Shown: piece after piece, positions 1-64,000 of the stretch | Numbering within the stretch: the stretch's first letter is position 1 | How the letters are laid out: each line of letters starts with the position of its first letter | Source of the DNA: Pseudomonadota bacterium | GTDB lineage: Bacteria; Desulfobacterota; Binatia; Binatales; Binataceae | DNA length: 64,000 nucleotides | Assembly: GCA_021325355.1 (NCBI GenBank) | Contig: JAJPHI010000018.1 | Span: 265,200-329,199 of the forward strand | Direction: 5' to 3' | Notes under the pieces: model-generated | Databases searched by the model: none | What the model was told of the DNA's origin: nothing | Seen by the model: only the letters and a program-made list of their open reading frames with translations | Made by a program: the position numbers and the translations under genes

Positions 1-1
1 T

Positions 2-979
2 TCACTCGAAGACCTGCAGGAGATGCTCGGACCGCAGGCGCTGCAGGATTTCCAGAATCTCCGCCAGGTGATGCTCATCCTGCGGCAGTCGGGCTACCTG
101 ATGCAGAAGGGCGATCATATGCAGCTCTCGCCCAAGGGCGTGCGGCGGATTGGGCAACTGGCGCTGCGCGACATCTACCAGGGACTCCTGAAGGATCGCT
201 CGGGGGCGCATCGCACCGACCATCGCGGCATCGCCGAGATTCGCCCCGACGAGGTCAAGCCGTACAGTTTCGGCGATCCGCTCAATCTGAGCCTCGTCGG
301 CACACTCAAGCATGCGCTGACCCGCCGGCCGGGGGTGCCGCTCCGCCTCGAACCCGGAGACTTCGAGATTTTTGAAAGTGATTACGGCAGCTCCTCGGCG
401 ACCGTGCTGTGCCTCGACATGTCATGGTCGATGAGCTGGGAGGGCCGGTTTGCCGCTGCCAAGAAGGTCGCGCTGGCGCTCGAAACCCTGATCCGCACCA
501 AGTTTCCGCGCGATTACTTCTCGATGGTCGGCTTTTTCACGCGGGCGGTCGAGCTCAAGCTCAAGGATTTGCCGGAAGCTTCGTGGAACATGGGCGATCC
601 GTTCACCAACCTTCAGGACGGGCTGCGCCTCGCCTCGGACCTGCTGTCGCATCACGCCTCGCGCAACAAGCATATTATCGTGATTACCGACGGTCAGCCG
701 ACCGCCTACTTCCTCAACAAGCGGCTCTATTGCGAGTGGCCCTTGTCCTTCGGCGGCATCAGCATGCGCGCCGCGCAGGAAACGCTGAAGGAGGTCGAAC
801 GCGTGACCCGCAAGGGCATCACGATCAACACCTTCATGCTCGACGACTCGCCGAGCCTGCGCGCCTTCGTCGAAAAGATGACCGCGATCAATCGCGGGCG
901 CGCCCTCTACACCCGCCCCGACCATCTGGGCGAATACATGCTGGTCGACTACCTGTCGAAGAAGCGCAAGCGCGCCTGA
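2..979 (+). CDS. VWA-domain protein, 5' end cut by the window
   Basis: The reading frame is open to the window edge, so the true start lies upstream; 325 codons are visible and the ATG at 23 is probably internal. A von Willebrand factor A domain fills the last two thirds. Its metal-ion-dependent adhesion site is complete: DMSWSMS supplies the DxSxS part, a Thr sits in GDPFTNLQDG, and an Asp in VITDGQP. The first part is helical and charged. Cytoplasmic bacterial VWA proteins of this kind are often encoded next to MoxR-type AAA+ ATPases and act with them in complex assembly or metal insertion; a partner would lie outside the window. The VWA call is firm, the role is unknown. Confidence 0.85.
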   Translation, partial: SLEDLQEMLGPQALQDFQNLRQVMLILRQSGYLMQKGDHMQLSPKGVRRIGQLALRDIYQGLLKDRSGAHRTDHRGIAEIRPDEVKPYSFGDPLNLSLVGTLKHALTRRPGVPLRLEPGDFEIFESDYGSSSATVLCLDMSWSMSWEGRFAAAKKVALALETLIRTKFPRDYFSMVGFFTRAVELKLKDLPEASWNMGDPFTNLQDGLRLASDLLSHHASRNKHIIVITDGQPTAYFLNKRLYCEWPLSFGGISMRAAQETLKEVERVTRKGITINTFMLDDSPSLRAFVEKMTAINRGRALYTRPDHLGEYMLVDYLSKKRKRA

Positions 980-989
980 CGCTCGGCGC

Positions 990-1592
990 TCAGGCGGTGC
1001 GCGGCAGCGAGGTCAGATGACGCGACTGCCGCGCGGAGATCATGTAGGCGACCGGGATAACCGCGAAGGCGCCGAGCGCCACGGTGGTGCTGAACCAGCC
1101 GACGGCCACGGCCAGAACATAGAGTCCGACGACGGCGAGGAAGACCTTGCGGACATACCGCACCAGGCGCGGGTCGATATCGTGATCGACCAGCCGCCCG
1201 CCGCTGGTCGCATAGGACCAGTGGAGCCAGCGCGCCAGGCCCGCCGCGCCGAGGTTAAGGCCGTAGATGGTCGTGGCCAGGGGCAGCCGCGGGTTGCGTC
1301 CGATCAGAGCGGCCGAGAACGGAATGAAGCAGATCGTCAACAGCAGCAGCAGAGTTATCCATACATGCACGCGATCCGAACGCCGAATCCAGTGCGACTC
1401 CATTTGATGGCCGAACCAGAAGTTGCCGACCACGATGAAGCTGACGAGGAAGGCGGTGAGCGCCGGCACCATCGCCTGGAGTTGGCGGGCGAGATCGCGG
1501 TTCGAGACTGCCTGCGGGGGGCGCAGATCCAGCACCAGCAAGGTCAGGACGATAGCGAAGACACCGTCGGCCAGGGCCATCAGGCGGCTCAC
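990..1592 (-). CDS. TMEM175/DUF1211-family membrane protein, putative K+ channel
   Basis: About 200 residues, strongly hydrophobic, with roughly six membrane segments. The N-terminus reads SRLMALADGVFAIVLTLLVL, which matches the first helix of the TMEM175 (DUF1211) family of potassium channels, where the hallmark is RxxxFSD. Here Arg and Asp are kept but Phe-Ser is replaced by Leu-Ala. The GTG start puts the motif at the family's usual distance from the N-terminus. It is convergent with the VWA gene and lies downstream of the small gene at 1642 on the same strand. Family assignment is good; ion selectivity cannot be read here. Confidence 0.8.
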   Translation of the reverse strand: MSRLMALADGVFAIVLTLLVLDLRPPQAVSNRDLARQLQAMVPALTAFLVSFIVVGNFWFGHQMESHWIRRSDRVHVWITLLLLLTICFIPFSAALIGRNPRLPLATTIYGLNLGAAGLARWLHWSYATSGGRLVDHDIDPRLVRYVRKVFLAVVGLYVLAVAVGWFSTTVALGAFAVIPVAYMISARQSRHLTSLPRTA

Positions 1593-1641
1593 GCTGAGCC
1601 CGGCGCGCGCCGGCTGCTCTGCAGAGGAGTCGAGGCGCGGA

Positions 1642-2079
1642 TTAGCGAGAGAGTCGGGCGCTGAGATTGAAGAACTCCTGCAGCGTCTGGTTGAAACGGA
1701 AGAATTTGTCCTCGCGCAACTGATCGGTCGATTCGAGCCACAGCTCGTCGCCGACCAGAGCGAGCGAGCTCAGCGTGTGGCGCAGCTCGGGACGGCCGCC
1801 TCGCGCGATCTCCGCGAGCATCCGATCCCATACCGGGCGCCGGCCGCAAATCACGAAGTCGGGATCGAAGGCGGCGGTATCATCAAGCTGCACGGCGCGG
1901 GCGAGGCGGTAACCGTCAAATTCGAGGCCCACCAGGGGCGCGACGGGGTCATCGTTTTCGCCGATCACCTTGATCACGAAGCGGACCTCGGCGTAGCCGA
2001 GCCGGCGAAACAGCTCGCCCTCGGCCTCCATGAGGCGGCCGAGGGCGGCAAACCATTGCGGGTCGGGGAAGGCCGCCAT
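1642..2079 (-). CDS. small soluble protein of unknown function, coupled to the ferritin-like gene
   Basis: A 145-residue protein with no membrane segment or signal peptide. Its ATG overlaps the TGA of the upstream ferritin-like gene by one base (TGATG), so it is almost certainly translated from the same message. The pattern of alternating strands and helices (VRFVIKVIGEND, VGLEFDGYRLARAV, DFVICGRRPVWDRML) recalls SCP2-like ligand-binding folds, but that is only an impression from the pattern. No catalytic motif was recognised. The tight coupling suggests a helper or ligand-binding partner for the di-iron protein. Confidence 0.6.
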   Translation of the reverse strand: MAAFPDPQWFAALGRLMEAEGELFRRLGYAEVRFVIKVIGENDDPVAPLVGLEFDGYRLARAVQLDDTAAFDPDFVICGRRPVWDRMLAEIARGGRPELRHTLSSLALVGDELWLESTDQLREDKFFRFNQTLQEFFNLSARLSR

Positions 2080-3194
2080 CAGCCCTCGAAGAATTTATTG
2101 AAGTCCGTGGGCAGCAGACAGCGCGGGCGCCGATCCAAGCCGGCCGAATCGCAGCGCTGCAGGTACTCGTTGACGATCCGCCGCCAGAGCTGTCCCTGCA
2201 GCTCCATGCCCTTGTCGAAATGATCCAGCCCACCGCCCATCAGGATGGCCATTGGTTCGACCTGCTCGGGCACGCCGAACAGTTGCAGGAGAATTTTTTC
2301 GGCGTCATCGAGTTCGTTGTGAATTTCAGCGGCGAGTTCGGGCCGCGACTTGAGCTGCTCGCGCAGATGAACCGTGCCGTAGCCGACGTGGCGCGATTCG
2401 TCCTGCATACAGCGTCTGAAGATCTCCTGATCGACGCGCGTGGGAGCAAGGAATTCGCCCTGACGAAACATCGTCAGCACGAAACCTTCACCCAGCAGAT
2501 GGAGCCGCGCAGTCTGCGCCGAGAAGTTGGGCGAGTCGAAGATTTTCTTCAGGCTCCATTCACTCGGCGGGCTGGCCACGCCAAGACCGCCGCCGTTGGC
2601 CAAGGCCCGTTTGCGAAAGACTTCGGTATGGCGCGCCTCGTCCATCGCCTGCGTGGCGAGAAATAACTTGACTTCGAGGAAGTCCTGGTTGATGCGGCTC
2701 ATCCAGCGCGTCGGCGCGTCCGCCGCGATAAATTCAACTTCGGTCAGGAAGGTGCAGAGCTGGCACATCGCGCGTTCGAGGTCGTCCGGCAACGGCTTAA
2801 GCTCGTGCCAGGGGATATCGCGCGCCGAGCTCCATTGTCGCGCGACGGCCTCTTCATAAAGCTCCATGACGTTGTCGGCCCAGCACTCCGCCTTCTGATT
2901 GACGGTGAAGCCGAGCGACGGCAGGTCAGACGGCAGCGCGGCGCCGCGCGGCGCCATCGAAAGATGATCACCGCCTTTTTCCGGCACCACGCCATACGTC
3001 CCGATTTCGATATCCTTGAGGCGCAGTCCGAGATTGCCGGGTCTCGCGTGCACGCCCCATTCGCCATGCTGATTCATCCAGCCGAGGTCAGGCGTGCCGC
3101 TATGGTAGAGCTTCTGCAGATATGCCGAGGGTTCATACTTGTACCGCGCTTCACTGCCGATCCGCGCTTCATCTTTGATCTGGACTGTCGGCAT
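2079..3194 (-). CDS. ferritin-like di-iron carboxylate protein (R2-like/AurF-like)
   Basis: 371 residues with a central four-helix-bundle signature. Two ExxH motifs are visible, DEARHTEVF and DESRHVGYG, each following a helix with a further Glu (LTEVEFIAADAP and GEGFVLTMF). Together these are the expected ligands of a di-iron site as in ribonucleotide reductase R2-like oxidases, AurF/CmlI N-oxygenases and related ferritin-like enzymes. The ATG has a good Shine-Dalgarno, AAGGGGA. It heads a two-gene unit with the small protein at 1642. The fold and metal site are well supported; whether it is an oxygenase, oxidase or storage protein, and on which substrate, cannot be told. Confidence 0.8.
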   Translation of the reverse strand: MPTVQIKDEARIGSEARYKYEPSAYLQKLYHSGTPDLGWMNQHGEWGVHARPGNLGLRLKDIEIGTYGVVPEKGGDHLSMAPRGAALPSDLPSLGFTVNQKAECWADNVMELYEEAVARQWSSARDIPWHELKPLPDDLERAMCQLCTFLTEVEFIAADAPTRWMSRINQDFLEVKLFLATQAMDEARHTEVFRKRALANGGGLGVASPPSEWSLKKIFDSPNFSAQTARLHLLGEGFVLTMFRQGEFLAPTRVDQEIFRRCMQDESRHVGYGTVHLREQLKSRPELAAEIHNELDDAEKILLQLFGVPEQVEPMAILMGGGLDHFDKGMELQGQLWRRIVNEYLQRCDSAGLDRRPRCLLPTDFNKFFEG

Positions 3195-3392
3195 AGATTG
3201 TCCCCTTGGGATGCCTCCGGATTTCGGCGCCGGCCATCTGCGGCGCCGGTCTCTAACTTAGGCCAATCGCGTCAACTTCGTCCATAGCGACCTGCGCGCA
3301 GCGCGTTCGGGCATGGCAAACAAGTGTCTTCCCATTCGTCGCGAATTCGGTTTTTTTGAAAACACTGAATGCAACAGGGAGGAGTTGCTGAA

Positions 3393-3971
3393 ATGAAGGG
3401 ATGGGGTGTTTTGTCTATGGCCGGCGCGCTCTGCGTCGGTTTAGCCGGTGTCGCCTTCGGTGCCAGCTCAGGGCCAACCACCAAGACCTTAACCGCCAAA
3501 CTGGTGATCAACTACAACCAGACGCAGACTCCGGGGGCATGTCCGAATGCCGGCTATGCGACCCTCGCTGCATGCAGCACCGACACCTGCTCATGTTTGG
3601 TGGACCCGAACGCGACAATTTCCGGCAAAATCGCCGGCAAAGGAACCGCCGTCGTGTCGATTACCGAGGATGAGAGTCAGCAGGTCCCGCTGACTCCTTC
3701 AAATTCCAAGGACGTCTGCACGCCCATGTACGTAAATGCCGATATCAATTCGACGCTGAAAGGCAATCCGCAGACTGAAACCATCAGCATGCATCTGGTC
3801 ATTTGTCACGCGCTGACTGCGAAGGGCAACGAGTCCATCGATGGCGGCTTCGGGATCGAGACGACGCCACCCGCCTCCAACGGCGCGACCGGCTGGGGCA
3901 CCGTGACGGGAAGCACGGACAACAGCACTGAGACGGCGACGTTGACCCTCAAGGGTTCGATCACCCAGTAG
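3393..3971 (+). CDS. cysteine-rich secreted protein of unknown function
   Basis: The ORF track starts at 3369, but the ATG at 3393 is preferred. It follows a strong Shine-Dalgarno (GGGAGGAG) and begins directly with a signal peptide: MKGWG, a hydrophobic stretch, then AFGA as a cleavage site. The mature part is about 168 residues, rich in Thr, Ser and Asn, with seven cysteines (in ACPNAG, AACSTDTCSCLV, DVCTPM and VICHAL), suggesting disulfides. The strand-like Thr/Ser pattern suggests a beta-rich periplasmic, surface or extracellular protein. No known domain was recognised. It is monocistronic and ends at a perfect palindrome. Confidence 0.7.
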   Translation: MKGWGVLSMAGALCVGLAGVAFGASSGPTTKTLTAKLVINYNQTQTPGACPNAGYATLAACSTDTCSCLVDPNATISGKIAGKGTAVVSITEDESQQVPLTPSNSKDVCTPMYVNADINSTLKGNPQTETISMHLVICHALTAKGNESIDGGFGIETTPPASNGATGWGTVTGSTDNSTETATLTLKGSITQ

Positions 3972-3980
3972 TCATGCTGA

Positions 3981-4008
3981 CGTGCGCTCCTCGGCCGAGG
4001 AGCGCACG
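3981..4008. terminator. 28-bp perfect palindrome between convergent genes
   Basis: CGTGCGCTCCTCGG and its exact complement meet without spacer, giving a 28-bp perfect palindrome between the convergent stops of the secreted protein and the ThDP enzyme. It can form a very stable hairpin on either strand. There is no T-tract on either side, so it is not a textbook intrinsic terminator. A bidirectional transcription block or mRNA 3'-end stabiliser is the simplest reading. Confidence 0.5.
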
Positions 4009-4029
4009 CTGCTTCAGCGCCTTCTGCGA

Positions 4030-5664
4030 TCAATAGCCGGCGAAGCCCATGTCGGTCGTAGCCTGCGCGTTGGGATCGGTGCAGACGTTGACCAGCGCCG
4101 GTTTGCCGGCCTTCATCGCGCGCTCAATCGCCGGTCTGATGTCGGCGGGCTTTTCGACGAACTCGCCATAGCCCCCCAGGGCCTCGACCAACTTGTCGTA
4201 GCGTTGATAACCGAGCTCGCGGCCGACATTGCCGCCGGTCTGGCGCGAGGTAAAGCCGGCGTTGTTCGAGACCACGACCACGATATTGAGCTTGTGACGG
4301 ATCGCGGTATCCATCTCCATCCCGTTCCAGCCGAAGGCGCCGTCGCCGCTCAGGACGACCACCGGCTTATCGGGGGCGGCCGCCTTGGCGCCGATACCGA
4401 AGGGGATACCGATTCCCATGCAGCCGTGCGGGCCGGCATTCAGGCTGCATCGCGCGCCGTAGATCGGAATTGACTGACGGGCGAAATTCAGAATTTCGTG
4501 GCCGTCGGTCACCAGGATCGTATCGCGCGAGATGACCTCCTTGACCTCGTTGCACAGCCGCAGCGGATGGATCGGAACATTATCGGAATGCAGCAGGGGC
4601 GCGCTGCGCTCGAGGTTCGAACGATGCTTCGCGCCGAGCTGGGCAACCCACGGCGTTTCCTCGCGCGGATTGAAGCGCCCCTTCGCTTCCGCGGTCAGTT
4701 GCTGGAGGACCAGCCGCGCGTCGCCGATAATGCCGACGTCGGCGGCGCGATTGTGACCGATCTCGCGTCCGTCGAGATTGACGTTGATGAACTTCGCCGT
4801 AGGCGAAAAGCGCGGCGCGCGCAGGAACGACAGCATCGAGTTGGCGCGCGCGCCGATTACCAGGACCGCGTCGGCCTCGCGGAACGCCGTCGAACGCGCC
4901 GCCGGAAACGACCGCGGATGATCCTCGGCGATAACGCCGCGACCCTGCGGCGTGGTGAAGAACGGAATCCCGGTGGTATCCACGAACTCCTGCAGCGCCG
5001 CTTCCGCGCCCGACCAGAGCACGCCGCTGCCGGTAAGGATTAACGGCTTGCGCGCCTCGGCGAGCACCTCGACGGCCTGGCGGATAAGCGCCGGGTCGCC
5101 GGCGGGGCGCGCCTCCGTGCGATAGCCGGGAGGCACCCAGTTGATGCGTTCCTCGTCGACCTTGCCGGCGAGGATATCTCCCGGCAGATCCAGATAGACC
5201 GGACCGCGCTTGCCATCGAGCGCTTCGCGAAAGGCGATACTGATGTACTCGGGAATCCGGTAACCAAGATCTATGCGATAGGCGCTCTTGACGATGGGTC
5301 GCATCATCGGCACCTGGTCCATTTCCTGGAAGGTGTCGAGCGTCCATCCGCGCATCGGCGCCGAACCGCCGATCGCGATGATGGGCGACGCGTCGGCCCA
5401 GGCATTGGCGAGGCCCGTCACCAGGTTGGCGACCCCCGGGCCCATCGGCGCAATACAGATGCCCGGCTTGCCGGTGACTCGCGCGTACGCGTGGGCCATC
5501 ATCGCCGCCGCCTGCTCATGGCGGACATAGATGCCCTGCATGCCCAGTTTAAGGCAGGCTTCGGCCGTCCCGCTGGTCGGCCCGCCCATCATGAAGAAAA
5601 AAGTATCGACGCCTTCCTGCTGAAAGCAGCGTGCGATTATCTCCTCACCTCGCAAAGTGCCCAT
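4030..5664 (-). CDS. ThDP-dependent enzyme of the acetolactate synthase/oxalyl-CoA decarboxylase group
   Basis: 544 residues, the usual length for this superfamily. The three domains are visible: an N-terminal PYR domain with the activating Glu in VRHEQAAAMMAHAYAR, a central DHS-like domain around LVIGARANSML, and a C-terminal PP domain with the ThDP/Mg motif GDGAFGWNGMEMDTA ending in NN (VVVSNNAGF). The sequence looks closest to oxalyl-CoA decarboxylase, 2-hydroxyacyl-CoA lyase and catalytic acetolactate-synthase-like proteins. No regulatory small subunit is nearby, which argues against biosynthetic AHAS. Start supported by AAGGAG about 10 bases upstream. Substrate is not determined. Confidence 0.8.
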   Translation of the reverse strand: MGTLRGEEIIARCFQQEGVDTFFFMMGGPTSGTAEACLKLGMQGIYVRHEQAAAMMAHAYARVTGKPGICIAPMGPGVANLVTGLANAWADASPIIAIGGSAPMRGWTLDTFQEMDQVPMMRPIVKSAYRIDLGYRIPEYISIAFREALDGKRGPVYLDLPGDILAGKVDEERINWVPPGYRTEARPAGDPALIRQAVEVLAEARKPLILTGSGVLWSGAEAALQEFVDTTGIPFFTTPQGRGVIAEDHPRSFPAARSTAFREADAVLVIGARANSMLSFLRAPRFSPTAKFINVNLDGREIGHNRAADVGIIGDARLVLQQLTAEAKGRFNPREETPWVAQLGAKHRSNLERSAPLLHSDNVPIHPLRLCNEVKEVISRDTILVTDGHEILNFARQSIPIYGARCSLNAGPHGCMGIGIPFGIGAKAAAPDKPVVVLSGDGAFGWNGMEMDTAIRHKLNIVVVVSNNAGFTSRQTGGNVGRELGYQRYDKLVEALGGYGEFVEKPADIRPAIERAMKAGKPALVNVCTDPNAQATTDMGFAGY

Positions 5665-6275
5665 CGCGGATGCAGCTCCTTCCGAGCGATGCCCGTAATG
5701 TGCGGGCTCGCTCGCAGATGTTGGAGCAATCCCACAGGCCGGATGTCAAGAGCAGCCGGGTCGGCGGTTCGGCAATTCGGGCGATGGGAAAACGACGCTC
5801 GGGTGCGCCGACACTTTCTGGGCGCGCCACTTTGCCACAACTGATGGTCAGACGGCGCCCAAGCGAAAGTTTAGGAGCCGCGTCGTCGGTGAGAAGCTTC
5901 ATTTGGCCATCGCTTGGTTAAAGTGAAAGCGCTCTTTTTTTCCGACCGCACTTGCCGGTGACAAAATTAACCGGGCAAAAAATTCAACTTCTTCAAAGTA
6001 AGCGAGTTTTGCCAAGCAATAAGCGCAAGGAAGCAAAATATGGCTGAGGCATAGCGCTTGCTGAAGTTATCAATGACCGCGGCCGACGCGATTGCACGGC
6101 GGGTGAACCTTGTCGGAAAGGGGATGCGGGAGCGACCGGTTGTGCTGGTCAAGCCGGAGGCAATTGCCGCAGCAACACGGCACCTAATCGAAATCAAATC
6201 GCAAACGTACTCAAGAGAGAGCAACGCTTCGGCGCGCGATAAGACCGACATCGACAAGCGGAGGATCATCAAATC
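5665..6275. other. 611-bp intergenic region upstream of the Crp/Fnr gene and the ThDP gene
   Basis: This divergent gap is the longest in the window. The stretch from about 5920 to 6050 is clearly AT-richer than the surroundings and probably holds promoters for both flanking genes, but no clean -35/-10 pair or Fnr box (TTGAT-N4-ATCAA) was found. A 73-codon frame (6058-6279, inner ATG at 6073) ends with a GTGA overlap on the Crp/Fnr start. It has no visible Shine-Dalgarno and no recognisable domain, so it is not called as a gene. Confidence 0.4.
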
Positions 6276-7067
6276 GTGAGCGGGCAAACAACTGACGAAA
6301 TCAGGCGGCGTCTGCTGCATCGATTGAGCCAGCTCAATCTCGGCGGCGAGCTGTTCGACGAATTGATCGGCCAGATGATGCTGGTCAGCTATGCCGCCGG
6401 TACCACCATTTTCCATCAGGGATCGTCGGCGGAACTATTATTGTGGCTCGTCAAGGGCGTGGCGAAAGTCTATTGCCCGTTTGAGGACGCGAGCGGCCGG
6501 GTGCTCACGCGACTCGCCGGACCGGGCGATCTGCTGGGACAGATCAACAGTCTCAATGGCAACGGCCATCGGCAGTTGTTCGAGGCGCAGGCCGCGAGTA
6601 AGTGCGAAGTTGCGGTACTCGGCCGCGAGTGCGCGCTACGCGTCCTGCAGAAACTCGAGAAAACGCAACTGCTGACGCTGCTCGACAGTCTGCATCTGGT
6701 CTGGTCGGAAGCACTGTTCTGGTATGTGCGGCTGCTCGGGCTCGGCTTTCGCCATCGGCTCGAGGCGGTGCTGAGCGACCTGGCGTTGCGCTTTGGCGTC
6801 CGCGAAAAACGCGGAGTTTTGATCATTCCCGAGCTCTCGCAACTCGATCTCGCGGAAATGATCGGCAGCTCGCGGCCGATGATCACGCGCCTGCTCAAGG
6901 AGATGAGCGAGTCTGGTGAACTGGCGCGTCACGGCAAGCAGTTGATCATCACGCCCGAGGTGGCGTGGCTGAATGCGAGGACGCCGGTGTCGGCGACCGA
7001 CCCCCGGCGCCATCTCAACGGCGACGCGAGTTATCATCAGCCGATCATCGCCAATCATGCGGCCTGA
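6276..7067 (+). CDS. Crp/Fnr-family transcriptional regulator
   Basis: 263 residues. An N-terminal cyclic-nucleotide-binding-like beta barrel (about residues 20-130) contains GTTIFHQGSSAELL and GPGDLLGQINSLNG. A long dimerisation helix follows, then a winged helix-turn-helix with LDLAEMIGSSRPMITRLLKEM. No Fe-S cysteine cluster of the FNR type is present at the N-terminus, so an oxygen-sensing FNR is unlikely. The effector could be cAMP, another small molecule or none. The GTG start follows a GGAGG. It is divergent from the ThDP enzyme and may regulate it. Confidence 0.85.
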   Translation: MSGQTTDEIRRRLLHRLSQLNLGGELFDELIGQMMLVSYAAGTTIFHQGSSAELLLWLVKGVAKVYCPFEDASGRVLTRLAGPGDLLGQINSLNGNGHRQLFEAQAASKCEVAVLGRECALRVLQKLEKTQLLTLLDSLHLVWSEALFWYVRLLGLGFRHRLEAVLSDLALRFGVREKRGVLIIPELSQLDLAEMIGSSRPMITRLLKEMSESGELARHGKQLIITPEVAWLNARTPVSATDPRRHLNGDASYHQPIIANHAA

Positions 7068-7191
7068 ACCTGGGCTGCGGGCGATCGGTGCGGCTTCCGG
7101 CGAAACGGCGGCGGCCGTCGATGCCGGCTGAGACGACTGGTGGTTCTGCCAAAGGGTCGGTACCTCGCGGAAGGAAAGGACGCGACAACAG

Positions 7192-7971
7192 ATGAAGGCG
7201 ACAGCTAAGGCGTTAGTGGTGGGACTGGGCGAGGTCGGCGGCGCCCTTGCCGAGATTCTGGATCGCGCTTTTGGCGCCGTTTTGCGCCAGGACCTCGAGC
7301 CGATTGCGGCTGACGCGCCGGTCGGCATCATGCATATCTGCATTCCTTTCAAGGAGGCGGAAAGCTTCAATCGCGCGGTGGTCGAATATGCCCGGAAGTT
7401 TCAGCCGGGCCTGATTATCGTCAACAGCACGGTGCTGCCGGGGACCACGCGCGCTATCGCTGACGCCACACGCCTCCCGACGGCTTACAGTCCCGTGCGC
7501 GGCAAGCACGTCCGCATGGTCGCCGACCTGCTGAAATATCGGAAATATGTCGCCGGCGTCACCGCCGAGGCCGCGCAGGCCGCGGCTCAGCATTTCAGCG
7601 CGGCAGGCATGAAAGTGGGCCGGATGGACAAGCCTGAGACTCTGGAACTCGCCAAGCTCGGCGAAACGACCTACTTCGGCCTCCAGATAGCCTTCGCGCA
7701 GGAGCTGAACCGCTACGCCGAACGGGTCGGCGGCGATTATGACGAGGCCATCGAATTCTTCGACGAGGTCGCGTTTCTGCCACCGGTCCGTTATTTTCCC
7801 GGTTTTATTGGCGGCCATTGCGTGATGCCGAATATCGAGCTGCTGCGCCGGATCGCCGGCTCACCCTTGCTGGAGGCGATCGTCGACTCGAATCGTCGTC
7901 GCGCCGAGGAGCTCGCGGCAACGTCCAACGGCGACGCGGCGCAGCGCGTGAAGCGTTCCGGCGAAGCTTGA
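7192..7971 (+). CDS. short UDP-glucose/GDP-mannose dehydrogenase-like protein
   Basis: 259 residues, versus 390-450 for normal UDP-sugar dehydrogenases. The Rossmann start is GLGEVG, followed by the family motif VNSTVLPGTT, SPVRGKHV in place of SPER, a helix ETLELAKLGETTYFGLQIAFAQELN like the central dimer helix, and FIGGHCVMP like the catalytic-Cys loop GGHCIP. The C-terminal UDP-binding domain is missing and the gene stops normally soon after the Cys motif. It has good Shine-Dalgarno bases (AAGGAAAGGA). It may be a compact subfamily acting on a different substrate. It follows the Crp gene by 124 bases. Confidence 0.7.
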   Translation: MKATAKALVVGLGEVGGALAEILDRAFGAVLRQDLEPIAADAPVGIMHICIPFKEAESFNRAVVEYARKFQPGLIIVNSTVLPGTTRAIADATRLPTAYSPVRGKHVRMVADLLKYRKYVAGVTAEAAQAAAQHFSAAGMKVGRMDKPETLELAKLGETTYFGLQIAFAQELNRYAERVGGDYDEAIEFFDEVAFLPPVRYFPGFIGGHCVMPNIELLRRIAGSPLLEAIVDSNRRRAEELAATSNGDAAQRVKRSGEA

Positions 7972-8182
7972 AGCGGCGCTGACGGATTTTTCTTCCTCAC
8001 AATTCCGGGAGAATCTGCAGTTGCCCGTCCGATCGGCATTGGCGGCGGGCGGCGATTGCGCTCATCGTGTGCCCGGATGACAACGCGCGCGCACACTGCG
8101 CGCGGATAGACAATCGCTGCGAATTGCGGAAGTCTGCTGACGGGCAGGGTGCGCAGGCTTCGTCGACAGGGGACATAGACGC

Positions 8183-9430
8183 ATGACGGCGATCGAACGT
8201 CGGGGATGGTTCATCGTGGCGTGTCTTTTCCTGGTGTTGCTGCTGGTCTTCGGCGGCGGCTACAACACCGTTCCAGTATTTGTACCCGCCCTGTTGCGCG
8301 GCTTCCCCGCCTGGAGTCATCAGCGGGTTTCGATTCTCCCCAGCGTTCTCGCCCTTTCCGCCGGTGTCAGCGTGCTGCCGGTCGGATGGCTGCTCGATCG
8401 TTTCGAGGCCCGGGTGCTGATGGTGATCGGCTGTGTGACGGCGGGCTGCGGCTTCCTGGTGGCGAGCCGGGCCGACAGTTTCGCGCCGCTGCTGATTGCC
8501 TATCTGATGCTCGGATGCGGTATCGCGGCCGGCACGGCCTTGCCGGCGGCATATGTGATTGCGAACTGGTTCGAAGCCCGGCGCGGGCTCGCGATGGGTA
8601 TCGCGATCTCCGGTTCGACGATCGGCGGAATGGTGATGACGCTGGTGGCCGGCTATGCCATCCGCCACTGGGGATGGCGCGCGGCGTATCTCACGGTGGC
8701 ATTACCGATGATCGCCGTGGCGGCGCCGCTGGTGGCGGCGGCGGTGCGGAGTCGGCCGCCGGGCCGCGTCAAGCTGAACCCGAGGGACGCCGCGGCGGCG
8801 CTCGACGGCTATGAAGTTGCCGAGGCTTTGCGCACGCGTTCGTTCTGGATGATTGCCGCGGCGAATTTCTGTTTCGCCTTCTCCGCTACCGGCACCGCGA
8901 TCTACCTCGTCACCCATCTCGAGGGCGTGGGCTACAGCCAGGCCAACGCGGCGCTGGCGATGAGCCTCATTTTCGGCATCGCGGCGTTGGGCAAGATCCT
9001 GATGGGATTGCTGGCCGATCGGCTGATGGCGCGGCGGACGCTCGCGCTCGATTTTCTAATCCAGGCGGGTGGCATCGCGCTGGTCTTCCAGGTGGCGCGT
9101 CCCGCCGGAATTGCCGCCTTCGTGCTGATCTATGGCATTTCGATCGCCGCGCCGCTGAGTCTCCTGCCGGTGCTGGTGGCGGAATCGATGGGGCTCAAGC
9201 GCTTTGGTCTGATCGGTGGTCTCGAGGGGTTGGTGCAAACCTTCGGCGCGGCGGTCGGGCCGATTGTCTCCGGCCGCATTTTCGATGCGACCCGCAGTTA
9301 TACCTTCGCCTTCGAACTGTTCATCCTGATCAATCTGATTGGCGCGCTTTGCGCTTTCTCATGCGAGCCGTTTACGCCGGAGCCTCAGGCCGAACTGCGC
9401 CTCGCCCGTCCGGCTACCGCGCCTTCCTGA
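8183..9430 (+). CDS. MFS transporter, monocarboxylate/oxalate-formate antiporter type
   Basis: 415 residues with about twelve hydrophobic segments in two halves joined by a charged loop around residue 190-215 (RSRPPGRVKLNPRD). The first loop contains PVGWLLDRFEARVLM, the MFS A-motif region, and the second half repeats it with LMGLLADRLMARRT. The overall pattern resembles the monocarboxylate transporter and oxalate:formate antiporter families. It stands alone on the plus strand after a 211-base gap and converges on the methyltransferase gene with only 17 bases between stops. An organic acid substrate is inference. Confidence 0.8.
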   Translation: MTAIERRGWFIVACLFLVLLLVFGGGYNTVPVFVPALLRGFPAWSHQRVSILPSVLALSAGVSVLPVGWLLDRFEARVLMVIGCVTAGCGFLVASRADSFAPLLIAYLMLGCGIAAGTALPAAYVIANWFEARRGLAMGIAISGSTIGGMVMTLVAGYAIRHWGWRAAYLTVALPMIAVAAPLVAAAVRSRPPGRVKLNPRDAAAALDGYEVAEALRTRSFWMIAAANFCFAFSATGTAIYLVTHLEGVGYSQANAALAMSLIFGIAALGKILMGLLADRLMARRTLALDFLIQAGGIALVFQVARPAGIAAFVLIYGISIAAPLSLLPVLVAESMGLKRFGLIGGLEGLVQTFGAAVGPIVSGRIFDATRSYTFAFELFILINLIGALCAFSCEPFTPEPQAELRLARPATAPS

Positions 9431-9447
9431 GAATCGGAGCGGCGTGA

Positions 9448-10302
9448 TTAATTCGCCGCGCAAAAGAGGATCGTTTCGTTCGCGGTCCGAACCTTGCCGT
9501 CAGCAGCCGCGTAGGCGCGCGCGGCGTCCGTCACCGCGGCGATAATCTGATCGCGCATTTCGGGGGTCTGCCGCTCGAGCAGCGCGCGAAAAGGCGCTGC
9601 GACGTCGCGGCGGAACTCAGCGAAATCCGCCGGTGACGCCATCTCCCACACCACCTGCATGCGTTCGATGACCACGTCATGAAAGCCCGCTTCCTGCAGC
9701 GCGCTCTGGAGAATCGAGGTATCGGCCAGGCGCAGCGGATCGAGCGCGTTCGGCGGTGGCGGCGGCAATTTCGCCAGACGGCGCACCGCGTCAGCGCCGA
9801 GCGTGATCATTGGCACCTTGTCCGGTGTGGACCAGACCGCGGTGGCGAAGCGCGCCCCCGGTTTGAGATGCGCACGGATGCGCTTCAGTGCACCCGTCAG
9901 GTCGGGCATGAACATCAGGCCCCAACGACACAGGGCGGCGTCGAACGCGCCGTCGACGCCGAGCTGTTCGGCGTCGCTCTGCAGGAATTCGATATTGTGT
10001 AGGCCGACCGCGGCGGCCCGCTCCCGTCCGATAGCGAGCATCCCGGCGGATTGATCGGTGGCGATGACACGGCCGCTCGGACCGACGCGCCGCGCCGCGG
10101 TGACTGCGGGCTCGCCGTTGCCGGTGGCGATATCCAGCACCCGATCACCCGCCTTGACGGCGGCGAGGTCGACGAGACGGTCGCTGACGTGCTGGGCTGA
10201 GCGCTCGAACAGCGGCCACCATTTTTTCCATCCGGCGGCGGCCGCGTCCCAGTCACGTTGCTGATCCTGTTTGAAGCGTTCGGCGTCAAGCGGCTCGGTC
10301 AT
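9448..10302 (-). CDS. class I SAM-dependent methyltransferase
   Basis: 284 residues. Motif I is VLDIATGNGEPAVTAA, followed by GRVIATDQSAGML (motif II acidic end) and DAALCRWGLMFMPD (motif IV region), which define the Rossmann-type SAM-binding fold of the UbiE/type 11 methyltransferases. The N-terminus FKQDQQRDWDAAAAGWKKWWPLFE is the usual capping helix. It is the last gene of a minus-strand run MFS transporter - alaC-like aminotransferase - methyltransferase, with 29 bases between it and the aminotransferase. Substrate unknown. Confidence 0.8.
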   Translation of the reverse strand: MTEPLDAERFKQDQQRDWDAAAAGWKKWWPLFERSAQHVSDRLVDLAAVKAGDRVLDIATGNGEPAVTAARRVGPSGRVIATDQSAGMLAIGRERAAAVGLHNIEFLQSDAEQLGVDGAFDAALCRWGLMFMPDLTGALKRIRAHLKPGARFATAVWSTPDKVPMITLGADAVRRLAKLPPPPPNALDPLRLADTSILQSALQEAGFHDVVIERMQVVWEMASPADFAEFRRDVAAPFRALLERQTPEMRDQIIAAVTDAARAYAAADGKVRTANETILFCAAN

Positions 10303-10331
10303 GGCAGTAGCCTCGGTTGGTGGGGTTGAAC

Positions 10332-11534
10332 CTAAGAAGCCGCCGCGGTCAGCCCCGCGCGTTCGGCATGGGCGAGCGCATGACGAATGCCGCGCACGGC
10401 CTGACGCGTGCGATGCTCGTTCTCAATGAGCGCGAAGCGGACGTAACCGTCGCCGTCGGCACCGAAGCCGACGCCTGGCGACACGGCAACTTTCGCGTCG
10501 CGGAGCAGAAATTTGGCGAACTCGAGCGATCCCATCGCGCGGAACGGCTCCGGGATGGGCGCCCATACGAACATCGTGGCGCGCGGCCGACTGACCGGCC
10601 AGCCCGAACGGTTAAGGCCGTTGATCAGTACATCGCGCCGCCGCCGATAGGTCTCGACGATCTCGGCGACGCAATCCTGCGGCCCGTTGAGGGCGGCGAT
10701 GGCGGCGACCTGCACCGGGGCAAACATGCCGTAGTCGAAATACGACTTGAGCCGCGTCAGCGCCGCGATCATCTCGCGATTGCCGACCGCGAACCCCACG
10801 CGCCATCCGGGCATGTTGTAACTCTTCGAGAGGGTGAAGAATTCGACCGCCACGTCGCGTGCCCCCGGTACCTCCATGATCGACGGCGCGCGATAACCGT
10901 CGAAGCAGAGGTCGGCGTAGGCCAGGTCGTGAACGACCAGCATCTCGTTTTCGCGCGCGAAATCCACGACCCGCTTCATGAAGCTCAGATTGACGGTCGA
11001 GGTGGTCGGATTGTGCGGAAAGTTGATAATCAGGAGTTTCGGGCGCGGCCATGTGCGTTTCATCGCGGCGATCAGCTCGTCGAAGAACTCGTCGCCGTTG
11101 CGCAGGGGCACGCCAACCACCTGGGCGCCGGCAATGATGCAGCCGTACTGATGGATCGGGTAGGTCGGTGTCGGTGCCAGCACGACGTCGCCCTGGTCGA
11201 GGATCGCCAGCGCGAGGTGCGCGATGCCCTCCTTGGAGCCGATCGTCACGATCGCCTCGCCGTCGGGATCAAACTCGACCTGGTAGCGGCGCTTGTACCA
11301 GTCGCAGATCGCCAGCCGCAATTTGTAGACGCCGCGCGAAACGGAATAGCGATGGTTCGGGCTTTTCGCCGCAGCTTCGATCAATTTGTTGACGATATGC
11401 GGCGGCGTCGGCTCGTCCGGATTCCCCATCCCGAAGTCGATGATGTCCTCGCCGGCGCGGCGCGCCTTCAGACACAGTTCGCCGATCGCATTGAAGACAT
11501 AAGGTGGTAAGCGCTTGATTCGCGGAAATTCCAT
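10332..11534 (-). CDS. alaC: AlaC-type pyridoxal-phosphate aminotransferase
   Basis: About 400 residues. It follows the E. coli AlaC glutamate-pyruvate aminotransferase closely from end to end: [66 protein letters not shown] with the PLP-binding Lys, and [14 protein letters not shown]-like sequence near the end. It would move an amino group between alanine and 2-oxoglutarate (pyruvate/glutamate), making alanine. The ORF track start adds 15 poorly conserved residues; the Met giving [10 protein letters not shown] aligns with the family. It sits between an MFS gene and a methyltransferase on one strand. Confidence 0.85.
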
Positions 11535-11585
11535 CACTGGTTTGCCGACTTCCCGCCGCCGCGGCGGCCCATTCCACATATATAG

Positions 11586-12878
11586 TTATCGAACACCTAC
11601 GGCTTCAGCTAGTGCGGAGCCGCGGGTCGCCCGCGCCCGCAGCGCGAGCGTCAGGTAGCACGGCAGGGCGAGCAGCGAAAGCAGACCGGCAAGTCGCCAT
11701 GACGCCTGCAGACCGGCCCGATCGGCCACGACGCCGGTCAGCAGCAGCCCGATCGAACCACCGAACGTCTCGCAGGTGCTGCGAAAGGAGAGCAGCGTGG
11801 CGCGGGTCTCGGCGTGGATCTCTTCGTTGATCCAGCTCTGCGCGAAGGGCATCAGGGCGCCCGCGCAGATACTGAAACCGCAGAACACCAGCAGCGTGAG
11901 GGTGGTGCGAGCGCCAAGGCTGCCGGCGGCGTACATCAGGCCGGCGACCGCCACGGCGAGAACGCTCAACCAGCGCGCGCGCCGGGGGCGCTCGATGCTA
12001 CTATGGATCATGAATTCGGCACCGACCATCCGCGCTATGGTAAACAGGGCGAAGATCCATCCGACGATCCAGATACCGATACCGTAGCGGATGGTGAAGA
12101 ACTGCGGCCATTGCAGCCAGTAGGGCGCCCAGGCGGCGAAGAAGATGCCTTGGGCGAGCGTCAGCAGGAGAAAGGTGCGCGTGCGGAAAGCCTGCCGAAA
12201 GCCCTCGACGACCCGCTCCTTCACGACGCTGGGCAGCGCCCGGAGCGCCACGTCGGCATGACGCGGATTCGCCTCGCGCATCAGCGGAGCTATCAGCCAC
12301 GCGCACAGGAAATAGCCGCTCGCACCCATCAGCCAGGGCCACGCGATATTGATATTGGCCACCGCAGCGCCGGCGATCGCGGCGAGCATGAAGCCGAGGT
12401 TCATCAACTGCGAGATACGCCAGAAGAGCCGGTCCTTGAGACCCCGATAACCGGCCTGGTCGAGCGCATCGACTCCCCAAGCGTCAATCGAACCATTGCA
12501 GAAGGTAGTTCCGATACCGTCGATCGTCTCCCCCAGCACGAACATCGGATAATGATAGGCGAAGAAGTAAACCATGAAGGCGAGTGACCGCAGCGCACAG
12601 CCGAGCGCAAACGAGCGCCGGCGGCCGAGCGCGTCGGCAAACGCCCCGGTGGGAATATCGGTAAGAAAGGTGACGGCAAAATAGATGGCGAGAACACTGT
12701 TGATTTCAAATTCGCTGAGCCCGCGCGTGCGCAGGAAAATCGGATAGACGCCGTAGAGAAAACCCCCGGCCAGCGAATATGCCGCCCACACTCCATAATA
12801 GCGGCGCAGCACCGAGCGCGTCGCGGCGTCGCCTGTCTCCGCCGCCGGCGGCCGCATGATATTTTCCTGGGGGTCCAT
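11586..12878 (-). CDS. MFS transporter
   Basis: About 430 residues with twelve predicted membrane segments. The first cytoplasmic loop reads GAFADALGRRRSFALG, the MFS motif A. The ORF track begins at 13010, but the ATG at 12878 has a clear Shine-Dalgarno (AAGGTGG, 5 bases away) and avoids a long overlap with the divergent UbiB-like gene. The upstream region is inside that gene's 5' part, so its promoter must lie there. It probably heads a unit with alaC. Similar proteins are annotated as sugar or multidrug transporters; the substrate cannot be read. Confidence 0.75.
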   Translation of the reverse strand: MDPQENIMRPPAAETGDAATRSVLRRYYGVWAAYSLAGGFLYGVYPIFLRTRGLSEFEINSVLAIYFAVTFLTDIPTGAFADALGRRRSFALGCALRSLAFMVYFFAYHYPMFVLGETIDGIGTTFCNGSIDAWGVDALDQAGYRGLKDRLFWRISQLMNLGFMLAAIAGAAVANINIAWPWLMGASGYFLCAWLIAPLMREANPRHADVALRALPSVVKERVVEGFRQAFRTRTFLLLTLAQGIFFAAWAPYWLQWPQFFTIRYGIGIWIVGWIFALFTIARMVGAEFMIHSSIERPRRARWLSVLAVAVAGLMYAAGSLGARTTLTLLVFCGFSICAGALMPFAQSWINEEIHAETRATLLSFRSTCETFGGSIGLLLTGVVADRAGLQASWRLAGLLSLLALPCYLTLALRARATRGSALAEAVGVR

Positions 12879-12903
12879 CTTCCACCTTATCAAGCCTTCC
12901 TCG

Positions 12904-14265
12904 ATGCAACGCTCAATCCAGGGATCGCCTGAGGCCGCCGCCGTTCCGGAACCACCGTGGTACGTCCGCGCCTGGCGCTTGAGCGACATTTTGATCGTCG
13001 CGGCGCGCATTTATTGCGGCTACAAGGCGATTCAACTCTGGGGCCGCTGGGTCAGCGATCGCGGCCAGGAGTCGCGTTACCGGCGCCAGGACCTTCGCGC
13101 GGCGCGGTTGCTGCATCGGGCAGCGCTGCGGCTCGAAGGACTCCTAATCAAGGCCGGACAGTTTATCGCAACCCGCGCCGATATTCTGCCCCCCGAATGG
13201 GTCAATACACTCGCGTCCCTGCACGATCGCGTGCCGCCGCGACCCCTCAGCGTCATCCGCGCCGTAGTCGAGCGTGAACTCGGGCAGCCGCTCGAGGCGA
13301 TCTTCGATGACTTCGCCGCCGCACCGCTGGCGGCAGCTTCGCTCGCCCAGGTCCATCGCGCGCGCACGCGCGACGGTCGCGATTGCGCCGTCAAGGTGCA
13401 GTATCCGGATATCGCGGGCCTCGTCCAAGCCGACCTGCGCAACCTGATGCTCACCCTGCGGATCCTGGCCCGGCTCGAACCGGATTTCGATTTTCGCGTG
13501 ATCGCCCGGGAGATTCTGAAGTACATCCCGCTCGAGCTCGACTTCCTTAACGAGGCGCGCAATGCCGAAACGATCCGGCGCAACCTGGCCCATCGCGCCG
13601 ACGTCCTGATCCCACGGGTCTTCCACGACCTCACCACGCGTCGGGTCCTGGTGATGGAGCTGGTGGAGGGGATCAAAATCACCGACGTCGCGGAGCTGAA
13701 GCGGGCAGGCGTCGAGCCGTCTGCCGTCGGTCAGCAATTGATCGAGATCTTTACCGAAATGATCCTGCGCGACGGTTTCTTCCACGCCGATCCCCATCCG
13801 GGGAATATCCTGGTCCAGCCGGGACCGCGTCTGGTGTTGCTGGATTTCGGTCTGGCGAAGGATTTTCCACCGCATTTTCGCGACGCGATGGTGCGCCTGA
13901 CGTTTGCTATCCTCACGTCGAATCGCGAGGCTATCGTGGCCGCCTTTCACGATCTTGGTTTTCGCACGCGCCATCCGGCGCCGGAGACCCTGCTGACGCT
14001 CGCCGATCTTTTTCTCGGCAACTCGGTCCGACGCAACCGCGCGTATGCCGACGAGGAATTGATCGGCGAGTTCGCCAACGAACTGCCGCGCGCGCTCAGG
14101 GCGAATCCGGTGGTCGAGGTGCCGGCCGACGTCCTGCTGGTAAATCGCGTGATGGGTCTTCTGAGCGGGCTCGGGCGGACGCTCGATTCGCGGGTCAACA
14201 TGTTCGCGACCCTGATGCCCTACGCGCGCGACCTGATGGCGGCGCAAAACGGCGCGGTCAAATAG
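12904..14265 (+). CDS. ABC1/UbiB-family atypical kinase
   Basis: About 453 residues. The family signature is complete: KAGQFIATRADILPPEW (KxGQ), AAASLAQVHRA (the A-rich loop and SxAQVH), CAVKVQYP (the catalytic Lys), FFHADPHPGNIL and LLDFGLAKD (DFG-like metal site). UbiB/COQ8 proteins are ATPases that support ubiquinone biosynthesis; related AarF proteins occur outside that pathway. The Met at 12904 is chosen over 12856 because the longer form would overlap the divergent MFS gene; neither start has a good Shine-Dalgarno. Downstream and same strand is the inositol-phosphatase-family gene. Confidence 0.85.
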   Translation: MQRSIQGSPEAAAVPEPPWYVRAWRLSDILIVAARIYCGYKAIQLWGRWVSDRGQESRYRRQDLRAARLLHRAALRLEGLLIKAGQFIATRADILPPEWVNTLASLHDRVPPRPLSVIRAVVERELGQPLEAIFDDFAAAPLAAASLAQVHRARTRDGRDCAVKVQYPDIAGLVQADLRNLMLTLRILARLEPDFDFRVIAREILKYIPLELDFLNEARNAETIRRNLAHRADVLIPRVFHDLTTRRVLVMELVEGIKITDVAELKRAGVEPSAVGQQLIEIFTEMILRDGFFHADPHPGNILVQPGPRLVLLDFGLAKDFPPHFRDAMVRLTFAILTSNREAIVAAFHDLGFRTRHPAPETLLTLADLFLGNSVRRNRAYADEELIGEFANELPRALRANPVVEVPADVLLVNRVMGLLSGLGRTLDSRVNMFATLMPYARDLMAAQNGAVK

Positions 14266-14326
14266 CGGCGCGCGTTTGTCCACATCCGACTGGCATCGCC
14301 GCACGGTCAAGCGTAGCTTGAGCGGG

Positions 14327-15187
14327 GTGCCGGCGCTCGAACTTATCGAAAAAACCGCGATTCGCGCGGCGCGTGCCGCCGGGCGAATCCATCTGAAGCG
14401 GCTGAGCCACGTCACCATCGCGCGCAAGACGAGCGCGATCGACCTCGTCACCGAGGCCGATCGCGAGGCCGAAGCGGCGGCGCTCGACGTGCTGCGCCGC
14501 GCCTTTCCGGCCCACGCTATCCTGGCCGAGGAGAGTGGCGCGAGCGAGAACCGCGGCGACGATCGCTGGATCGTCGATCCACTCGATGGCACGACCAATT
14601 TCGCTCACGGCTATCCGCAGTTCTGCGTCTCAATCGCCTATGAGCGGCGCGGCAAAGTGCAGGTCGGCGTCGTCCTCGACGCGCTCAAGCGCGAGTTATT
14701 TGTCGGACGGCGCGGCGCGGGCGCGCGGCTCAACGGCAAGCCTATCCATGTGACCCGTACCCCGACGCTCGAGTCGTCGCTGCTCCTGACCGGCTTTCCG
14801 TACGACCGGCGGCAGCGGCGCCGCTTCTATCTGGCCTTCTGGGAAGCCTTCATGATGCGCACGCACGGGGTCAGGCGCACCGGTTCGGCGGCGCTGGATT
14901 TAGCCTGGGTGGCGTGCGGCCGCGTCGATGGCTTCTGGGAATTCGGACTCAAGCCCTGGGATATCGCAGCGGGCGCTCTCATCGTGCAGGAAGCCGGCGG
15001 CGACGTGACCAACATGGACGGCACCCCGCTCGACCTGACGGCCGGACGTATCATCGCGAGCAACGGCCGGATCCATCGCAAGATGATCGAGCTTATCCGC
15101 GCGACTCTGCCGGAAGCGGAACGGCGGCATGCCCGCATGCTCGAGGAAGAGGAGGCGGGGCGCGACGGCACCGCCGCCGCCGGTTAA
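14327..15187 (+). CDS. inositol-monophosphatase-family phosphatase
   Basis: About 286 residues from the GTG chosen here; the ORF track uses a TTG at 14276. All metal-binding motifs of the Mg-dependent Li-sensitive phosphatase superfamily are present: LAEESGA, VDPLDGTTNFAHGYP, and PWDIAAGALIVQEAGG. The expected reaction is hydrolysis of myo-inositol phosphate or a similar sugar phosphate (SuhB-like), though some members act on histidinol phosphate or nucleotides. The C-terminus has a charged tail rich in Glu and Arg. It follows the UbiB-like gene by 61 bases and is probably co-transcribed. Confidence 0.85.
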   Translation: MPALELIEKTAIRAARAAGRIHLKRLSHVTIARKTSAIDLVTEADREAEAAALDVLRRAFPAHAILAEESGASENRGDDRWIVDPLDGTTNFAHGYPQFCVSIAYERRGKVQVGVVLDALKRELFVGRRGAGARLNGKPIHVTRTPTLESSLLLTGFPYDRRQRRRFYLAFWEAFMMRTHGVRRTGSAALDLAWVACGRVDGFWEFGLKPWDIAAGALIVQEAGGDVTNMDGTPLDLTAGRIIASNGRIHRKMIELIRATLPEAERRHARMLEEEEAGRDGTAAAG

Positions 15188-15257
15188 GCCGGCCCGCTGT
15201 TCACGATAGTGACAGCTTTGCGCGGCCTGCCCTGCCGGTTATAGTTGTCGGCGGCAC

Positions 15258-15329
15258 GCCCCGGTAGTGAAAAGGACATCACGGAGGTCTCCGGAACCTC
15301 AAGTCCGGGTTCGACTCCCGGCCGGGGCA
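15258..15329 (+). tRNA. tRNA-Arg (anticodon CCG)
   Basis: A full cloverleaf can be drawn. Acceptor GCCCCGG pairs with CCGGGGC, the D stem is GTGA/TCAC, and the anticodon stem GAGGT/ACCTC holds the loop CTCCGGA, giving anticodon CCG at 15291-15293. The T arm is CCGGG TTCGACT CCCGG and the discriminator is A. CCA is not encoded (next bases are CTC), so it would be added by the nucleotidyltransferase. The ORF at 15267-15461 is an artefact across this gene. Confidence 0.93.
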
Positions 15330-15474
15330 CTCGAACCGGACGAACTCCCTGAGTCATCAAGCTTTTCCATCGGCGCAGAGAGCTCCGATGAGTCTCCGGA
15401 GCGGCGGGGTGTTGCGCGAACGACGATGGGCGGACGATACGGATGTGGCGAGGATCGGTGATGGAGCCGTGGTG

Positions 15475-16524
15475 TCACTGGCGCTGGTTCTGCGGATAGA
15501 GGTCCGCCATCTGCCGAGCCAGGTCGGCGAGCTCGTCGCGCAATGAGGCCGGCTTGAGGACCTTGACCCACGGACCGAGGCTCAGGATGAAGTTGCGCAA
15601 CTCGGTGGTGCCGCGCACGCGCATCGTGAGCACGGTCCGGCCGTCGCGCCGTCGATAGAATTTCTGCGTCGGATGGATCATGCGCGGCCGCAAGTAGGCT
15701 TCCGTGTCCCCCAGCATCAGCAGTTCCACGGTCATCTCGGGGCCGTCGAGCAGTCCGAAGGTGCCGTCCAGATGTTTTGCCGGATGGTAGTCCTTCGGAT
15801 AGGCAAAGCGCGCCCGATTGCCGTTTCGATCGGTGATGAAGTCCACTTTGCGCACCCGCTCGACGGCGAGGTAGATGATGCTGTGATGCCGGCGGCTCAG
15901 GCCGAGAAGGTACAGGCCGCCGCGATAGGCCATCAGCGTATACGGTTCGAAATCGTGCGGCTTACCCTGGCCGGTCAGCCCCGCGTAATCCACGTGGATG
16001 ACGTTCTGTCCGATGAGCGCCCGCAGGATTACGTCGAGATGGGCGTCATAGTCGTGGTAGTCCTTGGGCGCGTAGGGAACCGCGAAGAACTTGCGGTCGA
16101 AATCCTTGAGCCGCTCCTGGTCGCGGGCGGGCAGATTGGCGAAGCTTCGTTCCCACAGATCCTGCACGCTTTCCTTCATCACGGTGCCTTCGAGGAACTG
16201 CAGCAGGGTCAGCGTGAAGTAGAGCGAAACCGCCCGCCACGGGTTGGGGTCGGTCGGCCCCGAGCCCGGGTTGATCCGAAGCGATCGACGCGCCCCACGC
16301 TGCACCACCTCGAAGATCGGCCGGCCCGTCAAGTCGCGAAGACCTTCGCGGCAGGCATGGATATAGCGGAGCAGTGTGCGCTCGCTGATATTAAGCTCGT
16401 GCTCGATCGCCTCGAAGGACCATCCATATGGGCGCGATCCGAGTTCGACGGCAAGGCGCGCCATTTTGAGCGCTGCCGGATAGGTGGGCCGTCGCGGGCT
16501 GACGCGCGATTTGCTGGTCTTCAT
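15475..16524 (-). CDS. WYL-domain transcriptional regulator
   Basis: About 349 residues from the internal Met (MKTSKSRVS); the ORF track start at 16617 adds 31 unlikely residues. Residues near 30-70 form a helix-turn-helix (FEAIEHELNISERTLLRYIHAC). The centre carries a WYL domain with YRGGLYLLGLSRR, where the canonical Trp-Tyr-Leu is Leu-Tyr-Leu, followed by IYLAVERVRKVDF. The C-terminal WCX-like part ends with ILSLGPWVKVLKPASLRDEL. WYL proteins bind ligands or nucleic acids and repress or activate nearby genes. It lies downstream of an AAA ATPase on the same strand and next to tRNA-Arg. Confidence 0.85.
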   Translation of the reverse strand: MKTSKSRVSPRRPTYPAALKMARLAVELGSRPYGWSFEAIEHELNISERTLLRYIHACREGLRDLTGRPIFEVVQRGARRSLRINPGSGPTDPNPWRAVSLYFTLTLLQFLEGTVMKESVQDLWERSFANLPARDQERLKDFDRKFFAVPYAPKDYHDYDAHLDVILRALIGQNVIHVDYAGLTGQGKPHDFEPYTLMAYRGGLYLLGLSRRHHSIIYLAVERVRKVDFITDRNGNRARFAYPKDYHPAKHLDGTFGLLDGPEMTVELLMLGDTEAYLRPRMIHPTQKFYRRRDGRTVLTMRVRGTTELRNFILSLGPWVKVLKPASLRDELADLARQMADLYPQNQRQ

Positions 16525-16656
16525 CGGAGACAACCGTTGACACAAAGGAGGCCCGCGCCGCAACCGCAAAAGTCCGCGCAGGTCATCGACCGACCGAAGC
16601 CTCGGACGACCCGCCACCGGCGAGGCGAAGCGCCATCGTCCGACCGCGGCGCCTCC

Positions 16657-17829
16657 TTAACCGCCATTCGTAAAGCCCATCGGCGCGCGTTCGCGAAGCG
16701 CGCGGCCGTCCAGCAAGGCATAAAGCTCGGCGATCGTTCGTGAGGCGCGCGGCGCGGTCCGGTGGTCGTCCTCGTCGGCACCGCGATGGATCCTCAACCA
16801 GTTCGCCGCCTCGGCGGCCGAAAGCGGCAGGAATTCAACTTCCGATGTGCAGCGGCCGGGACGGATGACGGCCGGATGCATCGCGCCGAGGTCTTCGTTG
16901 GTCGTGATCAACAGCATCACGCGCGAACCCTGGCCGAACAGGCCGTCGACGGCGTTGAGGAGCCGTGACAGACCCTGGCCGGCGCGCTCTTTCGCATCGA
17001 CGCTGAGCAGCTCACCGGTGTCTTCCAGAACCAGCAGTCGCCAGCGGTCGCAAGCCGGATGGTTCCCCGCTTCGTTCCCATCGATCACCAGGCGAACGAC
17101 ATAATCGGCGCGCGGACCAAAGAGATTTTCGGGGTCGAGGACGTATTCAAACTGACACCATTCGCGCCATTCCCAGGCGAGTGCACGAATCGCAAAGGTT
17201 TTGCCCGTTCCCGGTCGCCCGTGCCAGAGGAGCAGACGGCCGCTCGGATCCGGCTTGAAGTCTCGCGTGAGAGCGGCGAGCGCCTGCGCGGTCCGCGCGC
17301 TGTAGTTGTCGCGGATCTCGGCCCACGTCGGTACGTTCAGGGTCTTGGCTTCGCGCTCGGGCCCCTTCTCCCCCCAATACCAGAAGGCCAACTCGACGGT
17401 CGGACGCGCCGGCGCGCCTTCGTCGCCTGGAGGGTCGAAAAGCCTCTGATGCTCGCCGAGGCAGGCCTCGACGGATCCGGCGTCCTGCCCGGCGAGAAAA
17501 ATGCTGACGAGCTGGAACTTCGCGCAGACCAGGAGCTGAATCAGGTTATCGCCGCGCCGGAGCGCGAGCCGCAGGTCGCATTCGTCACGCATGTCGGCGA
17601 GTATCTCGTCGTCAGGCTTGAGATAGTCGTCGGCGGTGGCGGCGGCGAAGGCATGCTCCGAGCGCCATTCAGCGTGGCGGACGTGACGCAGTCGGTTAAC
17701 GGCCACTGCGGTCTTAAAGATGTTCTGGAACAGATCGTCGAAATCCCTCGTCACGAAGTTCTCGATGATCAGGGGCTGAAAGCCATTGCCACTATCCCGG
17801 CGTGATTCGCGTTGCTTCATGCCGGTCAT
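16657..17829 (-). CDS. AAA-family ATPase with an N-terminal DUF5925-like region
   Basis: About 390 residues from the Met giving MTGMKQRESR. The N-terminal half (1-180) has no recognised motif and includes a Trp-rich part (VELAFWYWGEKG). The C-terminal half is an AAA core: Walker A GRPGTGKTF, Walker B RLLVLEDTGE, sensor-1 LLITTNED, and an arginine-finger-like segment HPAVIRPGRC. The arrangement recalls soil-bacterial ATPases carrying DUF5925. It precedes the WYL regulator by 132 bases on the same strand, so the two could form a unit. The substrate that would be remodelled is unknown. Confidence 0.8.
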   Translation of the reverse strand: MTGMKQRESRRDSGNGFQPLIIENFVTRDFDDLFQNIFKTAVAVNRLRHVRHAEWRSEHAFAAATADDYLKPDDEILADMRDECDLRLALRRGDNLIQLLVCAKFQLVSIFLAGQDAGSVEACLGEHQRLFDPPGDEGAPARPTVELAFWYWGEKGPEREAKTLNVPTWAEIRDNYSARTAQALAALTRDFKPDPSGRLLLWHGRPGTGKTFAIRALAWEWREWCQFEYVLDPENLFGPRADYVVRLVIDGNEAGNHPACDRWRLLVLEDTGELLSVDAKERAGQGLSRLLNAVDGLFGQGSRVMLLITTNEDLGAMHPAVIRPGRCTSEVEFLPLSAAEAANWLRIHRGADEDDHRTAPRASRTIAELYALLDGRALRERAPMGFTNGG

Positions 17830-18016
17830 TGAAGCATCCCGCGCAGACAACGGTTGTCGGAAGGTCGCCGCGCGGCCGTCGAGGTAAAAAAGCTGCGGCG
17901 GAACGCGTGACGATCGGCTGGCGACACGCGGTCGAAAACGCATCACGCGGAAGCAGGAGGGGCGCCAACTGCCGGGGACGGATGACGCTATCGGCGGCGA
18001 AGCGCCGACGGACGCC

Positions 18017-18045
18017 TTGTGACCGTGTATGGCGACTGCTAGGCT
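18017..18045 (+). promoter_or_regulatory. possible sigma-70-type promoter of the rpsF operon
   Basis: TTGTGA and TAGGCT are separated by 17 bases, about 50 bases before the rpsF start codon. The -35 is good and the -10 is weak. Position and spacing suit a promoter for rpsF-priB-rpsR-DUF2232-rplI, with transcription starting near 18052. Confidence 0.4.
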
Positions 18046-18097
18046 TGGCCAATCTCCTTGCTCCGCGAGGGGCTTGAAGCCATAAGGAGGGGCGCAG
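18046..18097 (+). promoter_or_regulatory. rpsF leader hairpin that can sequester the ribosome-binding site
   Basis: CTCCTT at 18054-18059 is complementary to AAGGAG at 18084-18089, the rpsF Shine-Dalgarno. Between them lie two small helices, CTC-CGC-GAG and GGCT-TGA-AGCC, so the leader can fold into a branched structure with the ribosome-binding site paired. In many bacteria the S6:S18 complex binds a CCG-containing structure in the rpsF leader to repress its own operon. The CCG here and the position fit that model; binding itself is inference. Confidence 0.5.
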
Positions 18098-18619
18098 ATG
18101 CGCCGTTACGAGACTATTTTCATCATTCGCCCGGACCTGGGCGAAGACGCCCAGAAAGACCTGGTCAAGCGTTTCGAGGGTCTGGTGGAATCCGCCGGCG
18201 GCGCCCTGATCGACACCGATATCTGGGGCTTTCGCGAACTCGCTTATCGGATCAAGGGGGAACAGCGCGGCTTCTACGTGCGGCTCGATTACGGCGGCAG
18301 CGCTGCGACCCTCAATGAACTCGAGCGCAATCTTAAGCTTTCGGACAATATCCTGCGGCATTTGTCGGTATTGGTCAGCGCCGAGGTTGACCCGGCACAG
18401 GCGCGCGTCGAGCTGGAAAACAATCGGCGCCGCGTGGCTGAAGCCCGCGCCGCGGCGGAAGCCGCGCGGGCGGCGGCGATGGCTGAACGGGCGGCGCAGC
18501 GTGAGCAGGCCGAGGCTGAGCGATCAGCCGAGCAGTTGGAGCCCGCCGCGGAGGCTGCCGCCGCTGAACCGAGCGCGCCGGAGGAGGATTCTCAAGTCGG
18601 GCGTGGCGAATCGGATTGA
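18098..18619 (+). CDS. rpsF: 30S ribosomal protein S6 with a long C-terminal extension
   Basis: The first ~95 residues are a standard S6 (MRRYETIFIIRPDLGED, RELAYRIKGEQRGFYVRLDYGG, LERNLKLSDNILRHLSVLV). They bind the central domain of 16S rRNA together with S18. After that comes a ~75-residue tail rich in Ala, Glu and Arg, probably a charged helix, ending in an acidic stretch. Many S6 proteins stop near 100-135 residues, so this one is long. Strong Shine-Dalgarno AAGGAGG. It is the first gene of the ribosomal cluster, and its end overlaps the priB-like start by 17 bases. Confidence 0.95.
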   Translation: MRRYETIFIIRPDLGEDAQKDLVKRFEGLVESAGGALIDTDIWGFRELAYRIKGEQRGFYVRLDYGGSAATLNELERNLKLSDNILRHLSVLVSAEVDPAQARVELENNRRRVAEARAAAEAARAAAMAERAAQREQAEAERSAEQLEPAAEAAAAEPSAPEEDSQVGRGESD

Positions 18620-18893
18620 GTTGACCGGCAGGCTGATATCGAGGCCGGAGCTCCGGGTGACACCCATCGGCACGCATGTACTGAGAACGTTCATCGATTG
18701 CGGAGAGCAGTCCGAGCCGCTGGCGCTCGAGGTTTTGATGGTTGGCGGCGCCGCCGCCGGTCTGTTCCAGCAACTCGAGGCAGGCTCGCGGGTGCGCGTG
18801 ACCGGAAAGGTCTGTGCCGTACCGCCGCCGGCCCGCCGGCCCGCCGCTATCGGCGTGCGCGTGATGGCCGACGAAATTATTATCACTGATTAA
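18603..18893 (+). CDS. priB: PriB-like single-stranded-DNA-binding OB-fold protein
   Basis: The real gene is hidden inside the larger ORF 18315-18893; the true start is likely GTG at 18603, overlapping the rpsF stop. The 96-residue product reads like PriB/SSB: NRIELTGRLISRPELRVTPIG, a strand VLRTFIDCG, and RVRVTGKVCAV near the end, finishing DEIIITD. PriB helps restart replication by bridging PriA and DnaT on single-stranded DNA in Enterobacteria, where it also sits between rpsF and rpsR. Gene order and OB-fold pattern both support the call. It may function as a small SSB-like protein in this lineage. Confidence 0.75.
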   Translation: MANRIELTGRLISRPELRVTPIGTHVLRTFIDCGEQSEPLALEVLMVGGAAAGLFQQLEAGSRVRVTGKVCAVPPPARRPAAIGVRVMADEIIITD

Positions 18894-18942
18894 GTCAGAT
18901 CGCAGAACGCTATTCGTTGAGATGGTATCATAGAGCGAAAAC

Positions 18943-19281
18943 ATGCCGGACGAAGAACAGGAACTCGAACAATCAATCCCGCGTGCAGAGGTGGCGGAGC
19001 CGGGACGGCCGCGCGCTCGTGAAGGCGAGGGCCGGTCGAGCGAGCGCCCAAGCGGCCGACGCCGGCCGGGCGGTCGCCGCAAGGTTTGCCGTTTCTGTGC
19101 CGACAAGAATGTCGCGGTCGACTACAAAGACGTGCGGACGCTGCAGACCTTTATCACCGAAGGCGGCAAGATTGTGCCGAGCCGAACCTCGGGTAACTGC
19201 GCCCGGCATCAACGCCGCCTGGCGCTCGCGATAAAGCGCGCGCGCGTGCTGGCGCTGCTGCCGTTTTCGACCTTGGGCTGA
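18943..19281 (+). CDS. rpsR: 30S ribosomal protein S18 with an N-terminal extension
   Basis: The S18 core starts near residue 45 ([13 protein letters not shown]) and continues with [34 protein letters not shown] and [13 protein letters not shown], all highly conserved. S18 pairs with S6 on the 30S platform. The first ~45 residues are extra: an acidic beginning ([10 protein letters not shown]), then a Gly/Arg/Pro-rich basic stretch. The ATG at 18943 has only a weak Shine-Dalgarno, so a shorter form starting further in cannot be excluded, but no better start was seen. Confidence 0.93.
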
Positions 19282-19287
19282 CCTGTC

Positions 19288-20247
19288 GTGACGCGTTCAC
19301 GCGATCTGCTGCGGATGATAGCTGCCGGCTCCGCGTCCGCTCTGCTTTTCCTTTTTTGCGCCCCGCTCGCCCCGATACCGGTTTTGACCATCAGCGTCGG
19401 CTTGCGGCGGGCGGTGGCGCGGGCAGCGTCAGTGGTCGCGCTGGGCGCCGTCATGGTCGCTGTTCTGCTTGGCCTGGTCGCCGGCAATCCCGGCAAAAGT
19501 CTTGATGCCGCAGTTGACTTCCTCGCCCTGGTCGGACTCTCGTCGCTGGCGATGTGTATCCTGATGGAGCGGCGGGTGGCGTTCGACCGTATCGTGGTCA
19601 TCACGGCGGCAATCGTGGTCGCGGCCTCGGCCGCTATCGAGCTGGTGGCGGCAGGATCACCCGAGGCGCTGGCCGCGGCGCTGCACGCCTCGGTGACAGC
19701 GAGCCTTGCCCAAGGCCAGAAATTCTGGTCGGCGCTGGGCTTCGATGTGGCCGGGTCGTCGGAATTTCGCGCTTCCCTGGTGACCTGGACGGTGCAGTTG
19801 GCACCGGCTTTGTGCGCGATTTTCGCCGCGCTCATGGTGCTGATTAATCTGGCGATTTTCTGGCGCTTCAGCGGCGGACCGCGGCGGCTCGGCTATCCAC
19901 TTTTTGGCGATATCGTGCGGTGGGCGACACCGGAATGGCTGGTCTGGCTGCTGCTCGCTGCGGGTTTCGGGCTGTTTATCCCAAACGCCACCCTGAGCCT
20001 GATCATGCTCAACTGCTTCGTGGGCATCGTCGCGGTCTATTTCTTCCAGGGCCTCGCGATTATGGCGTTCTATTTTCGCGCGCTCGCGATGCCTTCGCTG
20101 GCGCGCGGGTTGGTCTATGCCCTGACGATCGTGCAGCCGTTTCTCGCGGCGCTCATCTGTATCGCCGGGGTCTTTGATTTGTGGCTGGACCTGCGGCGGC
20201 TTAAACCGCCGAGTCGTGAAGCGCGCAATCTCGGTGACTACTCCTGA
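19288..20247 (+). CDS. DUF2232 membrane protein
   Basis: 319 residues, hydrophobic throughout, with about eight membrane segments and a short charged C-terminus (LRRLKPPSREARNLGDYS). The region EWLVWLLLAAGFGLFI and VYFFQGLAIMAFYFRA matches the pattern of DUF2232 (YybS-like) proteins, which are commonly encoded between rpsR and rplI. The GTG start lies 6 bases after the rpsR stop, so it is co-transcribed. Function unknown; the fold suggests a transporter-like membrane component. Confidence 0.8.
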   Translation: MTRSRDLLRMIAAGSASALLFLFCAPLAPIPVLTISVGLRRAVARAASVVALGAVMVAVLLGLVAGNPGKSLDAAVDFLALVGLSSLAMCILMERRVAFDRIVVITAAIVVAASAAIELVAAGSPEALAAALHASVTASLAQGQKFWSALGFDVAGSSEFRASLVTWTVQLAPALCAIFAALMVLINLAIFWRFSGGPRRLGYPLFGDIVRWATPEWLVWLLLAAGFGLFIPNATLSLIMLNCFVGIVAVYFFQGLAIMAFYFRALAMPSLARGLVYALTIVQPFLAALICIAGVFDLWLDLRRLKPPSREARNLGDYS

Positions 20248-20259
20248 AGGAATCCTCCG

Positions 20260-20709
20260 ATGCATGTACAAGTGGTGTTGAACGAGCAGGTTCCCAACCT
20301 CGGCCATCCGGGGGACGTGGTGCGCGTCCGCGCGGGCTATGCGCGCAATTACCTCTTGCCACGCGGCCTCGCGGTCGAGGCTAACCCGCGCAATCTCCAC
20401 GAGTTCGAGCACAAAAAGCGCATGGCCCTGGCCAAGCGCGAAGCGCTCAGGAACCAGGCCGCCAGCGTGAAGGAAAAGCTCGAAGCCGTCCGCCTGGTCC
20501 TGACGGCGCGCACCGGCGACGAGGGCAAACTGTTCGGTTCGATCACCAACCTCGATCTCGAGCGGGCGCTGCGTGAACAGGGGTTCGAGGTGGACCGGCG
20601 CCGTATCGCGCTGGTCGAGCCGATCAAGCAACTGGGCGAATATGCGGTTGCGGTGCGCCTGATGCCTGAAGTGGAAGCAACCTTGAAGTTTACCGTCGTC
20701 GCGGCCTGA
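20260..20709 (+). CDS. rplI: 50S ribosomal protein L9
   Basis: 149 residues, exactly the normal length. The N-terminal RNA-binding domain is unmistakable: MHVQVVLNEQVPNLGHPGDVVRVRAGYARNYLLPRGLAVEA. A long connecting helix (EFEHKKRMALAKREALRNQA) leads to a C-terminal domain with GDEGKLFGSITNLDLERALREQ. L9 binds the base of the L1 stalk in 23S rRNA and helps reading-frame maintenance. Good Shine-Dalgarno AAGGAA. It closes the ribosomal cluster. Confidence 0.97.
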   Translation: MHVQVVLNEQVPNLGHPGDVVRVRAGYARNYLLPRGLAVEANPRNLHEFEHKKRMALAKREALRNQAASVKEKLEAVRLVLTARTGDEGKLFGSITNLDLERALREQGFEVDRRRIALVEPIKQLGEYAVAVRLMPEVEATLKFTVVAA

Positions 20710-20746
20710 TGTCTGAACTCAATTACCGAACAAGGTCAATGCCTAG

Positions 20747-21382
20747 ATGAAACTCTATGACTTCCTGCCGTGTCCATTTGGCCAGAAGGTGCGCATCATC
20801 CTGGCGGAGAAGGCGCTGTCCTACGAACTGATGCCGGTCGATATTGCTCAGGGGGATCAGCGGCGACCGGAGTTTCTGCGGCTCAACCCCTTCGGTCGGG
20901 TGCCGATTTTGGTGGATGAAGATACTGTCGTCTACGACTCGACGATTATCGCGGAATATCTCGAAGACGAATATCCCGAACCGCCGCTGCTGCCGCCCGT
21001 CGGTTCGAGCGCCCTGCGCGCCCGCGCGCGAGTCTGGGAGGACTTCGCCGACACTTCCTTCACGCCGCAGGTCGGTCAACTGATGGCGGAGTTGACCAAG
21101 CCGGAAGCCGAACGCGATCCTAACCGGATGCAGCGCCTGCAACAGTCGATTGAGCGGGTGCTCGTCTATCTGAACCATGAACTTCAGGGCCAGGAGTATC
21201 TGGCCGGCCAGTTCTCCGTGGCCGATATCGCTTTCGTTCCCCGCCTCGTCGTCCTGCGCGATCTCGGTATCGAAGCGGGGCAGAATCGACCCAACGTCGA
21301 GAGCTGGATGGCGCGGATGATCGAGCGCCCGAGTATCCAGAACCTTGAAGGCTTGACCTCGCAGTTTGTCGCGGGGGTCTAG
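20747..21382 (+). CDS. glutathione S-transferase family protein
   Basis: 211 residues. The N-terminal thioredoxin-fold half reads MKLYDFLPCPFGQKVRIILAEKALSYEL, with a cis-Pro region GRVPILVDEDTVVYDSTIIAEYLEDEYP typical of GSTs and SspA. The C-terminal helical half has FSVADIAFVPRL, the conserved N-capping box. A single Cys lies in the active-site position (PCPFG), like the Cys-type GSTs and stringent starvation protein A. It follows rplI by 37 bases on the same strand and ends at a strong hairpin. Glutathione dependence is not shown by sequence. Confidence 0.85.
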   Translation: MKLYDFLPCPFGQKVRIILAEKALSYELMPVDIAQGDQRRPEFLRLNPFGRVPILVDEDTVVYDSTIIAEYLEDEYPEPPLLPPVGSSALRARARVWEDFADTSFTPQVGQLMAELTKPEAERDPNRMQRLQQSIERVLVYLNHELQGQEYLAGQFSVADIAFVPRLVVLRDLGIEAGQNRPNVESWMARMIERPSIQNLEGLTSQFVAGV

Positions 21383-21435
21383 AAGGACTTAATTGGCGAC
21401 TCCCGCCGCGATCTTGCGGTGCGAGCCGCGGTCAG

Positions 21436-21471
21436 GCGTCCGGATGATGGTTGACGCCATCACCCGGACGC
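21436..21471 (+). terminator. hairpin terminator after the GST gene
   Basis: GCGTCCGG-A-TGATGG and CCATCA-C-CCGGACGC form a 14-pair stem with one A.C mismatch around a TTGACG loop, followed on the plus strand by TTGCGTTTGTTTA. It lies between the convergent GST and zinc-ribbon genes. It should stop transcription of the rpsF-GST run and may also act in the other direction. Confidence 0.65.
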
Positions 21472-21481
21472 TTGCGTTTGT

Positions 21482-21784
21482 TTAGAGGTGGGACTCCGTG
21501 GTTTCCGCGTAGGTATCGTGTTCCTCGGGAGGCGGCGCGATACCGGTGATGCGGTAAATCAGCTTGGCCGCGAACAATTTGTCGCCGATTCGTCCCTGCG
21601 ACTTCAGCATCCCGCCGTGCCGGTTGCATCGCGGGCACGCTAGGGTCCCGCTCAAGAGCCCGGCGTTTTCCGGGGTAATGCGCAAATCGAACGTATGCCC
21701 GCAACCGGGATTCTGGCAGACGGTTCGGTAAATCACGCCCGGTAACTTGCCTTTGCTGTTTCCCTTGATGGCCTCTGCTTCCAT
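21482..21784 (-). CDS. small zinc-ribbon protein of unknown function
   Basis: About 100 residues from the Met giving MEAEAIKG; the ORF track start at 21850 adds a basic leader of doubtful reality. Four cysteines form two knuckles, CQNPGC and CPRC, separated by about 25 residues, the layout of a zinc ribbon. The rest is basic with no enzyme motif. It could bind nucleic acid or act as a metal-stabilised adaptor. It is monocistronic, convergent with the GST gene, and divergent from the PPOX gene across a 410-base gap. Confidence 0.6.
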   Translation of the reverse strand: MEAEAIKGNSKGKLPGVIYRTVCQNPGCGHTFDLRITPENAGLLSGTLACPRCNRHGGMLKSQGRIGDKLFAAKLIYRITGIAPPPEEHDTYAETTESHL

Positions 21785-22194
21785 GGGCCTTTTCCGCTCC
21801 TTCCTCAGGAGGTCATGGGCAAATCGCTTCTTGCCCAGCACTCTTTGCATTAGACGTATTTACGAGAGATTCGTTTCATGCAACCGCTGTGCCTCTTTTC
21901 AAAAGCAATTTCGTGATGTTAGCTAAAGCACATCTTGAAGCTTTTGGATAGAGCAAGCGTTAGCTTAGCGATGCCAACGTGTTCGGTCGCCTGTATACCG
22001 ACCGACGGAGTTTGCTCCATATCGTCGGTCGTCTGTCTCACCTTCGATCCAGCCTTCAGCCGAAAAGTGCTCATTTTATGATCGTCGGCCCTGAGCCGGC
22101 CTCCAACGAATCGACGCGATGACCGCGCGAGCGAAGGTTCGGCCGTGTATATTGGCGGCGAGCGGCGCTATCATTCGCTGGAGGTCCGGATTTC
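21785..22194. other. 410-bp intergenic region with repeats, AT-richer than its flanks
   Basis: This gap lies between the divergent zinc-ribbon and PPOX genes. It contains AGCTAA at 21921 and its complement TTAGCT at 21960, which could close a loop of about 33 bases. It also has two copies of CGGTCGYCTGT, at 21984 and 22026, with CGACCG just after the first copy. No tRNA-like fold or coding frame with support was seen. It may hold promoters and binding sites or an unrecognised small RNA. Confidence 0.35.
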
Positions 22195-22761
22195 ATGGGC
22201 AAAGTGTACGCAGCGCTCGACGCATCATTGACCAATTTTATTTCCCGTCAACATCTGTTTTTCGTGGCGACTGCGCCGCTGGATCCCAAAGGCCATCCCA
22301 ACCTCTCACCCAAGGGCGTCGAGCATCTGCGCGTGCTGGGAGCCCATCAGGTCGCTTATCTGGACCTGACCGGCAGCGGCGTCGAAACCATCTCGCATCT
22401 GCGGGAGAACGGCCGCATCGTCATCATGTTTTGCGCCCTGGAGGGCGCGCCTAAGGTCCTGCGGCTATATGGCCGCGGCGAAGCCTTTGAGCCGGGGGAA
22501 GCGGGCTTCGCGGAATTGCGCCCCCTCTTCCGCGACGTCCCCGGTGCGCGCGCGATCGTAAGAGTCACCGTGGATCGTATCGCCGATTCCTGCGGCTGGG
22601 GGGTTCCGCTTTACGAATATCAGGGCGAGCGCACGCAGTTGATTGAATGGGCCGAACGGCGTGGTGCGGGGGGACTCGATCATTATCGCGCCGAGCACAA
22701 CCGCTTCAGCATCGATGGGTTGCCGGGGTTGCGGTTCGCAGGTCATCCAACCGCGAAGTGA
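22195..22761 (+). CDS. pyridoxamine 5'-phosphate oxidase-family protein
   Basis: 188 residues. The N-terminal part FISRQHLFFVATAPLDPKGHPNLSPKG and the strand HQVAYLDLTGSGVETISHLRENGRIVIMFCAL are characteristic of the split-barrel FMN-binding proteins of the PPOX family that include general stress and F420/FMN oxidoreductases. The C-terminal part has SCGWGVPLYEYQGERTQL and YRAEHNRFSIDGLPG. The ATG is preceded by GGAGGT. The gene stands alone. It is more likely a flavin- or F420-binding oxidoreductase than a true PdxH. Confidence 0.8.
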   Translation: MGKVYAALDASLTNFISRQHLFFVATAPLDPKGHPNLSPKGVEHLRVLGAHQVAYLDLTGSGVETISHLRENGRIVIMFCALEGAPKVLRLYGRGEAFEPGEAGFAELRPLFRDVPGARAIVRVTVDRIADSCGWGVPLYEYQGERTQLIEWAERRGAGGLDHYRAEHNRFSIDGLPGLRFAGHPTAK

Positions 22762-22855
22762 CGGCCGGGCGGGTCTGAGCCCCGCGGGACATCGCAACCC
22801 GCTCGGGCCGCGCTGATGAAACGCCGGCCAGTGCCGGGCGCGTTATGGCCGGGAC

Positions 22856-23269
22856 TCAGTTGCGCGAAGGGGGGTCCGCGACGATAGCCAGAGGGCTGAT
22901 TCCTGGTTCGTACAAGACCTGGATTAGATTCCCGTCGGGATCGCGAATATAGAATGAAACCGCGCCATCGCGATGGCGGGCGAGCGGCTTGGCGATGGTC
23001 GTTCCGCGGGCTTGCACCAACCGCCACGCCGCCTCGACTTCGGCGATGGACTCCACCACGAAACCCAGATGGTCGAGCGCCTGATGGTCCGGCGCGCCGG
23101 GGTCACCGCGATGGAGCGCGAGACTGTCGCATCCTGAGCTCAGGTAGGCGTTGTCAGGATCGGGTTGCCACGCCACCCTCAAGCCGAACATCTCGACGTA
23201 GAAGTCCTTCGCGCGTTCAACGTCCCGGACCCGGAGCGCAAGATGACGGAGTCCGCGATGCTTGATCAT
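22856..23269 (-). CDS. VOC-superfamily (glyoxalase/dioxygenase-like) protein
   Basis: 137 residues made of two beta-alpha-beta-beta-beta repeats. The first begins LRHLALRVRDVERAKDFYVEMFGLRV with a His in the usual metal position; the second has LDHLGFVVESIAEVEAAWRLV and ends AVSFYIRDPDGNLIQVLYEPG, with the typical DPDGN and a final Glu. These are metal ligands of vicinal oxygen chelate proteins, which include glyoxalase I, extradiol dioxygenases and resistance proteins. It follows the methyltransferase at 23286 by 16 bases and is probably its operon partner. Confidence 0.85.
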   Translation of the reverse strand: MIKHRGLRHLALRVRDVERAKDFYVEMFGLRVAWQPDPDNAYLSSGCDSLALHRGDPGAPDHQALDHLGFVVESIAEVEAAWRLVQARGTTIAKPLARHRDGAVSFYIRDPDGNLIQVLYEPGISPLAIVADPPSRN

Positions 23270-23285
23270 CTGCTGAATTCACCGA

Positions 23286-23915
23286 CTAGGCCGATACCTT
23301 AGTATAGCCTGTTACCACCCAGATCGGATCGGACGCCGCCGACTCGCCGTCCTCGTCCGATACGACTTCCACATCGGCGAAACCGCCGCTCAGCTCAAAG
23401 TAACGGCGAACGATCGCGACGCGCTGCTCATCATTGGCGGCCCGCCAGAGCGCGATGGCTTTCGTCGGGAACATGCGATTCGAGAAGGTTACGATAAACG
23501 GTCGAGCGGGACGCAGCACCCGCGCGACGTCGGCGAAAACCTCGACCGGATGCGTCAGATATTGCACTGACACGGTCATCACTGCCGCATCGAAAGAGGC
23601 GTCATCGAACGGGAGCCGTGGCGCGGTGTTGACGTTGTGCACGACGATCTCGGTCAGGGCCGGATTATCCTCCATCTCCGCGCGATTGAGTCCTAACCCG
23701 GTGACGCGCGCGGGGCTCAGCTCTTCCGGCAGATGGGATCGCCAACTGCTCATCAGGTCGAGGATCGCAGCACCATGGGCGATACGCTTGTGGTAGGCGT
23801 CCCTGACCTTGGCGATCGCGCCGTCGTCGATATGGACCACGAGGCGCGGATAACTGTAAAAGTTCTCGTCCGCGGTTTCGTCGATACGGCTGAAGGGGTT
23901 GAGCGGCGTATTCAT
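23286..23915 (-). CDS. SAM-dependent methyltransferase-like protein (type 11)
   Basis: About 209 residues from MNTPLNPFS; the ORF track start at 24092 would run across the divergent IclR promoter. ILDLMSSWRSHLP replaces the usual glycine-rich motif I (DLxxGxG), ARVTGLGLNRAEM supplies motif II, and PFDDASFDAAVMTVSVQYLTHP is a clear post-motif II/IV region of type 11 methyltransferases. The loss of the GxG in motif I suggests altered SAM binding or a different ligand. It is transcribed away from the iclR gene and followed closely by the VOC gene. Confidence 0.7.
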   Translation of the reverse strand: MNTPLNPFSRIDETADENFYSYPRLVVHIDDGAIAKVRDAYHKRIAHGAAILDLMSSWRSHLPEELSPARVTGLGLNRAEMEDNPALTEIVVHNVNTAPRLPFDDASFDAAVMTVSVQYLTHPVEVFADVARVLRPARPFIVTFSNRMFPTKAIALWRAANDEQRVAIVRRYFELSGGFADVEVVSDEDGESAASDPIWVVTGYTKVSA

Positions 23916-23975
23916 CGCAGGGGACCTGCCAGCAAGAGCAGGATCATTGCTCGCAAGCCGATGGTCAAGACGGCG

Positions 23976-24004
23976 TTGACATCCCGGCGGTTGGCGAATT
24001 AAAT
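23976..24004 (+). promoter_or_regulatory. probable promoter of the iclR-type gene
   Basis: TTGACA (23976-23981) and TTAAAT (23999-24004) are separated by 17 bases, 39 bases before the GTG of the IclR-family gene. This is a strong match to a sigma-70 promoter. The nearby inverted repeat GAGCA-N7-TGCTC at 23936-23952 lies between this promoter and the divergent methyltransferase and could be an operator. Confidence 0.55.
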
Positions 24005-24043
24005 CAGAACACTTTTTGGAAAGCCCGCCGGCGGGCGCGCAAA

Positions 24044-24853
24044 GTGATCCCGTCCGGCGACAGCGCAGGGCTCTTGAGACGCGATAAAACAAACTACGTT
24101 ATCCAGTCGGTCACCCATGCCTTCGACGTGCTGGAGCAGTTTTACGGCGAAGGCGATGAATTGGGCGTAACCGAGCTCTCGAAGCGTCTCAAATTGCATA
24201 AAAACAACGTTTTTCGTCTTTTGGCGACACTCGAAGCACGCGGCTATATCGAGCAGAACAAAGCTAACGAAAACTACCGGCTCGGTATCAAGTGCCTGCT
24301 GTTGGGCCGCCGCTTTATCGAGCATCGCGGTCTGGTGCGGCAGGCGCGACCGATCTTGATTGACGTGACCCGCCAGTGCCATGAAAGCACGCTGGTCGCC
24401 ATCTCGCGTCGTGATGGCGTGGTGCCGCTCGACGCGGCCGAGCCCGAGGATCGGGTCGTGCGGATCGCGCTACCGATAGGGCAGACCCTGCCGCTGCATT
24501 GCACCGCACTCGGCAAGGCGCATCTGGCCTTCGACGGCGACGAGCAGGCACGCGCGGTTCTACCTGAAACCCTCGAGCGTTACACCCCCAATACCATCGT
24601 CGAACGCGCGACGCTGCTGGCGCAGCTCGAAGCGGTGGTGCAGGACGGTTACGCCGTGGACATGGGCGAGTATTTTGAAGATATCACGGCCGTGGCCGTG
24701 CCGATTCGTGACTACACGCGCGCCGTCGTCGGCTCGCTGGCCATCGCCGGACCCTGTTACCGCATGTCGCGCGAGCGGATCAATGTCGAGCTCAGTCAGC
24801 TTGCCCTTGCCGCCGGCCGCGAGCTTTCCCATCGCCTCGGTTTCAACGAATGA
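24044..24853 (+). CDS. IclR-family transcriptional regulator
   Basis: 269 residues. The N-terminal winged helix-turn-helix reads SVTHAFDVLEQFYGEGDELGVTELSKRLKLHKNNVFRLLATLEARGYIEQ. The C-terminal effector domain has LPLHCTALGKAHLAF, DMGEYFEDITAVAVPIRDY and VVGSLAIAGP, the standard IclR ligand pocket. A TTG at 24074 is an alternative start. It stands directly before etfBA on the same strand, so electron-transfer flavoprotein or a linked catabolic route is a likely target. Ligands of this family are usually aromatic or organic acids. Confidence 0.88.
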   Translation: MIPSGDSAGLLRRDKTNYVIQSVTHAFDVLEQFYGEGDELGVTELSKRLKLHKNNVFRLLATLEARGYIEQNKANENYRLGIKCLLLGRRFIEHRGLVRQARPILIDVTRQCHESTLVAISRRDGVVPLDAAEPEDRVVRIALPIGQTLPLHCTALGKAHLAFDGDEQARAVLPETLERYTPNTIVERATLLAQLEAVVQDGYAVDMGEYFEDITAVAVPIRDYTRAVVGSLAIAGPCYRMSRERINVELSQLALAAGRELSHRLGFNE

Positions 24854-24934
24854 TCCATCGCGCACGACCGTCGCTCCGCCACTCTATGCATTCGGCGGCC
24901 TAGACCATATAGTTTCGCAGATTGGAGTGATTCC

Positions 24935-25684
24935 GTGAAAATTCTGGTTCCCGTAAAGCGCGTTCCCGATCCGGCGACGACTATCCGCGTTGCGCCCGAT
25001 GGCGCCGGTATCGCTACGGACAACGTCAAGTGGGTTATCAACCCCTTCGATGAAATCGCCATCGAGGAGGCGCTCAGGATCAAGGAAAAACAGGGTCAGG
25101 GCGAAGTCGTCCTGATTGCCGTTGGCCAGCAAAGCTGGCAGGAGCAGTTGCGCACCGGTCTGGCGATGGGCGCCGATCGCGCGATCCTTGTACGCAGCGA
25201 CGCGCCGCTCGATCCCTTGGCCATCGCGCGCGTCATCGCCAAGGTCGCCGAAAATGAAAAGCCCGAGCTGATCATCATCGGCAAACAGGCTATTGACGAC
25301 GACTCGAACCAGGTCGGCCAGATGATTGCCGAGATGCTCGGATGGCCGCAGGCTACCTTCGCTTCAAAGATCGAATTGAATGGTGATAGGTGCAGCGTCG
25401 TCCGCGAGGTCGACGGCGGTCTGGCGACGGTCGCTTTTCCCCTGCCGGCGGTGGTCACGACCGACCTGCGTCTGAACGAGCCGCGCTATGCCTCGTTGCC
25501 GGGAATCATGAAAGCGCGCAAAAAGCCACTCAATGAAATCGCGGTCGATTCGCTCGGCGTCGATCTGACGCCGAAGCTCAAGATCAAGGTTCTCAAGACG
25601 CCCGAAAAGCGTCAGGCCGGGCGTAAGTTAGGCTCGGTTCAGGAGTTAGTTGCCGCGCTTCACAACGAGGCCAAAGTTATCTGA
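24935..25684 (+). CDS. etfB: electron transfer flavoprotein beta subunit
   Basis: 249 residues. Diagnostic parts are MKILVPVKRVPDPATTIRV, WVINPFDEIAIEEALRIKE, DDDSNQVGQMIAEMLGWPQ and VVTTDLRLNEPRYASLPGIMKARKKP, the latter being the EtfB signature. EtfB binds AMP and, with EtfA, accepts electrons from acyl-CoA and similar dehydrogenases. The GTG start has GGAG 8 bases upstream. It follows the IclR gene by 81 bases and precedes etfA by 76. Confidence 0.95.
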   Translation: MKILVPVKRVPDPATTIRVAPDGAGIATDNVKWVINPFDEIAIEEALRIKEKQGQGEVVLIAVGQQSWQEQLRTGLAMGADRAILVRSDAPLDPLAIARVIAKVAENEKPELIIIGKQAIDDDSNQVGQMIAEMLGWPQATFASKIELNGDRCSVVREVDGGLATVAFPLPAVVTTDLRLNEPRYASLPGIMKARKKPLNEIAVDSLGVDLTPKLKIKVLKTPEKRQAGRKLGSVQELVAALHNEAKVI

Positions 25685-25760
25685 CGACGGTCGGCACGGT
25701 CTCGCCGAAAAAAAATCGATCCGGTGCCAATCAAGCACCTCGCAAAGCGGAGCACTTTAG

Positions 25761-26732
25761 ATGGGTGACGTACTGGTTTTTGCTGAACACACGCACGGCC
25801 ATTTTCCGAAGACCACGCTGATCGCGATTCAGGCCGGGCGCGAGATGGCGGCCAAGCGCGGCGGCGTCTGCTGTGCGGTGGTGCTGGGGGCGTCCTGCGA
25901 TGGGCCGGCGGCCGAAATTGCCCGGTACGGCGTGAACAAGGTGTTCGCGCTCGAGGACCCCCGCCTCGAGCATCATCTGGCGGACGCCTCGGCGCAGGCG
26001 CTTGCCGGTCTTATCAAGGGCACCGGCGCCGAGACCCTGCTCGCCACCGCAACCGCGATGGGCAAGGATTTGATGCCGCGCGTGGCGGCCCGTCTGAACG
26101 CGCCGATGGCCTCGGATATCGTGGCGATCAACGACGACGGCACGGTGATCCGCCCGATGTATGCTGGCAACGTCCTCGCGACCGTCGAGCTCGACGGGCC
26201 CGTGCGTATCGTCACCGTGCGCGGCACGGCGTTCGATGCGGCGACGGCCGGAAACGAGGCGGCCGCCATCGAGAAGGTGAAGCCGGAACTCGATCCGGCG
26301 TCCCTCAAGATGGAATTCGTCAACTTCAACGAGATCAAAAGCGACCGCCCCCAACTGACCGAAGCAAGGATCGTGGTCTCCGGGGGCCGCGGACTCAAAT
26401 CGGGCGAAAACTTCAAGACCGTGCTCGAACCGCTGGTCGACGAACTGGGCGCCGCGATGGGCGCCAGCCGCGCCGCCGTCGATGCCGGCTTCGTCCCCAA
26501 CGATCTCCAGGTGGGTCAGACCGGCAAGGTCGTCGCTCCGCAGCTCTATGTCGCGGTCGGCATCTCGGGAGCGATCCAACATCTCGCCGGGATGAAGGAT
26601 TCCAAAACCATCGTTGCCATCAACAAGGACGAGGAAGCGCCCATCTTCAGCGTGGCCGATTTCGGCCTGGTCGCCGATCTGTTCAAAGCGGTACCCGAGA
26701 TGACCGAGGAAGTGCGCAAGCTCAAGCATTGA
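25761..26732 (+). CDS. etfA: electron transfer flavoprotein alpha subunit
   Basis: 323 residues. The C-terminal FAD domain is clear: [74 protein letters not shown]. The N-terminal domain ([30 protein letters not shown]) pairs with EtfB. The heterodimer carries electrons from flavin dehydrogenases to a membrane oxidoreductase. Within the window, an acyl-CoA dehydrogenase (59095) is a plausible donor and the Fe-S protein at 29709 a plausible acceptor. Confidence 0.95.
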
Positions 26733-26745
26733 TCGGCGGAAGGCG

Positions 26746-26799
26746 CACGATCGCGATCGTGTAAAGAATTATCAAGGACTGGAGCGGTCTCCAGCCCTT
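26746..26799 (+). terminator. two small hairpins after etfA
   Basis: CACGATCGCGATCGTG (26746-26761) is a perfect 16-bp palindrome followed by TAAAGAATT. A second hairpin AAGGACTGGAG-CGGT-CTCCAGCCCTT follows at 26774-26799 with one mismatch. Neither has a clean T-tract. They may attenuate transcription between etfA and the next unit. Confidence 0.35.
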
Positions 26800-26933
26800 G
26801 GCGCGATCGCCACCCCTGTATTCAGAAGGGGTAAGATGATTCTCAGTGTGGTATGCTGCCCGCTGACGGCCGGCACATGGATTGCTGTGGATGCCGATCC
26901 TGGCAAGTACGCCAGATCTTCTGGAGGTCAACC

Positions 26934-27314
26934 ATGGCGGGCGCAAACGAGATCAAAGAAAAGATTAAACAAGGCGCGGAAGAGGCTTCGGACCGCGCGA
27001 AGGAAGCTAACGACGAAATTCGGCGGACCGCGCGCAAAGTGGCCGATCGCTCGCCCATCAAACTCGATGTCGGCGAGCTCGAGCGCTTTGCCGATGAACG
27101 CCCGCTAACCCTCATGGCCGTAGCCGGGGTGGCGGGCTTTGTGATGGGTGGCGGACTGCGAACCAAGCTCGGCTTAACCCTGCTCGCAATCTTTGGCCGA
27201 CGCGCGGCACGCCAATCCGCGGCCAATCTCGCCTCTGACTGGTGGCGGCGGACGCCGCGACCCCGGATGATGCAGAGCGGTCAGCGCTTCGGCTTTGCCG
27301 CGCGCGCTCGATGA
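26934..27314 (+). CDS. small DUF883-like helical membrane-anchored protein
   Basis: About 126 residues from the ATG at 26934, which has GGAGGT 5 bases upstream; the ORF track start is too early. The first ~55 residues form a charged amphipathic helix (NEIKEKIKQGAEEASDRAKEANDEIRRTARK). Then RPLTLMAVAGVAGFVMGGGL gives a single membrane segment with Gly repeats, similar to the ElaB/YqjD (DUF883) membrane anchors. A basic tail follows. Its TGA overlaps the ATG of the next gene (ATGA), so the two are translationally coupled and likely act together. Confidence 0.65.
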   Translation: MAGANEIKEKIKQGAEEASDRAKEANDEIRRTARKVADRSPIKLDVGELERFADERPLTLMAVAGVAGFVMGGGLRTKLGLTLLAIFGRRAARQSAANLASDWWRRTPRPRMMQSGQRFGFAARAR

Positions 27315-29428
27315 GCGAACGGGCGCACAGTGTCATTGATTCCGACAACCTCGTGGCGGCCGCCGAACTGGCCGGCGCCGTCGTGCTGGCGCGCCTGGCG
27401 CTCCCGGTGCTGCTCACATGGGTAGCTAACCGATTCGGCAAACGTTTGTCCGGGCTTCAGGCGCGGGTCGAACGGGTGGATATCGACCTGACGCGACCCG
27501 GATTGACGGTCGAGGGTCTGCAGGTTGACCAGCAGACCGACGGCGCATTTTATCCACTCGCGCGCATCGAGACCGTTCGCGTAGGCAGCGATTGGTCAAC
27601 GCTCCTTAACGGCTGTCTGCAGGCACACGTCGAAATTGATCGGCCGCGGGTTGAGGTCGACCTGAAGAGACTATCGACGATGCATACGGTGCCGGCACCG
27701 TCGACGCAACCGCAGCCCGCCGGCGCGCTTCACGCCAATGGTACGGTGATCGATCCGATGGGCAGCCCCGACCCGACGATCGCTGAGCGGCTCGTCGCGC
27801 TACAGGACCGTCTCAGACGGCTCCCGCCGTTCAACTGCACGCGCGTCGAGTTGCATGAAGGCAGCTTCAGCGTCCGCGGTATCCCGGCCCTGGATCATGG
27901 AGATCTAAGGGTCACGACGGTCAACGCCGTGCTGGAAAATCTGAGCAATGATCCGGGCGCGGCGGCGACCATGCCGACCGTCCTCGCCTGCTCGGCCGAG
28001 CTCATGAAATCGGGCAGGCTCACGATCGACGCCGAAGCTTTTCCCCTGATTTTCCCGCCGCAGTTCGATCTTGACTGCCGTGTCGAACAGCTTGAGCTGA
28101 CCGACTTCCGAGCCCTCATGGCGCAGTTGATGGCGGTCGATATTGAAGGCGGTACCGCGTATCTGCTGGCCGAGGCCGCAGCCGCCGACGGCGAGCTTCG
28201 CGGCTATGCCAAGCCGATCGTCGATGGGCTACGGGTCAAAGCGCTCAAAGGTCGCGGGCTGAAGATCCGGCTGAAGGGATGGACGGTAAAGCTCGCCGCG
28301 CGGCTGCTGCGCAACCGCGCCACCGATCGCCTTGGAACCCGTGTCGATTTCAGCGGCCCCTTGGACCATCCGCGGGTCCGGATGGCGGCGGCGGTCAGGC
28401 GACTGCTGCGTAACACTTTCCGTCCCGAGAACGTCGCGATCGAGGATCGAATCGAGCTCGCGCGGAACGGCGTCCGCCGCGACCTCGGCCCGGCCGAGAC
28501 CGCCGCAGATCCGCCGTCGCCCTCGACGACAACCGCGCGGCTTCAACGGCGGGGCGGGCTGGGCAATTTCGCGGCGCTGAGCAAGGCTGCTGCGGTGCGC
28601 TGGCTCGAGGACAATGCGATGCAGCATGCGGCGGCGTTGGCCTACTGTACGGCTTTTTCGATCGCGCCGCTCCTGCTGCTCGCGACCGGTGTCGCCGGCA
28701 TGATGCTCGGCAGCAGTCCCGCGATTCAGGCGCGGATCATCCGACAGATTGCGGCCTCCGTGGGGCCGCAGAGCGCTCACCTGTTGCAGAGCATGATCGC
28801 CGGTGTGTCCCATCCGGGCCGCGGCGCCATGGCGGCGATTATCAGCGTCGTCTCGATCCTGATCGGCGCGACCGGGGTGCTCAGCTCGATGAAGACCGCG
28901 CTGAATCAGATTTGGCGCACGCACGAGGCCGGCAATCTGAAGGAAGTGGTCAAGCGCAACGCTGTGTTCCTCGGCATGATCCTTGGCATTGGCTTTCTTC
29001 TGGCGGTCTCGTTGATCATCTCGACCGCGATCGCGGCGCTCGGCGCTTACCTCGGGTCGATTACCCCCGCGCTCGAATTCGTCATGCAGACCGCGTCATT
29101 CTTCGTCACGCTCGCGATCGAGGTCGTGCTCTTCGCCGCAATCTTCAAATTCCTGCCGAACGTGGAAGTTCGCTGGCATGACGTCTGGATCGGCGCGGTC
29201 GTCACCGCGCTACTGTTTTCGCTGGGCAAGATCACACTTGGCTACTACCTCGGCCGCAGTGCGATTTCATCGTATTATGGTGCGGCCAGTTCGCTCATGA
29301 TCCTGCTCCTGTGGATCTATTACTCTGGTCTGATCCTGTATTTCGGGGCGGAAATCACTGCGGTTGCCGCGGCCCTGAGGGTCGGGCCCGAGGAACCCGT
29401 GCGCAAGTTCGCACGTCAGTCAGGATAG
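27311..29428 (+). CDS. fusion of an AsmA/DUF748-like domain with a YihY/BrkB-family membrane domain
   Basis: 705 residues from the ATG that overlaps the previous stop; the ORF track begins too early. After a possible membrane segment near residues 15-40 comes an AsmA/DUF748-like part: SGLQARVERVDIDLTRPGLTVEGLQV is the typical opening of such beta-rich periplasmic proteins, with repeats of similar character up to about residue 400. From about residue 416 the sequence is a complete YihY/BrkB domain (ALSKAAAVRWLEDNAMQHAAALAYCTAFSIAPLLLL to SLMILLLWIYYSGLILYFGAEI) with about six membrane helices. AsmA-like proteins carry phospholipid between membranes. YihY function is unsettled. The fusion suggests one lipid-handling device. 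Confidence 0.75.
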   Translation: MSERAHSVIDSDNLVAAAELAGAVVLARLALPVLLTWVANRFGKRLSGLQARVERVDIDLTRPGLTVEGLQVDQQTDGAFYPLARIETVRVGSDWSTLLNGCLQAHVEIDRPRVEVDLKRLSTMHTVPAPSTQPQPAGALHANGTVIDPMGSPDPTIAERLVALQDRLRRLPPFNCTRVELHEGSFSVRGIPALDHGDLRVTTVNAVLENLSNDPGAAATMPTVLACSAELMKSGRLTIDAEAFPLIFPPQFDLDCRVEQLELTDFRALMAQLMAVDIEGGTAYLLAEAAAADGELRGYAKPIVDGLRVKALKGRGLKIRLKGWTVKLAARLLRNRATDRLGTRVDFSGPLDHPRVRMAAAVRRLLRNTFRPENVAIEDRIELARNGVRRDLGPAETAADPPSPSTTTARLQRRGGLGNFAALSKAAAVRWLEDNAMQHAAALAYCTAFSIAPLLLLATGVAGMMLGSSPAIQARIIRQIAASVGPQSAHLLQSMIAGVSHPGRGAMAAIISVVSILIGATGVLSSMKTALNQIWRTHEAGNLKEVVKRNAVFLGMILGIGFLLAVSLIISTAIAALGAYLGSITPALEFVMQTASFFVTLAIEVVLFAAIFKFLPNVEVRWHDVWIGAVVTALLFSLGKITLGYYLGRSAISSYYGAASSLMILLLWIYYSGLILYFGAEITAVAAALRVGPEEPVRKFARQSG

Positions 29429-29708
29429 GAAAAAGAACCAGCCGGGCTGGTGCTGAGCTTCCCGGGAACGATTCCGCGCGCCTGCGCCGCGAGCGGTCGC
29501 TCGAACCTCCAGGAGCATCTGCTGCCGAGGTTTCGGCGGCGAACGATTGAATTCCCTTCCCTGACTCCATAAAACGCTGAGACATGGATCAGCCTAAGGC
29601 GCCGGATGCTCGGCTATCGCTCTACCGTTCGCGTCCGCTGGATTGTCGAGTGGACGGGGCGGGATGCGGCCGGGTTTTAGCTCATCCGGCGGCGCTGATG
29701 GAGGTGCG

Positions 29709-31784
29709 ATGATCTCGCAGATTCTCTTCACTCTCTGCACGCTGGCGGCTCTCGGCGTGTTTTTCTATCAACTTTGGCGCCGTTTCCTGCTGCTGCGCAG
29801 CGCCGCTCCCGCGCCGCGCTTCGATCGTATTCCTGATCGTATCCGCGCGATGCTGGTGTGGGCGTTCGGCCAGCGCAAGTTCCTGCGGAGCAATCCGGGC
29901 GCCGAGCGGTCCGCCGGCTGGATGCATTTCTTCATCTTCTGGGGCTTCTTCGTTTTGGGCATCCAGATCATCACGATGTTCGGACGGATCTACTCGGATT
30001 CATTCGTCGTTCCCGGCTTCAGCATTGATCTTCTGGGCGGTCCCTACATGCTGCTGCGCGATTTCTTCGAAGTCGCCGTGCTTCTGGCCGCGGCGTTCGC
30101 GCTCGTTCGGTGGGGTATCATGCACGCGCCGCGCCTCTACGGGTTTCTGCCGCCCGAGAAACGCCAGCGCGAGAAGTCGCATCTCGAGGCCTACATCATC
30201 CTGATCTTTATCGCGCTGATCATGATTGCCGGCCTGGTGTATGACGGTGGTCGGATCGCGGCGAATCCCCACAATCCGCAGATTGCGCGAGAGGCCTGGT
30301 GGCAGCCGTTCTCAAATCTGGTGGCGCGCGGGCTGAGCGCCGGTGGCGTCGGTTTCGCCTCGACCGCGGCCCTGGCCGCCTTGTGGGTCAACGGCCTTAT
30401 CATTCTGGTATTCCTCAACCTGCTGCCGCCCTCGAAGCACTTCCATATCATCACCGCGATACCGAACGTCTTTTTCCTGAAGCTCGAACCCAAGGGCCAG
30501 CTCGCGAAACAGGACCTCGAGAACGCCTCCCGCTTCGGCACCTCGCATATCGATCATTTCACCTGGAAGCAGGTGCTCGACATGTTCAGTTGCACCGAAT
30601 GCGGTCGCTGCTCGTCGAACTGTCCGGCGACGGCCAGCAAGAAACCGCTGGCGCCGCGCCAGTTGCTGCTCGACTTGCGGGATTACCTCTACGAACATCA
30701 GGACGAAATGATCGAAAAACGTCTCCACGCCGGCAACGGCGACGGCGGCGAAACCCCCGAGGTGGGCGAAAACATCGTCGGTTCGGTCATCCACGACGAC
30801 ACCCTCTGGTCGTGCACCACCTGCCGCGCCTGTGAGGAGGCCTGCCCGCCGATGATCGAGTATGTGGACAAGATCGTCGATATGCGCCGGCACCTGGTGC
30901 AGGAGGAAGCGCGCTTTCCCAAGGAGATGACCCGCACCTTCAAGAACATGGAAACCCAGTCGAATCCCTGGGGCATCGATGCGGAGCAGCGCTTTGCCTG
31001 GGCCGAGGGGATGAACGTGCCGACTCTCGCCGACAAGCCGGACGCCGAGTTCCTCTACTATGTCGGCTGCGCCGGCTCCTTCGATGATCGCAACAAGAAG
31101 ACGACGCAGGCCTTTGCGCGGGTGCTGCAGAAGGCGGGGGTGGACTTCGCCTGTCTCGCGCGCGAGGAGCTTTGCAATGGCGAGACCGCCCGGCGGCTCG
31201 GCAACGAGTACCTTTACCAGTCGATGGCGCAGATGCTGGTCGAAACGCTGAACAACTACAAAGTCCGGCGGATCATCGTGAACTGCCCGCACTGCTTCAA
31301 CACGATCAAGAATGAATTTCCGCAGTTCGGCGGTTCATACGAGGTGATCCATGCCGCCGATCTGGTTTATCAACTGATCGCGTCCGGACGCCTCAAAGTA
31401 CCGGCCGATTTTCGCAAGCGCACCGTCTACCACGACTCCTGCTACTACGGGCGTTACAACGACGTCTATGACGAGCCCCGCATGGTGCTCGATCGCGCCG
31501 GCGCCGAGGTCCAGGAGATGCAGCGCCATCGACGCTTCGGCATGTGCTGCGGCGCGGGCGGCGGGCGCATGTGGCTCGAGGAAGACCCGGACAAGCGCGT
31601 CAATCTGCTGCGCACCGAACAGGCCCTGCAGACCGATCCCGAGGTTATCGCCGTCTCCTGTCCCTTCTGCATGACGATGCTCGGCGACGGGATCAAGGCC
31701 AAGCAGCTTGAGGAGAAAGTTCAGACGCTCGACGTGATGGAAATCGTCGATTCGGTTGCGCGAAGCCGCGACGCCGAGTCCTGA
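29709..31784 (+). CDS. membrane Fe-S oxidoreductase, probable Etf:quinone oxidoreductase (EMO-like)
   Basis: About 691 residues from the ATG with GGAGGT just upstream; the ORF track start is earlier without support. The N-terminal ~260 residues are membrane-embedded and resemble nitrate-reductase gamma-type subunits. Two 4Fe-4S motifs follow, CTECGRCSSNCPA (residue ~294) and CTTCRACEEACPP (~370). Then come two CCG-type domains of heterodisulfide-reductase type, ending with MCCGAGGGRMWLEE. This layout matches Etf:menaquinone oxidoreductases known from Geobacter and syntrophs. It would pass electrons from EtfAB into the quinone pool. It lies 3 kb downstream of etfBA on the same strand. Confidence 0.82.
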   Translation: MISQILFTLCTLAALGVFFYQLWRRFLLLRSAAPAPRFDRIPDRIRAMLVWAFGQRKFLRSNPGAERSAGWMHFFIFWGFFVLGIQIITMFGRIYSDSFVVPGFSIDLLGGPYMLLRDFFEVAVLLAAAFALVRWGIMHAPRLYGFLPPEKRQREKSHLEAYIILIFIALIMIAGLVYDGGRIAANPHNPQIAREAWWQPFSNLVARGLSAGGVGFASTAALAALWVNGLIILVFLNLLPPSKHFHIITAIPNVFFLKLEPKGQLAKQDLENASRFGTSHIDHFTWKQVLDMFSCTECGRCSSNCPATASKKPLAPRQLLLDLRDYLYEHQDEMIEKRLHAGNGDGGETPEVGENIVGSVIHDDTLWSCTTCRACEEACPPMIEYVDKIVDMRRHLVQEEARFPKEMTRTFKNMETQSNPWGIDAEQRFAWAEGMNVPTLADKPDAEFLYYVGCAGSFDDRNKKTTQAFARVLQKAGVDFACLAREELCNGETARRLGNEYLYQSMAQMLVETLNNYKVRRIIVNCPHCFNTIKNEFPQFGGSYEVIHAADLVYQLIASGRLKVPADFRKRTVYHDSCYYGRYNDVYDEPRMVLDRAGAEVQEMQRHRRFGMCCGAGGGRMWLEEDPDKRVNLLRTEQALQTDPEVIAVSCPFCMTMLGDGIKAKQLEEKVQTLDVMEIVDSVARSRDAES

Positions 31785-31819
31785 GGAGCGCCGCGCGCGT
31801 TAACCGATCGCCGTCCGCG

Positions 31820-32542
31820 TCAGGTGGGCGGATGGGAACGGTCAAGCTCGACCTGCGCTCGGGCCGGATCGTCGACGGTATCGCCGTCGGGCTGTGCGCG
31901 CCAGCGGCGGAGCAGGGGCGGCAGCACGGCCAATGCACCGATAAGCCCGAAACCGATTATCCCGTAACGGATCGCGTCGAGATTGCCGCTGGCCGCCGCC
32001 CGTCCCGCATAGCCAAGGTAGCTGTACGCGATCGACCCCGGCAGCATGCACACCGCCGAAGTCAGCGCATAGGTGGCGAAGCGAATACGCGTCAAACCGA
32101 GCGCGTAGTTCAGGGGATTGAAGGGAAAAATCGGCACCAGACGCGTGAAGGCGACGAAACGCCAGCCCTCCGCTTCCGCCCCTTCAATGATCCGACTAAG
32201 GCGCGGGCCGGCCCGCGCGCGCACCCATTCCGCAGCGATATAGCGCGAGATGAGGAAGGCGACACTCGCGCTCATGGTCGCGGCAACCAGATTCCAGACC
32301 GTGCCCCACAGCGGCCCGAAGATCCCTCCGCCGGTCAGCGTGAGAATCGCGCCTGGTACCAGCAGGACCGTGGCGACCACGTACAAAGCCACAAACGCCG
32401 CCGGGGCCCATAAGCCGAAGCGCTGGACGTCGGCGGCGATCCGTCCTTCGTTCCATTGCTGATGATGCATCAGAACCCAGCCGACCGCTGCGGCCAGGAT
32501 CACCAACGCGATCATCCTGAGGCGATTTGCCGGCAGCTTCAC
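31820..32542 (-). CDS. TVP38/TMEM64-family (DedA-like) membrane protein
   Basis: About 240 residues. The GTG at 32542 is chosen over the ORF-track start at 32590 because it overlaps the previous stop as GTGA, a normal coupling. Six or so membrane segments are seen. The VTT-type core contains LLVPGAILTLTGGGIFGPLWGTVWN and RLVPIFPFNPLNYALGLTRIRFATYA, which are hallmark re-entrant-loop motifs of this family. Relatives (DedA, TMEM41B) move lipids between membrane leaflets. Coupling with a fatty-acid-hydroxylase-type enzyme suggests a role in lipid modification or transport. Confidence 0.85.
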   Translation of the reverse strand: MKLPANRLRMIALVILAAAVGWVLMHHQQWNEGRIAADVQRFGLWAPAAFVALYVVATVLLVPGAILTLTGGGIFGPLWGTVWNLVAATMSASVAFLISRYIAAEWVRARAGPRLSRIIEGAEAEGWRFVAFTRLVPIFPFNPLNYALGLTRIRFATYALTSAVCMLPGSIAYSYLGYAGRAAASGNLDAIRYGIIGFGLIGALAVLPPLLRRWRAQPDGDTVDDPARAQVELDRSHPPT

Positions 32543-33414
32543 CGGGCGTTTTCGCGCAGTATCGGATAAGCGCCCGTGCCGCCGCGCCACGGCTGCAGCA
32601 GCATCCGGTCAAGACGCTCATCGGCAGGGTCGCGGAACTGCTCGAGACCGATCGTCATCCCGCGATGGCCGGCGCTGGGCTGCGCGCAGTAGGTGCCGAA
32701 GAGACGGTCCCACAGGGAAAGATTGAAGCCGAAATTGCTGTTGGTCTCGCGCACCAGAATCGAGTGATGCACGCGATGCATGTCGGGGGTCACGGTGACC
32801 CATCGTAACATCCGGTCCGTGCCCGAGGACAACGCGAGATTTGCGTGGTTGAACATCGAGGTCGCGTTCAACAAAACCTCGAAGCTGAGGACAGCGACCG
32901 CAGGCGCGCCCAGGATGGCGACCGCGACACTCTTGATGACGGCCGAGATGCAGATTTCGATCGGATGAAAACGCACGCCCGTCGTGACGTCGAAGTCGAG
33001 GTCCGCGTGATGCATCCGGTGCACGCGCCATAAAACGGGCACCGCATGAAACAGCACATGCTGTCCGTAGATGACGCCGTCGAGGACCACCAGCGTGATC
33101 ACGAATTCAACCCATCGCGCCGGATTAATTGCGGCGAACAGGCCCCAGTGTCGCGCCTCGACCAGCATCGCCACGGCAGTCGCCGACCCCGGCGGGATCG
33201 CCCGAACCGTCAGGGAATTGAGCGCTGCGATACCCAGATTGTTCGGCCATCGCCGGCCACGCGAACAACTGCGTTCCCGTCGCGGCCATTGCGCCTCCGC
33301 CGCCCCCATCAGGACGAGGAGCGCGACGAAGACGCCGAGTCGGATCGCGATTTCCTGCGGCAAAACTGTACGCCCGTCAGATTGCACAGGCAGGGCGGAG
33401 CCGCGCCGCAGCAT
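32539..33414 (-). CDS. sterol desaturase/fatty acid hydroxylase superfamily membrane enzyme
   Basis: 291 residues with about four membrane helices. The eight-histidine di-iron motif is present in three parts: HVLFH, HRMHH (in VHRMHHADLDF) and MHRVHHS, plus HAN between them. These enzymes add hydroxyls or double bonds to sterol, hopanoid, carotenoid or fatty-acid substrates with oxygen. It is downstream of the serine hydrolase gene on the minus strand and overlaps the TVP38-like gene by 4 bases. The substrate cannot be read from sequence. Confidence 0.85.
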   Translation of the reverse strand: MLRRGSALPVQSDGRTVLPQEIAIRLGVFVALLVLMGAAEAQWPRRERSCSRGRRWPNNLGIAALNSLTVRAIPPGSATAVAMLVEARHWGLFAAINPARWVEFVITLVVLDGVIYGQHVLFHAVPVLWRVHRMHHADLDFDVTTGVRFHPIEICISAVIKSVAVAILGAPAVAVLSFEVLLNATSMFNHANLALSSGTDRMLRWVTVTPDMHRVHHSILVRETNSNFGFNLSLWDRLFGTYCAQPSAGHRGMTIGLEQFRDPADERLDRMLLQPWRGGTGAYPILRENAR

Positions 33415-33589
33415 ACGGGCGACCGCAGGCCGCCCGAAGCACCTGCCCGCGAGAAGCGCCGGGGATCAATCGGCGCTGCGCACTGAAGCGTCTAGGGATG
33501 GCCCGCTTCAGGGTCAGCCGGTATCCGGCAATGCCGTCCTGGCGCAGTTCGTCGCGCCGCGCGCCGCGCGACAAGATCTCCGGCGCCGT

Positions 33590-34792
33590 TCACTCGGCGC
33601 ACGAACCCGCGAGGCTGCAGACCGCGACGCTGCGGCGACCTTCGCGCAGATCGTTGCGATCGAAACCGTTTGTCAAATAGGCGAACGAGATTCCCGTCGC
33701 CGGGTCGGCCCAGCCAATCTGACCGCCAAAACCCGGATGGCCGAACGCTTCGGCCGAGTTCGTTCGTCCGAAACCGCGCAGATTGGCCTTGCCGTCGCCG
33801 CCCGCGATGACGATGCCCAGCGCTCGATTCGCCGTCATCCCGCGCGCCGGATCGATGAGATTGCCGCTGCGGATGCGCCGGGCCTCCCGCAGCATCTCGG
33901 ACTTCCAGATGCGCGTGCCGTCGTATGCGCATCCGTCATTGAGCAGTGCCTGATAGAACAGCGCGAGATCGGCCGCCGTGGTCATCAGGCCGCCCGCCGG
34001 ATGGTCCGAGGCGCGCACCTCGGGATCATTCATCTCGAGCACGACCGCCTCGTTAATCGAGCCCATGTTGGCGCGCGGCGGCGTTATCCCGAGCTTCTGA
34101 TACTCCTCGGCCTTGGCCGGTTCGCCGGTCCACACAACGTCGGCCATCCGCGCCTGCTGCTCCCGCGCAGGCAGGCCGATACGCAAATCGGGCAGACCCA
34201 GCGGCTCGGCGATCCGCGTGCGCACGAACTCGCCGATACGCATCCCGCTGAGCCGCTCAATCGCCTCGGCCACCGGCCAGTAGTTGGCCTGAATATGATA
34301 GATGAACTTCTCGCCCGGCTTGTGCTCCGGCCGCCATTGCGCAAAGCGTTCGAGGCGCTTCTCGCGGTTGCCCCAATCCTTGAACGAGCCCGGCGCGACC
34401 GGAATTCCCGCCGTATGAATCATTAGCTGCTCGATCGTCGTCGTCTCCTTGCCGTTGGTGCCGTACTCGGGGACGTACTTCACGATCAGATCGGCCGGAT
34501 CCATTTTGCCTTCCTGGATCATGATCCAGAGCGCCGAGGCCGTCACCGCCTTGGTCGCCGACATGGCATCGAAGATGGTCTCATCGGTCGCCGGCTTCTC
34601 GGCGCCGCCCTGGACGGCGCGCCCGAAGGTCTGCATCGCGGCGATTTTGCCGTGGCGCGCGATCGCGACCTGGCATGCCGGCAGCACGCCTTCTTTGACG
34701 TCGCGCGCCGCGCGATCCATCAAGGCCTGCACCTTGTCCGGATTAAGACCAACTTCCCTGGGACTATCGGCAAAGAAATGCTGCGCCGGCAT
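33590..34792 (-). CDS. beta-lactamase-family serine hydrolase
   Basis: About 400 residues from MPAQHFFADS, which has AAAGGAGAG upstream; the ORF-track start at 34900 would run through the divergent promoter. Active-site parts are SATKAV (SxxK), IQANYWPVAEAIER (the Tyr-containing second motif region) and GHPGFGGQIG (the KTG-equivalent HxG). This is the class C beta-lactamase/EstB/D-aminopeptidase fold. Such proteins are often esterases or peptidases rather than true antibiotic resistance enzymes. No signal peptide is seen, arguing for a cytoplasmic esterase. Confidence 0.85.
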   Translation of the reverse strand: MPAQHFFADSPREVGLNPDKVQALMDRAARDVKEGVLPACQVAIARHGKIAAMQTFGRAVQGGAEKPATDETIFDAMSATKAVTASALWIMIQEGKMDPADLIVKYVPEYGTNGKETTTIEQLMIHTAGIPVAPGSFKDWGNREKRLERFAQWRPEHKPGEKFIYHIQANYWPVAEAIERLSGMRIGEFVRTRIAEPLGLPDLRIGLPAREQQARMADVVWTGEPAKAEEYQKLGITPPRANMGSINEAVVLEMNDPEVRASDHPAGGLMTTAADLALFYQALLNDGCAYDGTRIWKSEMLREARRIRSGNLIDPARGMTANRALGIVIAGGDGKANLRGFGRTNSAEAFGHPGFGGQIGWADPATGISFAYLTNGFDRNDLREGRRSVAVCSLAGSCAE

Positions 34793-34893
34793 TACGAGAG
34801 CTCTCCTTTGGCAAAATCGCTGAGCGATTCTTCGCCGATTCGCCGATGGTTTGCAACGACCCGCGACGGTGAAGACTTCGGCTCTCACGATCC

Positions 34894-34923
34894 TTGACAA
34901 TTAAGTAACCACTTAAATAATAT
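34894..34923 (+). promoter_or_regulatory. promoter with an embedded palindromic operator for the ArsR-SRPBCC-DUF899 operon
   Basis: TTGACA (34894-34899) is followed by an AT-rich -10 region (TAATAT at 34918-34923). The spacer is mostly a perfect inverted repeat, TTAAGT-AACC-ACTTAA (34901-34916). The ArsR-type gene starts 9 bases after the -10, so a very short leader is expected. A dimeric ArsR-type repressor sitting on this repeat would block RNA polymerase. Autoregulation is inference but the arrangement is very typical. Confidence 0.7.
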
Positions 34924-34931
34924 CGCGGTTG

Positions 34932-35252
34932 ATGCTCAAAGCCGCCACGCCCGACGTCTTTCACGCGATAGCGGATCCCAACCGCCGCCGCCTGCTCGAC
35001 CTGCTCGCCGAGGGTGAATCGCCCGCGCAGCAGTTGGCCGGTCGCTTCACGATCTCCTTTGCGGCGGTCTCCCAGCATCTCAAGGTCCTGCGCGAAGCCG
35101 GTCTGGTTGCCAGCCGTCCCGCTGGGCGCCGGCGCGTGTATCGCTTGACGGCCGCGCCCCTCCGTACGGTCGATCAATGGACCAGCCGCTATCAGCGTTT
35201 CTGGCAGGATCGTCTGCAACGGCTCGGCAACTATCTGGACGAAACCAAATGA
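34932..35252 (+). CDS. ArsR/SdpR-family winged-helix repressor
   Basis: About 106 residues from ATG 34932 (a TTG three bases earlier is used by the ORF track). The DNA-binding region is VFHAIADPNRRRLLDLLAEGESPAQQLAGRFTISFAAVSQHLKVLREAGLVASRPAGRRRVYRL, a standard ArsR wing. The C-terminal helix contains WTSRYQRFWQDRLQRLGNYL, as in SdpR-type regulators that lack metal-binding cysteines. Its stop overlaps the start of the SRPBCC gene (ATGA). It probably represses its own operon through the palindrome at 34901. Confidence 0.9.
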   Translation: MLKAATPDVFHAIADPNRRRLLDLLAEGESPAQQLAGRFTISFAAVSQHLKVLREAGLVASRPAGRRRVYRLTAAPLRTVDQWTSRYQRFWQDRLQRLGNYLDETK

Positions 35253-35656
35253 AACTCGAGCTTTTCCTCGAAGAGACCTATCCGCATCCGATCGAGAAAG
35301 TGTGGAAGGCGCTCACCGATCCGGCAGCGCTGGCCGTTTGGCTCCTGATGGGCAACGACTTCGAACCTCGGGTCGGGCGCCGCTTTGCGTTTCGCGCCAC
35401 CCCCCGGCCGGACTTCCGCGGCCATATCGACTGTGAGGTCCTGGTGCTTGAGCCACCGACGCGGATGGTCTGGTCATGGCAGAGCTCTGACGAAGGCCTG
35501 CCGACACAGGTCGAGTTTCGTCTGACCGCGGTCGACGGCGGCACGCGCCTCGCCTTGTCGCATACCGGCGACGCGCCGCCGGAGACGATCGCGCGGGTCA
35601 GTTCCGGATGGCGTCTGCGAATGCAGATCCTCGGCGAGTACATCAACCTGCACTAA
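35249..35656 (+). CDS. SRPBCC/AHSA1-like domain protein
   Basis: About 135 residues from the ATG overlapping the repressor stop. The START-like fold signature is LFLEETYPHPIEKVWKALTDPAALAVWLL, then FRGHIDCEVLVLEPPTRMVWSWQSSDEG and FRLTAVDGGTRLALSHTGD. These are typical of the activator-of-Hsp90-ATPase-like (AHSA1) group of ligand-binding proteins. Pairing with an SdpR-type repressor is very common in bacteria. A small hydrophobic ligand is likely, identity unknown. Confidence 0.88.
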   Translation: MKLELFLEETYPHPIEKVWKALTDPAALAVWLLMGNDFEPRVGRRFAFRATPRPDFRGHIDCEVLVLEPPTRMVWSWQSSDEGLPTQVEFRLTAVDGGTRLALSHTGDAPPETIARVSSGWRLRMQILGEYINLH

Positions 35657-35681
35657 AAAATTGACAGTCAGGAGAAGGGCG

Positions 35682-36428
35682 ATGGCGGAAACGAATCATC
35701 GGATTGTCTCGCGACAGGAATGGATCGAGGCGCGCAAGGCGCTCCTTGCCCGGGAGAAGGAATACACGCGGCTCGGCGACGAGCTCGCGCGTCAGCGCCG
35801 CGAACTACCGTGGGAGCGGGTCGAAAAGGAATATGTCTTTGACGGTCCCGACGGCCGCCAGAGTCTGTCCGACCTCTTCGCCGGGCGCAGCCAGTTAGCG
35901 GTCTATCACTTTATGTTCGGGGTCGATTGGGACGTCGGCTGCCCGGCCTGTTCGTTCTGGGCCGATAACTTCAACGGCATCGATATTCACTTGGCCCATC
36001 GCGACGTCACTTTTGTCGCCATCTCGCACGCGCCGTTGGCCAAGCTCGAGGCCTTCAAGCGGCGGATGGGCTGGACATTCAAGTGGGTGTCCGCAGGCGA
36101 GAACGGCTTCAATTACGATTACCAGGTGTCGGCTCAACCCGGGCCCCAGGAAGTGATGTATAACTACCGGATGGTGCCACGGACGTGGGCCGAACGTCCG
36201 GGCATGAGCGCCTTCTACAAGGATAGCGACGGCGCCATCTACCACACCTATTCCTGCTACGAGCGGGGCCTCGACGCGCTGAACGGCGCCTATCAATGGC
36301 TTGATCGGATGCCGAAAGGGCGCGACGAAGACGGCCTCTCCTTCACAATGGCCTGGCTGCGCTATCACGACCGCTACGACGGCGATTTCGAGGCGCCGTG
36401 GCTCAAGCCCGCGCCGGCGAGCCGCTAG
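35682..36428 (+). CDS. DUF899 thioredoxin-like family protein
   Basis: About 248 residues from ATG 35682, which has AGGAGA upstream. Family landmarks are VSRQEWIEARKALLAREKEYTRLGDELARQRRELPW, HFMFGVDWDVGCPACSFWAD and a C-terminal YHTYSCYERGLDALNGAYQWLD. DUF899 proteins have a thioredoxin-like fold with a CPxC pair (GCPACSFW). Their reaction is not settled. The gene completes the ArsR-SRPBCC-DUF899 operon, a recurrent set in soil bacteria. Confidence 0.88.
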   Translation: MAETNHRIVSRQEWIEARKALLAREKEYTRLGDELARQRRELPWERVEKEYVFDGPDGRQSLSDLFAGRSQLAVYHFMFGVDWDVGCPACSFWADNFNGIDIHLAHRDVTFVAISHAPLAKLEAFKRRMGWTFKWVSAGENGFNYDYQVSAQPGPQEVMYNYRMVPRTWAERPGMSAFYKDSDGAIYHTYSCYERGLDALNGAYQWLDRMPKGRDEDGLSFTMAWLRYHDRYDGDFEAPWLKPAPASR

Positions 36429-36598
36429 GCGCGACGCGTCGAGCGAAAGCGTCCGCAGTCACTCGGCGCACGATCTTTATCGGGTCAGTCGCTTTTCTCA
36501 GTTACCTTGCCGGGACGGGCCGTCAACGACGCACGGGTTGACGGCGGCCCGCCCCGCTTGGGTTATTAGTGCGTACGGAAATTGCTGAGCTGAGGGGT

Positions 36599-36805
36599 AT
36601 GGAGACGATGCTCGTTCGGATCGAATCCCCCGCGACGTTGCTCGAAAAGCTTCTGGCCCATCCTAATCGTGCGATGTGCCATCTATCCTCCTTTACCGAA
36701 GCCTACGTCCATCGGAACTTTTTTCCGCTTCTGGGTATCAGCCTCGCTGTCTTCGCCACGGCCGTCCTGCTTATCGGCCGTTATGGGCGACGGCCCACCG
36801 CATGA
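36599..36805 (+). CDS. small membrane protein of unknown function
   Basis: A 68-residue frame beginning METMLVRIESP, with a weak GAGGGG upstream. The second half is one clear membrane segment, FPLLGISLAVFATAVLLIGRY, followed by a basic end (GRRPTA). No family recognised. It lies 30 bases before the acetyltransferase gene on the same strand, so it may be co-translated. The size and the single helix make it a plausible small membrane subunit, though it could be spurious. Confidence 0.4.
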   Translation: METMLVRIESPATLLEKLLAHPNRAMCHLSSFTEAYVHRNFFPLLGISLAVFATAVLLIGRYGRRPTA

Positions 36806-36834
36806 TTGCCCCCATGGGAGGCTGACCGTCCACC

Positions 36835-37899
36835 ATGAGTCCAATGACTGCCGAAATCGCGCTGGTCGATGACGCGCGGCTGAGTCTCCGTCGTCGTCCC
36901 TACGAAGCCGCGCGCGAGGAATGGGCGCGTCTGGTCGCGGCTTCGCGCGATGCCACCCTGTCACACGGTGAGCGTTGGCTCGCGGCGCTCGAGCGCACCT
37001 ATCGCCTGAGATTCGAGATATTGGCGCTGGTCGACGAGCGCACCGACGAAACGCTGGCGGCGGGAATTTTTGCGCCATCGCGGAGCCTTTTCGGCCGTCG
37101 CTTTGTTTCCCTGCCGTTTTCGGATGCCTGCCCGCCACTCGCCGCGTCGCCCGGCTATCGCGATCTCTGGGCGCGCGAGCTGAGCCGTTCGGACGTGTAC
37201 CCGCGCGCCGAGATTCGCGGTTATGGGGCCGCGCCGCCATGGCAGGTTGCCACAACCTTCGTCGAATGGAAGTTGCGGATCGATCGCAACGCGCAGGAAT
37301 TGCGGCGGGCCATGGACGGCAATTTCCGCCGTCAACTGCGGCGCGGCGAGGAGAGTGGCTTCGACGTGCGCTGCGGCAACAGCGCCGATGACGTTCGCGC
37401 GTTTTACGAATTGATGCTGCTGACGCGCCAACGCTTCGGCCTGCCGGCCCAGCCGCTGAGTTTTTTTCAAAACCTGGTGGAGATTTTCGGGCGTGACAGC
37501 GAAGTCTGGCTGGTCGCGAAAAACGGCCGGGACCTGGCGGCGATGTTTCTTCTGCGCGAACGCGACACGATCCACTACCGCTGGAGCGCCCGCGTGCAGC
37601 CGCTGCCGCTCGGCGCCAGCCATGTGATGATTTGGCGCGTGCTCGAGCATCATTCGGGCCGCGCGTATGACCTCAATCTCGGCCGCAATGATTATCGGAA
37701 CAGCGGCATCAGTCGCTTTAAAACCGAGCTCGGCGCAACTTCGACCCCGCTGCCGTATTCGTTTTTTCCGCGGAGTCCGCAGGCAGTCAGCGCCGAACGG
37801 CTCGAAGGCTTTCGCGCTCTGCTGGCCCGCGTATGGCAACGCACGCCGCTGCCGGTCGCCCGCCGCCTCGGTCCCCGGCTCTACAAGTTCCTGAGCTGA
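36835..37899 (+). CDS. GNAT-fold acetyltransferase of the FemAB/BioF2-like group
   Basis: 354 residues, two GNAT-like halves. The first half (to about 160) has FVSLPFSDACPPLAASPGY; the second contains RRAMDGNFRRQLRRGEESGFDVR, FYELMLLTRQRFGLPAQPLSFFQNL and VWLVAKNGRDLAAMFLLRERDTIHYRWSA, ending YDLNLGRNDYRNSGISRFKTELG. This is the Acetyltransf_6 (BioF2-like/FemAB-related) pattern seen in polysaccharide and PEP-CTERM loci. The likely activity is transfer of an acyl or aminoacyl group to a cell-envelope or sugar acceptor. No polysaccharide genes are next to it. Confidence 0.8.
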   Translation: MSPMTAEIALVDDARLSLRRRPYEAAREEWARLVAASRDATLSHGERWLAALERTYRLRFEILALVDERTDETLAAGIFAPSRSLFGRRFVSLPFSDACPPLAASPGYRDLWARELSRSDVYPRAEIRGYGAAPPWQVATTFVEWKLRIDRNAQELRRAMDGNFRRQLRRGEESGFDVRCGNSADDVRAFYELMLLTRQRFGLPAQPLSFFQNLVEIFGRDSEVWLVAKNGRDLAAMFLLRERDTIHYRWSARVQPLPLGASHVMIWRVLEHHSGRAYDLNLGRNDYRNSGISRFKTELGATSTPLPYSFFPRSPQAVSAERLEGFRALLARVWQRTPLPVARRLGPRLYKFLS

Positions 37900-37995
37900 G
37901 TTGCCCGCAAGGTCCGGTCGAGCGGACCGCGCCCACGGATTGATCCGCGCGAGCGCTGACGCGCGATCACCGAACGACGCGCCGGGGTGGCGAGC

Positions 37996-39687
37996 TCAGG
38001 CGGCGGCGGTGGCAGGAGCGAGTTCAAAGGCTCCGGGCGCGATATTATCCGCCGAGCGCAGGACGATCTTGCTGCCGATCAGACGTTCGGTGCGTTCCAG
38101 GGCCTTTGCGCCCGTGTCGTAGAGAAAGCGCGCGACCGCGGGATTGATCTTCACGACCATCATGTCGGGCTGCGGGCTCTGCGCCGCGCGACGCTGGATG
38201 CCACGCAGCACCTCGGCGGCGAGCGTCGGCAGGGATTTCACGACGCGGCGCCCTTCGCAGGTCGGGCAGGGCGCGGTCAGCATCTCCTCGAGACTCTCGC
38301 GCGTCCGCTTGCGCGTCATCTGCACGAGGCCCAACTCCGAGATCTTGAGGACCGAGCTGCGCGCCTTATCGCGCTTGAGCGCCTGAGTCAGCACTTCGTT
38401 GACCTTCTTGCGGTCGGCTTCGCGCGTCATGTCGATGAAGTCAACGATGATGATCCCGCCGATATTGCGCAGACGAAGCTGCCGCACGACCTCTTCGGCG
38501 GCCTCGAGATTGGTTTTAAGGACGGTTTCGTCCTGATTGCGCTTGCCGACGAAGCGCCCGGTATTGACGTCGATCGCGGTCAGCGCCTCGGCCCGATCGA
38601 TCACCAGGTAACCTCCGGACTTGAGCCAGACCTTGCGCTCAAGGGCGCGGTTGATCTGCTCTTCTAGATTGAAGCGATCAAAGATTGGCCGCGGATCATC
38701 GTGCAGTGAGACGCGCCCGCGCAGGCGCGGCATATAGGTCTGAAAGAATTGCAGAATCTTGCCGTGCGTCGCCGGGTCATCGCAGTAAAGCCGCTCAACC
38801 TCGCTCGAGAACAGGTCGCGCACGATGCGGAGCGAGACTTCGAGGTCGTCATACAAAAGCGCCGGTGAACGCGACGACTCGGCGCGCTTGACGATCGTGG
38901 TCCAGAGCTTCGTGAGATAGGCGACGTCGCGCTGGATTTCCCGCTTGTTGACGCCTTCGCAGGCCGTGCGCACGATAAAGCCGCCCTGCGGCGGCGCGCA
39001 TTCCTTCACCGCCGCGCGCAGCCGCGCGCGCTCTTCGCCGCTCTCGATCCGGCGCGATACTCCGGTCCGACCGCTGGTCGGCGTGTACACCAGATAACGC
39101 CCCGGGAGGGAGATCATCGAAGTGAGCCGAGCCCCTTTGGTGCCCATCGGCTCTTTGGCCACCTGAACGATAATCTCCTGGCCGCGCTTCAGTTGCTGCT
39201 CGATCGGCAAACGCGGACGGGCGGTGGGCTGGCGCCGGCGACGACCCCTCCGCATACGGTTAGCGGCGGCCGGATGCGCGACAAGCTCGTCGTCAAGGTT
39301 GTCGTCGATAATTTCGTCGAAAGCTTCTTTCAGTACGTCGGCCGGCTCGCGCGAGGCTTCGAGCGGCTCGCCGTCAGCATCATCGTCGTCGACGGCGAGC
39401 GACTCCGCTTCGACGACCTCCTCGCCGAGCGCCGCCGCCGCGGGACCGAAGTCGTCGGCGTCCTCACGAAAATCCGAGACATGGAGGAAGCCGGCCTTTT
39501 CCAGTCCGATATCGACAAAGGCCGCCTGCATCCCGGGGAGCACCCGGGTGACGCGACCTTTGTACACCCTGCCGGCGAGACCGCCGCGCTGATCGCGTTC
39601 AAGATAAAACTCCGCGAGCGCTCCGTCTTCCAGCAGAGCGACGCGGACCTCTAAATCGGAGGCATTGATGACTATTTCGCGCTTCAC
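37996..39687 (-). CDS. rng: ribonuclease E/G family endoribonuclease
   Basis: 563 residues. The start MKREIVINASDLEVRVALLEDGALAEFYLER is the family N-terminus, then GRVYKGRVTRVLPGMQAAFVDIGLEKAGFLHVSDF is the S1 domain. Catalytic Asp residues are in AIDVNTGRFVGKRN and IIIVDFIDM; the zinc-link Cys pair is CPTC. About 90 acidic and then basic residues (EVVEAESLAVDDDDADGE, then RMRRGRRRRQPTARPRL) are inserted within the S1 domain region, more than in E. coli RNase G. There is no long RNase E-type C-terminal scaffold, so RNase G is the closer name. It acts in rRNA maturation and mRNA decay. Confidence 0.92.
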   Translation of the reverse strand: MKREIVINASDLEVRVALLEDGALAEFYLERDQRGGLAGRVYKGRVTRVLPGMQAAFVDIGLEKAGFLHVSDFREDADDFGPAAAALGEEVVEAESLAVDDDDADGEPLEASREPADVLKEAFDEIIDDNLDDELVAHPAAANRMRRGRRRRQPTARPRLPIEQQLKRGQEIIVQVAKEPMGTKGARLTSMISLPGRYLVYTPTSGRTGVSRRIESGEERARLRAAVKECAPPQGGFIVRTACEGVNKREIQRDVAYLTKLWTTIVKRAESSRSPALLYDDLEVSLRIVRDLFSSEVERLYCDDPATHGKILQFFQTYMPRLRGRVSLHDDPRPIFDRFNLEEQINRALERKVWLKSGGYLVIDRAEALTAIDVNTGRFVGKRNQDETVLKTNLEAAEEVVRQLRLRNIGGIIIVDFIDMTREADRKKVNEVLTQALKRDKARSSVLKISELGLVQMTRKRTRESLEEMLTAPCPTCEGRRVVKSLPTLAAEVLRGIQRRAAQSPQPDMMVVKINPAVARFLYDTGAKALERTERLIGSKIVLRSADNIAPGAFELAPATAAA

Positions 39688-39789
39688 ATGGGCATCGACC
39701 CGCCGCCGAACCGCTTACCGCTCCTACTCGCCGGGCCCTGCAGAAGAGCATACGCGCTCGACGCCGGATGCCCAAGCGGTTGCGGTTGA

Positions 39790-40848
39790 TCAATCCGCAG
39801 CCGCCGGCTGGCCCGCCTCGACCTTGAAATCGGGCATCACGCGCGTCGCGAAACGCTCGAGCGAACGCATCGATTGGTCCTGGGTGAGGCCGCCCCAGGC
39901 AAACGACAGCACGAGGTAATTCGCGCCGCTGCCTTCAAAGAAACGCCCGACCTGGTCGCGCACTTCCGTCGCCGTACCGACCAGCGCGGCTTCGGCCCTG
40001 GCGGCCACTCGCAGATCCGGCGTGAAGCCATACGCGGGCAGCGTGCGGAAGTCACGCCATAGCTTGGTGATGTTATCGTAGTAGGTCTTATAGGCGGGGG
40101 CCGCGATCGCGTCGATTTCACGCTCGTCAGCGGCGACATAAGCATGCCGAATCGCGCCCATGATCGGCTCGGCGACATGGGCGTTGAGGTCGGCCGCACT
40201 GCCCCGATGGCGCGTCAGCTCCTCGCGGTACTGCGTCACCATACCGTTGACCATCTTAATCGGCCCCAGACCGACCATGTGCATCCCGTGGCGGGCGGCG
40301 AAGCTCACGCTCTGCGGCGAGGTTACGCCGTACCAGAACGGCGGATTCGGTTGCTGGCGCGGCCGCAGCTCCATCGGCACGTCGTCGAAGCGATAATGGA
40401 CGCCGCGATAGTTGAGCCGCGGATGGCGCAAGCCGCGCACCGTTGCCTCGAGCGCCTCCTCAAAAATTTCGTGCGCGTCGAGGAAAGGGATTCGATAATA
40501 GGCGAGTTCGAACGGCGAGACGCCGCGACCTACCCCGATATCGAGGCGTCCGTCGCTCAGATGATCGAGCATGCAGATTTCGGTGGCGAGACGCAGCGGA
40601 TTGTAGAGCGGCAGCAGATAGACCAGCGGGCCCAGGCGGATACGCCGGGTACGCTGCGCCGCCGCGGCAAGAAAGAGTCCCGGCGACGGCGCCATCCCGA
40701 GCGGCGTCGCGTGATGCTCGGCGACGTGATAGCCGTAAAAGCCCGCCGCGTCATACTGCTCGAGCAGTTTGAGTCGGCCTTCAAACAGTCCGTCGAGCGT
40801 GTCGCCGCGCCGTTCAATATGATCGAAGACGCCGAATGCCGTTTTCAT
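39790..40848 (-). CDS. luciferase-like (LLM) flavin-dependent oxidoreductase
   Basis: 352 residues. Hallmarks are GYHVAEHHATPLGMAPSPGLFLAAAAQRTRRIRLGPLVYLLPLYNPLRLATEICMLDHLSDGRLDIGVGRGVSP, the typical LLM core, and PNPPFWYGVTSPQSVSFAARHGMHM later. These TIM-barrel enzymes use FMN or coenzyme F420. The substrate is unknown, often a small organic molecule. It follows RNase on the same strand with 102 bases between genes and has a good Shine-Dalgarno (GGGAG). Confidence 0.87.
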   Translation of the reverse strand: MKTAFGVFDHIERRGDTLDGLFEGRLKLLEQYDAAGFYGYHVAEHHATPLGMAPSPGLFLAAAAQRTRRIRLGPLVYLLPLYNPLRLATEICMLDHLSDGRLDIGVGRGVSPFELAYYRIPFLDAHEIFEEALEATVRGLRHPRLNYRGVHYRFDDVPMELRPRQQPNPPFWYGVTSPQSVSFAARHGMHMVGLGPIKMVNGMVTQYREELTRHRGSAADLNAHVAEPIMGAIRHAYVAADEREIDAIAAPAYKTYYDNITKLWRDFRTLPAYGFTPDLRVAARAEAALVGTATEVRDQVGRFFEGSGANYLVLSFAWGGLTQDQSMRSLERFATRVMPDFKVEAGQPAAAD

Positions 40849-40948
40849 CCTGGCCGCTCCCTGTTATCGCGACCCGCAGTGTGCGGCAAGCGCAGTCGCC
40901 GGCGCCGCGAAGCTGTTCCTCAAGCGCAGCAAAGGCCGCGCGGATAAT

Positions 40949-41623
40949 TCATTTGATCATCTCGACGCCGCCGGTGACGAAGGCGAGCGCGGTCCCCCCG
41001 TTCTTCGACGATACCGTGTGCGTGCATCCGTTTGGTCGATAGTTCGCGTTGCCGACCCGCACTTCACCGGATTCGTCGAAGTTCGAGCCTTCGAGCATGA
41101 AAATCAGCTCGTCACCGACATGCTTGTGCAGGGGCAGTTTCGCCCCGGGCTCGAAGCGCGCCAGCACCGCCCGACGCTTGCTCGCCGCGTCGCTCCAGAT
41201 AGCCTTCTGACTGACCCCGGGCATCGGGCTGGTCCAGGGTAGCTCGCTGAGGACGATCGTCTGCGACTTGGGCGCATCGCCGATGGCGCTCGCGGGCTCG
41301 ACGCTGCCGGTAATGATCGCGAAGACGGTCGCGCCGTTTTTGCTCGTCACGCTGTGGATACATCCGTTCGGGCGATAGCCGACGCTGCCCGCCGCCGTCG
41401 TTCCGGCCTCGTCGCTGATGGCTCCTTCGATCACGTAGAGGAATTCGTCGCCGACATGTTTGTGCATCGGCAGCGTCGCCCCGGGCTCGAAGCGAGTAAG
41501 TTGCGCGCGCCGTTTGGTCGCCGGATCGGACCACAGGAGCTTCGCCTTGATCGTCGGCGTCATCGGCTCCCAGGAGCGTTCGCTGACTTCGATGATCTGC
41601 GAGGGATTGGATGCTTCGGCCAT
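40949..41623 (-). CDS. bicupin protein with two near-identical cupin domains
   Basis: 224 residues consisting of two ChrR-like cupin repeats of about 105 each. Repeat 1 has LPMHKHVGDEFLYVIEGAISDE and YRPNGCIHSVTSKNG; repeat 2 has LPLHKHVGDELIFMLEGSNFDE and YRPNGCTHTVSSKNG. Each carries the HxHxxxE and late His metal ligands. The similarity of the halves, down to an 18-base identical stretch in the DNA, points to internal duplication. Start well supported by GGAGGAG. It has no anti-sigma helix at the N-terminus, so it is not a ChrR proper. Role could be metal-dependent dioxygenase, isomerase or sensor. Confidence 0.85.
   Translation of the reverse strand: MAEASNPSQIIEVSERSWEPMTPTIKAKLLWSDPATKRRAQLTRFEPGATLPMHKHVGDEFLYVIEGAISDEAGTTAAGSVGYRPNGCIHSVTSKNGATVFAIITGSVEPASAIGDAPKSQTIVLSELPWTSPMPGVSQKAIWSDAASKRRAVLARFEPGAKLPLHKHVGDELIFMLEGSNFDESGEVRVGNANYRPNGCTHTVSSKNGGTALAFVTGGVEMIK
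40970..41600 (-). repeat. tandem internal duplication encoding the two cupin domains
   Basis: The two halves of the bicupin gene align in the same frame. The sequence CGCCCCGGGCTCGAAGCG occurs at the same place in each half, and the flanking His-motif codons differ mostly at third positions. The repeat unit is about 330 bases. Confidence 0.6.
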
Positions 41624-41895
41624 GGTCTCCTCCGCCTCGAAAAATCCAGATGTTTATGCGTTGCTAACGCGCCTTGCCGATCGAAGTCAAACGAGCGCCG
41701 ATGGCCGGGGCACGCTCGCGCGGTCGCGCGTCGGCAGCTCACGCGCGTCTCACGGCCGCGTCGGCAAGTGCGGATCCCGAAATACAGTCAAGTCTGAAGT
41801 AACAGAAGACTGAATCCTAAACTAGCTTTATCTTGTGGATTCTAGCTATAGGTTTTATTCCACTCATTCATACCAAGGATCGATAGAGACTCCAC

Positions 41896-42189
41896 ATGGT
41901 TATCAAAAGTTCAATTCTTCTCGGAGCGGCCGCGACAGATTGCGCCAGGGATCTGCTCAATCGGCAAATGATTACGAACTGGCAGGATCTGAGTCCCGCG
42001 CACGTCGATGCGGCGCGGATTCTGGTCTTCGTCCAGGGCGATGAACAGGCCTACGAGCAGGCGATCGCGCAGATTGCCGTCGCGGCGGCCCAGCGCAAGG
42101 TGGCGTGGCGCCACGAGGAGTACACGGTTTACGGAGACCCTCGCGGCCAGACCTGGATCCCTCCGCTTGGATCAATCACCGGCGTGTGA
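41896..42189 (+). CDS. small protein of unknown function
   Basis: 97 residues starting MVIKSSILLGAAATDCARDLLN. No signal peptide, membrane segment or known domain. The middle is helical and acidic (SPAHVDAARILVFVQGDEQAYEQAIAQIAVAAAQRK), and it ends RGQTWIPPLGSITGV. It lies after an AT-rich divergent region of about 270 bases opposite the bicupin gene, suitable for promoters. There is no strong Shine-Dalgarno. It stands before the dehydrogenase gene by 116 bases. The coding pattern is credible but no function can be assigned. Confidence 0.5.
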   Translation: MVIKSSILLGAAATDCARDLLNRQMITNWQDLSPAHVDAARILVFVQGDEQAYEQAIAQIAVAAAQRKVAWRHEEYTVYGDPRGQTWIPPLGSITGV

Positions 42190-42305
42190 GGGGCGATTCG
42201 AAAAGAAGACCACGGTTGCCGAAGGATCCGCGACGGCAACGAATCGACGAGCAAATCCTCTGACAATTGATCCCGTCGATGGTATGAGATTGTCTGAGGC
42301 TCGTT

Positions 42306-43313
42306 ATGAAGCTCTACGAAATAAGCGAAGCGAAAGGCATCGAAAGTCTTCAATTGACCGAGCGGCCGACGCCCCGACCCGGTCCGGGTGAAGTGCTGGT
42401 GCGGGTGCGCGCGACCTCGCTTAACTATCGCGATCTCGCGCTGTGCAAGGGCGGGCTCGCCCGGATGGTCAAACTGCCGATGATCCCGGTCTCGGACGGC
42501 GCCGGCGACGTCGTCGAGACCGGACCGGGTGTGATGAGGCTTAAAACCGGTGACCGCGTGGCCGCGATCTTCACCCAGGGATGGCTTTCCGGGCCGCCCT
42601 ATCAGGGCATGTATCAAAGCTCGCTCGGCGGCGGAATCGACGGGATGCTCGCCGAATACGTGGTGCTGCGCGAGGATGGCTTCGTCAAAATTCCCGATTA
42701 TATGACCTACGAGGAGGCCGCGACCTTACCCTGCGCGGCCGTGACCTCGTGGAACGCGCTTGTCGTCGAAGGCCGGATCAAGCCGGGTGACACGGTACTG
42801 ACGATGGGAACCGGCGGAGTTTCGATCTTCGCGCTGCAGTTCGCCCGGATGTACGGGGCGCGGGTAATCGCCACCTCCAGCAGCGACGCCAAACTGAAAC
42901 GACTGCGGGAGATGGGCGCGGCGCACGTGATCAACTACAAGAGCAAGCCCGACTGGGACAAGGCTGTGCTCGAACTGACCGGCGGCCAGGGCGTCGATCA
43001 TGTGGTCGAGATCGGCGGCGCCGGCACGCTGCCAAAATCGATGAACGCCGTCAAAGCTGGCGGCATTGTTCATCTGATCGGTATCCTCGCCGGCGCGGGG
43101 CAGATCGATCCGATGGGGCTGCTGTTCAAGCAGGCGCGTATCCAGGGTATTTTGGTCGGCTCGCGCGAGATGTTCGAGGCGATGAACCGCGCGATGGCGG
43201 CCAACGATGTCCATCCGGTGATCGACCGGGTCTTCCCCTTCAGCGAGGCGCGCGAGGCCTACCGCTATCTGGAAAGCGGCGCTCATTTCGGCAAGGTCTG
43301 TATCGCTGTCTAG
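42306..43313 (+). CDS. NAD(P)-dependent medium-chain dehydrogenase, quinone-reductase-like
   Basis: 335 residues. The GroES-like N-terminal half has PRPGPGEVLVRVRATSLNYRDLALCKG and IPVSDGAGDVVETGPGV; the Cys and His ligands of zinc alcohol dehydrogenases are absent. The Rossmann half shows VLTMGTGGVSIFALQFARMYGARVIATSSSDAKL. This places it with zinc-free quinone oxidoreductases and enoyl reductases. It uses NADPH more likely than NADH, but this cannot be confirmed. It precedes the amidohydrolase gene on the same strand by about 120 bases. Confidence 0.87.
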   Translation: MKLYEISEAKGIESLQLTERPTPRPGPGEVLVRVRATSLNYRDLALCKGGLARMVKLPMIPVSDGAGDVVETGPGVMRLKTGDRVAAIFTQGWLSGPPYQGMYQSSLGGGIDGMLAEYVVLREDGFVKIPDYMTYEEAATLPCAAVTSWNALVVEGRIKPGDTVLTMGTGGVSIFALQFARMYGARVIATSSSDAKLKRLREMGAAHVINYKSKPDWDKAVLELTGGQGVDHVVEIGGAGTLPKSMNAVKAGGIVHLIGILAGAGQIDPMGLLFKQARIQGILVGSREMFEAMNRAMAANDVHPVIDRVFPFSEAREAYRYLESGAHFGKVCIAV

Positions 43314-43435
43314 CCTTTTACTTTCCCCCGGAAATGGTTGATAAGTAGGGTCAGCTAGTCCACCTTTTTGAACGCGGCGGGAAGATGGTTTTGCGCGTCA
43401 GCGCCGGCCGTCGCCGACCGCAGGGAGGGAGTTCG

Positions 43436-45151
43436 ATGGCTTACGATATCCTGATTCGCGGTGGTGAAATCGTTGACGGCTCCGGGCTGCCGCGCTATCG
43501 CGCCGACCTCGCGATAGCCGACGGGCGGATCGTCGCGATCGGTAAAATCAATGATTCGGCCAAAGAGGTCATCGATGCCGAGGGGCACGTCGTCGCGCCG
43601 GGCTTTATCGATGGCCACACGCACATGGATGCCCAGATCTTCTGGGATCGCCTCGGTAGTTGCTCGTGCTGGCACGGCGTGACCTCGGTGGTGATGGGCA
43701 ACTGCGGGTTCTCGCTCGCGCCCTGCGCGGAGAAGGACAAGCTGCTCGTGATGCGAAATCTCGAGCGCGCCGAAGATATCTCTCCCAAGGCGATGGAGGC
43801 GGGCATTCGATGGGCGTGGGACAACTTTCCGCAATACCTCGATGCCATCGACCGCCAGCCCAAAGCGATCAACTACACGGCTTACGTCGGTCATTCCGCC
43901 CTGCGCACCTACGTGATGGGTCAGCGGGCCTTCGAGGAAGAGGCCACCTCCGAGGATATCGCCGCGATGAAGCGCGAGCTGCGCAACGCGATCAAGGCGG
44001 GCGCTGCCGGCTTCAGCACCTCGCGCAACCGTAACCATCAGACGCCCGATGACCGCCCGGTCGCGAGCCGTCTCGCCAACTGGAGCGAGGTCTGCGAGCT
44101 GGTCGGCGTGATGGGGGATCTCGGCGCCGGCGTCTTCGAGATCGCTCAGGAGGATATCGATCGCGACCCCGAGCGCATGAACGATTTTCTCGGCCGCCTG
44201 CAGCAGCTCGCGATCGCCACCAAGGTCCCGACGACCTTCGGCGTAATCGCTTCGCGCAAGGCCCGTCATGATATGTGGCGTCCGCACTTCCGCATGATCG
44301 ACGAGACTATCGCCGCCGGCGGGCGGATGCTGGCGCAGGGCACCAGCCGTTGGATCAGCGCGCTGCTGTCGTTCGAGACGGCGCTGCCCTTCGATAAGGC
44401 GCCCGTATGGCGAGAGATTCGCGCCAAATCACTGGCCGAACAGGAAGCCGCGTTGCGCAATCCCGAGACCCGCGCCGCGCTGCTCGCCGCCGCGCGCGAA
44501 TACATGACGCAGCCCGAACGTGCGGTCGGCGCCGAAGCGCGCAAACCGGACTTCGATTATCTGTTTGCCTACGAGAATCCGCTGCCGCCGTATCGTTCGA
44601 TCAATCAGATCGCCAGGGAGCGCGGCACCGACCCGCTCGAAACGATGATCGATCTGGCTCTCGAAAAACATCTGAAGCTGTTCTTCATCCAGCCCATCGT
44701 CAACGAGGACCAGGACGTCGTGCTGGGCATGATGCGCCATCCGCGCCAGGTGGTGACCTTCTCGGATGCGGGCGCGCACGTCTCCCAGATCATGGATTCA
44801 TCGATCCAGACCTACCTGCTGGGTCATTGGGTGCGGAATCAGCAGGCGCTGTCGCTCGAACAGGCGGTGCGGAAGATCTCCTTCGAGCTCGCCTCATTCT
44901 GGGGCCTCCACGGACGCGGCATGCTTCGCGAGGGCAATCACGCCGACGTCGTGGTGTTCGATCCGCAGACTATCGCGCCCACGATGCCCTGGCTCGAGTA
45001 CGACCTGCCGGGCGGCGCGCGCCGTCTCAAGCAGAAGTCGGTCGGAATCAAGACCACGATCGTGAATGGCGAAGTGACGCTCCGTGAAAACGAATCGACC
45101 GGAGCGATGCCGGGCCGGCTGATCCGCGGGCCGCTCGCCGCCGGCGCCTAA
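43436..45151 (+). CDS. amidohydrolase-family protein, N-acyl-D-amino-acid deacylase type
   Basis: About 571 residues from the ATG with GGGAGGGA upstream; the ORF-track start is 17 residues earlier. The start MAYDILIRGGEIVDGSGLPRYRADLAIADGRI and VVAPGFIDGHTHMDAQIFWD give the metal-binding HxH, and SCSCWHGVTSVVMGNCGFSLAPC includes the Cys ligand of D-aminoacylases. The end has MRHPRQVVTFSDAGAHVSQIMDSS with the catalytic Asp. Such enzymes cleave N-acyl amides; in environmental lineages many copies occur with unknown substrates. Terminated by the hairpin at 45183. Confidence 0.88.
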   Translation: MAYDILIRGGEIVDGSGLPRYRADLAIADGRIVAIGKINDSAKEVIDAEGHVVAPGFIDGHTHMDAQIFWDRLGSCSCWHGVTSVVMGNCGFSLAPCAEKDKLLVMRNLERAEDISPKAMEAGIRWAWDNFPQYLDAIDRQPKAINYTAYVGHSALRTYVMGQRAFEEEATSEDIAAMKRELRNAIKAGAAGFSTSRNRNHQTPDDRPVASRLANWSEVCELVGVMGDLGAGVFEIAQEDIDRDPERMNDFLGRLQQLAIATKVPTTFGVIASRKARHDMWRPHFRMIDETIAAGGRMLAQGTSRWISALLSFETALPFDKAPVWREIRAKSLAEQEAALRNPETRAALLAAAREYMTQPERAVGAEARKPDFDYLFAYENPLPPYRSINQIARERGTDPLETMIDLALEKHLKLFFIQPIVNEDQDVVLGMMRHPRQVVTFSDAGAHVSQIMDSSIQTYLLGHWVRNQQALSLEQAVRKISFELASFWGLHGRGMLREGNHADVVVFDPQTIAPTMPWLEYDLPGGARRLKQKSVGIKTTIVNGEVTLRENESTGAMPGRLIRGPLAAGA

Positions 45152-45182
45152 GGCGAGCTACGGCCTGAGCCATAAGACTGCG

Positions 45183-45218
45183 CGGGCGCGCGGGAGCTAT
45201 CCTGCGCGCCCGTTTTAT
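45183..45218 (+). terminator. rho-independent terminator after the amidohydrolase gene
   Basis: CGGGCGCGCGGG and CCTGCGCGCCCG form a 12-pair stem (one G.T) around AGCTAT, followed directly by TTTTAT. This is the clearest intrinsic terminator in the window. It lies 31 bases after the stop. Confidence 0.85.
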
Positions 45219-45371
45219 CTCTACGACGCGCCTTCGATTTCCCGCCCGAATCGCACCCGAGCGCATTGCGCTCCGATTCTCGGCCCACGCAGCGCCGCAC
45301 GCCGAGGACGCCGCGGCTTCGTCAAGCGCCCGCGCGACTTTGAATGACAAGCGGGTAGCGACCGCTCTACA

Positions 45372-46853
45372 ATGACCATCGTGGCAGCGTTCGAGGTTAT
45401 CGTGGTCGGCGCCGGCAACGCGGCCCTGGCAGCGGCGGTCGCCGCACGTCAGGCCGGAGCGCAACGCGTAGTGGTATTGGAAAAAGCGCCGGAAGAGTTG
45501 CGCGGCGGCAATACCCATTACAGCGGCGGGCTTTTTCGGATCGCGTTTGACCGCGTCGAGGAGCTCCTGCGCCTGGTGCCTGCAGCGCGTGAACTGCCGG
45601 GCTTTGTCGAGGGCATCGAGCCCTACCCGCGCGACGCCTTCATGAGCGATCTGCAGCGGATGACCGCCGGTCGCACCGATCCGGAACTATCGGCGCTGCT
45701 GGTCAACGAATCCTACGCGACCGCCTCGTGGATGGCCGCCAACGGTCTGCGCTTCGAGCCGGCGATATCGCTCGGCGCGGTAAAGGTCGGTGGCGTGATC
45801 AAGTGGCCCAAGGGCGCGATCGTGCGCGCGGTACACGAGGGCGTGGGGCTCTCGCGGATGTGGTTCGCGCTGGCGCAGCGCCTCGGCGTCGAGATTCGTT
45901 ATCGCACCGCGGCCGTGCGCCTGCTCGAAGAGCGCAGCGGACGGATCAGGGGGGTCACCGTGCGTACGCCGGAGGGATTCGAGGATCTCGAAGCGCGTGC
46001 CGTTATCCTCGGCTGCGGCGGTTTCGAGGCCAACGCGGCGTGGCGCGCGCAGTACCTCGGGCGGCCATGGGATCATGCGAAGGTGCGCGGCACGCCCCAT
46101 AATCAGGGCGATGGCCTGCGCATGGCGCTCGCGGTCGGCGCGATGCCGTGGGGGCAATGGAGCGGATGCCATGCCACGCCGATCAATGCGGCCGCGCCCC
46201 CTTTCGGCGATCGCAAGCTGACCGACAAGACCAACCGCCTGTCATACCTTTACGGTGTGATGCTCAACCGTCAGGGGCTGCGCTTCGTCGATGAAGGCGA
46301 GGACCAGGCGCTCTTCACCTATGCCAAGTTCGGCGGCGCGATTCTCAATCAGCCGGGCGGGGTCGCGTGGCAAATCTTCGATGCGAAGACGGTCGATCTG
46401 CTCGAGCCGCGTTACAATACGAGCGCGCCGGTTATCGCCGATCATCTGGCCGACCTTGTGCGCGCGATCGCGATCGATGAGCCGACTGCGTTGCAGACGC
46501 TGCATGAGTTCAATGCGGCGGCCGGCCATGGACACTTCAACCCGGGCGAGCGCGACGGGATGGCGACCCGCGGGCTCGCTTTGCCGAAATCGAACTGGGC
46601 GCAAAAAATCGATACGCCGCCGTTTCGCGCCTACCCGGTCACCGGCGGCATCACGTTTTCCTTCGGCGGGCTCAAGGTTAACGAGCGTGCGCAGGTGATC
46701 GGCACCAATTGGGAGCCGCTCCCCGGTCTCTATGCCTGCGGCGAGATGGTCGGCGGCCTGTTCCATCACAACTACCCCGGCGGATCGGGCCTGATGTCCG
46801 GTGCGGTGTTCGGACGAATCGCCGGGACGAGCGCGGCGCACGATCGCGTTTAA
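45372..46853 (+). CDS. TcuA-like FAD-dependent dehydrogenase (copy 1)
   Basis: 493 residues. The FAD site begins EVIVVGAGNAALAAAVAARQAGAQRVVVLEKAP, the second is ARAVILGCGGFEAN, and the end NYPGGSGLMSGAVFGRIAG is the fumarate-reductase-flavoprotein signature. The body follows FAD-dependent tricarballylate dehydrogenase (TcuA), which makes cis-aconitate from tricarballylate in Salmonella. WSGCHATPINAAA lies in the substrate-binding region. It is followed after 4 bases by a PrpF-like gene, strengthening the aconitate link. No TcuB electron acceptor is adjacent. A second, diverged copy is at 56593. Confidence 0.82.
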   Translation: MTIVAAFEVIVVGAGNAALAAAVAARQAGAQRVVVLEKAPEELRGGNTHYSGGLFRIAFDRVEELLRLVPAARELPGFVEGIEPYPRDAFMSDLQRMTAGRTDPELSALLVNESYATASWMAANGLRFEPAISLGAVKVGGVIKWPKGAIVRAVHEGVGLSRMWFALAQRLGVEIRYRTAAVRLLEERSGRIRGVTVRTPEGFEDLEARAVILGCGGFEANAAWRAQYLGRPWDHAKVRGTPHNQGDGLRMALAVGAMPWGQWSGCHATPINAAAPPFGDRKLTDKTNRLSYLYGVMLNRQGLRFVDEGEDQALFTYAKFGGAILNQPGGVAWQIFDAKTVDLLEPRYNTSAPVIADHLADLVRAIAIDEPTALQTLHEFNAAAGHGHFNPGERDGMATRGLALPKSNWAQKIDTPPFRAYPVTGGITFSFGGLKVNERAQVIGTNWEPLPGLYACGEMVGGLFHHNYPGGSGLMSGAVFGRIAGTSAAHDRV

Positions 46854-46857
46854 GCAG

Positions 46858-48006
46858 ATGGCCGGCGACCAGATCGCGATCCGCGCGGTGTTCATGCGCG
46901 GCGGCACCAGCAAGGCCTTGATCTTCCACGACCGCGATCTGCCGCCTGATCGGGCGGCGCGCGATCGGATCTTTCTCGCGGCGATCGGCAGTCCCGACCG
47001 CAACGGGCGGCAGCTCGACGGGATGGGCGGCGGAATCTCGTCGCTCTCGAAGGTTTGCGTGATCGGACCGCCCAGTCGTCGCGATGCGGACGTGGATTAC
47101 ACGTTTGCGCAGATTGGCGTCGAGAGTGCGATCGTCGACTACAGCGGCAACTGCGGCAACATGTCATCGGCGGTGGGTCCGTTCGCGGTCGATGAAGGGC
47201 TGGTGAAGGTTGACGGCCCTGAAGCGGTGGTCAGGATTCACAACACCAATACCCGCAAACTGATTGTTGCGCGGTTTGCGGTCCGCGATGGCCGCGCGAT
47301 GGTCGCAGGCGACTTCACGCTACCGGGCGTCGCCGGCAGCGGCGCGCCGATTCGTCTCGATTTTCTTGATCCGGCCGGCGCCGGCACCGCTCAACTTCTG
47401 CCGAGCGGCGCCGTGTGCGACCTGCTCGATGTGCCCGATGTCGGCACCGTCGAGGTCTCGATGCTGGATGCGGCGACGCCCTGTGTGTTTGTCGCCGCAG
47501 CGACGCTCGGCTGCTGCGGCAACGAGATGCCCGAGCATCTGGATCGTGACAGCGCGCTGCTGCAGCGGCTCGAAGCGATTCGACTGGCGGCGAGCATCCG
47601 GATGGGTATCGCGCGCTCCCGCGACGAGGCTGCTGCGCGACCGAGCATCCCCAAGGTTGCGATGGTCGCGCCGCCGCAACTCGCGCGAACGCTCGACGGC
47701 AGCACGGTCGATGCCACCGACGCCGATCTCACCGTTCGGATGATCTCTATCGGTCGGCCCCATCGGGCGATTCCGCTGACCGGCGCGATGTGCACGGCGG
47801 TCGCTTCGCGGATCGACGGCACGATCGTCAATCGCGTCGCCGTTCGCGGGACGGCCGAGCAGGTGCGGATTGCGCAGCCGTCGGGACTCACGGTGGTCGG
47901 CGCCGCGGTGCGATGCGCTCGGGATCAATGGGTGGTCGACTACGCCACGGTCTATCGGACGGCTCGTCGCCTGATGGAGGGAGTGGTCTACGTGCCCGCT
48001 GCATGA
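46858..48006 (+). CDS. PrpF-like aconitate/oxalomesaconate isomerase family protein
   Basis: About 382 residues from ATG 46858, four bases after the TcuA-like stop; the ORF track start is inside that gene. PrpF landmarks are AVFMRGGTSKALIFHDRDLP and VDYSGNCGNMSSAVGPFAVDEGLV, with the catalytic Cys in the latter. PrpF isomerises 2-methylaconitate, and relatives tautomerise oxalomesaconate or isomerise aconitate. Coupled to a tricarballylate-type dehydrogenase, an aconitate isomer is the simplest substrate. It is convergent with a Tam-like methyltransferase. Confidence 0.85.
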   Translation: MAGDQIAIRAVFMRGGTSKALIFHDRDLPPDRAARDRIFLAAIGSPDRNGRQLDGMGGGISSLSKVCVIGPPSRRDADVDYTFAQIGVESAIVDYSGNCGNMSSAVGPFAVDEGLVKVDGPEAVVRIHNTNTRKLIVARFAVRDGRAMVAGDFTLPGVAGSGAPIRLDFLDPAGAGTAQLLPSGAVCDLLDVPDVGTVEVSMLDAATPCVFVAAATLGCCGNEMPEHLDRDSALLQRLEAIRLAASIRMGIARSRDEAAARPSIPKVAMVAPPQLARTLDGSTVDATDADLTVRMISIGRPHRAIPLTGAMCTAVASRIDGTIVNRVAVRGTAEQVRIAQPSGLTVVGAAVRCARDQWVVDYATVYRTARRLMEGVVYVPAA

Positions 48007-48068
48007 TTCCGTTGTGCCGAGCGGCGCACAACCGGAAACCGGAGAGGGCGCGAGCGTTTCCTCTCCGG
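48007..48068. terminator. tandem hairpins between convergent genes
   Basis: TTCCGTTGTGC/GCACAACCGGAA (48007-48036, one bulge) starts right after the PrpF-like stop. CCGGAGAGG/CCTCTCCGG (48039-48068) follows. No T-tract is present. The pair probably separates the convergent PrpF-like and methyltransferase transcripts. Confidence 0.4.
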
Positions 48069-48155
48069 GATGAGTCGCAAGGACGTTCCCTTCTGCCAGG
48101 AAGGCATCCGCCGCAACGCCCGCCGCCAGCCTCTACATCGATCCTCTTTCGAGCT

Positions 48156-48917
48156 CTAAGGCAGTCGCGCGGCAAATCGGAGCCGGATATAGTCCGCCGT
48201 CCAGCGCCCCCGATCGTCGCACAGCACCGGCCGCAGCAGCTCGATCGCTTCGTCGCGGGCCTGCGCGCGTTCGCCTTCGGGCAAATGGTTGAGCAGCGGC
48301 CCGGCGAACGTCGCGATCCATCCCTCGATCGTCGGCAACGGCGTCGGGCGCGGAATGAGCTCGATATAATCGACCGTGAAGCCGCCGCGCTCCAATCGAC
48401 CGCGATAGTCGTCAACCGTGGGGAAATACCAGGGAATGATCGTTGCGGTGTTGATACCGCGGCGCTTTAAGACGGCCGTCAGCGCGACCACGATCGCGGC
48501 GACGCAACCGTGACCGCCCATCTCCGCGACGAAGCGGCCGCCCGGCTTCAAGGCCCGGGCGACGCCCGCAATCACCGCGTCAGGGTCGGCCTTCATCCAA
48601 TGGAGGGCGGCATTCGAGAACACCGCATCAAACTCCTGAGTGAAACTCAACGCCGCCCCATCCATCAGCCGCGCGTCGATACCGCGCCGCTGCGCTGCAG
48701 CCACCATGTCCGCCGCGCCATCGACTCCGACCACCACAGCGCCGGCGGCGGCGAGCTTTTCCGTCAAGGCGCCATCGCCGCATCCGAGGTCGAGGATCCG
48801 CTCGCCCGGACGCGGGTTGAGGAGATCGAGGACCGGTTGTCCGAGGGTCGAAACAAAGCGCGCGTTGCGCGCGTATTGGGCGGCATTCCATTGCTGGGCC
48901 GCTCGTGAGGTTGCCAT
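48156..48917 (-). CDS. SAM-dependent methyltransferase, trans-aconitate-methyltransferase-like
   Basis: 253 residues. WNAAQYARNARFVSTLGQPVLDLLNPRPGERILDLGCGDGALTEKLA gives motif I; VVGVDGAADMVAAAQRRG gives motif II; FDAVFSNAALHWMKADPDAVIAGVARALKPGGRFVAEMGGHG closely follows the Tam (trans-aconitate 2-methyltransferase) pattern of FSNAALQW. Tam methylates trans-aconitate, a by-product that inhibits aconitase. Placement beside TcuA- and PrpF-like genes makes aconitate chemistry attractive, but many type 11 methyltransferases share these motifs. Confidence 0.75.
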   Translation of the reverse strand: MATSRAAQQWNAAQYARNARFVSTLGQPVLDLLNPRPGERILDLGCGDGALTEKLAAAGAVVVGVDGAADMVAAAQRRGIDARLMDGAALSFTQEFDAVFSNAALHWMKADPDAVIAGVARALKPGGRFVAEMGGHGCVAAIVVALTAVLKRRGINTATIIPWYFPTVDDYRGRLERGGFTVDYIELIPRPTPLPTIEGWIATFAGPLLNHLPEGERAQARDEAIELLRPVLCDDRGRWTADYIRLRFAARLP

Positions 48918-49091
48918 CGCCGCATTGATGCATTATCGGTTTTGCCGATGCAACCCGTTCGTGCGATGGACCGCTCCCGCTACCGTCGTTTAGACTGGCC
49001 GCAGGTACTCTGCGCGACGCCGCCCATGAAAAATATCGCCTTGCAGCTACGATCCATCCGTGCTTCGCGCTCGTAGTTGGATATAGACCCG

Positions 49092-49655
49092 GTGTCGAAG
49101 AGCTCCATCGCAACGCTTTCCGATTCGATGCTGGTCGACGCGATCGCGCGCGGCGATGAGGAGGCGTTACGGCAGCTTAACGCGCGCTATGGCGCGGCGC
49201 TGGTCCATGTCGCGGAACGGATCCTCACCGACAACTCCGATGCCGAGGAAATCGCCGCCGACGTGCTTTGGCAGGTATGGCGCCAGGCAGTCACCTACGA
49301 TGCCACGCGTGGTTCGGTCGCCGCATGGCTGATGACGCTGGTGCGCACCCGCGCGATCGATCGCCTGCGCGCCCGCGCCTCGCGGCGGCGCGGCGCCGCA
49401 TCGCTGGAGGATCCCGGTTCGGCGCCGGACGCCTCGGCGTCCATCGACGCCTACCAGCATCGCGCCCTGGTGAAGACCGCGCTTGGCCGACTCGATGCGC
49501 GCGAACGCGCCGTCCTCGACCTGGCGTACTATTCGGATTTGTCTCATGCGGCCATCGCGGAGAAAACCGGTCTGCCCCTCGGCACGGTCAAGAGCCGGAT
49601 CCGCGCGGCCCTGGTTAAACTGCGGGAGGAACTGAAGGGTCTCAGGACCACCTAG
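49092..49655 (+). CDS. ECF-family RNA polymerase sigma factor
   Basis: About 187 residues from GTG 49092; TTG 49077 is an alternative. Region 2 is AIARGDEEALRQLNARYGAALVHVAERILTDNSDAEEIAADVLWQVWRQAVTYDATRGSVAAWLMTLVRTRAIDRLRAR; region 4 is ALGRLDARERAVLDLAYYSDLSHAAIAEKTGLPLGTVKSRIRAALVKLREEL. The tripartite length is normal for group IV sigma factors. The anti-sigma gene starts 2 bases after the stop. Regulon unknown; no upstream -35 AAC site was identified. Confidence 0.93.
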   Translation: MSKSSIATLSDSMLVDAIARGDEEALRQLNARYGAALVHVAERILTDNSDAEEIAADVLWQVWRQAVTYDATRGSVAAWLMTLVRTRAIDRLRARASRRRGAASLEDPGSAPDASASIDAYQHRALVKTALGRLDARERAVLDLAYYSDLSHAAIAEKTGLPLGTVKSRIRAALVKLREELKGLRTT

Positions 49656-49657
49656 CG

Positions 49658-50494
49658 ATGGATCACGACGAGCTCAGAGAGCTCCTGCCTCTGGAGGCGA
49701 TGGGTCGCCTCGATGAAGGCGAGCGCGCCGCGCTGGACGCCCATCTGCGCGAAGGATGCGACGAGTGCGCGGCGGAATTGCGCGACTTTCGCGAGATGGT
49801 CGCCGCTATTGCGGTCGCCGACAGCGAAGCCGTCGCCGGTGATCCGGTCTGGGCGCGACTCGAAGCGCGCCTGCGGGGCTCGCGCGCGTCGGAGCGCGCA
49901 CCCGCGAGGTCCGGTCGGCGCGTGTTTCCCCTCGCGCGAGTGGCCCTCGCCGCATCTTTGTTCCTGGCGGTGCTCGCCGGTTACTTTGCCTACCAGGTGC
50001 GCGCCATCCGCGACGCCGCAAGCGCGCGGGACACTCAGATGCAGGCGCGCCTCGACGATCTCGCCCAACTTCTCCGGCAGCGTGATGCGCAACTGGCCGC
50101 CTTCCAGAGCCAGATGAGCCAGTCCGGCGAGCTGACGCGCGCACTCCTCGCCCCTGACGTCCGTCTTATCAAGCTCGGGCCGATGCCTGGCGCACCCGAC
50201 GCCAGAGGAGTCGTCGCGATGCCGCCGCGTCCGCAGGCCCATTGCATGGCGGCGGTGATCGGTCTGCCGCCGGCGCCGCCCGACAAAACCTACGAGCTCT
50301 GGTGGATCGGGGCCAAACGCGGTCCGATGCGCGCGGCGACTTTTACCACTGCGGCTCACGGCGGCGCGATCATCAGCCCGAGCCGCCCGCCGCAGGACGA
50401 GCCGATCCTGGCCAGCGCGGTGACGCTCGAGCCGCGCGGCGGATCCGATCGGCCGACCGGCCCGATGTATCTGAAGGGGCTCTCTACGGAATGA
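49658..50494 (+). CDS. membrane anti-sigma factor, RskA-like
   Basis: 278 residues. The N-terminal zinc-binding anti-sigma region has ALDAHLREGCDECAAEL (His-x4-Cys-x2-Cys), which clamps the cognate ECF sigma. One membrane segment follows near residue 90 (VALAASLFLAVLAGYFAYQV), then a coiled segment and a C-terminal RskA domain (AHCMAAVIGLPPAPPDKTYELWWIGAKRGPMRAA) in the periplasm. Regulated proteolysis probably releases the sigma factor. It is coupled to the sigma gene with a 2-base gap. Confidence 0.9.
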   Translation: MDHDELRELLPLEAMGRLDEGERAALDAHLREGCDECAAELRDFREMVAAIAVADSEAVAGDPVWARLEARLRGSRASERAPARSGRRVFPLARVALAASLFLAVLAGYFAYQVRAIRDAASARDTQMQARLDDLAQLLRQRDAQLAAFQSQMSQSGELTRALLAPDVRLIKLGPMPGAPDARGVVAMPPRPQAHCMAAVIGLPPAPPDKTYELWWIGAKRGPMRAATFTTAAHGGAIISPSRPPQDEPILASAVTLEPRGGSDRPTGPMYLKGLSTE

Positions 50495-50557
50495 GATCCG
50501 CTGGTCGCGGCGGCGGCCCGATTTACCGTTGACCCACGACTCTCTATCCTTGAAATT

Positions 50558-50830
50558 GTGGCCGTCGCCGAAGCACAAGTTGAAGTAAAGAATCGCCTGG
50601 GACTGCATCTTCGCGCTGCGTCGACGCTGGCGCAGGCGCTGAAGCCTTTTGACGCGTCCATCACCCTGGCCAACGGTAAGCATTCGGTGAACGCCAAGAG
50701 TGTGATCAATCTGGTGACTCTGGGCGCCGCCGCCGGCACCAGGCTCACCGTCAAGGCCGAGGGCAAGGATGCCCAACAGGCGGTCGCAACGCTCACGGAA
50801 TTGTTCAAGAACGGGTTCGGCGAAGAGTGA
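50558..50830 (+). CDS. HPr-family phosphocarrier protein
   Basis: 90 residues. QVEVKNRLGLHLRAASTLAQAL has the active-site His of HPr (NRLGLHLRAA), and SVNAKSVINLVTLGAAAGTRL contains the regulatory Ser position (KS). The length is standard. HPr passes phosphate from enzyme I to PTS EIIA or acts in regulation through Ser phosphorylation. No EI, EII, HprK or RapZ gene is within the window, so it may serve a regulatory PTS elsewhere. GTG start. It sits between the anti-sigma gene and metK. Confidence 0.9.
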   Translation: MAVAEAQVEVKNRLGLHLRAASTLAQALKPFDASITLANGKHSVNAKSVINLVTLGAAAGTRLTVKAEGKDAQQAVATLTELFKNGFGEE

Positions 50831-50990
50831 GCGACCGCAGCCGTTCGGAGACTAATCGCGTGGCGCTTACCTTGCCCGCGCGCCCAGCGCCGATTAATAT
50901 CGACGCCCGCTGGAGCCAAGCTCGGCCAATCATTGAGTCAAGCGTCTGAATGGCGTCGTCCAACCATTCGCTTCGAAGGAGCCTGCGTCG

Positions 50991-52175
50991 ATGCCCCTAA
51001 ACGATTATCTCTTTACCTCGGAGTCGGTGTCCGAGGGCCATCCGGACAAACTGTGCGATCAGGTGTCCGACGCCGTGCTGGACGCCCTCATCGCCGAAGA
51101 TCCGAATTCGCGAGTGGCCCTCGAAACACTGGCCAAGACCGGTCTCATCGTGCTTGCCGGCGAAATTACCTCGAAAGCCTCTCCTGACTTTGCCAAGATT
51201 GCCCGCCGCACCGCCGTCGAGATCGGCTACGATAGCGACGAAGTCGGCTTCAACGGCAACATGTGCGCGGTGCTGACCGCGATCGAGCCGCAATCCCCCG
51301 ATATCTCCCAGGGTGTCACCGAAGGGCAGGGATTGCACAAGGAACAGGGTGCCGGCGACCAGGGTCTGATGTTCGGCTACGCCTGCGACGAAACCCCCGA
51401 GCTGATGCCGCTGCCGATCGCCATGGCCCATCAGTTGATGGCGAACCTCGCCAAGCTCCGCCATGAACGCAAGCTGAACTTCCTGCGTCCCGACGCCAAA
51501 AGCCAGGTGACCGTGCGCTATGCCAACGGCGTTCCGGTCGGGGTGACCGCGGTAGTTATTTCGACCCAGCACACCCCTGAAGTCAAACACGCGACGATCA
51601 CCGAGGCGATCATCGAAGAACTGATCAAGAAGACCATTCCCGCGCAGTACCTCGACAAATCGACGGTCTATCATGTCAATCCGACCGGCAGCTTCGTGGT
51701 CGGTGGTCCGCATGGCGACTGTGGGCTGACCGGACGCAAGATTATCGTTGACACCTACGGCGGTTACGGCCGTCATGGCGGCGGCGCGTTTTCGGGCAAG
51801 GACCCGAGCAAGGTCGATCGCTCGGCCTGTTATATGGCGCGCTACGTCGCCAAGAATGTGGTGGCCGCCGGTCTGGCCCGCCGCTGCGAAATCCAGGTCG
51901 CCTACGCCATCGGCGTGGCCGAACCGGTTTCGATCCTCATCGATACCTTCGATACCGGCACGGTGCCGGACCATAAGCTCTCGAGCGCGCTGCGCGAACT
52001 GTTCGACTTTCGACCCGGCGCGATTATCAAGACGCTCGACCTCAAGCGACCGATCTACAAAGCAACCGCCGCCTATGGCCATTTCGGGCGCCGCCCGGAC
52101 AACGGTCTGTTTCCGTGGGAGCGCACCGACCGCGTCGATGCGCTGCAGAGCGCGTTCAGCGTCAATGGCCGCTGA
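50991..52175 (+). CDS. metK: S-adenosylmethionine synthetase
   Basis: 394 residues. Strong hallmarks are [72 protein letters not shown] and [16 protein letters not shown]. It makes SAM from methionine and ATP. The ATG follows GAAGGAGC. No SAM riboswitch pattern was recognised in the 160-base leader. ahcY follows after 44 bases, a common pairing that runs the activated-methyl cycle. Confidence 0.97.
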
Positions 52176-52219
52176 AGTGCGTCGCCGGTCAGCCAACCAC
52201 ACTTTCGGGAGGATCTGGG

Positions 52220-53494
52220 ATGAGTAACTCCGGCGATATCGGCCATGACGTGCGCGATCTCGGCCTGGCCGCGGTCGGCCGCAAACGGATCGAATGGGCC
52301 GACCGTCAGATGCCGGTGCTGCGCCTCATCCGCGAGCGTTTTGCGCGTACGCTTCCGCTCAAGGGACATCGGCTGGGCGCCTGCCTGCATGTCACCTGTG
52401 AGACCGCCAATCTGCTGCGGGCTTTGAAGGCCGGAGGCGCCGAAGTGCTCTGTTGCGCGAGCGATCCGCTCTCGACCCAGGACGACGTCGCCGCGGCGCT
52501 GGTCGCCGAGTACGGTATCAGCGTTTTCGCCATTCATAACGAAACCCGCGACACCTATTACGATCACCTGCGCGCAGTCCTCGGCCGGCGCCCGACCATC
52601 ACAATGGATGACGGCGCGGACCTGGTCAGCCTGCTGCACACCGAGTTCAAGGATCAGGCAGGCGGCGTGCGCGCCTCGATGGAGGAGACCACGACCGGCG
52701 TCATCCGACTCCGCGCGATGGCGCAGGATGGGGCGCTGAAAATTCCCGTGGTCGCGGTCAACGACGCCCAGACCAAACATCTTTTCGATAATCGCTATGG
52801 CACCGGTCAATCGACCCTCGACGGGATCATTCGCGCGACCGGCGTGCTGATCGCCGGCTCGACCTTGGTGGTGGCCGGCTACGGTTGGTGCGGCAAGGGG
52901 ATCGCGCTGCGCGCGCGCGGTCTTGGCGCCGTCGTGATCGTCACCGAGGTCGATCCGATTCGCGCCCTCGAGGCGGCCATGGATGGTTTTCGGGTGATGC
53001 CGATGGTCGAAGCAGCGCCCCTGGGCGACATCTTCGTGAGCGCCACGGGTGATCGGGCGGTGCTCAGCGCGCCGCATTTCCCGCTCATGAAGGACGGCGC
53101 TTTTCTCGCCAACTCAGGCCATTTCGATGTTGAAATCGATCTCGCCTACCTGAACGATGCGGCGAACAGCGTCGAGCGCAACGTCACCCATAACGTTGAC
53201 GCCTATCATCTCACCAACGGCCGCACGATTTATGTTCTCGGCCAGGGGAGACTCGTCAACCTGGCGTGCGCCGAAGGCCATCCCGCCCAGGTGATGGATA
53301 TGAGCTTTGCCACCCAGGCGATGGCCTCGAGCTGGGTTGCCACCAGCGACCCGTTGCCGGTCAAGGTTCACGAAGTGCCGCAGACGATCGAGGAGGAAGT
53401 CGCGAGCCTCAAGCTGGCGGCGATGGCGATCAAGATCGACGTGCTGAGCGACGAGCAGAAGAAGTATCTGTCGAGCTGGCAGTCAGGCACCTGA
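52220..53494 (+). CDS. ahcY: adenosylhomocysteinase
   Basis: About 424 residues from ATG 52220, which has GGGAGGATC upstream; the ORF track start lies inside metK. Signatures are [75 protein letters not shown] and NAD-binding [21 protein letters not shown]. It cleaves S-adenosylhomocysteine to adenosine and homocysteine, relieving product inhibition of methyltransferases. GYGWCGKG rather than GYGDVGKG occurs in several non-enterobacterial forms. Confidence 0.96.
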
Positions 53495-53636
53495 CGCGGA
53501 CGCTGAGCCCGACTCGCGGCTACGCGTCTCCGGCCGCGCGCCGCCGTGAAAGAGCGCTCGCGCGACTCCGGGACGAGTGATTTTCGACGTTGCGAGCCAT
53601 GCCCATCTAGGCTTAGCTACTGCACGAGGTGACGCG

Positions 53637-54602
53637 ATGGCGCAGTTCGAACACAAGTTTATCGACACCAACGGTATCCGCATGCACTACGTCGAGGCGG
53701 GGGCGGGACCGTTGGTCGTGCTGTGCCACGGTTTTCCAGAATCCTGGTACTCGTGGCGTCATCAGTTGCAGGCGCTGGCCGCCTCCGGTTTTCGTGTGGT
53801 CGCTCCCGATCAACGAGGCTACGGGCAGACCACCGCGCCCGACGCCATCGACGCCTACCACATCTTCAACCTGACCGGCGATATCGTCGGGCTGGTCAAC
53901 GGGCTCGGCGCGAGCGGCGCCGCAATCGTGGGCCACGACTGGGGCGCGCCGGTCGCCTGGCATTGCGCGCTCCTGCGCCCGGATCTGTTTTATGCCTGCG
54001 GCCTGCTGAGCGTGCCCTATTTTCCCCGTCCACCGCTGAAGCCTTCAAACCTGTGGACAATGCTGGAGGGCGCCGACCGGATTCACTACCAGCATTACTT
54101 CCAGGAACCCGGCGTCGCCGAGGCGGACTTCGAGCGCGACGTGCGCGCCTCGATGAAAAAGATTCTGTTCGGTGCCTCCGGCGACGCGCCGCCGAGCGGC
54201 GAATTCTCTTTTCTTCTGCCCCGCGGCCAGCGGATGTTCGACCTGATGCCCGAGCCGTCCACTTTGCCCTCGTGGCTGACCGAGGCGGATATCGATTTCT
54301 TCGCCGGCGAATTCAAACGCTCCGGTATTCGCGGCGGCCTCAACTGGTATCGCAATATCGATCGCAACTGGGAGCTGACGCCGTTTCTCGACGGCGCCAA
54401 ACTGCGGCAACCCTCGATGTTCGCCGCGGGCGAGCACGACGTCGTTCTGAAGATGCTTCCGCTCAAGGTTCAGGACCTGGTCGGATCGCAGATGCCGGCG
54501 TGCAGGAGCTGCACGGTGATACCCGGTGTCGGGCACTGGATTCAGCAGGAGCGCCCCGACGAGGTCAATCGTTTGTTGCTCGAGTTCTTGAAGGGCCTCT
54601 AG
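53637..54602 (+). CDS. alpha/beta hydrolase, epoxide hydrolase type
   Basis: About 321 residues from ATG 53637 with GAGGTG upstream. The oxyanion-hole motif is CHGFPESWYSWRHQLQALAA, the nucleophile elbow is GHDWGAPVAWHCALL with Asp, and the late catalytic His is in GVGHWIQQERPDEVN. These match soluble epoxide hydrolases and related haloalkane dehalogenases; HGFPESW favours epoxide hydrolase. It would open epoxides to diols. It is followed by an NnrU-like gene on the same strand. Confidence 0.9.
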   Translation: MAQFEHKFIDTNGIRMHYVEAGAGPLVVLCHGFPESWYSWRHQLQALAASGFRVVAPDQRGYGQTTAPDAIDAYHIFNLTGDIVGLVNGLGASGAAIVGHDWGAPVAWHCALLRPDLFYACGLLSVPYFPRPPLKPSNLWTMLEGADRIHYQHYFQEPGVAEADFERDVRASMKKILFGASGDAPPSGEFSFLLPRGQRMFDLMPEPSTLPSWLTEADIDFFAGEFKRSGIRGGLNWYRNIDRNWELTPFLDGAKLRQPSMFAAGEHDVVLKMLPLKVQDLVGSQMPACRSCTVIPGVGHWIQQERPDEVNRLLLEFLKGL

Positions 54603-54699
54603 CCGGCAATCATCCTGCGTTCGGCCCGCGCCGCCTTTGAGCGGCCGGTGGCGGTTCGAGGAGTTGACAAGAGCTCAGCCGCGCGAGGTATCTGGCACC

Positions 54700-55389
54700 A
54701 TGGATGCGGTGGCGCGCATTGCGCTGTGGGCGAGTCTGTTCGTCGGCACTCATCTGGTGATCTCGTCGCACCTGGTGCGGCCGCGTCTCATCGCGGCCCT
54801 CGGGCGGCAGCCTTATAACGGACTTTACTCGCTCATTGCGCTCGCCACCTTTATGCCGTTGCTGCTGGTGTTCGGTCATCACAAACACGCGGGAACGATG
54901 CTATGGAATCTGCGTGCGGTCGAACCCGTCCGCTGGCTCACGTGGATACTGATGTTTGCGGCGTTCATTTTTCTCGTTGCGGGTCTCATCAACCCGAATC
55001 CGGGCGCCCTGGGCGCACGGTTGCGGGGTCAGGTGCGCGGGATCCTCAAGGTGACGCGCCATCCGACCTTCGTCGCGATCGCCCTGTTCGCCGTGGCGCA
55101 TCTTCTGATGAACGGATGGTTGGGTGACGTCATTTTCTTCGGCAGCTTTGCGCTCCTGGCGATCCTCGGCGGGTTTCATCAGGACCGCCGCAAGCTGCGC
55201 GAGATCGGCGAACCGTACCGCGAGCTGATGGCGCAAACTTCATTTTTTCCCGGCACCGCACTGGTTCGCGGCCGTCAGCGATGGTCGGCCGACGATGTGC
55301 CATGGGCAGCGATCGCGAGCGGCGTCGCCCTGACGATCGTGGTCCTGATACTCCATCCGCGGCTGTTCGGCGGCTATCCGCTGGGCTAG
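54700..55389 (+). CDS. NnrU-family membrane protein
   Basis: About 229 residues from ATG 54700 with GAGGT upstream; the ORF track start is earlier. Seven or so membrane segments. Family parts are LFVGTHLVISSHLVRPRLIAALGRQPYNGLYSLIALATFMPLLLVF and GILKVTRHPTFVAIALFAVAHLLMNG, the latter like isoprenylcysteine methyltransferase-related NnrU proteins. NnrU was named in nitric-oxide metabolism clusters, but many members occur without denitrification genes, as here. It precedes the thioredoxin-like gene by 3 bases. Confidence 0.85.
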   Translation: MDAVARIALWASLFVGTHLVISSHLVRPRLIAALGRQPYNGLYSLIALATFMPLLLVFGHHKHAGTMLWNLRAVEPVRWLTWILMFAAFIFLVAGLINPNPGALGARLRGQVRGILKVTRHPTFVAIALFAVAHLLMNGWLGDVIFFGSFALLAILGGFHQDRRKLREIGEPYRELMAQTSFFPGTALVRGRQRWSADDVPWAAIASGVALTIVVLILHPRLFGGYPLG

Positions 55390-55392
55390 CTT

Positions 55393-56556
55393 ATGCCGAC
55401 TATGTTGCAGGCGAATGCAGTGATGGGCCGCTCGCGAGGCGGCAACCGCGTCAGTTGGATCGCGCTATGGATGGCCGCGGCGATGGTCTGCCTGACCCCG
55501 ATCACGTTGTCGCGGATAGCTCCGGCCGAAGAGCTCGCTCAGCGTCCGGCGGCGCCGGATTTTTCCGGCAAAATATGGCTCAACTCGCCGCCACTCACCC
55601 TGAAGGAGCTGCGCGGCAAAGTCGTGCTGGTCGATTTCTGGGAGTACACCTGCATCAATTGCATCCGGACATTTCCCTATCTGCGGCGCTGGAACGAACT
55701 ATACGGTCCCGCGGGCCTCGTGATAATCGGAGTGCATACGCCGGAATTCGCCTTCGCGAAGAATCCCGCGAACGTCGCTGCCGCGGTCAAGCGCTTCGGG
55801 TTCACCTTTCCCGTCGTGGTCGATAGCGACGACGCCATCTGGAACGCCTTTCACAATCAGGCGTGGCCGGCGGACTACCTAATCGACAAGGACGGACGGG
55901 TCGCCTACGTGCATTTCGGGGAAGGCGATTACGGCACCTTCGAAGGCGAAATTCAAAAGCTGCTGAAGGAGGCGAATCCGCGACTCGACTTTACGTCGGC
56001 GAAATACGCACTGCCCGCCGATGCCAACGCGGACATGACGGCGAGCGTATGTCGACGGGCGACGCCGGAAACTTATCTCGGCGCCGATCGCAGTGACAAC
56101 CTGGCGAATCCGGGCGGCGAGGATCCGCATCGCGAAGTCCGGTATGTGGCGCCGAGCGCGGTGCCGATCGACGACTTCGCGCTGTCCGGTGATTGGACGG
56201 CGGCGCCGGAATTCGTGCGGCATGACCGTCGCAAGAACGCTCTCGAAGACAGCGTCGAGCTCCACTATCAGGCGAAGAGCGTGTACCTCGTGGCGGGCTC
56301 CGATGATGGCACGGTGAAGCCCCTGTACGTCGTGCAGGATGGCCAGCCACTGCCGAAATCGGCATGGGGAGTGGATATCCGCATCGACAGTTCAGGTCGG
56401 ACCTACCTGCCCTTGTCCGGCAAGCGGATGTACTACGTGGTCAACAATCCTGAATTCGGCGAGCATACCTTGACGCTGTACGCGACGGCACCGGCGCTCT
56501 CGCTTTATTCGTTTACCTTCGGCAACAACTGCGAAAATCAATTCGCCCATCGCTGA
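55393..56556 (+). CDS. membrane-anchored thioredoxin-like protein (DipZ C-terminal type)
   Basis: 387 residues. The N-terminus contains a hydrophobic anchor (WIALWMAAAMVCLTPITL). A thioredoxin/redoxin domain follows: LVDFWEYTCINCIRTFPYLRRWNELYG with CINC as redox pair. The second half (KSVYLVAGSDDGTVKPLYVVQDG, GEHTLTLYATAPALSLYSFTFG) matches the extra C-terminal domain of DipZ-like proteins. The CcdA membrane electron supplier that is fused in DipZ is not present here or next door. It likely acts in the periplasm on protein or small-molecule thiols. Confidence 0.85.
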   Translation: MPTMLQANAVMGRSRGGNRVSWIALWMAAAMVCLTPITLSRIAPAEELAQRPAAPDFSGKIWLNSPPLTLKELRGKVVLVDFWEYTCINCIRTFPYLRRWNELYGPAGLVIIGVHTPEFAFAKNPANVAAAVKRFGFTFPVVVDSDDAIWNAFHNQAWPADYLIDKDGRVAYVHFGEGDYGTFEGEIQKLLKEANPRLDFTSAKYALPADANADMTASVCRRATPETYLGADRSDNLANPGGEDPHREVRYVAPSAVPIDDFALSGDWTAAPEFVRHDRRKNALEDSVELHYQAKSVYLVAGSDDGTVKPLYVVQDGQPLPKSAWGVDIRIDSSGRTYLPLSGKRMYYVVNNPEFGEHTLTLYATAPALSLYSFTFGNNCENQFAHR

Positions 56557-56592
56557 GAGCATGCGACCGGCGTATTCGCGTCACGGAGGCGG

Positions 56593-58074
56593 CTAGGCGC
56601 GGGCCGCGCGCGCGGCTGCCGTGCCCGCGATACGGCCGAAGACGGAACCGGACATCAATCCGGTGCCGCCGGGATAATTGAAGTAAAAGAGACCGCCCAC
56701 CAGTTCTCCCGCAGCGTAAAGGCCGCGGATCGGGTCCCCGTCGGTATTTATCACCGCGGCGTTGTCATCGATCCGCAACCCGCCGAAGGTGAAGGTGATG
56801 CCGCAGGTGACGGCATAGGCCTCAAACGGCGGCGAATCGAGGGTGTTCGCCCAGTTGCTCTTGTTGACGGTGAGCCCGCGGGTGCCGCGCCCGTCCTTGA
56901 TATTAGGGTTGAAGGCGACGTCGGTCTGCACCGCGGCGTTGTAGCGGCGCACTTCGTCGAGGAAACCATTGCGATCGACATCCTCGAGCTTGTCCGCCAG
57001 CCCTTCGAGGGTTTCGGCGGTGACGCGGGTGACCCGCCTGATCCGATATTCATCGCGCAGCAGATGGGCGACTTTGCGATCGAACACTTGCCAGGCAAAC
57101 TGGCCCGGCTGTTCGAGGATCGCCCGTCCGTATTTCGCATAGGTGAAGTTGCGGAAGTCGGCCCCTTCGTCGACGAAGCGCCGCCCGTGCGCGTTGACCA
57201 TGATCCCGAAGGGATAGCTGTGCTTCTGGAAGCCATCGCCGACGCTCAGATCGCCGAATTCGGGGGCGTTGCGATCCCAGCCGACGGCGTGGCATCCGGA
57301 CCAGTTGCCATAGGGCATCGCGCCCGCCTCGAGCGCCATCCGGATACCGTCGCCGGTGTTGAAGCGGGTGCCGCGGACCTTGACCAGATCCCATCCGGGA
57401 CCGAGGTAGCGGGTACGCCATTCGGCGTTGGCCTCGAAGCCGCCGCAGGCGAGGATTACGGCGCGAGCGGCGATTGGCTCGCTGCCGTGGCGAGTGCGTG
57501 CGATCACGCCCCGCACGCCGCGATCGTCGGTGATGAGCTCGCGGACGCGGGTTTGATAGCGGACCTCGATGCTGGTTTTGGCCGCGAGCGCGTACCAGGC
57601 ATCGATCAGGCCCGGGCCGCCGCCCCACGCCTCGACCGTCAACCCGCCCCAGAACTTGAAGCGGCCGTCAACCTTGAACGCCTGTCGCCCATAGATGGGG
57701 GCAAAGCGGATACCCTTGGCGCCCATCCAGAGCATCGTGTCGAAGCTGCGCGCGACCAGAGTCTCGGCGAGTTGCGGATCGGTACGATACTGCGTTACGC
57801 GACAGAGGTCGTCGTAATACTGGTCGGCGGGGTAAGCGCCGAAATCGGTGTTGCGCTTTTCCTCTTCGGTCAGGTCCGGCATCAGCCGCGCGAGGTCATC
57901 CACGCCCTCGTACGCGACGCGCATCGCACCGGCGGTAAAGCGGGAATTGCCGCCGCGTTCGGCTTCGGGGGCCGCTTCGAGCACCAGCACAGAGGCGCCG
58001 GCTTCGCGCGCCGCCAGAGCCGCGGAGAATGCGGCATTGCCGCCGCCGACGACAATTACGTCATAGCCGTCCAT
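56593..58074 (-). CDS. TcuA-like FAD-dependent dehydrogenase (copy 2)
   Basis: 493 residues, the same length as copy 1, with clear overall similarity: YDVIVVGGGNAAFSAALAAREAGASVLVLEAAP, GGNSRFTAGAMRVAY, ARAVILACGGFEAN, NYPGGTGLMSGSVFGRIAG. Differences are concentrated in the substrate region (GLTVEAWGGGPGLIDAW here, where copy 1 has IKWPKGAIVRAVHEGVGLSRM), so a different substrate is likely. It belongs to the fumarate reductase/tricarballylate dehydrogenase flavoproteins. It is last in the minus-strand operon fumC - acyl-CoA dehydrogenase - PrpB-like lyase - this gene. Confidence 0.82.
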   Translation of the reverse strand: MDGYDVIVVGGGNAAFSAALAAREAGASVLVLEAAPEAERGGNSRFTAGAMRVAYEGVDDLARLMPDLTEEEKRNTDFGAYPADQYYDDLCRVTQYRTDPQLAETLVARSFDTMLWMGAKGIRFAPIYGRQAFKVDGRFKFWGGLTVEAWGGGPGLIDAWYALAAKTSIEVRYQTRVRELITDDRGVRGVIARTRHGSEPIAARAVILACGGFEANAEWRTRYLGPGWDLVKVRGTRFNTGDGIRMALEAGAMPYGNWSGCHAVGWDRNAPEFGDLSVGDGFQKHSYPFGIMVNAHGRRFVDEGADFRNFTYAKYGRAILEQPGQFAWQVFDRKVAHLLRDEYRIRRVTRVTAETLEGLADKLEDVDRNGFLDEVRRYNAAVQTDVAFNPNIKDGRGTRGLTVNKSNWANTLDSPPFEAYAVTCGITFTFGGLRIDDNAAVINTDGDPIRGLYAAGELVGGLFYFNYPGGTGLMSGSVFGRIAGTAAARAARA

Positions 58075-58153
58075 CTACCCTAAACCAGGTTCTGCGCACC
58101 GGGACGTGGACCATCCTCTCTGCTGGAAACTGTGTAACAAAGCGGCGGTTGCC

Positions 58154-59071
58154 TCAGCCATGACGCTCGGTTTTCGGCAGTGTGCTCCGCGCGATCGCGG
58201 AGTCGAGGGCTTCGTAGTCGAAATAACCGATAGTTTCGTAGAGCTCGGCCCGCGTCTGCATCCGGGGCAGCATCGCGGTCGCGCTGCCCTCGCGCGCCAG
58301 ATGGTTATACAGCTCCTCGACGGCCCGGGCCGCGATCCGCAGCGAGGAAACCGGCCAGATAATCATTTTGTAGCCGAATTCTGCAAACTGTTGTGCGGTG
58401 AAATGGGGCGTGCGGCCGAACTCGGTCATGTTGGCGAGCAGCGGCGCCGGAATCGCTGCGGCAAACCGCCGAAACGATTCCGCGTCGGCGAGCGCCTCCG
58501 GAAAGATTGCGTCGGCGCCGGCTGCGAGGTAGGCGTGGGCGCGGCGGATAGCACCCTCAAGGCCTTCGCTCGCGGCGGCGTCGGTGCGCGCGATGATCCG
58601 CAGGTCGCGGCGCGCGCGGACGGCTGCGGCAACCTTGGCCGCCATCTCCTCGACCGAGACGAGCTGCTTATCACTCAGATGGCCGCATTTCTTGGGCAGC
58701 GCCTGGTCTTCGAGCTGAACCGCGGCGGCGCCAGCCTCTTCCAGTTCATGCACGGTGCGCATCACATTGAGCACGCCGCCGAGACCCGTGTCGATATCGA
58801 CGACGACGGGCAGATCGACCACGCGGCAGATGGCACGCGTGAAGAAGCTGAGTTCGTCGAGCGTCAGCAAGCCGAGGTCGGCCAGCCCGAGGCTCGCGCT
58901 GAGCGCGGCGCCCGAGAGATAGACCGCCTTGAAACCGGCGCGCTTGGCCAGCAGCGCGGCGAGCGGATTGTGGGCGCCGGGAATCCGCAGGATTTCCGGT
59001 TGGCGCCACAACTCGGCAAGCCGCACACCGGCCCCGCGCGCGGATCGATTATCGTTGACCAGCCATGTCAT
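58154..59071 (-). CDS. isocitrate lyase/PEP mutase-family enzyme, PrpB-like
   Basis: About 305 residues from the Met giving MTWLVNDNRS; the ORF track start is too early. The core has ILRIPGAHNPLAALLAKRAGFKAVYLSGAALSASLGLADLGLLT, VVDIDTGLGGVLNVMRTVHELEEAGAAAVQLEDQALPKKCGH, and IIARTDAAASEGLEGAIRRAHAYLAAGADAIFPEAL. KKCGH carries the catalytic Cys of lyases such as methylisocitrate lyase (PrpB) and dimethylmalate lyase. The length matches PrpB. The product would be pyruvate plus a C4 acid. Same strand as its neighbours and 79 bases before copy 2 of the TcuA-like gene. Confidence 0.85.
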   Translation of the reverse strand: MTWLVNDNRSARGAGVRLAELWRQPEILRIPGAHNPLAALLAKRAGFKAVYLSGAALSASLGLADLGLLTLDELSFFTRAICRVVDLPVVVDIDTGLGGVLNVMRTVHELEEAGAAAVQLEDQALPKKCGHLSDKQLVSVEEMAAKVAAAVRARRDLRIIARTDAAASEGLEGAIRRAHAYLAAGADAIFPEALADAESFRRFAAAIPAPLLANMTEFGRTPHFTAQQFAEFGYKMIIWPVSSLRIAARAVEELYNHLAREGSATAMLPRMQTRAELYETIGYFDYEALDSAIARSTLPKTERHG

Positions 59072-59094
59072 TGGCGTTTCATCCAAGCATGATC

Positions 59095-60249
59095 CTAATA
59101 GCCACGGGCCACATTGCCGATAATTGCGCGTGCGACCAGCAGTTTCATGATCTGCGCGGTGCCATCGCCGATCTCGAGTCCGATGACATCGCGCATCCGT
59201 TGCTGATGGGGCAAATCGAGGCTGAAGCCAAGATGGCCGTGCAGGAGCAGGCATTGATGAAGCACGTCGGCGGCTAACTCGGGAGCGAGCCACTTGGCGC
59301 CCGCCGCGAGCCATCCGTGCGGTTCGCCGCGATCCTTGAGCCAGAGCGCCTCGTAGCAGAGCAGCCGCGCCGCACGGATCCGCACGGCAGCTTCGGCGAG
59401 CGGAAATGAGACGCCCTCGAAGCGCGCGAGGCTGCCGCCGAAGGCCTGGCGATCGGCGACGTATTTGCAGGTCTCGTCGAGGCTTTGCTGGGCGGCGCCG
59501 AGGCACATCAGGCCAATCAGCGAACGGCTGAAGTCAAAGCCCTGCATCACCTGGACAAAGCCTATCCCCTCCGCACCGATACGGTTGGCGGTCGGTACGC
59601 GAACGCCATCGAAAAACAGTTGGGCGCGGCCGATCGCGCGGGTGCCGAGGTCCTTGAAGCGATTGCGGCTGAGGCCCGGCGAATGCAAATCGACGTAGAA
59701 TGCACTTACGCCCCGCGCGCCTTGCTCATACGTCCCGGTGCGCGCCATGACTACCGCAGTGTCGGCCCACGAGCCCAGCGAGATCGAGGTTTTTTCACCG
59801 TCGAGGATGTATGCGTCGCCTTCGCGGCGCGCCGCCAGCTTGACGTGGGCCGCATCGGAGCCGCCCCCAGGTTCGGTTGTGGCGAGCGCGGTGACAACCT
59901 CGCCAGAGCAGATCGGTGGAAGGAATTCGCGTTTCTGCCGCTCGTCGCCGTTGGCCGCGATTATCGCGCCGCTCAACGCCGAGAGCAGCATCACGTAACA
60001 GGCATTGATATCGGCGCGGCCAATCTCTTCGAAGGCGACACCGGTCGAAACGTAATCGAGACCCTGGCCGCCATAGGCCACCGGCACGATCGGCGCGAGC
60101 AGGCCGAGGGCGCCAAGCTGGCCGACGATCTGCCGCGGCAGGTCCGCGTCAAAATCACGCGCGGCATAGTGCGGCGCCAGTTCGCGCGCGGCAAAGTCGC
60201 GCAGCGTGTCGCGCAGGAGTTGCTGGTCGGCGTTGAGCGAAAATTCCAC
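59095..60249 (-). CDS. acyl-CoA dehydrogenase family flavoprotein
   Basis: 384 residues. Family landmarks are ALATTEPGGGSDAAHVKLAARREGDAYILDGEKTSISLGSWADT, GAEGIGFVQVMQGFDFSRSLIGLMCLGAAQQSLD and ADRQAFGGSLARFEGVSFPLAEAA. At the usual catalytic position the sequence is EIGDGTAQIMK rather than YEGTxE, so an Asp may replace the Glu base. It oxidises an acyl-CoA and would pass electrons to EtfAB (24935-26732). GTG start. It lies 23 bases before the PrpB-like gene in a minus-strand operon. Confidence 0.9.
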   Translation of the reverse strand: MEFSLNADQQLLRDTLRDFAARELAPHYAARDFDADLPRQIVGQLGALGLLAPIVPVAYGGQGLDYVSTGVAFEEIGRADINACYVMLLSALSGAIIAANGDERQKREFLPPICSGEVVTALATTEPGGGSDAAHVKLAARREGDAYILDGEKTSISLGSWADTAVVMARTGTYEQGARGVSAFYVDLHSPGLSRNRFKDLGTRAIGRAQLFFDGVRVPTANRIGAEGIGFVQVMQGFDFSRSLIGLMCLGAAQQSLDETCKYVADRQAFGGSLARFEGVSFPLAEAAVRIRAARLLCYEALWLKDRGEPHGWLAAGAKWLAPELAADVLHQCLLLHGHLGFSLDLPHQQRMRDVIGLEIGDGTAQIMKLLVARAIIGNVARGY

Positions 60250-60317
60250 GGTTAAGACCCGTCTCTTCGGCTAGGCAGAGGCCAGGGGCGTCGTCAGCAC
60301 GCCCGCGCATTTTGCGG

Positions 60318-61727
60318 CTAATCGCGATCGGGTCCGATCATTTTCTCGGCGACAACGTAGCGATCGAACTCTTCCGGCTTGAGCAGACCGAGCGCAAGGC
60401 ACGCCTCGCGCAGGTTCAACCCCTCCTGATGGGCCTTCTTCGCGACCTTGGCGGCATTGTCGTAGCCGATATGCGGACTCAGCGCCGTCACCAGCATCAG
60501 CGAGTTTTCGACGTACTGGGCCACTTTGCCACGATTGACCTGGATCCCGTCCACGCAGTGCTCGGCGAAGAGCCTGCAGGCATCCGCCAGAAGCGTGATC
60601 GAGTGGAGCAGATTATGGATCATCACGGGCTTGAAAACGTTCAGTTCAAAGTTGCCCTGGGAGCCGGCGAACCCAATGGCGGCGTCGTTACCCATCACCT
60701 GGGTGCAGACCATGGTCATCGCCTCGGACTGTGTGGGATTGACCTTGCCGGGCATAATCGAGGATCCGGGTTCGTTTTCCGGCAGCGAAAGTTCGCCGAG
60801 GCCGCATCGCGGTCCGGAGCCCATCCAGCGAATATCGTTGGCAATTTTCATCAGGGCCGTGGCAAGCGCCTTGAGCGCGCCACTGGCGGCGACGATCGCT
60901 TCATGGCCGGCGAGTGCGGCAAACTTGTTCGGCGCATCGACGAATTTGATGCCGGTCAGCTCGCTGATCCGCTCGGCGCAGCGGCGGCCGAAGTCCGGAT
61001 GGGTGTTGAGGCCGGTGCCGACCGCCGTGCCGCCGATCGCGAGTTCCGTGAGTTCGGGCAGCGCGGTGCGTATACGCGTGACGCCGGATTCGAGCTGGGC
61101 GATATAGCCGGAAAATTCCTGACCAAAGGTCAGCGGCACCGCGTCCATCAGATGGGTGCGGCCGATCTTGACGACATCCCCGATCTCGGCCTGCTTGCGC
61201 TTGAGCGATTCGATCAGATGTTCGACCGCGGGCAGCAGTCGATGAGTCAGCTCCTCGACCGCCGCGATATGCATCGCCGTGGGAAAGGTATCGTTCGACG
61301 ACTGCGACATATTGACGTGATCGTTGGGATGGATCGGCTTCTTGCTGCCCATCGCGCCGCCGGCCAGCTCAATGGCGCGATTGGAGATCACTTCGTTGGC
61401 GTTCATGTTGGTCTGCGTGCCGCTGCCGGTCTGCCAGATGCGCAGCGGAAACTCGCTGTCGAGCCTGCCCGAGATCACCTCGTCGGCGGCCTTGACGATC
61501 AGATCGGCCAGCTCGGGTTTGAGTTTGCCGAGGTCGCGATTCACCTCCGCGGCGGCTTTTTTGAGAATGCCGAACGCGCGAATGATCGCCCGCGGCATCA
61601 GGTCGTGGCCGATCGCAAAATGAATCAGCGAACGCGCCGTCTGCGCGCCCCAATAATGATCGGCCGGAACCTCGATCGTGCCCATGCTGTCGCTTTCGAC
61701 CCGCATACGCTTTCCGTCCTGCGCCAT
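60318..61727 (-). CDS. fumC: class II fumarate hydratase
   Basis: About 469 residues from ATG 61727; GTG 61736 is an alternative. The N-terminus [29 protein letters not shown] and the signature [17 protein letters not shown], plus [17 protein letters not shown] and [14 protein letters not shown], are diagnostic for oxygen-stable fumarase C. It hydrates fumarate to L-malate. As first gene of the operon with acyl-CoA dehydrogenase, PrpB-like lyase and a fumarate-reductase-like flavoprotein, it suggests C4-dicarboxylate handling in that pathway. It may also be the cell's main fumarase. Confidence 0.96.
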
Positions 61728-61845
61728 AGCGTTCACAACTCCGTAGGATGTCTATCCAGGTTTGAATGAGAGAACTTTAACACGAACTGCCGACCGCCGA
61801 GGATCCCGCGCCGCTAGGTCAATTTGCTTCCGCCGCTCAGGATGG

Positions 61846-62325
61846 TCATCCGGGAGGTGTCTTGTAGATAATCGCGACACCGTTGAAGAACCAGCCCTTG
61901 TGGCCTTCTTCGCCGATTCCGGGCACGTGCTCCTGGGCCGGCTTGGCGTCCTCGGCCGAGGGCATCGCGGGGGAACCGGCCGAAGTGCCTGGCAGCTCCT
62001 GGCCCTCTTCCTGCCGCTTGTCCTCGAGGACTACTAGCGCGTCAGCGCCGGTCTCGCAGGCTTTGCGATGGGCCAGATCGAGGACCTCCTGATGGTCGGC
62101 GTGATAATCGTCGGTGACCTCGATAATCGCGATTTGCTGATAATCCGCATTGGGCAGGGCGGTCAGCGTCGGCATCGCGCAGTCGGCAGGCTTAGCCGCG
62201 CGAGTTTCGCGCGCGAGCCAACTGACGGTGACCTCCGGGTCCTCGCGCTGCTGGCCGCATCCGGCAAGCATTATGCCGAGGCTGCCGGCCAGTGCAGCGA
62301 TCCACCACCACTGCCAAATTTTCAT
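61846..62325 (-). CDS. lipoprotein of unknown function
   Basis: 159 residues. The N-terminus MKIWQWWWIAALAGSLGIMLAGCGQQ is a lipoprotein signal peptide with lipobox LAGC. The mature part has a beta-alpha stretch (YQQIAIIEVTDDYHADHQEVLDLAHRKACETGADALVVLEDKR) similar in pattern to small DUF4156/YajG-like outer-membrane lipoproteins with an inserted Pro/Glu-rich loop. It is expected in the periplasm or outer membrane. It follows the FmdB-like gene by about 100 bases on the same strand. Confidence 0.65.
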   Translation of the reverse strand: MKIWQWWWIAALAGSLGIMLAGCGQQREDPEVTVSWLARETRAAKPADCAMPTLTALPNADYQQIAIIEVTDDYHADHQEVLDLAHRKACETGADALVVLEDKRQEEGQELPGTSAGSPAMPSAEDAKPAQEHVPGIGEEGHKGWFFNGVAIIYKTPPG

Positions 62326-62429
62326 CGAGAGCCCAGACGGTGCCGGAAAACGTCAGACGCCGCGTGCGTCGAATTCTGTCATACGGCGCGCAGGCAGACT
62401 AGAGGAACGCGAGCCAGGAGCGGGCCCGT

Positions 62430-62897
62430 TTACTTGGACGGATCGGAATTCGCGCGCTCGGCGGCCGCGCGCCGGCGCGCATAGACGGCCGGATCAGCCA
62501 GCGGCGATTGCTCGTGATGATGCTCCGAGGTGGGAGCGGCGGGAGCCGCGGACGGCTCGCGGTCCCGCGCTTTCTCCGCTCGCGCGGCGACGACCTCGTC
62601 GTATTCGCGTCCGCGACCATTCAGATAGGCGGCATAACGCGCCTTCGACGGTCCGTCCATCCAGCAGATTTGTGCGGGCCCCGGAACGCGCAGCCGGGTT
62701 ACATCGGGCCGCCCCCCGGGCGCGGGCGCGACGGGTTCGGCCGCGGCGCGCCGACCGAACACCACTGCCGACAGTATGCGGCGCGCCGCCGCGCCGCATC
62801 GCGGGCACGGATGGCTCGGCGCGCCGGCCGCGCTCAGGGGTGCGAGCGCCTCAAAGGTTAGCTCGCACGGTTCGCAATAACACTCGTAAAGCGGCAT
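62430..62897 (-). CDS. FmdB-family zinc-ribbon protein with a long low-complexity tail
   Basis: About 155 residues starting MPLYECYCEPCELTFEALAPL. The zinc ribbon is the FmdB type, CYCEPC and CPRCG about 30 residues later. After residue 60 the chain is Ala/Pro/Arg/Glu-rich with no fold visible, and it includes a recognisable ICWMDGPSKARYAAYLNGRGREYDEV segment. FmdB-like proteins were first linked to formamidase and methylotrophy gene regulation; most have no proven role. It is 16 bases after the lactonase-like gene on the same strand and so probably co-transcribed. Confidence 0.75.
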   Translation of the reverse strand: MPLYECYCEPCELTFEALAPLSAAGAPSHPCPRCGAAARRILSAVVFGRRAAAEPVAPAPGGRPDVTRLRVPGPAQICWMDGPSKARYAAYLNGRGREYDEVVAARAEKARDREPSAAPAAPTSEHHHEQSPLADPAVYARRRAAAERANSDPSK

Positions 62898-62913
62898 TGA
62901 CAAAACCCGATCG

Positions 62914-63684
62914 CTACTCGATCCGGTGCGGATGCTCCTTCCAGTCCTCGGGATCGTGCGTGATCCACATCGTAGCGCCCTGCAGGTCGCGGATCATCTT
63001 GATACGCTGCAGCGAGCGAATCGATTGCGTCGGATCGAAATCGATGCCCATCGTCGCACCGGTGTTGACTGCGGCGCGGAGATGGGCCGTATCGCCGGTC
63101 AAAAGGAATTTGCGGTTGGGCAGATTGACCAGTACCGAGCATTCGCCGGGGGTATGTCCGGGCGTCAGCAGAAACTGAATCGAGCCGTCGCCGAAGAGAT
63201 CGAAATCGCCGGCCAGCTCGAGCCAATCGTAATTGCGCGTGGGGAGAAAGTCGTTGAGGATGAACGCCCAGCGCCGATCCGGATCGGGCCAGTAGGCATA
63301 GCGCAACTCGTTGGCGCCGACCAGAAACTTGGCGTTGGGAAAATAGGTCAGGCCGCCGGAATGGTCCAGATGGGCGTGCGAAAGAATCACGTATTTGACG
63401 TCGGAGGTTTTGTAACCAACCCCTTCGATCTGCTTGTCGAGCGTATCGGCCTTGCTCCACTTGATCGGCAGCGCCTGCGCCACCTCGCCCCAGTAGCCCG
63501 CCGCATCATCGATAATCTTGGCGTTGCATCCGGTGTCAAACAGCACCAGTCCCTTGGGATGCTCGATCAGGAACGAAGGACACGGTAGCTGCAGCAATTC
63601 GGGTCCGCCGCCGTGCATCAGTAGTGAGGCGGGAGCGGTCAACTCCGCACCCGGCAGCGCCCACATCTTCCTGGCTGTGGCCAT
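62914..63684 (-). CDS. metallo-beta-lactamase-fold hydrolase, N-acyl-homoserine-lactonase-like
   Basis: 256 residues. The di-zinc site is complete: ILSHAHLDHSGG (HxHxDH), TPGHTPGECS (His), LTGDTAH (Asp) and ITHDPED (His). The N-terminal stretch LPCPSFLIEHPKGLVLFDTGCNAKI fits AHL lactonases of the AttM/AiiA type. It could open lactone rings, including quorum-sensing signals, but a broad lactonase or esterase is possible. Start supported by AAAAGGGG. It heads the run with the FmdB-like and lipoprotein genes. Confidence 0.85.
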   Translation of the reverse strand: MATARKMWALPGAELTAPASLLMHGGGPELLQLPCPSFLIEHPKGLVLFDTGCNAKIIDDAAGYWGEVAQALPIKWSKADTLDKQIEGVGYKTSDVKYVILSHAHLDHSGGLTYFPNAKFLVGANELRYAYWPDPDRRWAFILNDFLPTRNYDWLELAGDFDLFGDGSIQFLLTPGHTPGECSVLVNLPNRKFLLTGDTAHLRAAVNTGATMGIDFDPTQSIRSLQRIKMIRDLQGATMWITHDPEDWKEHPHRIE

Positions 63685-63923
63685 CGTGATACCCCTTTTC
63701 GCGTTCGCGCTTCAGCCGTCCGTAGTTTCGACGGTCAAAGCGACCTGATAGATCGGTCCAGCGCGGGCTGTCAAGGCGCGAGCCGCGACCGGCGCATCGG
63801 TCCGGAGAGCAGTTGCCGACGCCGCCCGAAATCCGGGAGGGTTCGTACGACGAGCCGGCGCGCGGTATAAATGACTTTCGCGCCACGGTCTTTCGTGGCA
63901 AGCTGCGCTGGAAGCGCCGGAGG

Positions 63924-63999
63924 GCCACCCTAGCTCAGTCGGTAGAGCAGCTGATTCGTAATCAGCAGGTCGTCGGTTCGAATCCGACGGGTGGCTCCA
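63924..63999 (+). tRNA. tRNA-Thr (anticodon CGT)
   Basis: Acceptor GCCACCC pairs with GGGTGGC; the D arm is GCTCAGTCGGTAGAGC; the anticodon stem GCTGA/TCAGC holds TTCGTAA, anticodon CGT at about 63957-63959. The T arm GTCGG TTCGAAT CCGAC is standard. Discriminator T and an encoded CCA follow (63997-63999). It matches typical bacterial tRNA-Thr(CGT). Confidence 0.95.
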
Positions 64000-64000
64000 A

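Follow-up and report, generated by a model that had tools for sequence, protein, structure and literature searches.

The window, the whole stretch of 64,000 nucleotides that was analyzed, comes from a 3.36 Mb draft assembly in 35 contigs, taken to represent the soil-dwelling family Binataceae, and carries a unit of two overlapping genes, separated from etfA by a hairpin. The features of this locus are as follows.

26773..26800, no strand assigned: hairpin with a 12-pair stem, located between etfA and the unit of two genes; terminator-like on the minus strand only
26923..26927, plus strand: Shine-Dalgarno sequence GGAGG, 6 nt ahead of the ATG of the small gene
26934..27314, plus strand: small membrane-anchored DUF883-like protein P0001, 126 aa, so described from one hydrophobic helix and the gene clusters of its relatives
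27311..27314, plus strand: ATGA overlap between the stop of the small gene, which ends in CGATGA, and the start of the fusion
27311..29428, plus strand: DUF748-YihY fusion P0002, 705 aa; a single open frame matching both profiles
27353..28420, plus strand: shortened DUF748 (AsmA-clan) half, about residues 15-370, with four cysteines, from profile matches and alignment
27368..27427, plus strand: N-terminal hydrophobic helix, residues 20-39, broken by R28, from hydropathy and flanking charge
28421..28600, plus strand: Arg-rich linker, residues 371-430, ahead of the YihY half, from hydropathy and direct sequence
28607..29368, plus strand: complete YihY/BrkB domain, residues 433-686, with about six membrane helices, from Pfam, NCBIfam and hydropathy

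The hairpin marks the upstream boundary of the unit, as a match to the consensus only; four such hairpins occur in the region against 1.9 expected. The fusion frame contains 705 codons from the ATG at 27311, or 728 from an upstream GTG at 27242, and GC3 is high over its entire length, including the junction of the two halves. Sequence inspection found no Shine-Dalgarno sequence before the ATG at 27311, and this, combined with the ATGA overlap that had been noted in the original prediction and is present, makes translational coupling likely, so that the fusion probably relies on the small gene upstream for its translation.

The small protein has a single hydrophobic helix at residues 57-75 as judged by hydropathy. 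P0001 itself has no Pfam match except a sub-threshold one to YtxH and none to DUF883, while its relatives match DUF883_C at E-values of 7e-4 to 4e-5, all below the curated cut-off. DUF883-like, its earlier description, thus remains a fair term without amounting to a formal family assignment.

On the minus strand, about 2.4 kb downstream of the fusion, lies a gene for a VTT-domain (DedA/TVP38-type) membrane protein (31820-32590, E-value 3.5e-23) that adjoins a fatty-acid hydroxylase gene (32539-33414). Scramblase candidates include the DedA-type proteins.

The DUF748 and YihY halves

The N-terminal half, when scanned alone, matches DUF748 (PF05359) over residues 15-292 with an E-value of 9e-13 and 47.6 bits, just below the curated cut-off of 50, and it reaches 9.9e-34 with an HMM made from stand-alone Binatia DUF748 proteins, in agreement with its original assignment as AsmA/DUF748-like. 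Its N-terminal ~130 and C-terminal ~190 residues align with the stand-alone proteins, which end where the fusion linker begins. The half falls short of a full domain, with about 170 alignment columns of the ~540-aa stand-alone proteins missing in this fusion and in a second one described below; the C-terminal core (AEAAAADG.L.GYAKP ... DR..TR.DF.GP) is well conserved between the two. A sequence search found no credible homologue in the PDB, viral contigs provided no homologues to deepen the fusion alignment, and structure prediction from the two fusion sequences resulted in a pLDDT of 33 and a pTM of 0.23.

DUF748 is related to the AsmA, TamB and DUF3971 domains (PMC4494059), and the N-termini of AsmA/TamB-clan proteins share homology with the chorein domain, which transfers lipid (PMC6791001). 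DUF748 members listed for Pseudomonas aeruginosa are PA4735 and PA2708, and the latter, with 361 aa and the same Pfam family as the groove half of the fusion, has been judged too short to span the periplasm (PMC10900882). The groove half is likewise too short, at ~330 aa, for an AsmA-type lipid bridge that spans the periplasm. The fusion resembles the short DUF748 proteins (PA2708 and the ~540-aa Binatia proteins) in profile family, N-terminal helix and conserved C-terminal core. It differs in lacking the ~170 central residues of the ~540-aa proteins, in its reversed helix charge and its cysteines, and in having a YihY domain where the short proteins have a free C-terminus (PMC10900882). With the E. 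coli lipid bridges TamB, YhdP and YdbH it shares the clan, the chorein-type N-terminus and the expected lipid groove, yet these proteins have 879-1266 aa and are periplasmic, whereas the fusion half lacks an outer-membrane end and probably lies in the cytoplasm (PMC8593681, PMC8912898, PMC10900882).

The other half was originally predicted to be a full YihY/BrkB domain, which the profiles confirm: BrkB (PF03631) matches residues 433-686 with an E-value of 3e-47 and 161.9 bits (curated cut-off 33.7), and the NCBIfam model yihY_not_rbn (TIGR00765) scores 91.4 bits (curated cut-off 73.15). Hydropathy gives six or seven hydrophobic stretches, the low-confidence model has six helices, and the charges follow the pattern seen in the relatives. 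The domain is complete and carries the same conserved motifs as the rest of the family, including E. coli YihY and YhjD, but it is preceded by the DUF748 half and has no C-terminal winged-helix-like extension. It belongs to a separate subfamily of ~300 aa with its nearest relatives in other Binatia families or elsewhere in the phylum, not among the native Binataceae copies; the source genome also encodes a second, ordinary YihY as well as several DUF748 proteins that stand alone, among them one with 540 aa. PRK04214 (ribonuclease BN/unknown domain fusion) similarly combines YihY with an additional domain, but that model extends past the C-terminal end of YihY while the extra part of the fusion is an AsmA-clan domain ahead of it. 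We know of no biochemical demonstration that any YihY protein moves lipid. E. coli YhjD, a family member with a reported five to six helices, binds core-lipid A, and LptB co-purifies with it (PMC3219608).

Recurrence and origin of the fusion

A search of 57 relatives revealed a second fusion in Candidatus Binataceae bacterium Bin.006_Pasture (JAMXLL010000222.1), which represents a different genus of the family, with 42% identity over residues 19-677 and 35% in the N-terminal half. The same contig was recovered in a genome-contig scan with the N-terminal half. This genome has 6% contamination, the contig is 17 kb long, and a frameshift within the final ~30 codons of the fusion (L056:3971-4100) cuts the last helix, the YihY match continuing in another frame. 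The draft state of the host genome, in 35 contigs, raises the question of whether the frame is an artefact of assembly or annotation that joins two genes. We regard this as extremely improbable since the frame is continuous with steady coding composition, and both chance and assembly error are excluded by an independent assembly in which the junction and the internal deletion recur.

The fusion is therefore not unique to one contig, yet it is rare: it occurs in two of 41 Binataceae genomes, and no third full-length copy was found in the 41 genomes of the family, 148 of the class and 395 of the phylum that were searched. The genome-contig scan, which used two narrow motifs that distant fusions could escape, returned only the second fusion. 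Among 48 plasmid records with YihY, none covers 80% of the query, and no AsmA-family gene was present near YihY in four annotated plasmid neighbourhoods. In trees of 102 YihY domains and of 18 DUF748 halves, the two fusions group together as sisters, each time with 100% support. Together with the shared deletion of ~170 residues, this placement points to one fusion event, which would explain the presence of the gene in two genera.

In the tree of 18, the DUF748 half of the fusions lies on a long branch and its composition is altered, a pattern that also fits loss of function. The half could thus be a relaxed remnant serving as anchor, tether or regulator, in which case the protein would act in envelope stress as YihY proteins do, and its fused half would no longer handle lipid. 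The deletion, the small number of genomes with the fusion and the late frameshift in the second copy agree with such a decay. We nevertheless consider it unlikely, as two genera retain the two halves as a single frame, with 35% identity between their N-terminal halves, and the C-terminal DUF748 core is well conserved.

Gene clusters of P0001 relatives contain DUF883-like, DUF3618-like (assigned by eye) and YqjE/Phage_holin_3_6 membrane proteins. A compact run in one genome (G024, L116:5300-7880) encodes a DUF883-like protein, a P0001-like protein, a further small membrane protein, YqjE and YihY; another genome (G017) has DUF883-like, P0001-like, YqjE, AI-2E and 542-aa DUF748 genes all within 6 kb, and in a third (G028) YqjE is 280 bp from a DUF748 gene. 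An AI-2E gene is also found 2.4 kb from the second fusion, beside which no P0001-type coupled gene was seen. DUF748 and YihY thus occur in the same type of neighbourhood in Binataceae, in clusters of the DUF883/YqjE type, and the fusion unites two proteins that already share this company. The clusters resemble the stress operons PA3040-3042 of P. aeruginosa and yqjD-yqjE of E. coli in their DUF883-like and YqjE-like proteins, while the window retains only the DUF883-like gene and the fusion (PMC11302039). The P. aeruginosa operon responds to envelope stress (PMC11302039).

Membrane topology and proposed function

One hydrophobic helix precedes the groove, and none is clear between the groove and the YihY domain; hydropathy gives one weak stretch (residues 269-287, mean 1.14). 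In a set of 28 YihY relatives, positive charge is found in loop 2 (mean K+R 3.9, D+E 1.6) and in the C-terminal tail, and several long YihY proteins have a C-terminal winged-helix-like extension (Rrf2/MarR-type, sub-threshold to threshold matches). These features suggest that the YihY C-terminus is inside, the positive-inside rule being statistical, and with an even number of passes (six) the YihY N-terminus, the linker and the groove would be inside as well. Both fusions show a reversed charge around the N-terminal helix (net N minus C of -5 and -2). No such reversal occurs among 18 short DUF748 proteins that stand alone, of which 15 have the opposite sign and three are level. Cysteines make up 5 of 744 residues in the fused DUF748 halves (0.67%; four and one per copy) versus 2 of 7991 in the short stand-alone proteins (0.03%; Fisher p 8e-5), with the topology statistics coming from two related fusion sequences and the cysteine excess mostly from one. 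Other AsmA-clan relatives have 1 of 5231 and 4 of 21621, giving 7 of 34,843 for all AsmA-clan relatives, and the cytoplasmic proteins of the window are similar to the fused halves (15 of 1967). The signals are indirect yet agree with one another: pass parity, an inside YihY N-terminus, the reversed helix charge and the cysteine content most likely place the groove half on the cytoplasmic side, provided that YihY is oriented as usual. This predicted topology also cautions that AsmA-clan homology alone is no proof of a periplasmic bridge.

The original prediction that the chain is a compact lipid exporter is disfavored by these results, as the groove half is short, lacks ~170 residues and is predicted to face the cytoplasm; groove length and topology together argue against an exporter that spans the periplasm. 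Our tentative reading, held with somewhat less than even confidence, is a two-gene stress-type envelope unit in which an inner-membrane YihY works with a shortened DUF748 scoop that handles lipid on the cytoplasmic side, not as a periplasmic bridge. The second gene would provide the YihY domain with an N-terminal lipid-binding scoop of the chorein/AsmA type, anchored by a helix turned round relative to stand-alone DUF748 proteins. The scoop may bind acyl chains and either pass them on to the YihY helices or regulate these helices, which in turn would move lipid within the inner membrane. Both lipid binding and lipid movement are proposed by analogy, and the lipid-handling role in the inner membrane is a best guess based on the binding of core-lipid A by YhjD (PMC3219608) and the homology of the AsmA clan to chorein domains (PMC6791001). 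As we read it, the fusion is a rare joint of two known families, DUF748 and YihY, and what goes beyond this architecture we infer.

AsmA-clan genes beside YihY genes

The original prediction had proposed a survey for further fusions or adjacent AsmA and YihY genes, and besides the second fusion this survey returned linked genes. We scanned 84 Binatia YihY loci with HMMs, covering ~6 kb to either side wherever the contig was long enough. At 13 loci, all in one Binatia family (f2) and representing at least eight genera, an AsmA-family gene (~500-530 aa) is directly beside YihY (L138, L142, L143, L144, L147, L152, L157, L160, L162, L163, L167, L175 and L181). These AsmA proteins match Pfam AsmA at 1e-8 to 1e-21 (eight tested) and have pairwise identities of 39-84%. 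The pairs are usually convergent, and in one genome (G504) both genes are on the same strand with AsmA 42 nt upstream. A DUF748 gene is divergent from YihY at a distance of 68 nt in another genome (G457), and a 1206-aa DUF748 is convergent with YihY in a further one (G467), a case noticed in the match lists before the HMM scan. In E. coli K-12 (3673362-3678350), a single gene, yhjE, lies between yhjD of the YihY family and yhjG of the AsmA family. By comparison, we estimate less than one AsmA-clan neighbour in 85 loci, assuming about ten AsmA-clan genes per ~4,500 genes. The relation of the fusion's N-terminal half to the f2 AsmA proteins is based on the direct Pfam matches; hhalign with the two-row N-half alignment found nothing against an f2 AsmA protein, the rows being too few.

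A search of 395 phylum genomes for the AsmA protein of the f2 pairs, at E-values up to 1e-40, gave a match in a single genome, itself an f2 member; this and the shared ancestry of f2 make the pairing one conserved neighbourhood rather than many independent events, leaving about four independent AsmA-clan/YihY associations, the fusion included. An APC-type permease gene is also retained beside the pair in several f2 loci (seen in L138, L144 and L147), and conservation of the neighbourhood could therefore have other causes. Recurrence of the fusion and gene linkage in Binatia nevertheless lend support to a functional connection between the DUF748/AsmA and YihY families; a limited literature search found no paper that links them.

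This linkage bears on a different arrangement, in line with the original prediction, in which YihY would feed inner-membrane lipid into a periplasmic groove that, being short, passes it to a partner AsmA-clan protein instead of extending to the outer membrane. AsmA-clan proteins are normally periplasmic and anchored N-terminally (PMC10900882, PMC8593681), their genes adjoin YihY in the 13 f2 loci and in G457 and G467, with a similar proximity of yhjD and yhjG in E. coli, and Binataceae keep a full-length DUF748 protein elsewhere that could act as the partner. A periplasmic groove would, however, require an inverted YihY or an odd number of membrane passes, and it is opposed by pass parity, the reversed N-helix charge, the Arg-rich linker and the cysteine content, as well as by a length below that needed to span the periplasm, as judged for PA2708 (PMC10900882). 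We therefore rate it as rather unlikely and retain the cytoplasmic scoop as our preferred reading.

In a bolder form of the cytoplasmic reading, which we consider quite improbable, an AsmA-clan groove turned to the cytoplasmic face has been fused to its natural partner, and YihY, acting together with AsmA-clan grooves, serves as a lipid scramblase or flippase. The pairing of VPS13/ATG2 with scramblases in eukaryotes is the proposed counterpart. If this were true, the fusion and the AsmA-YihY gene pairs would reveal the bacterial version of that system. How phospholipid enters AsmA-clan bridges from the inner membrane and what YihY does are two questions for which fusion and pairing offer one testable proposal.

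Another gene found next to YihY is MscL-like, located 6 nt away in one genome (G471, L064:7700-9007) and ~0.9 kb away in another (G508, L182).
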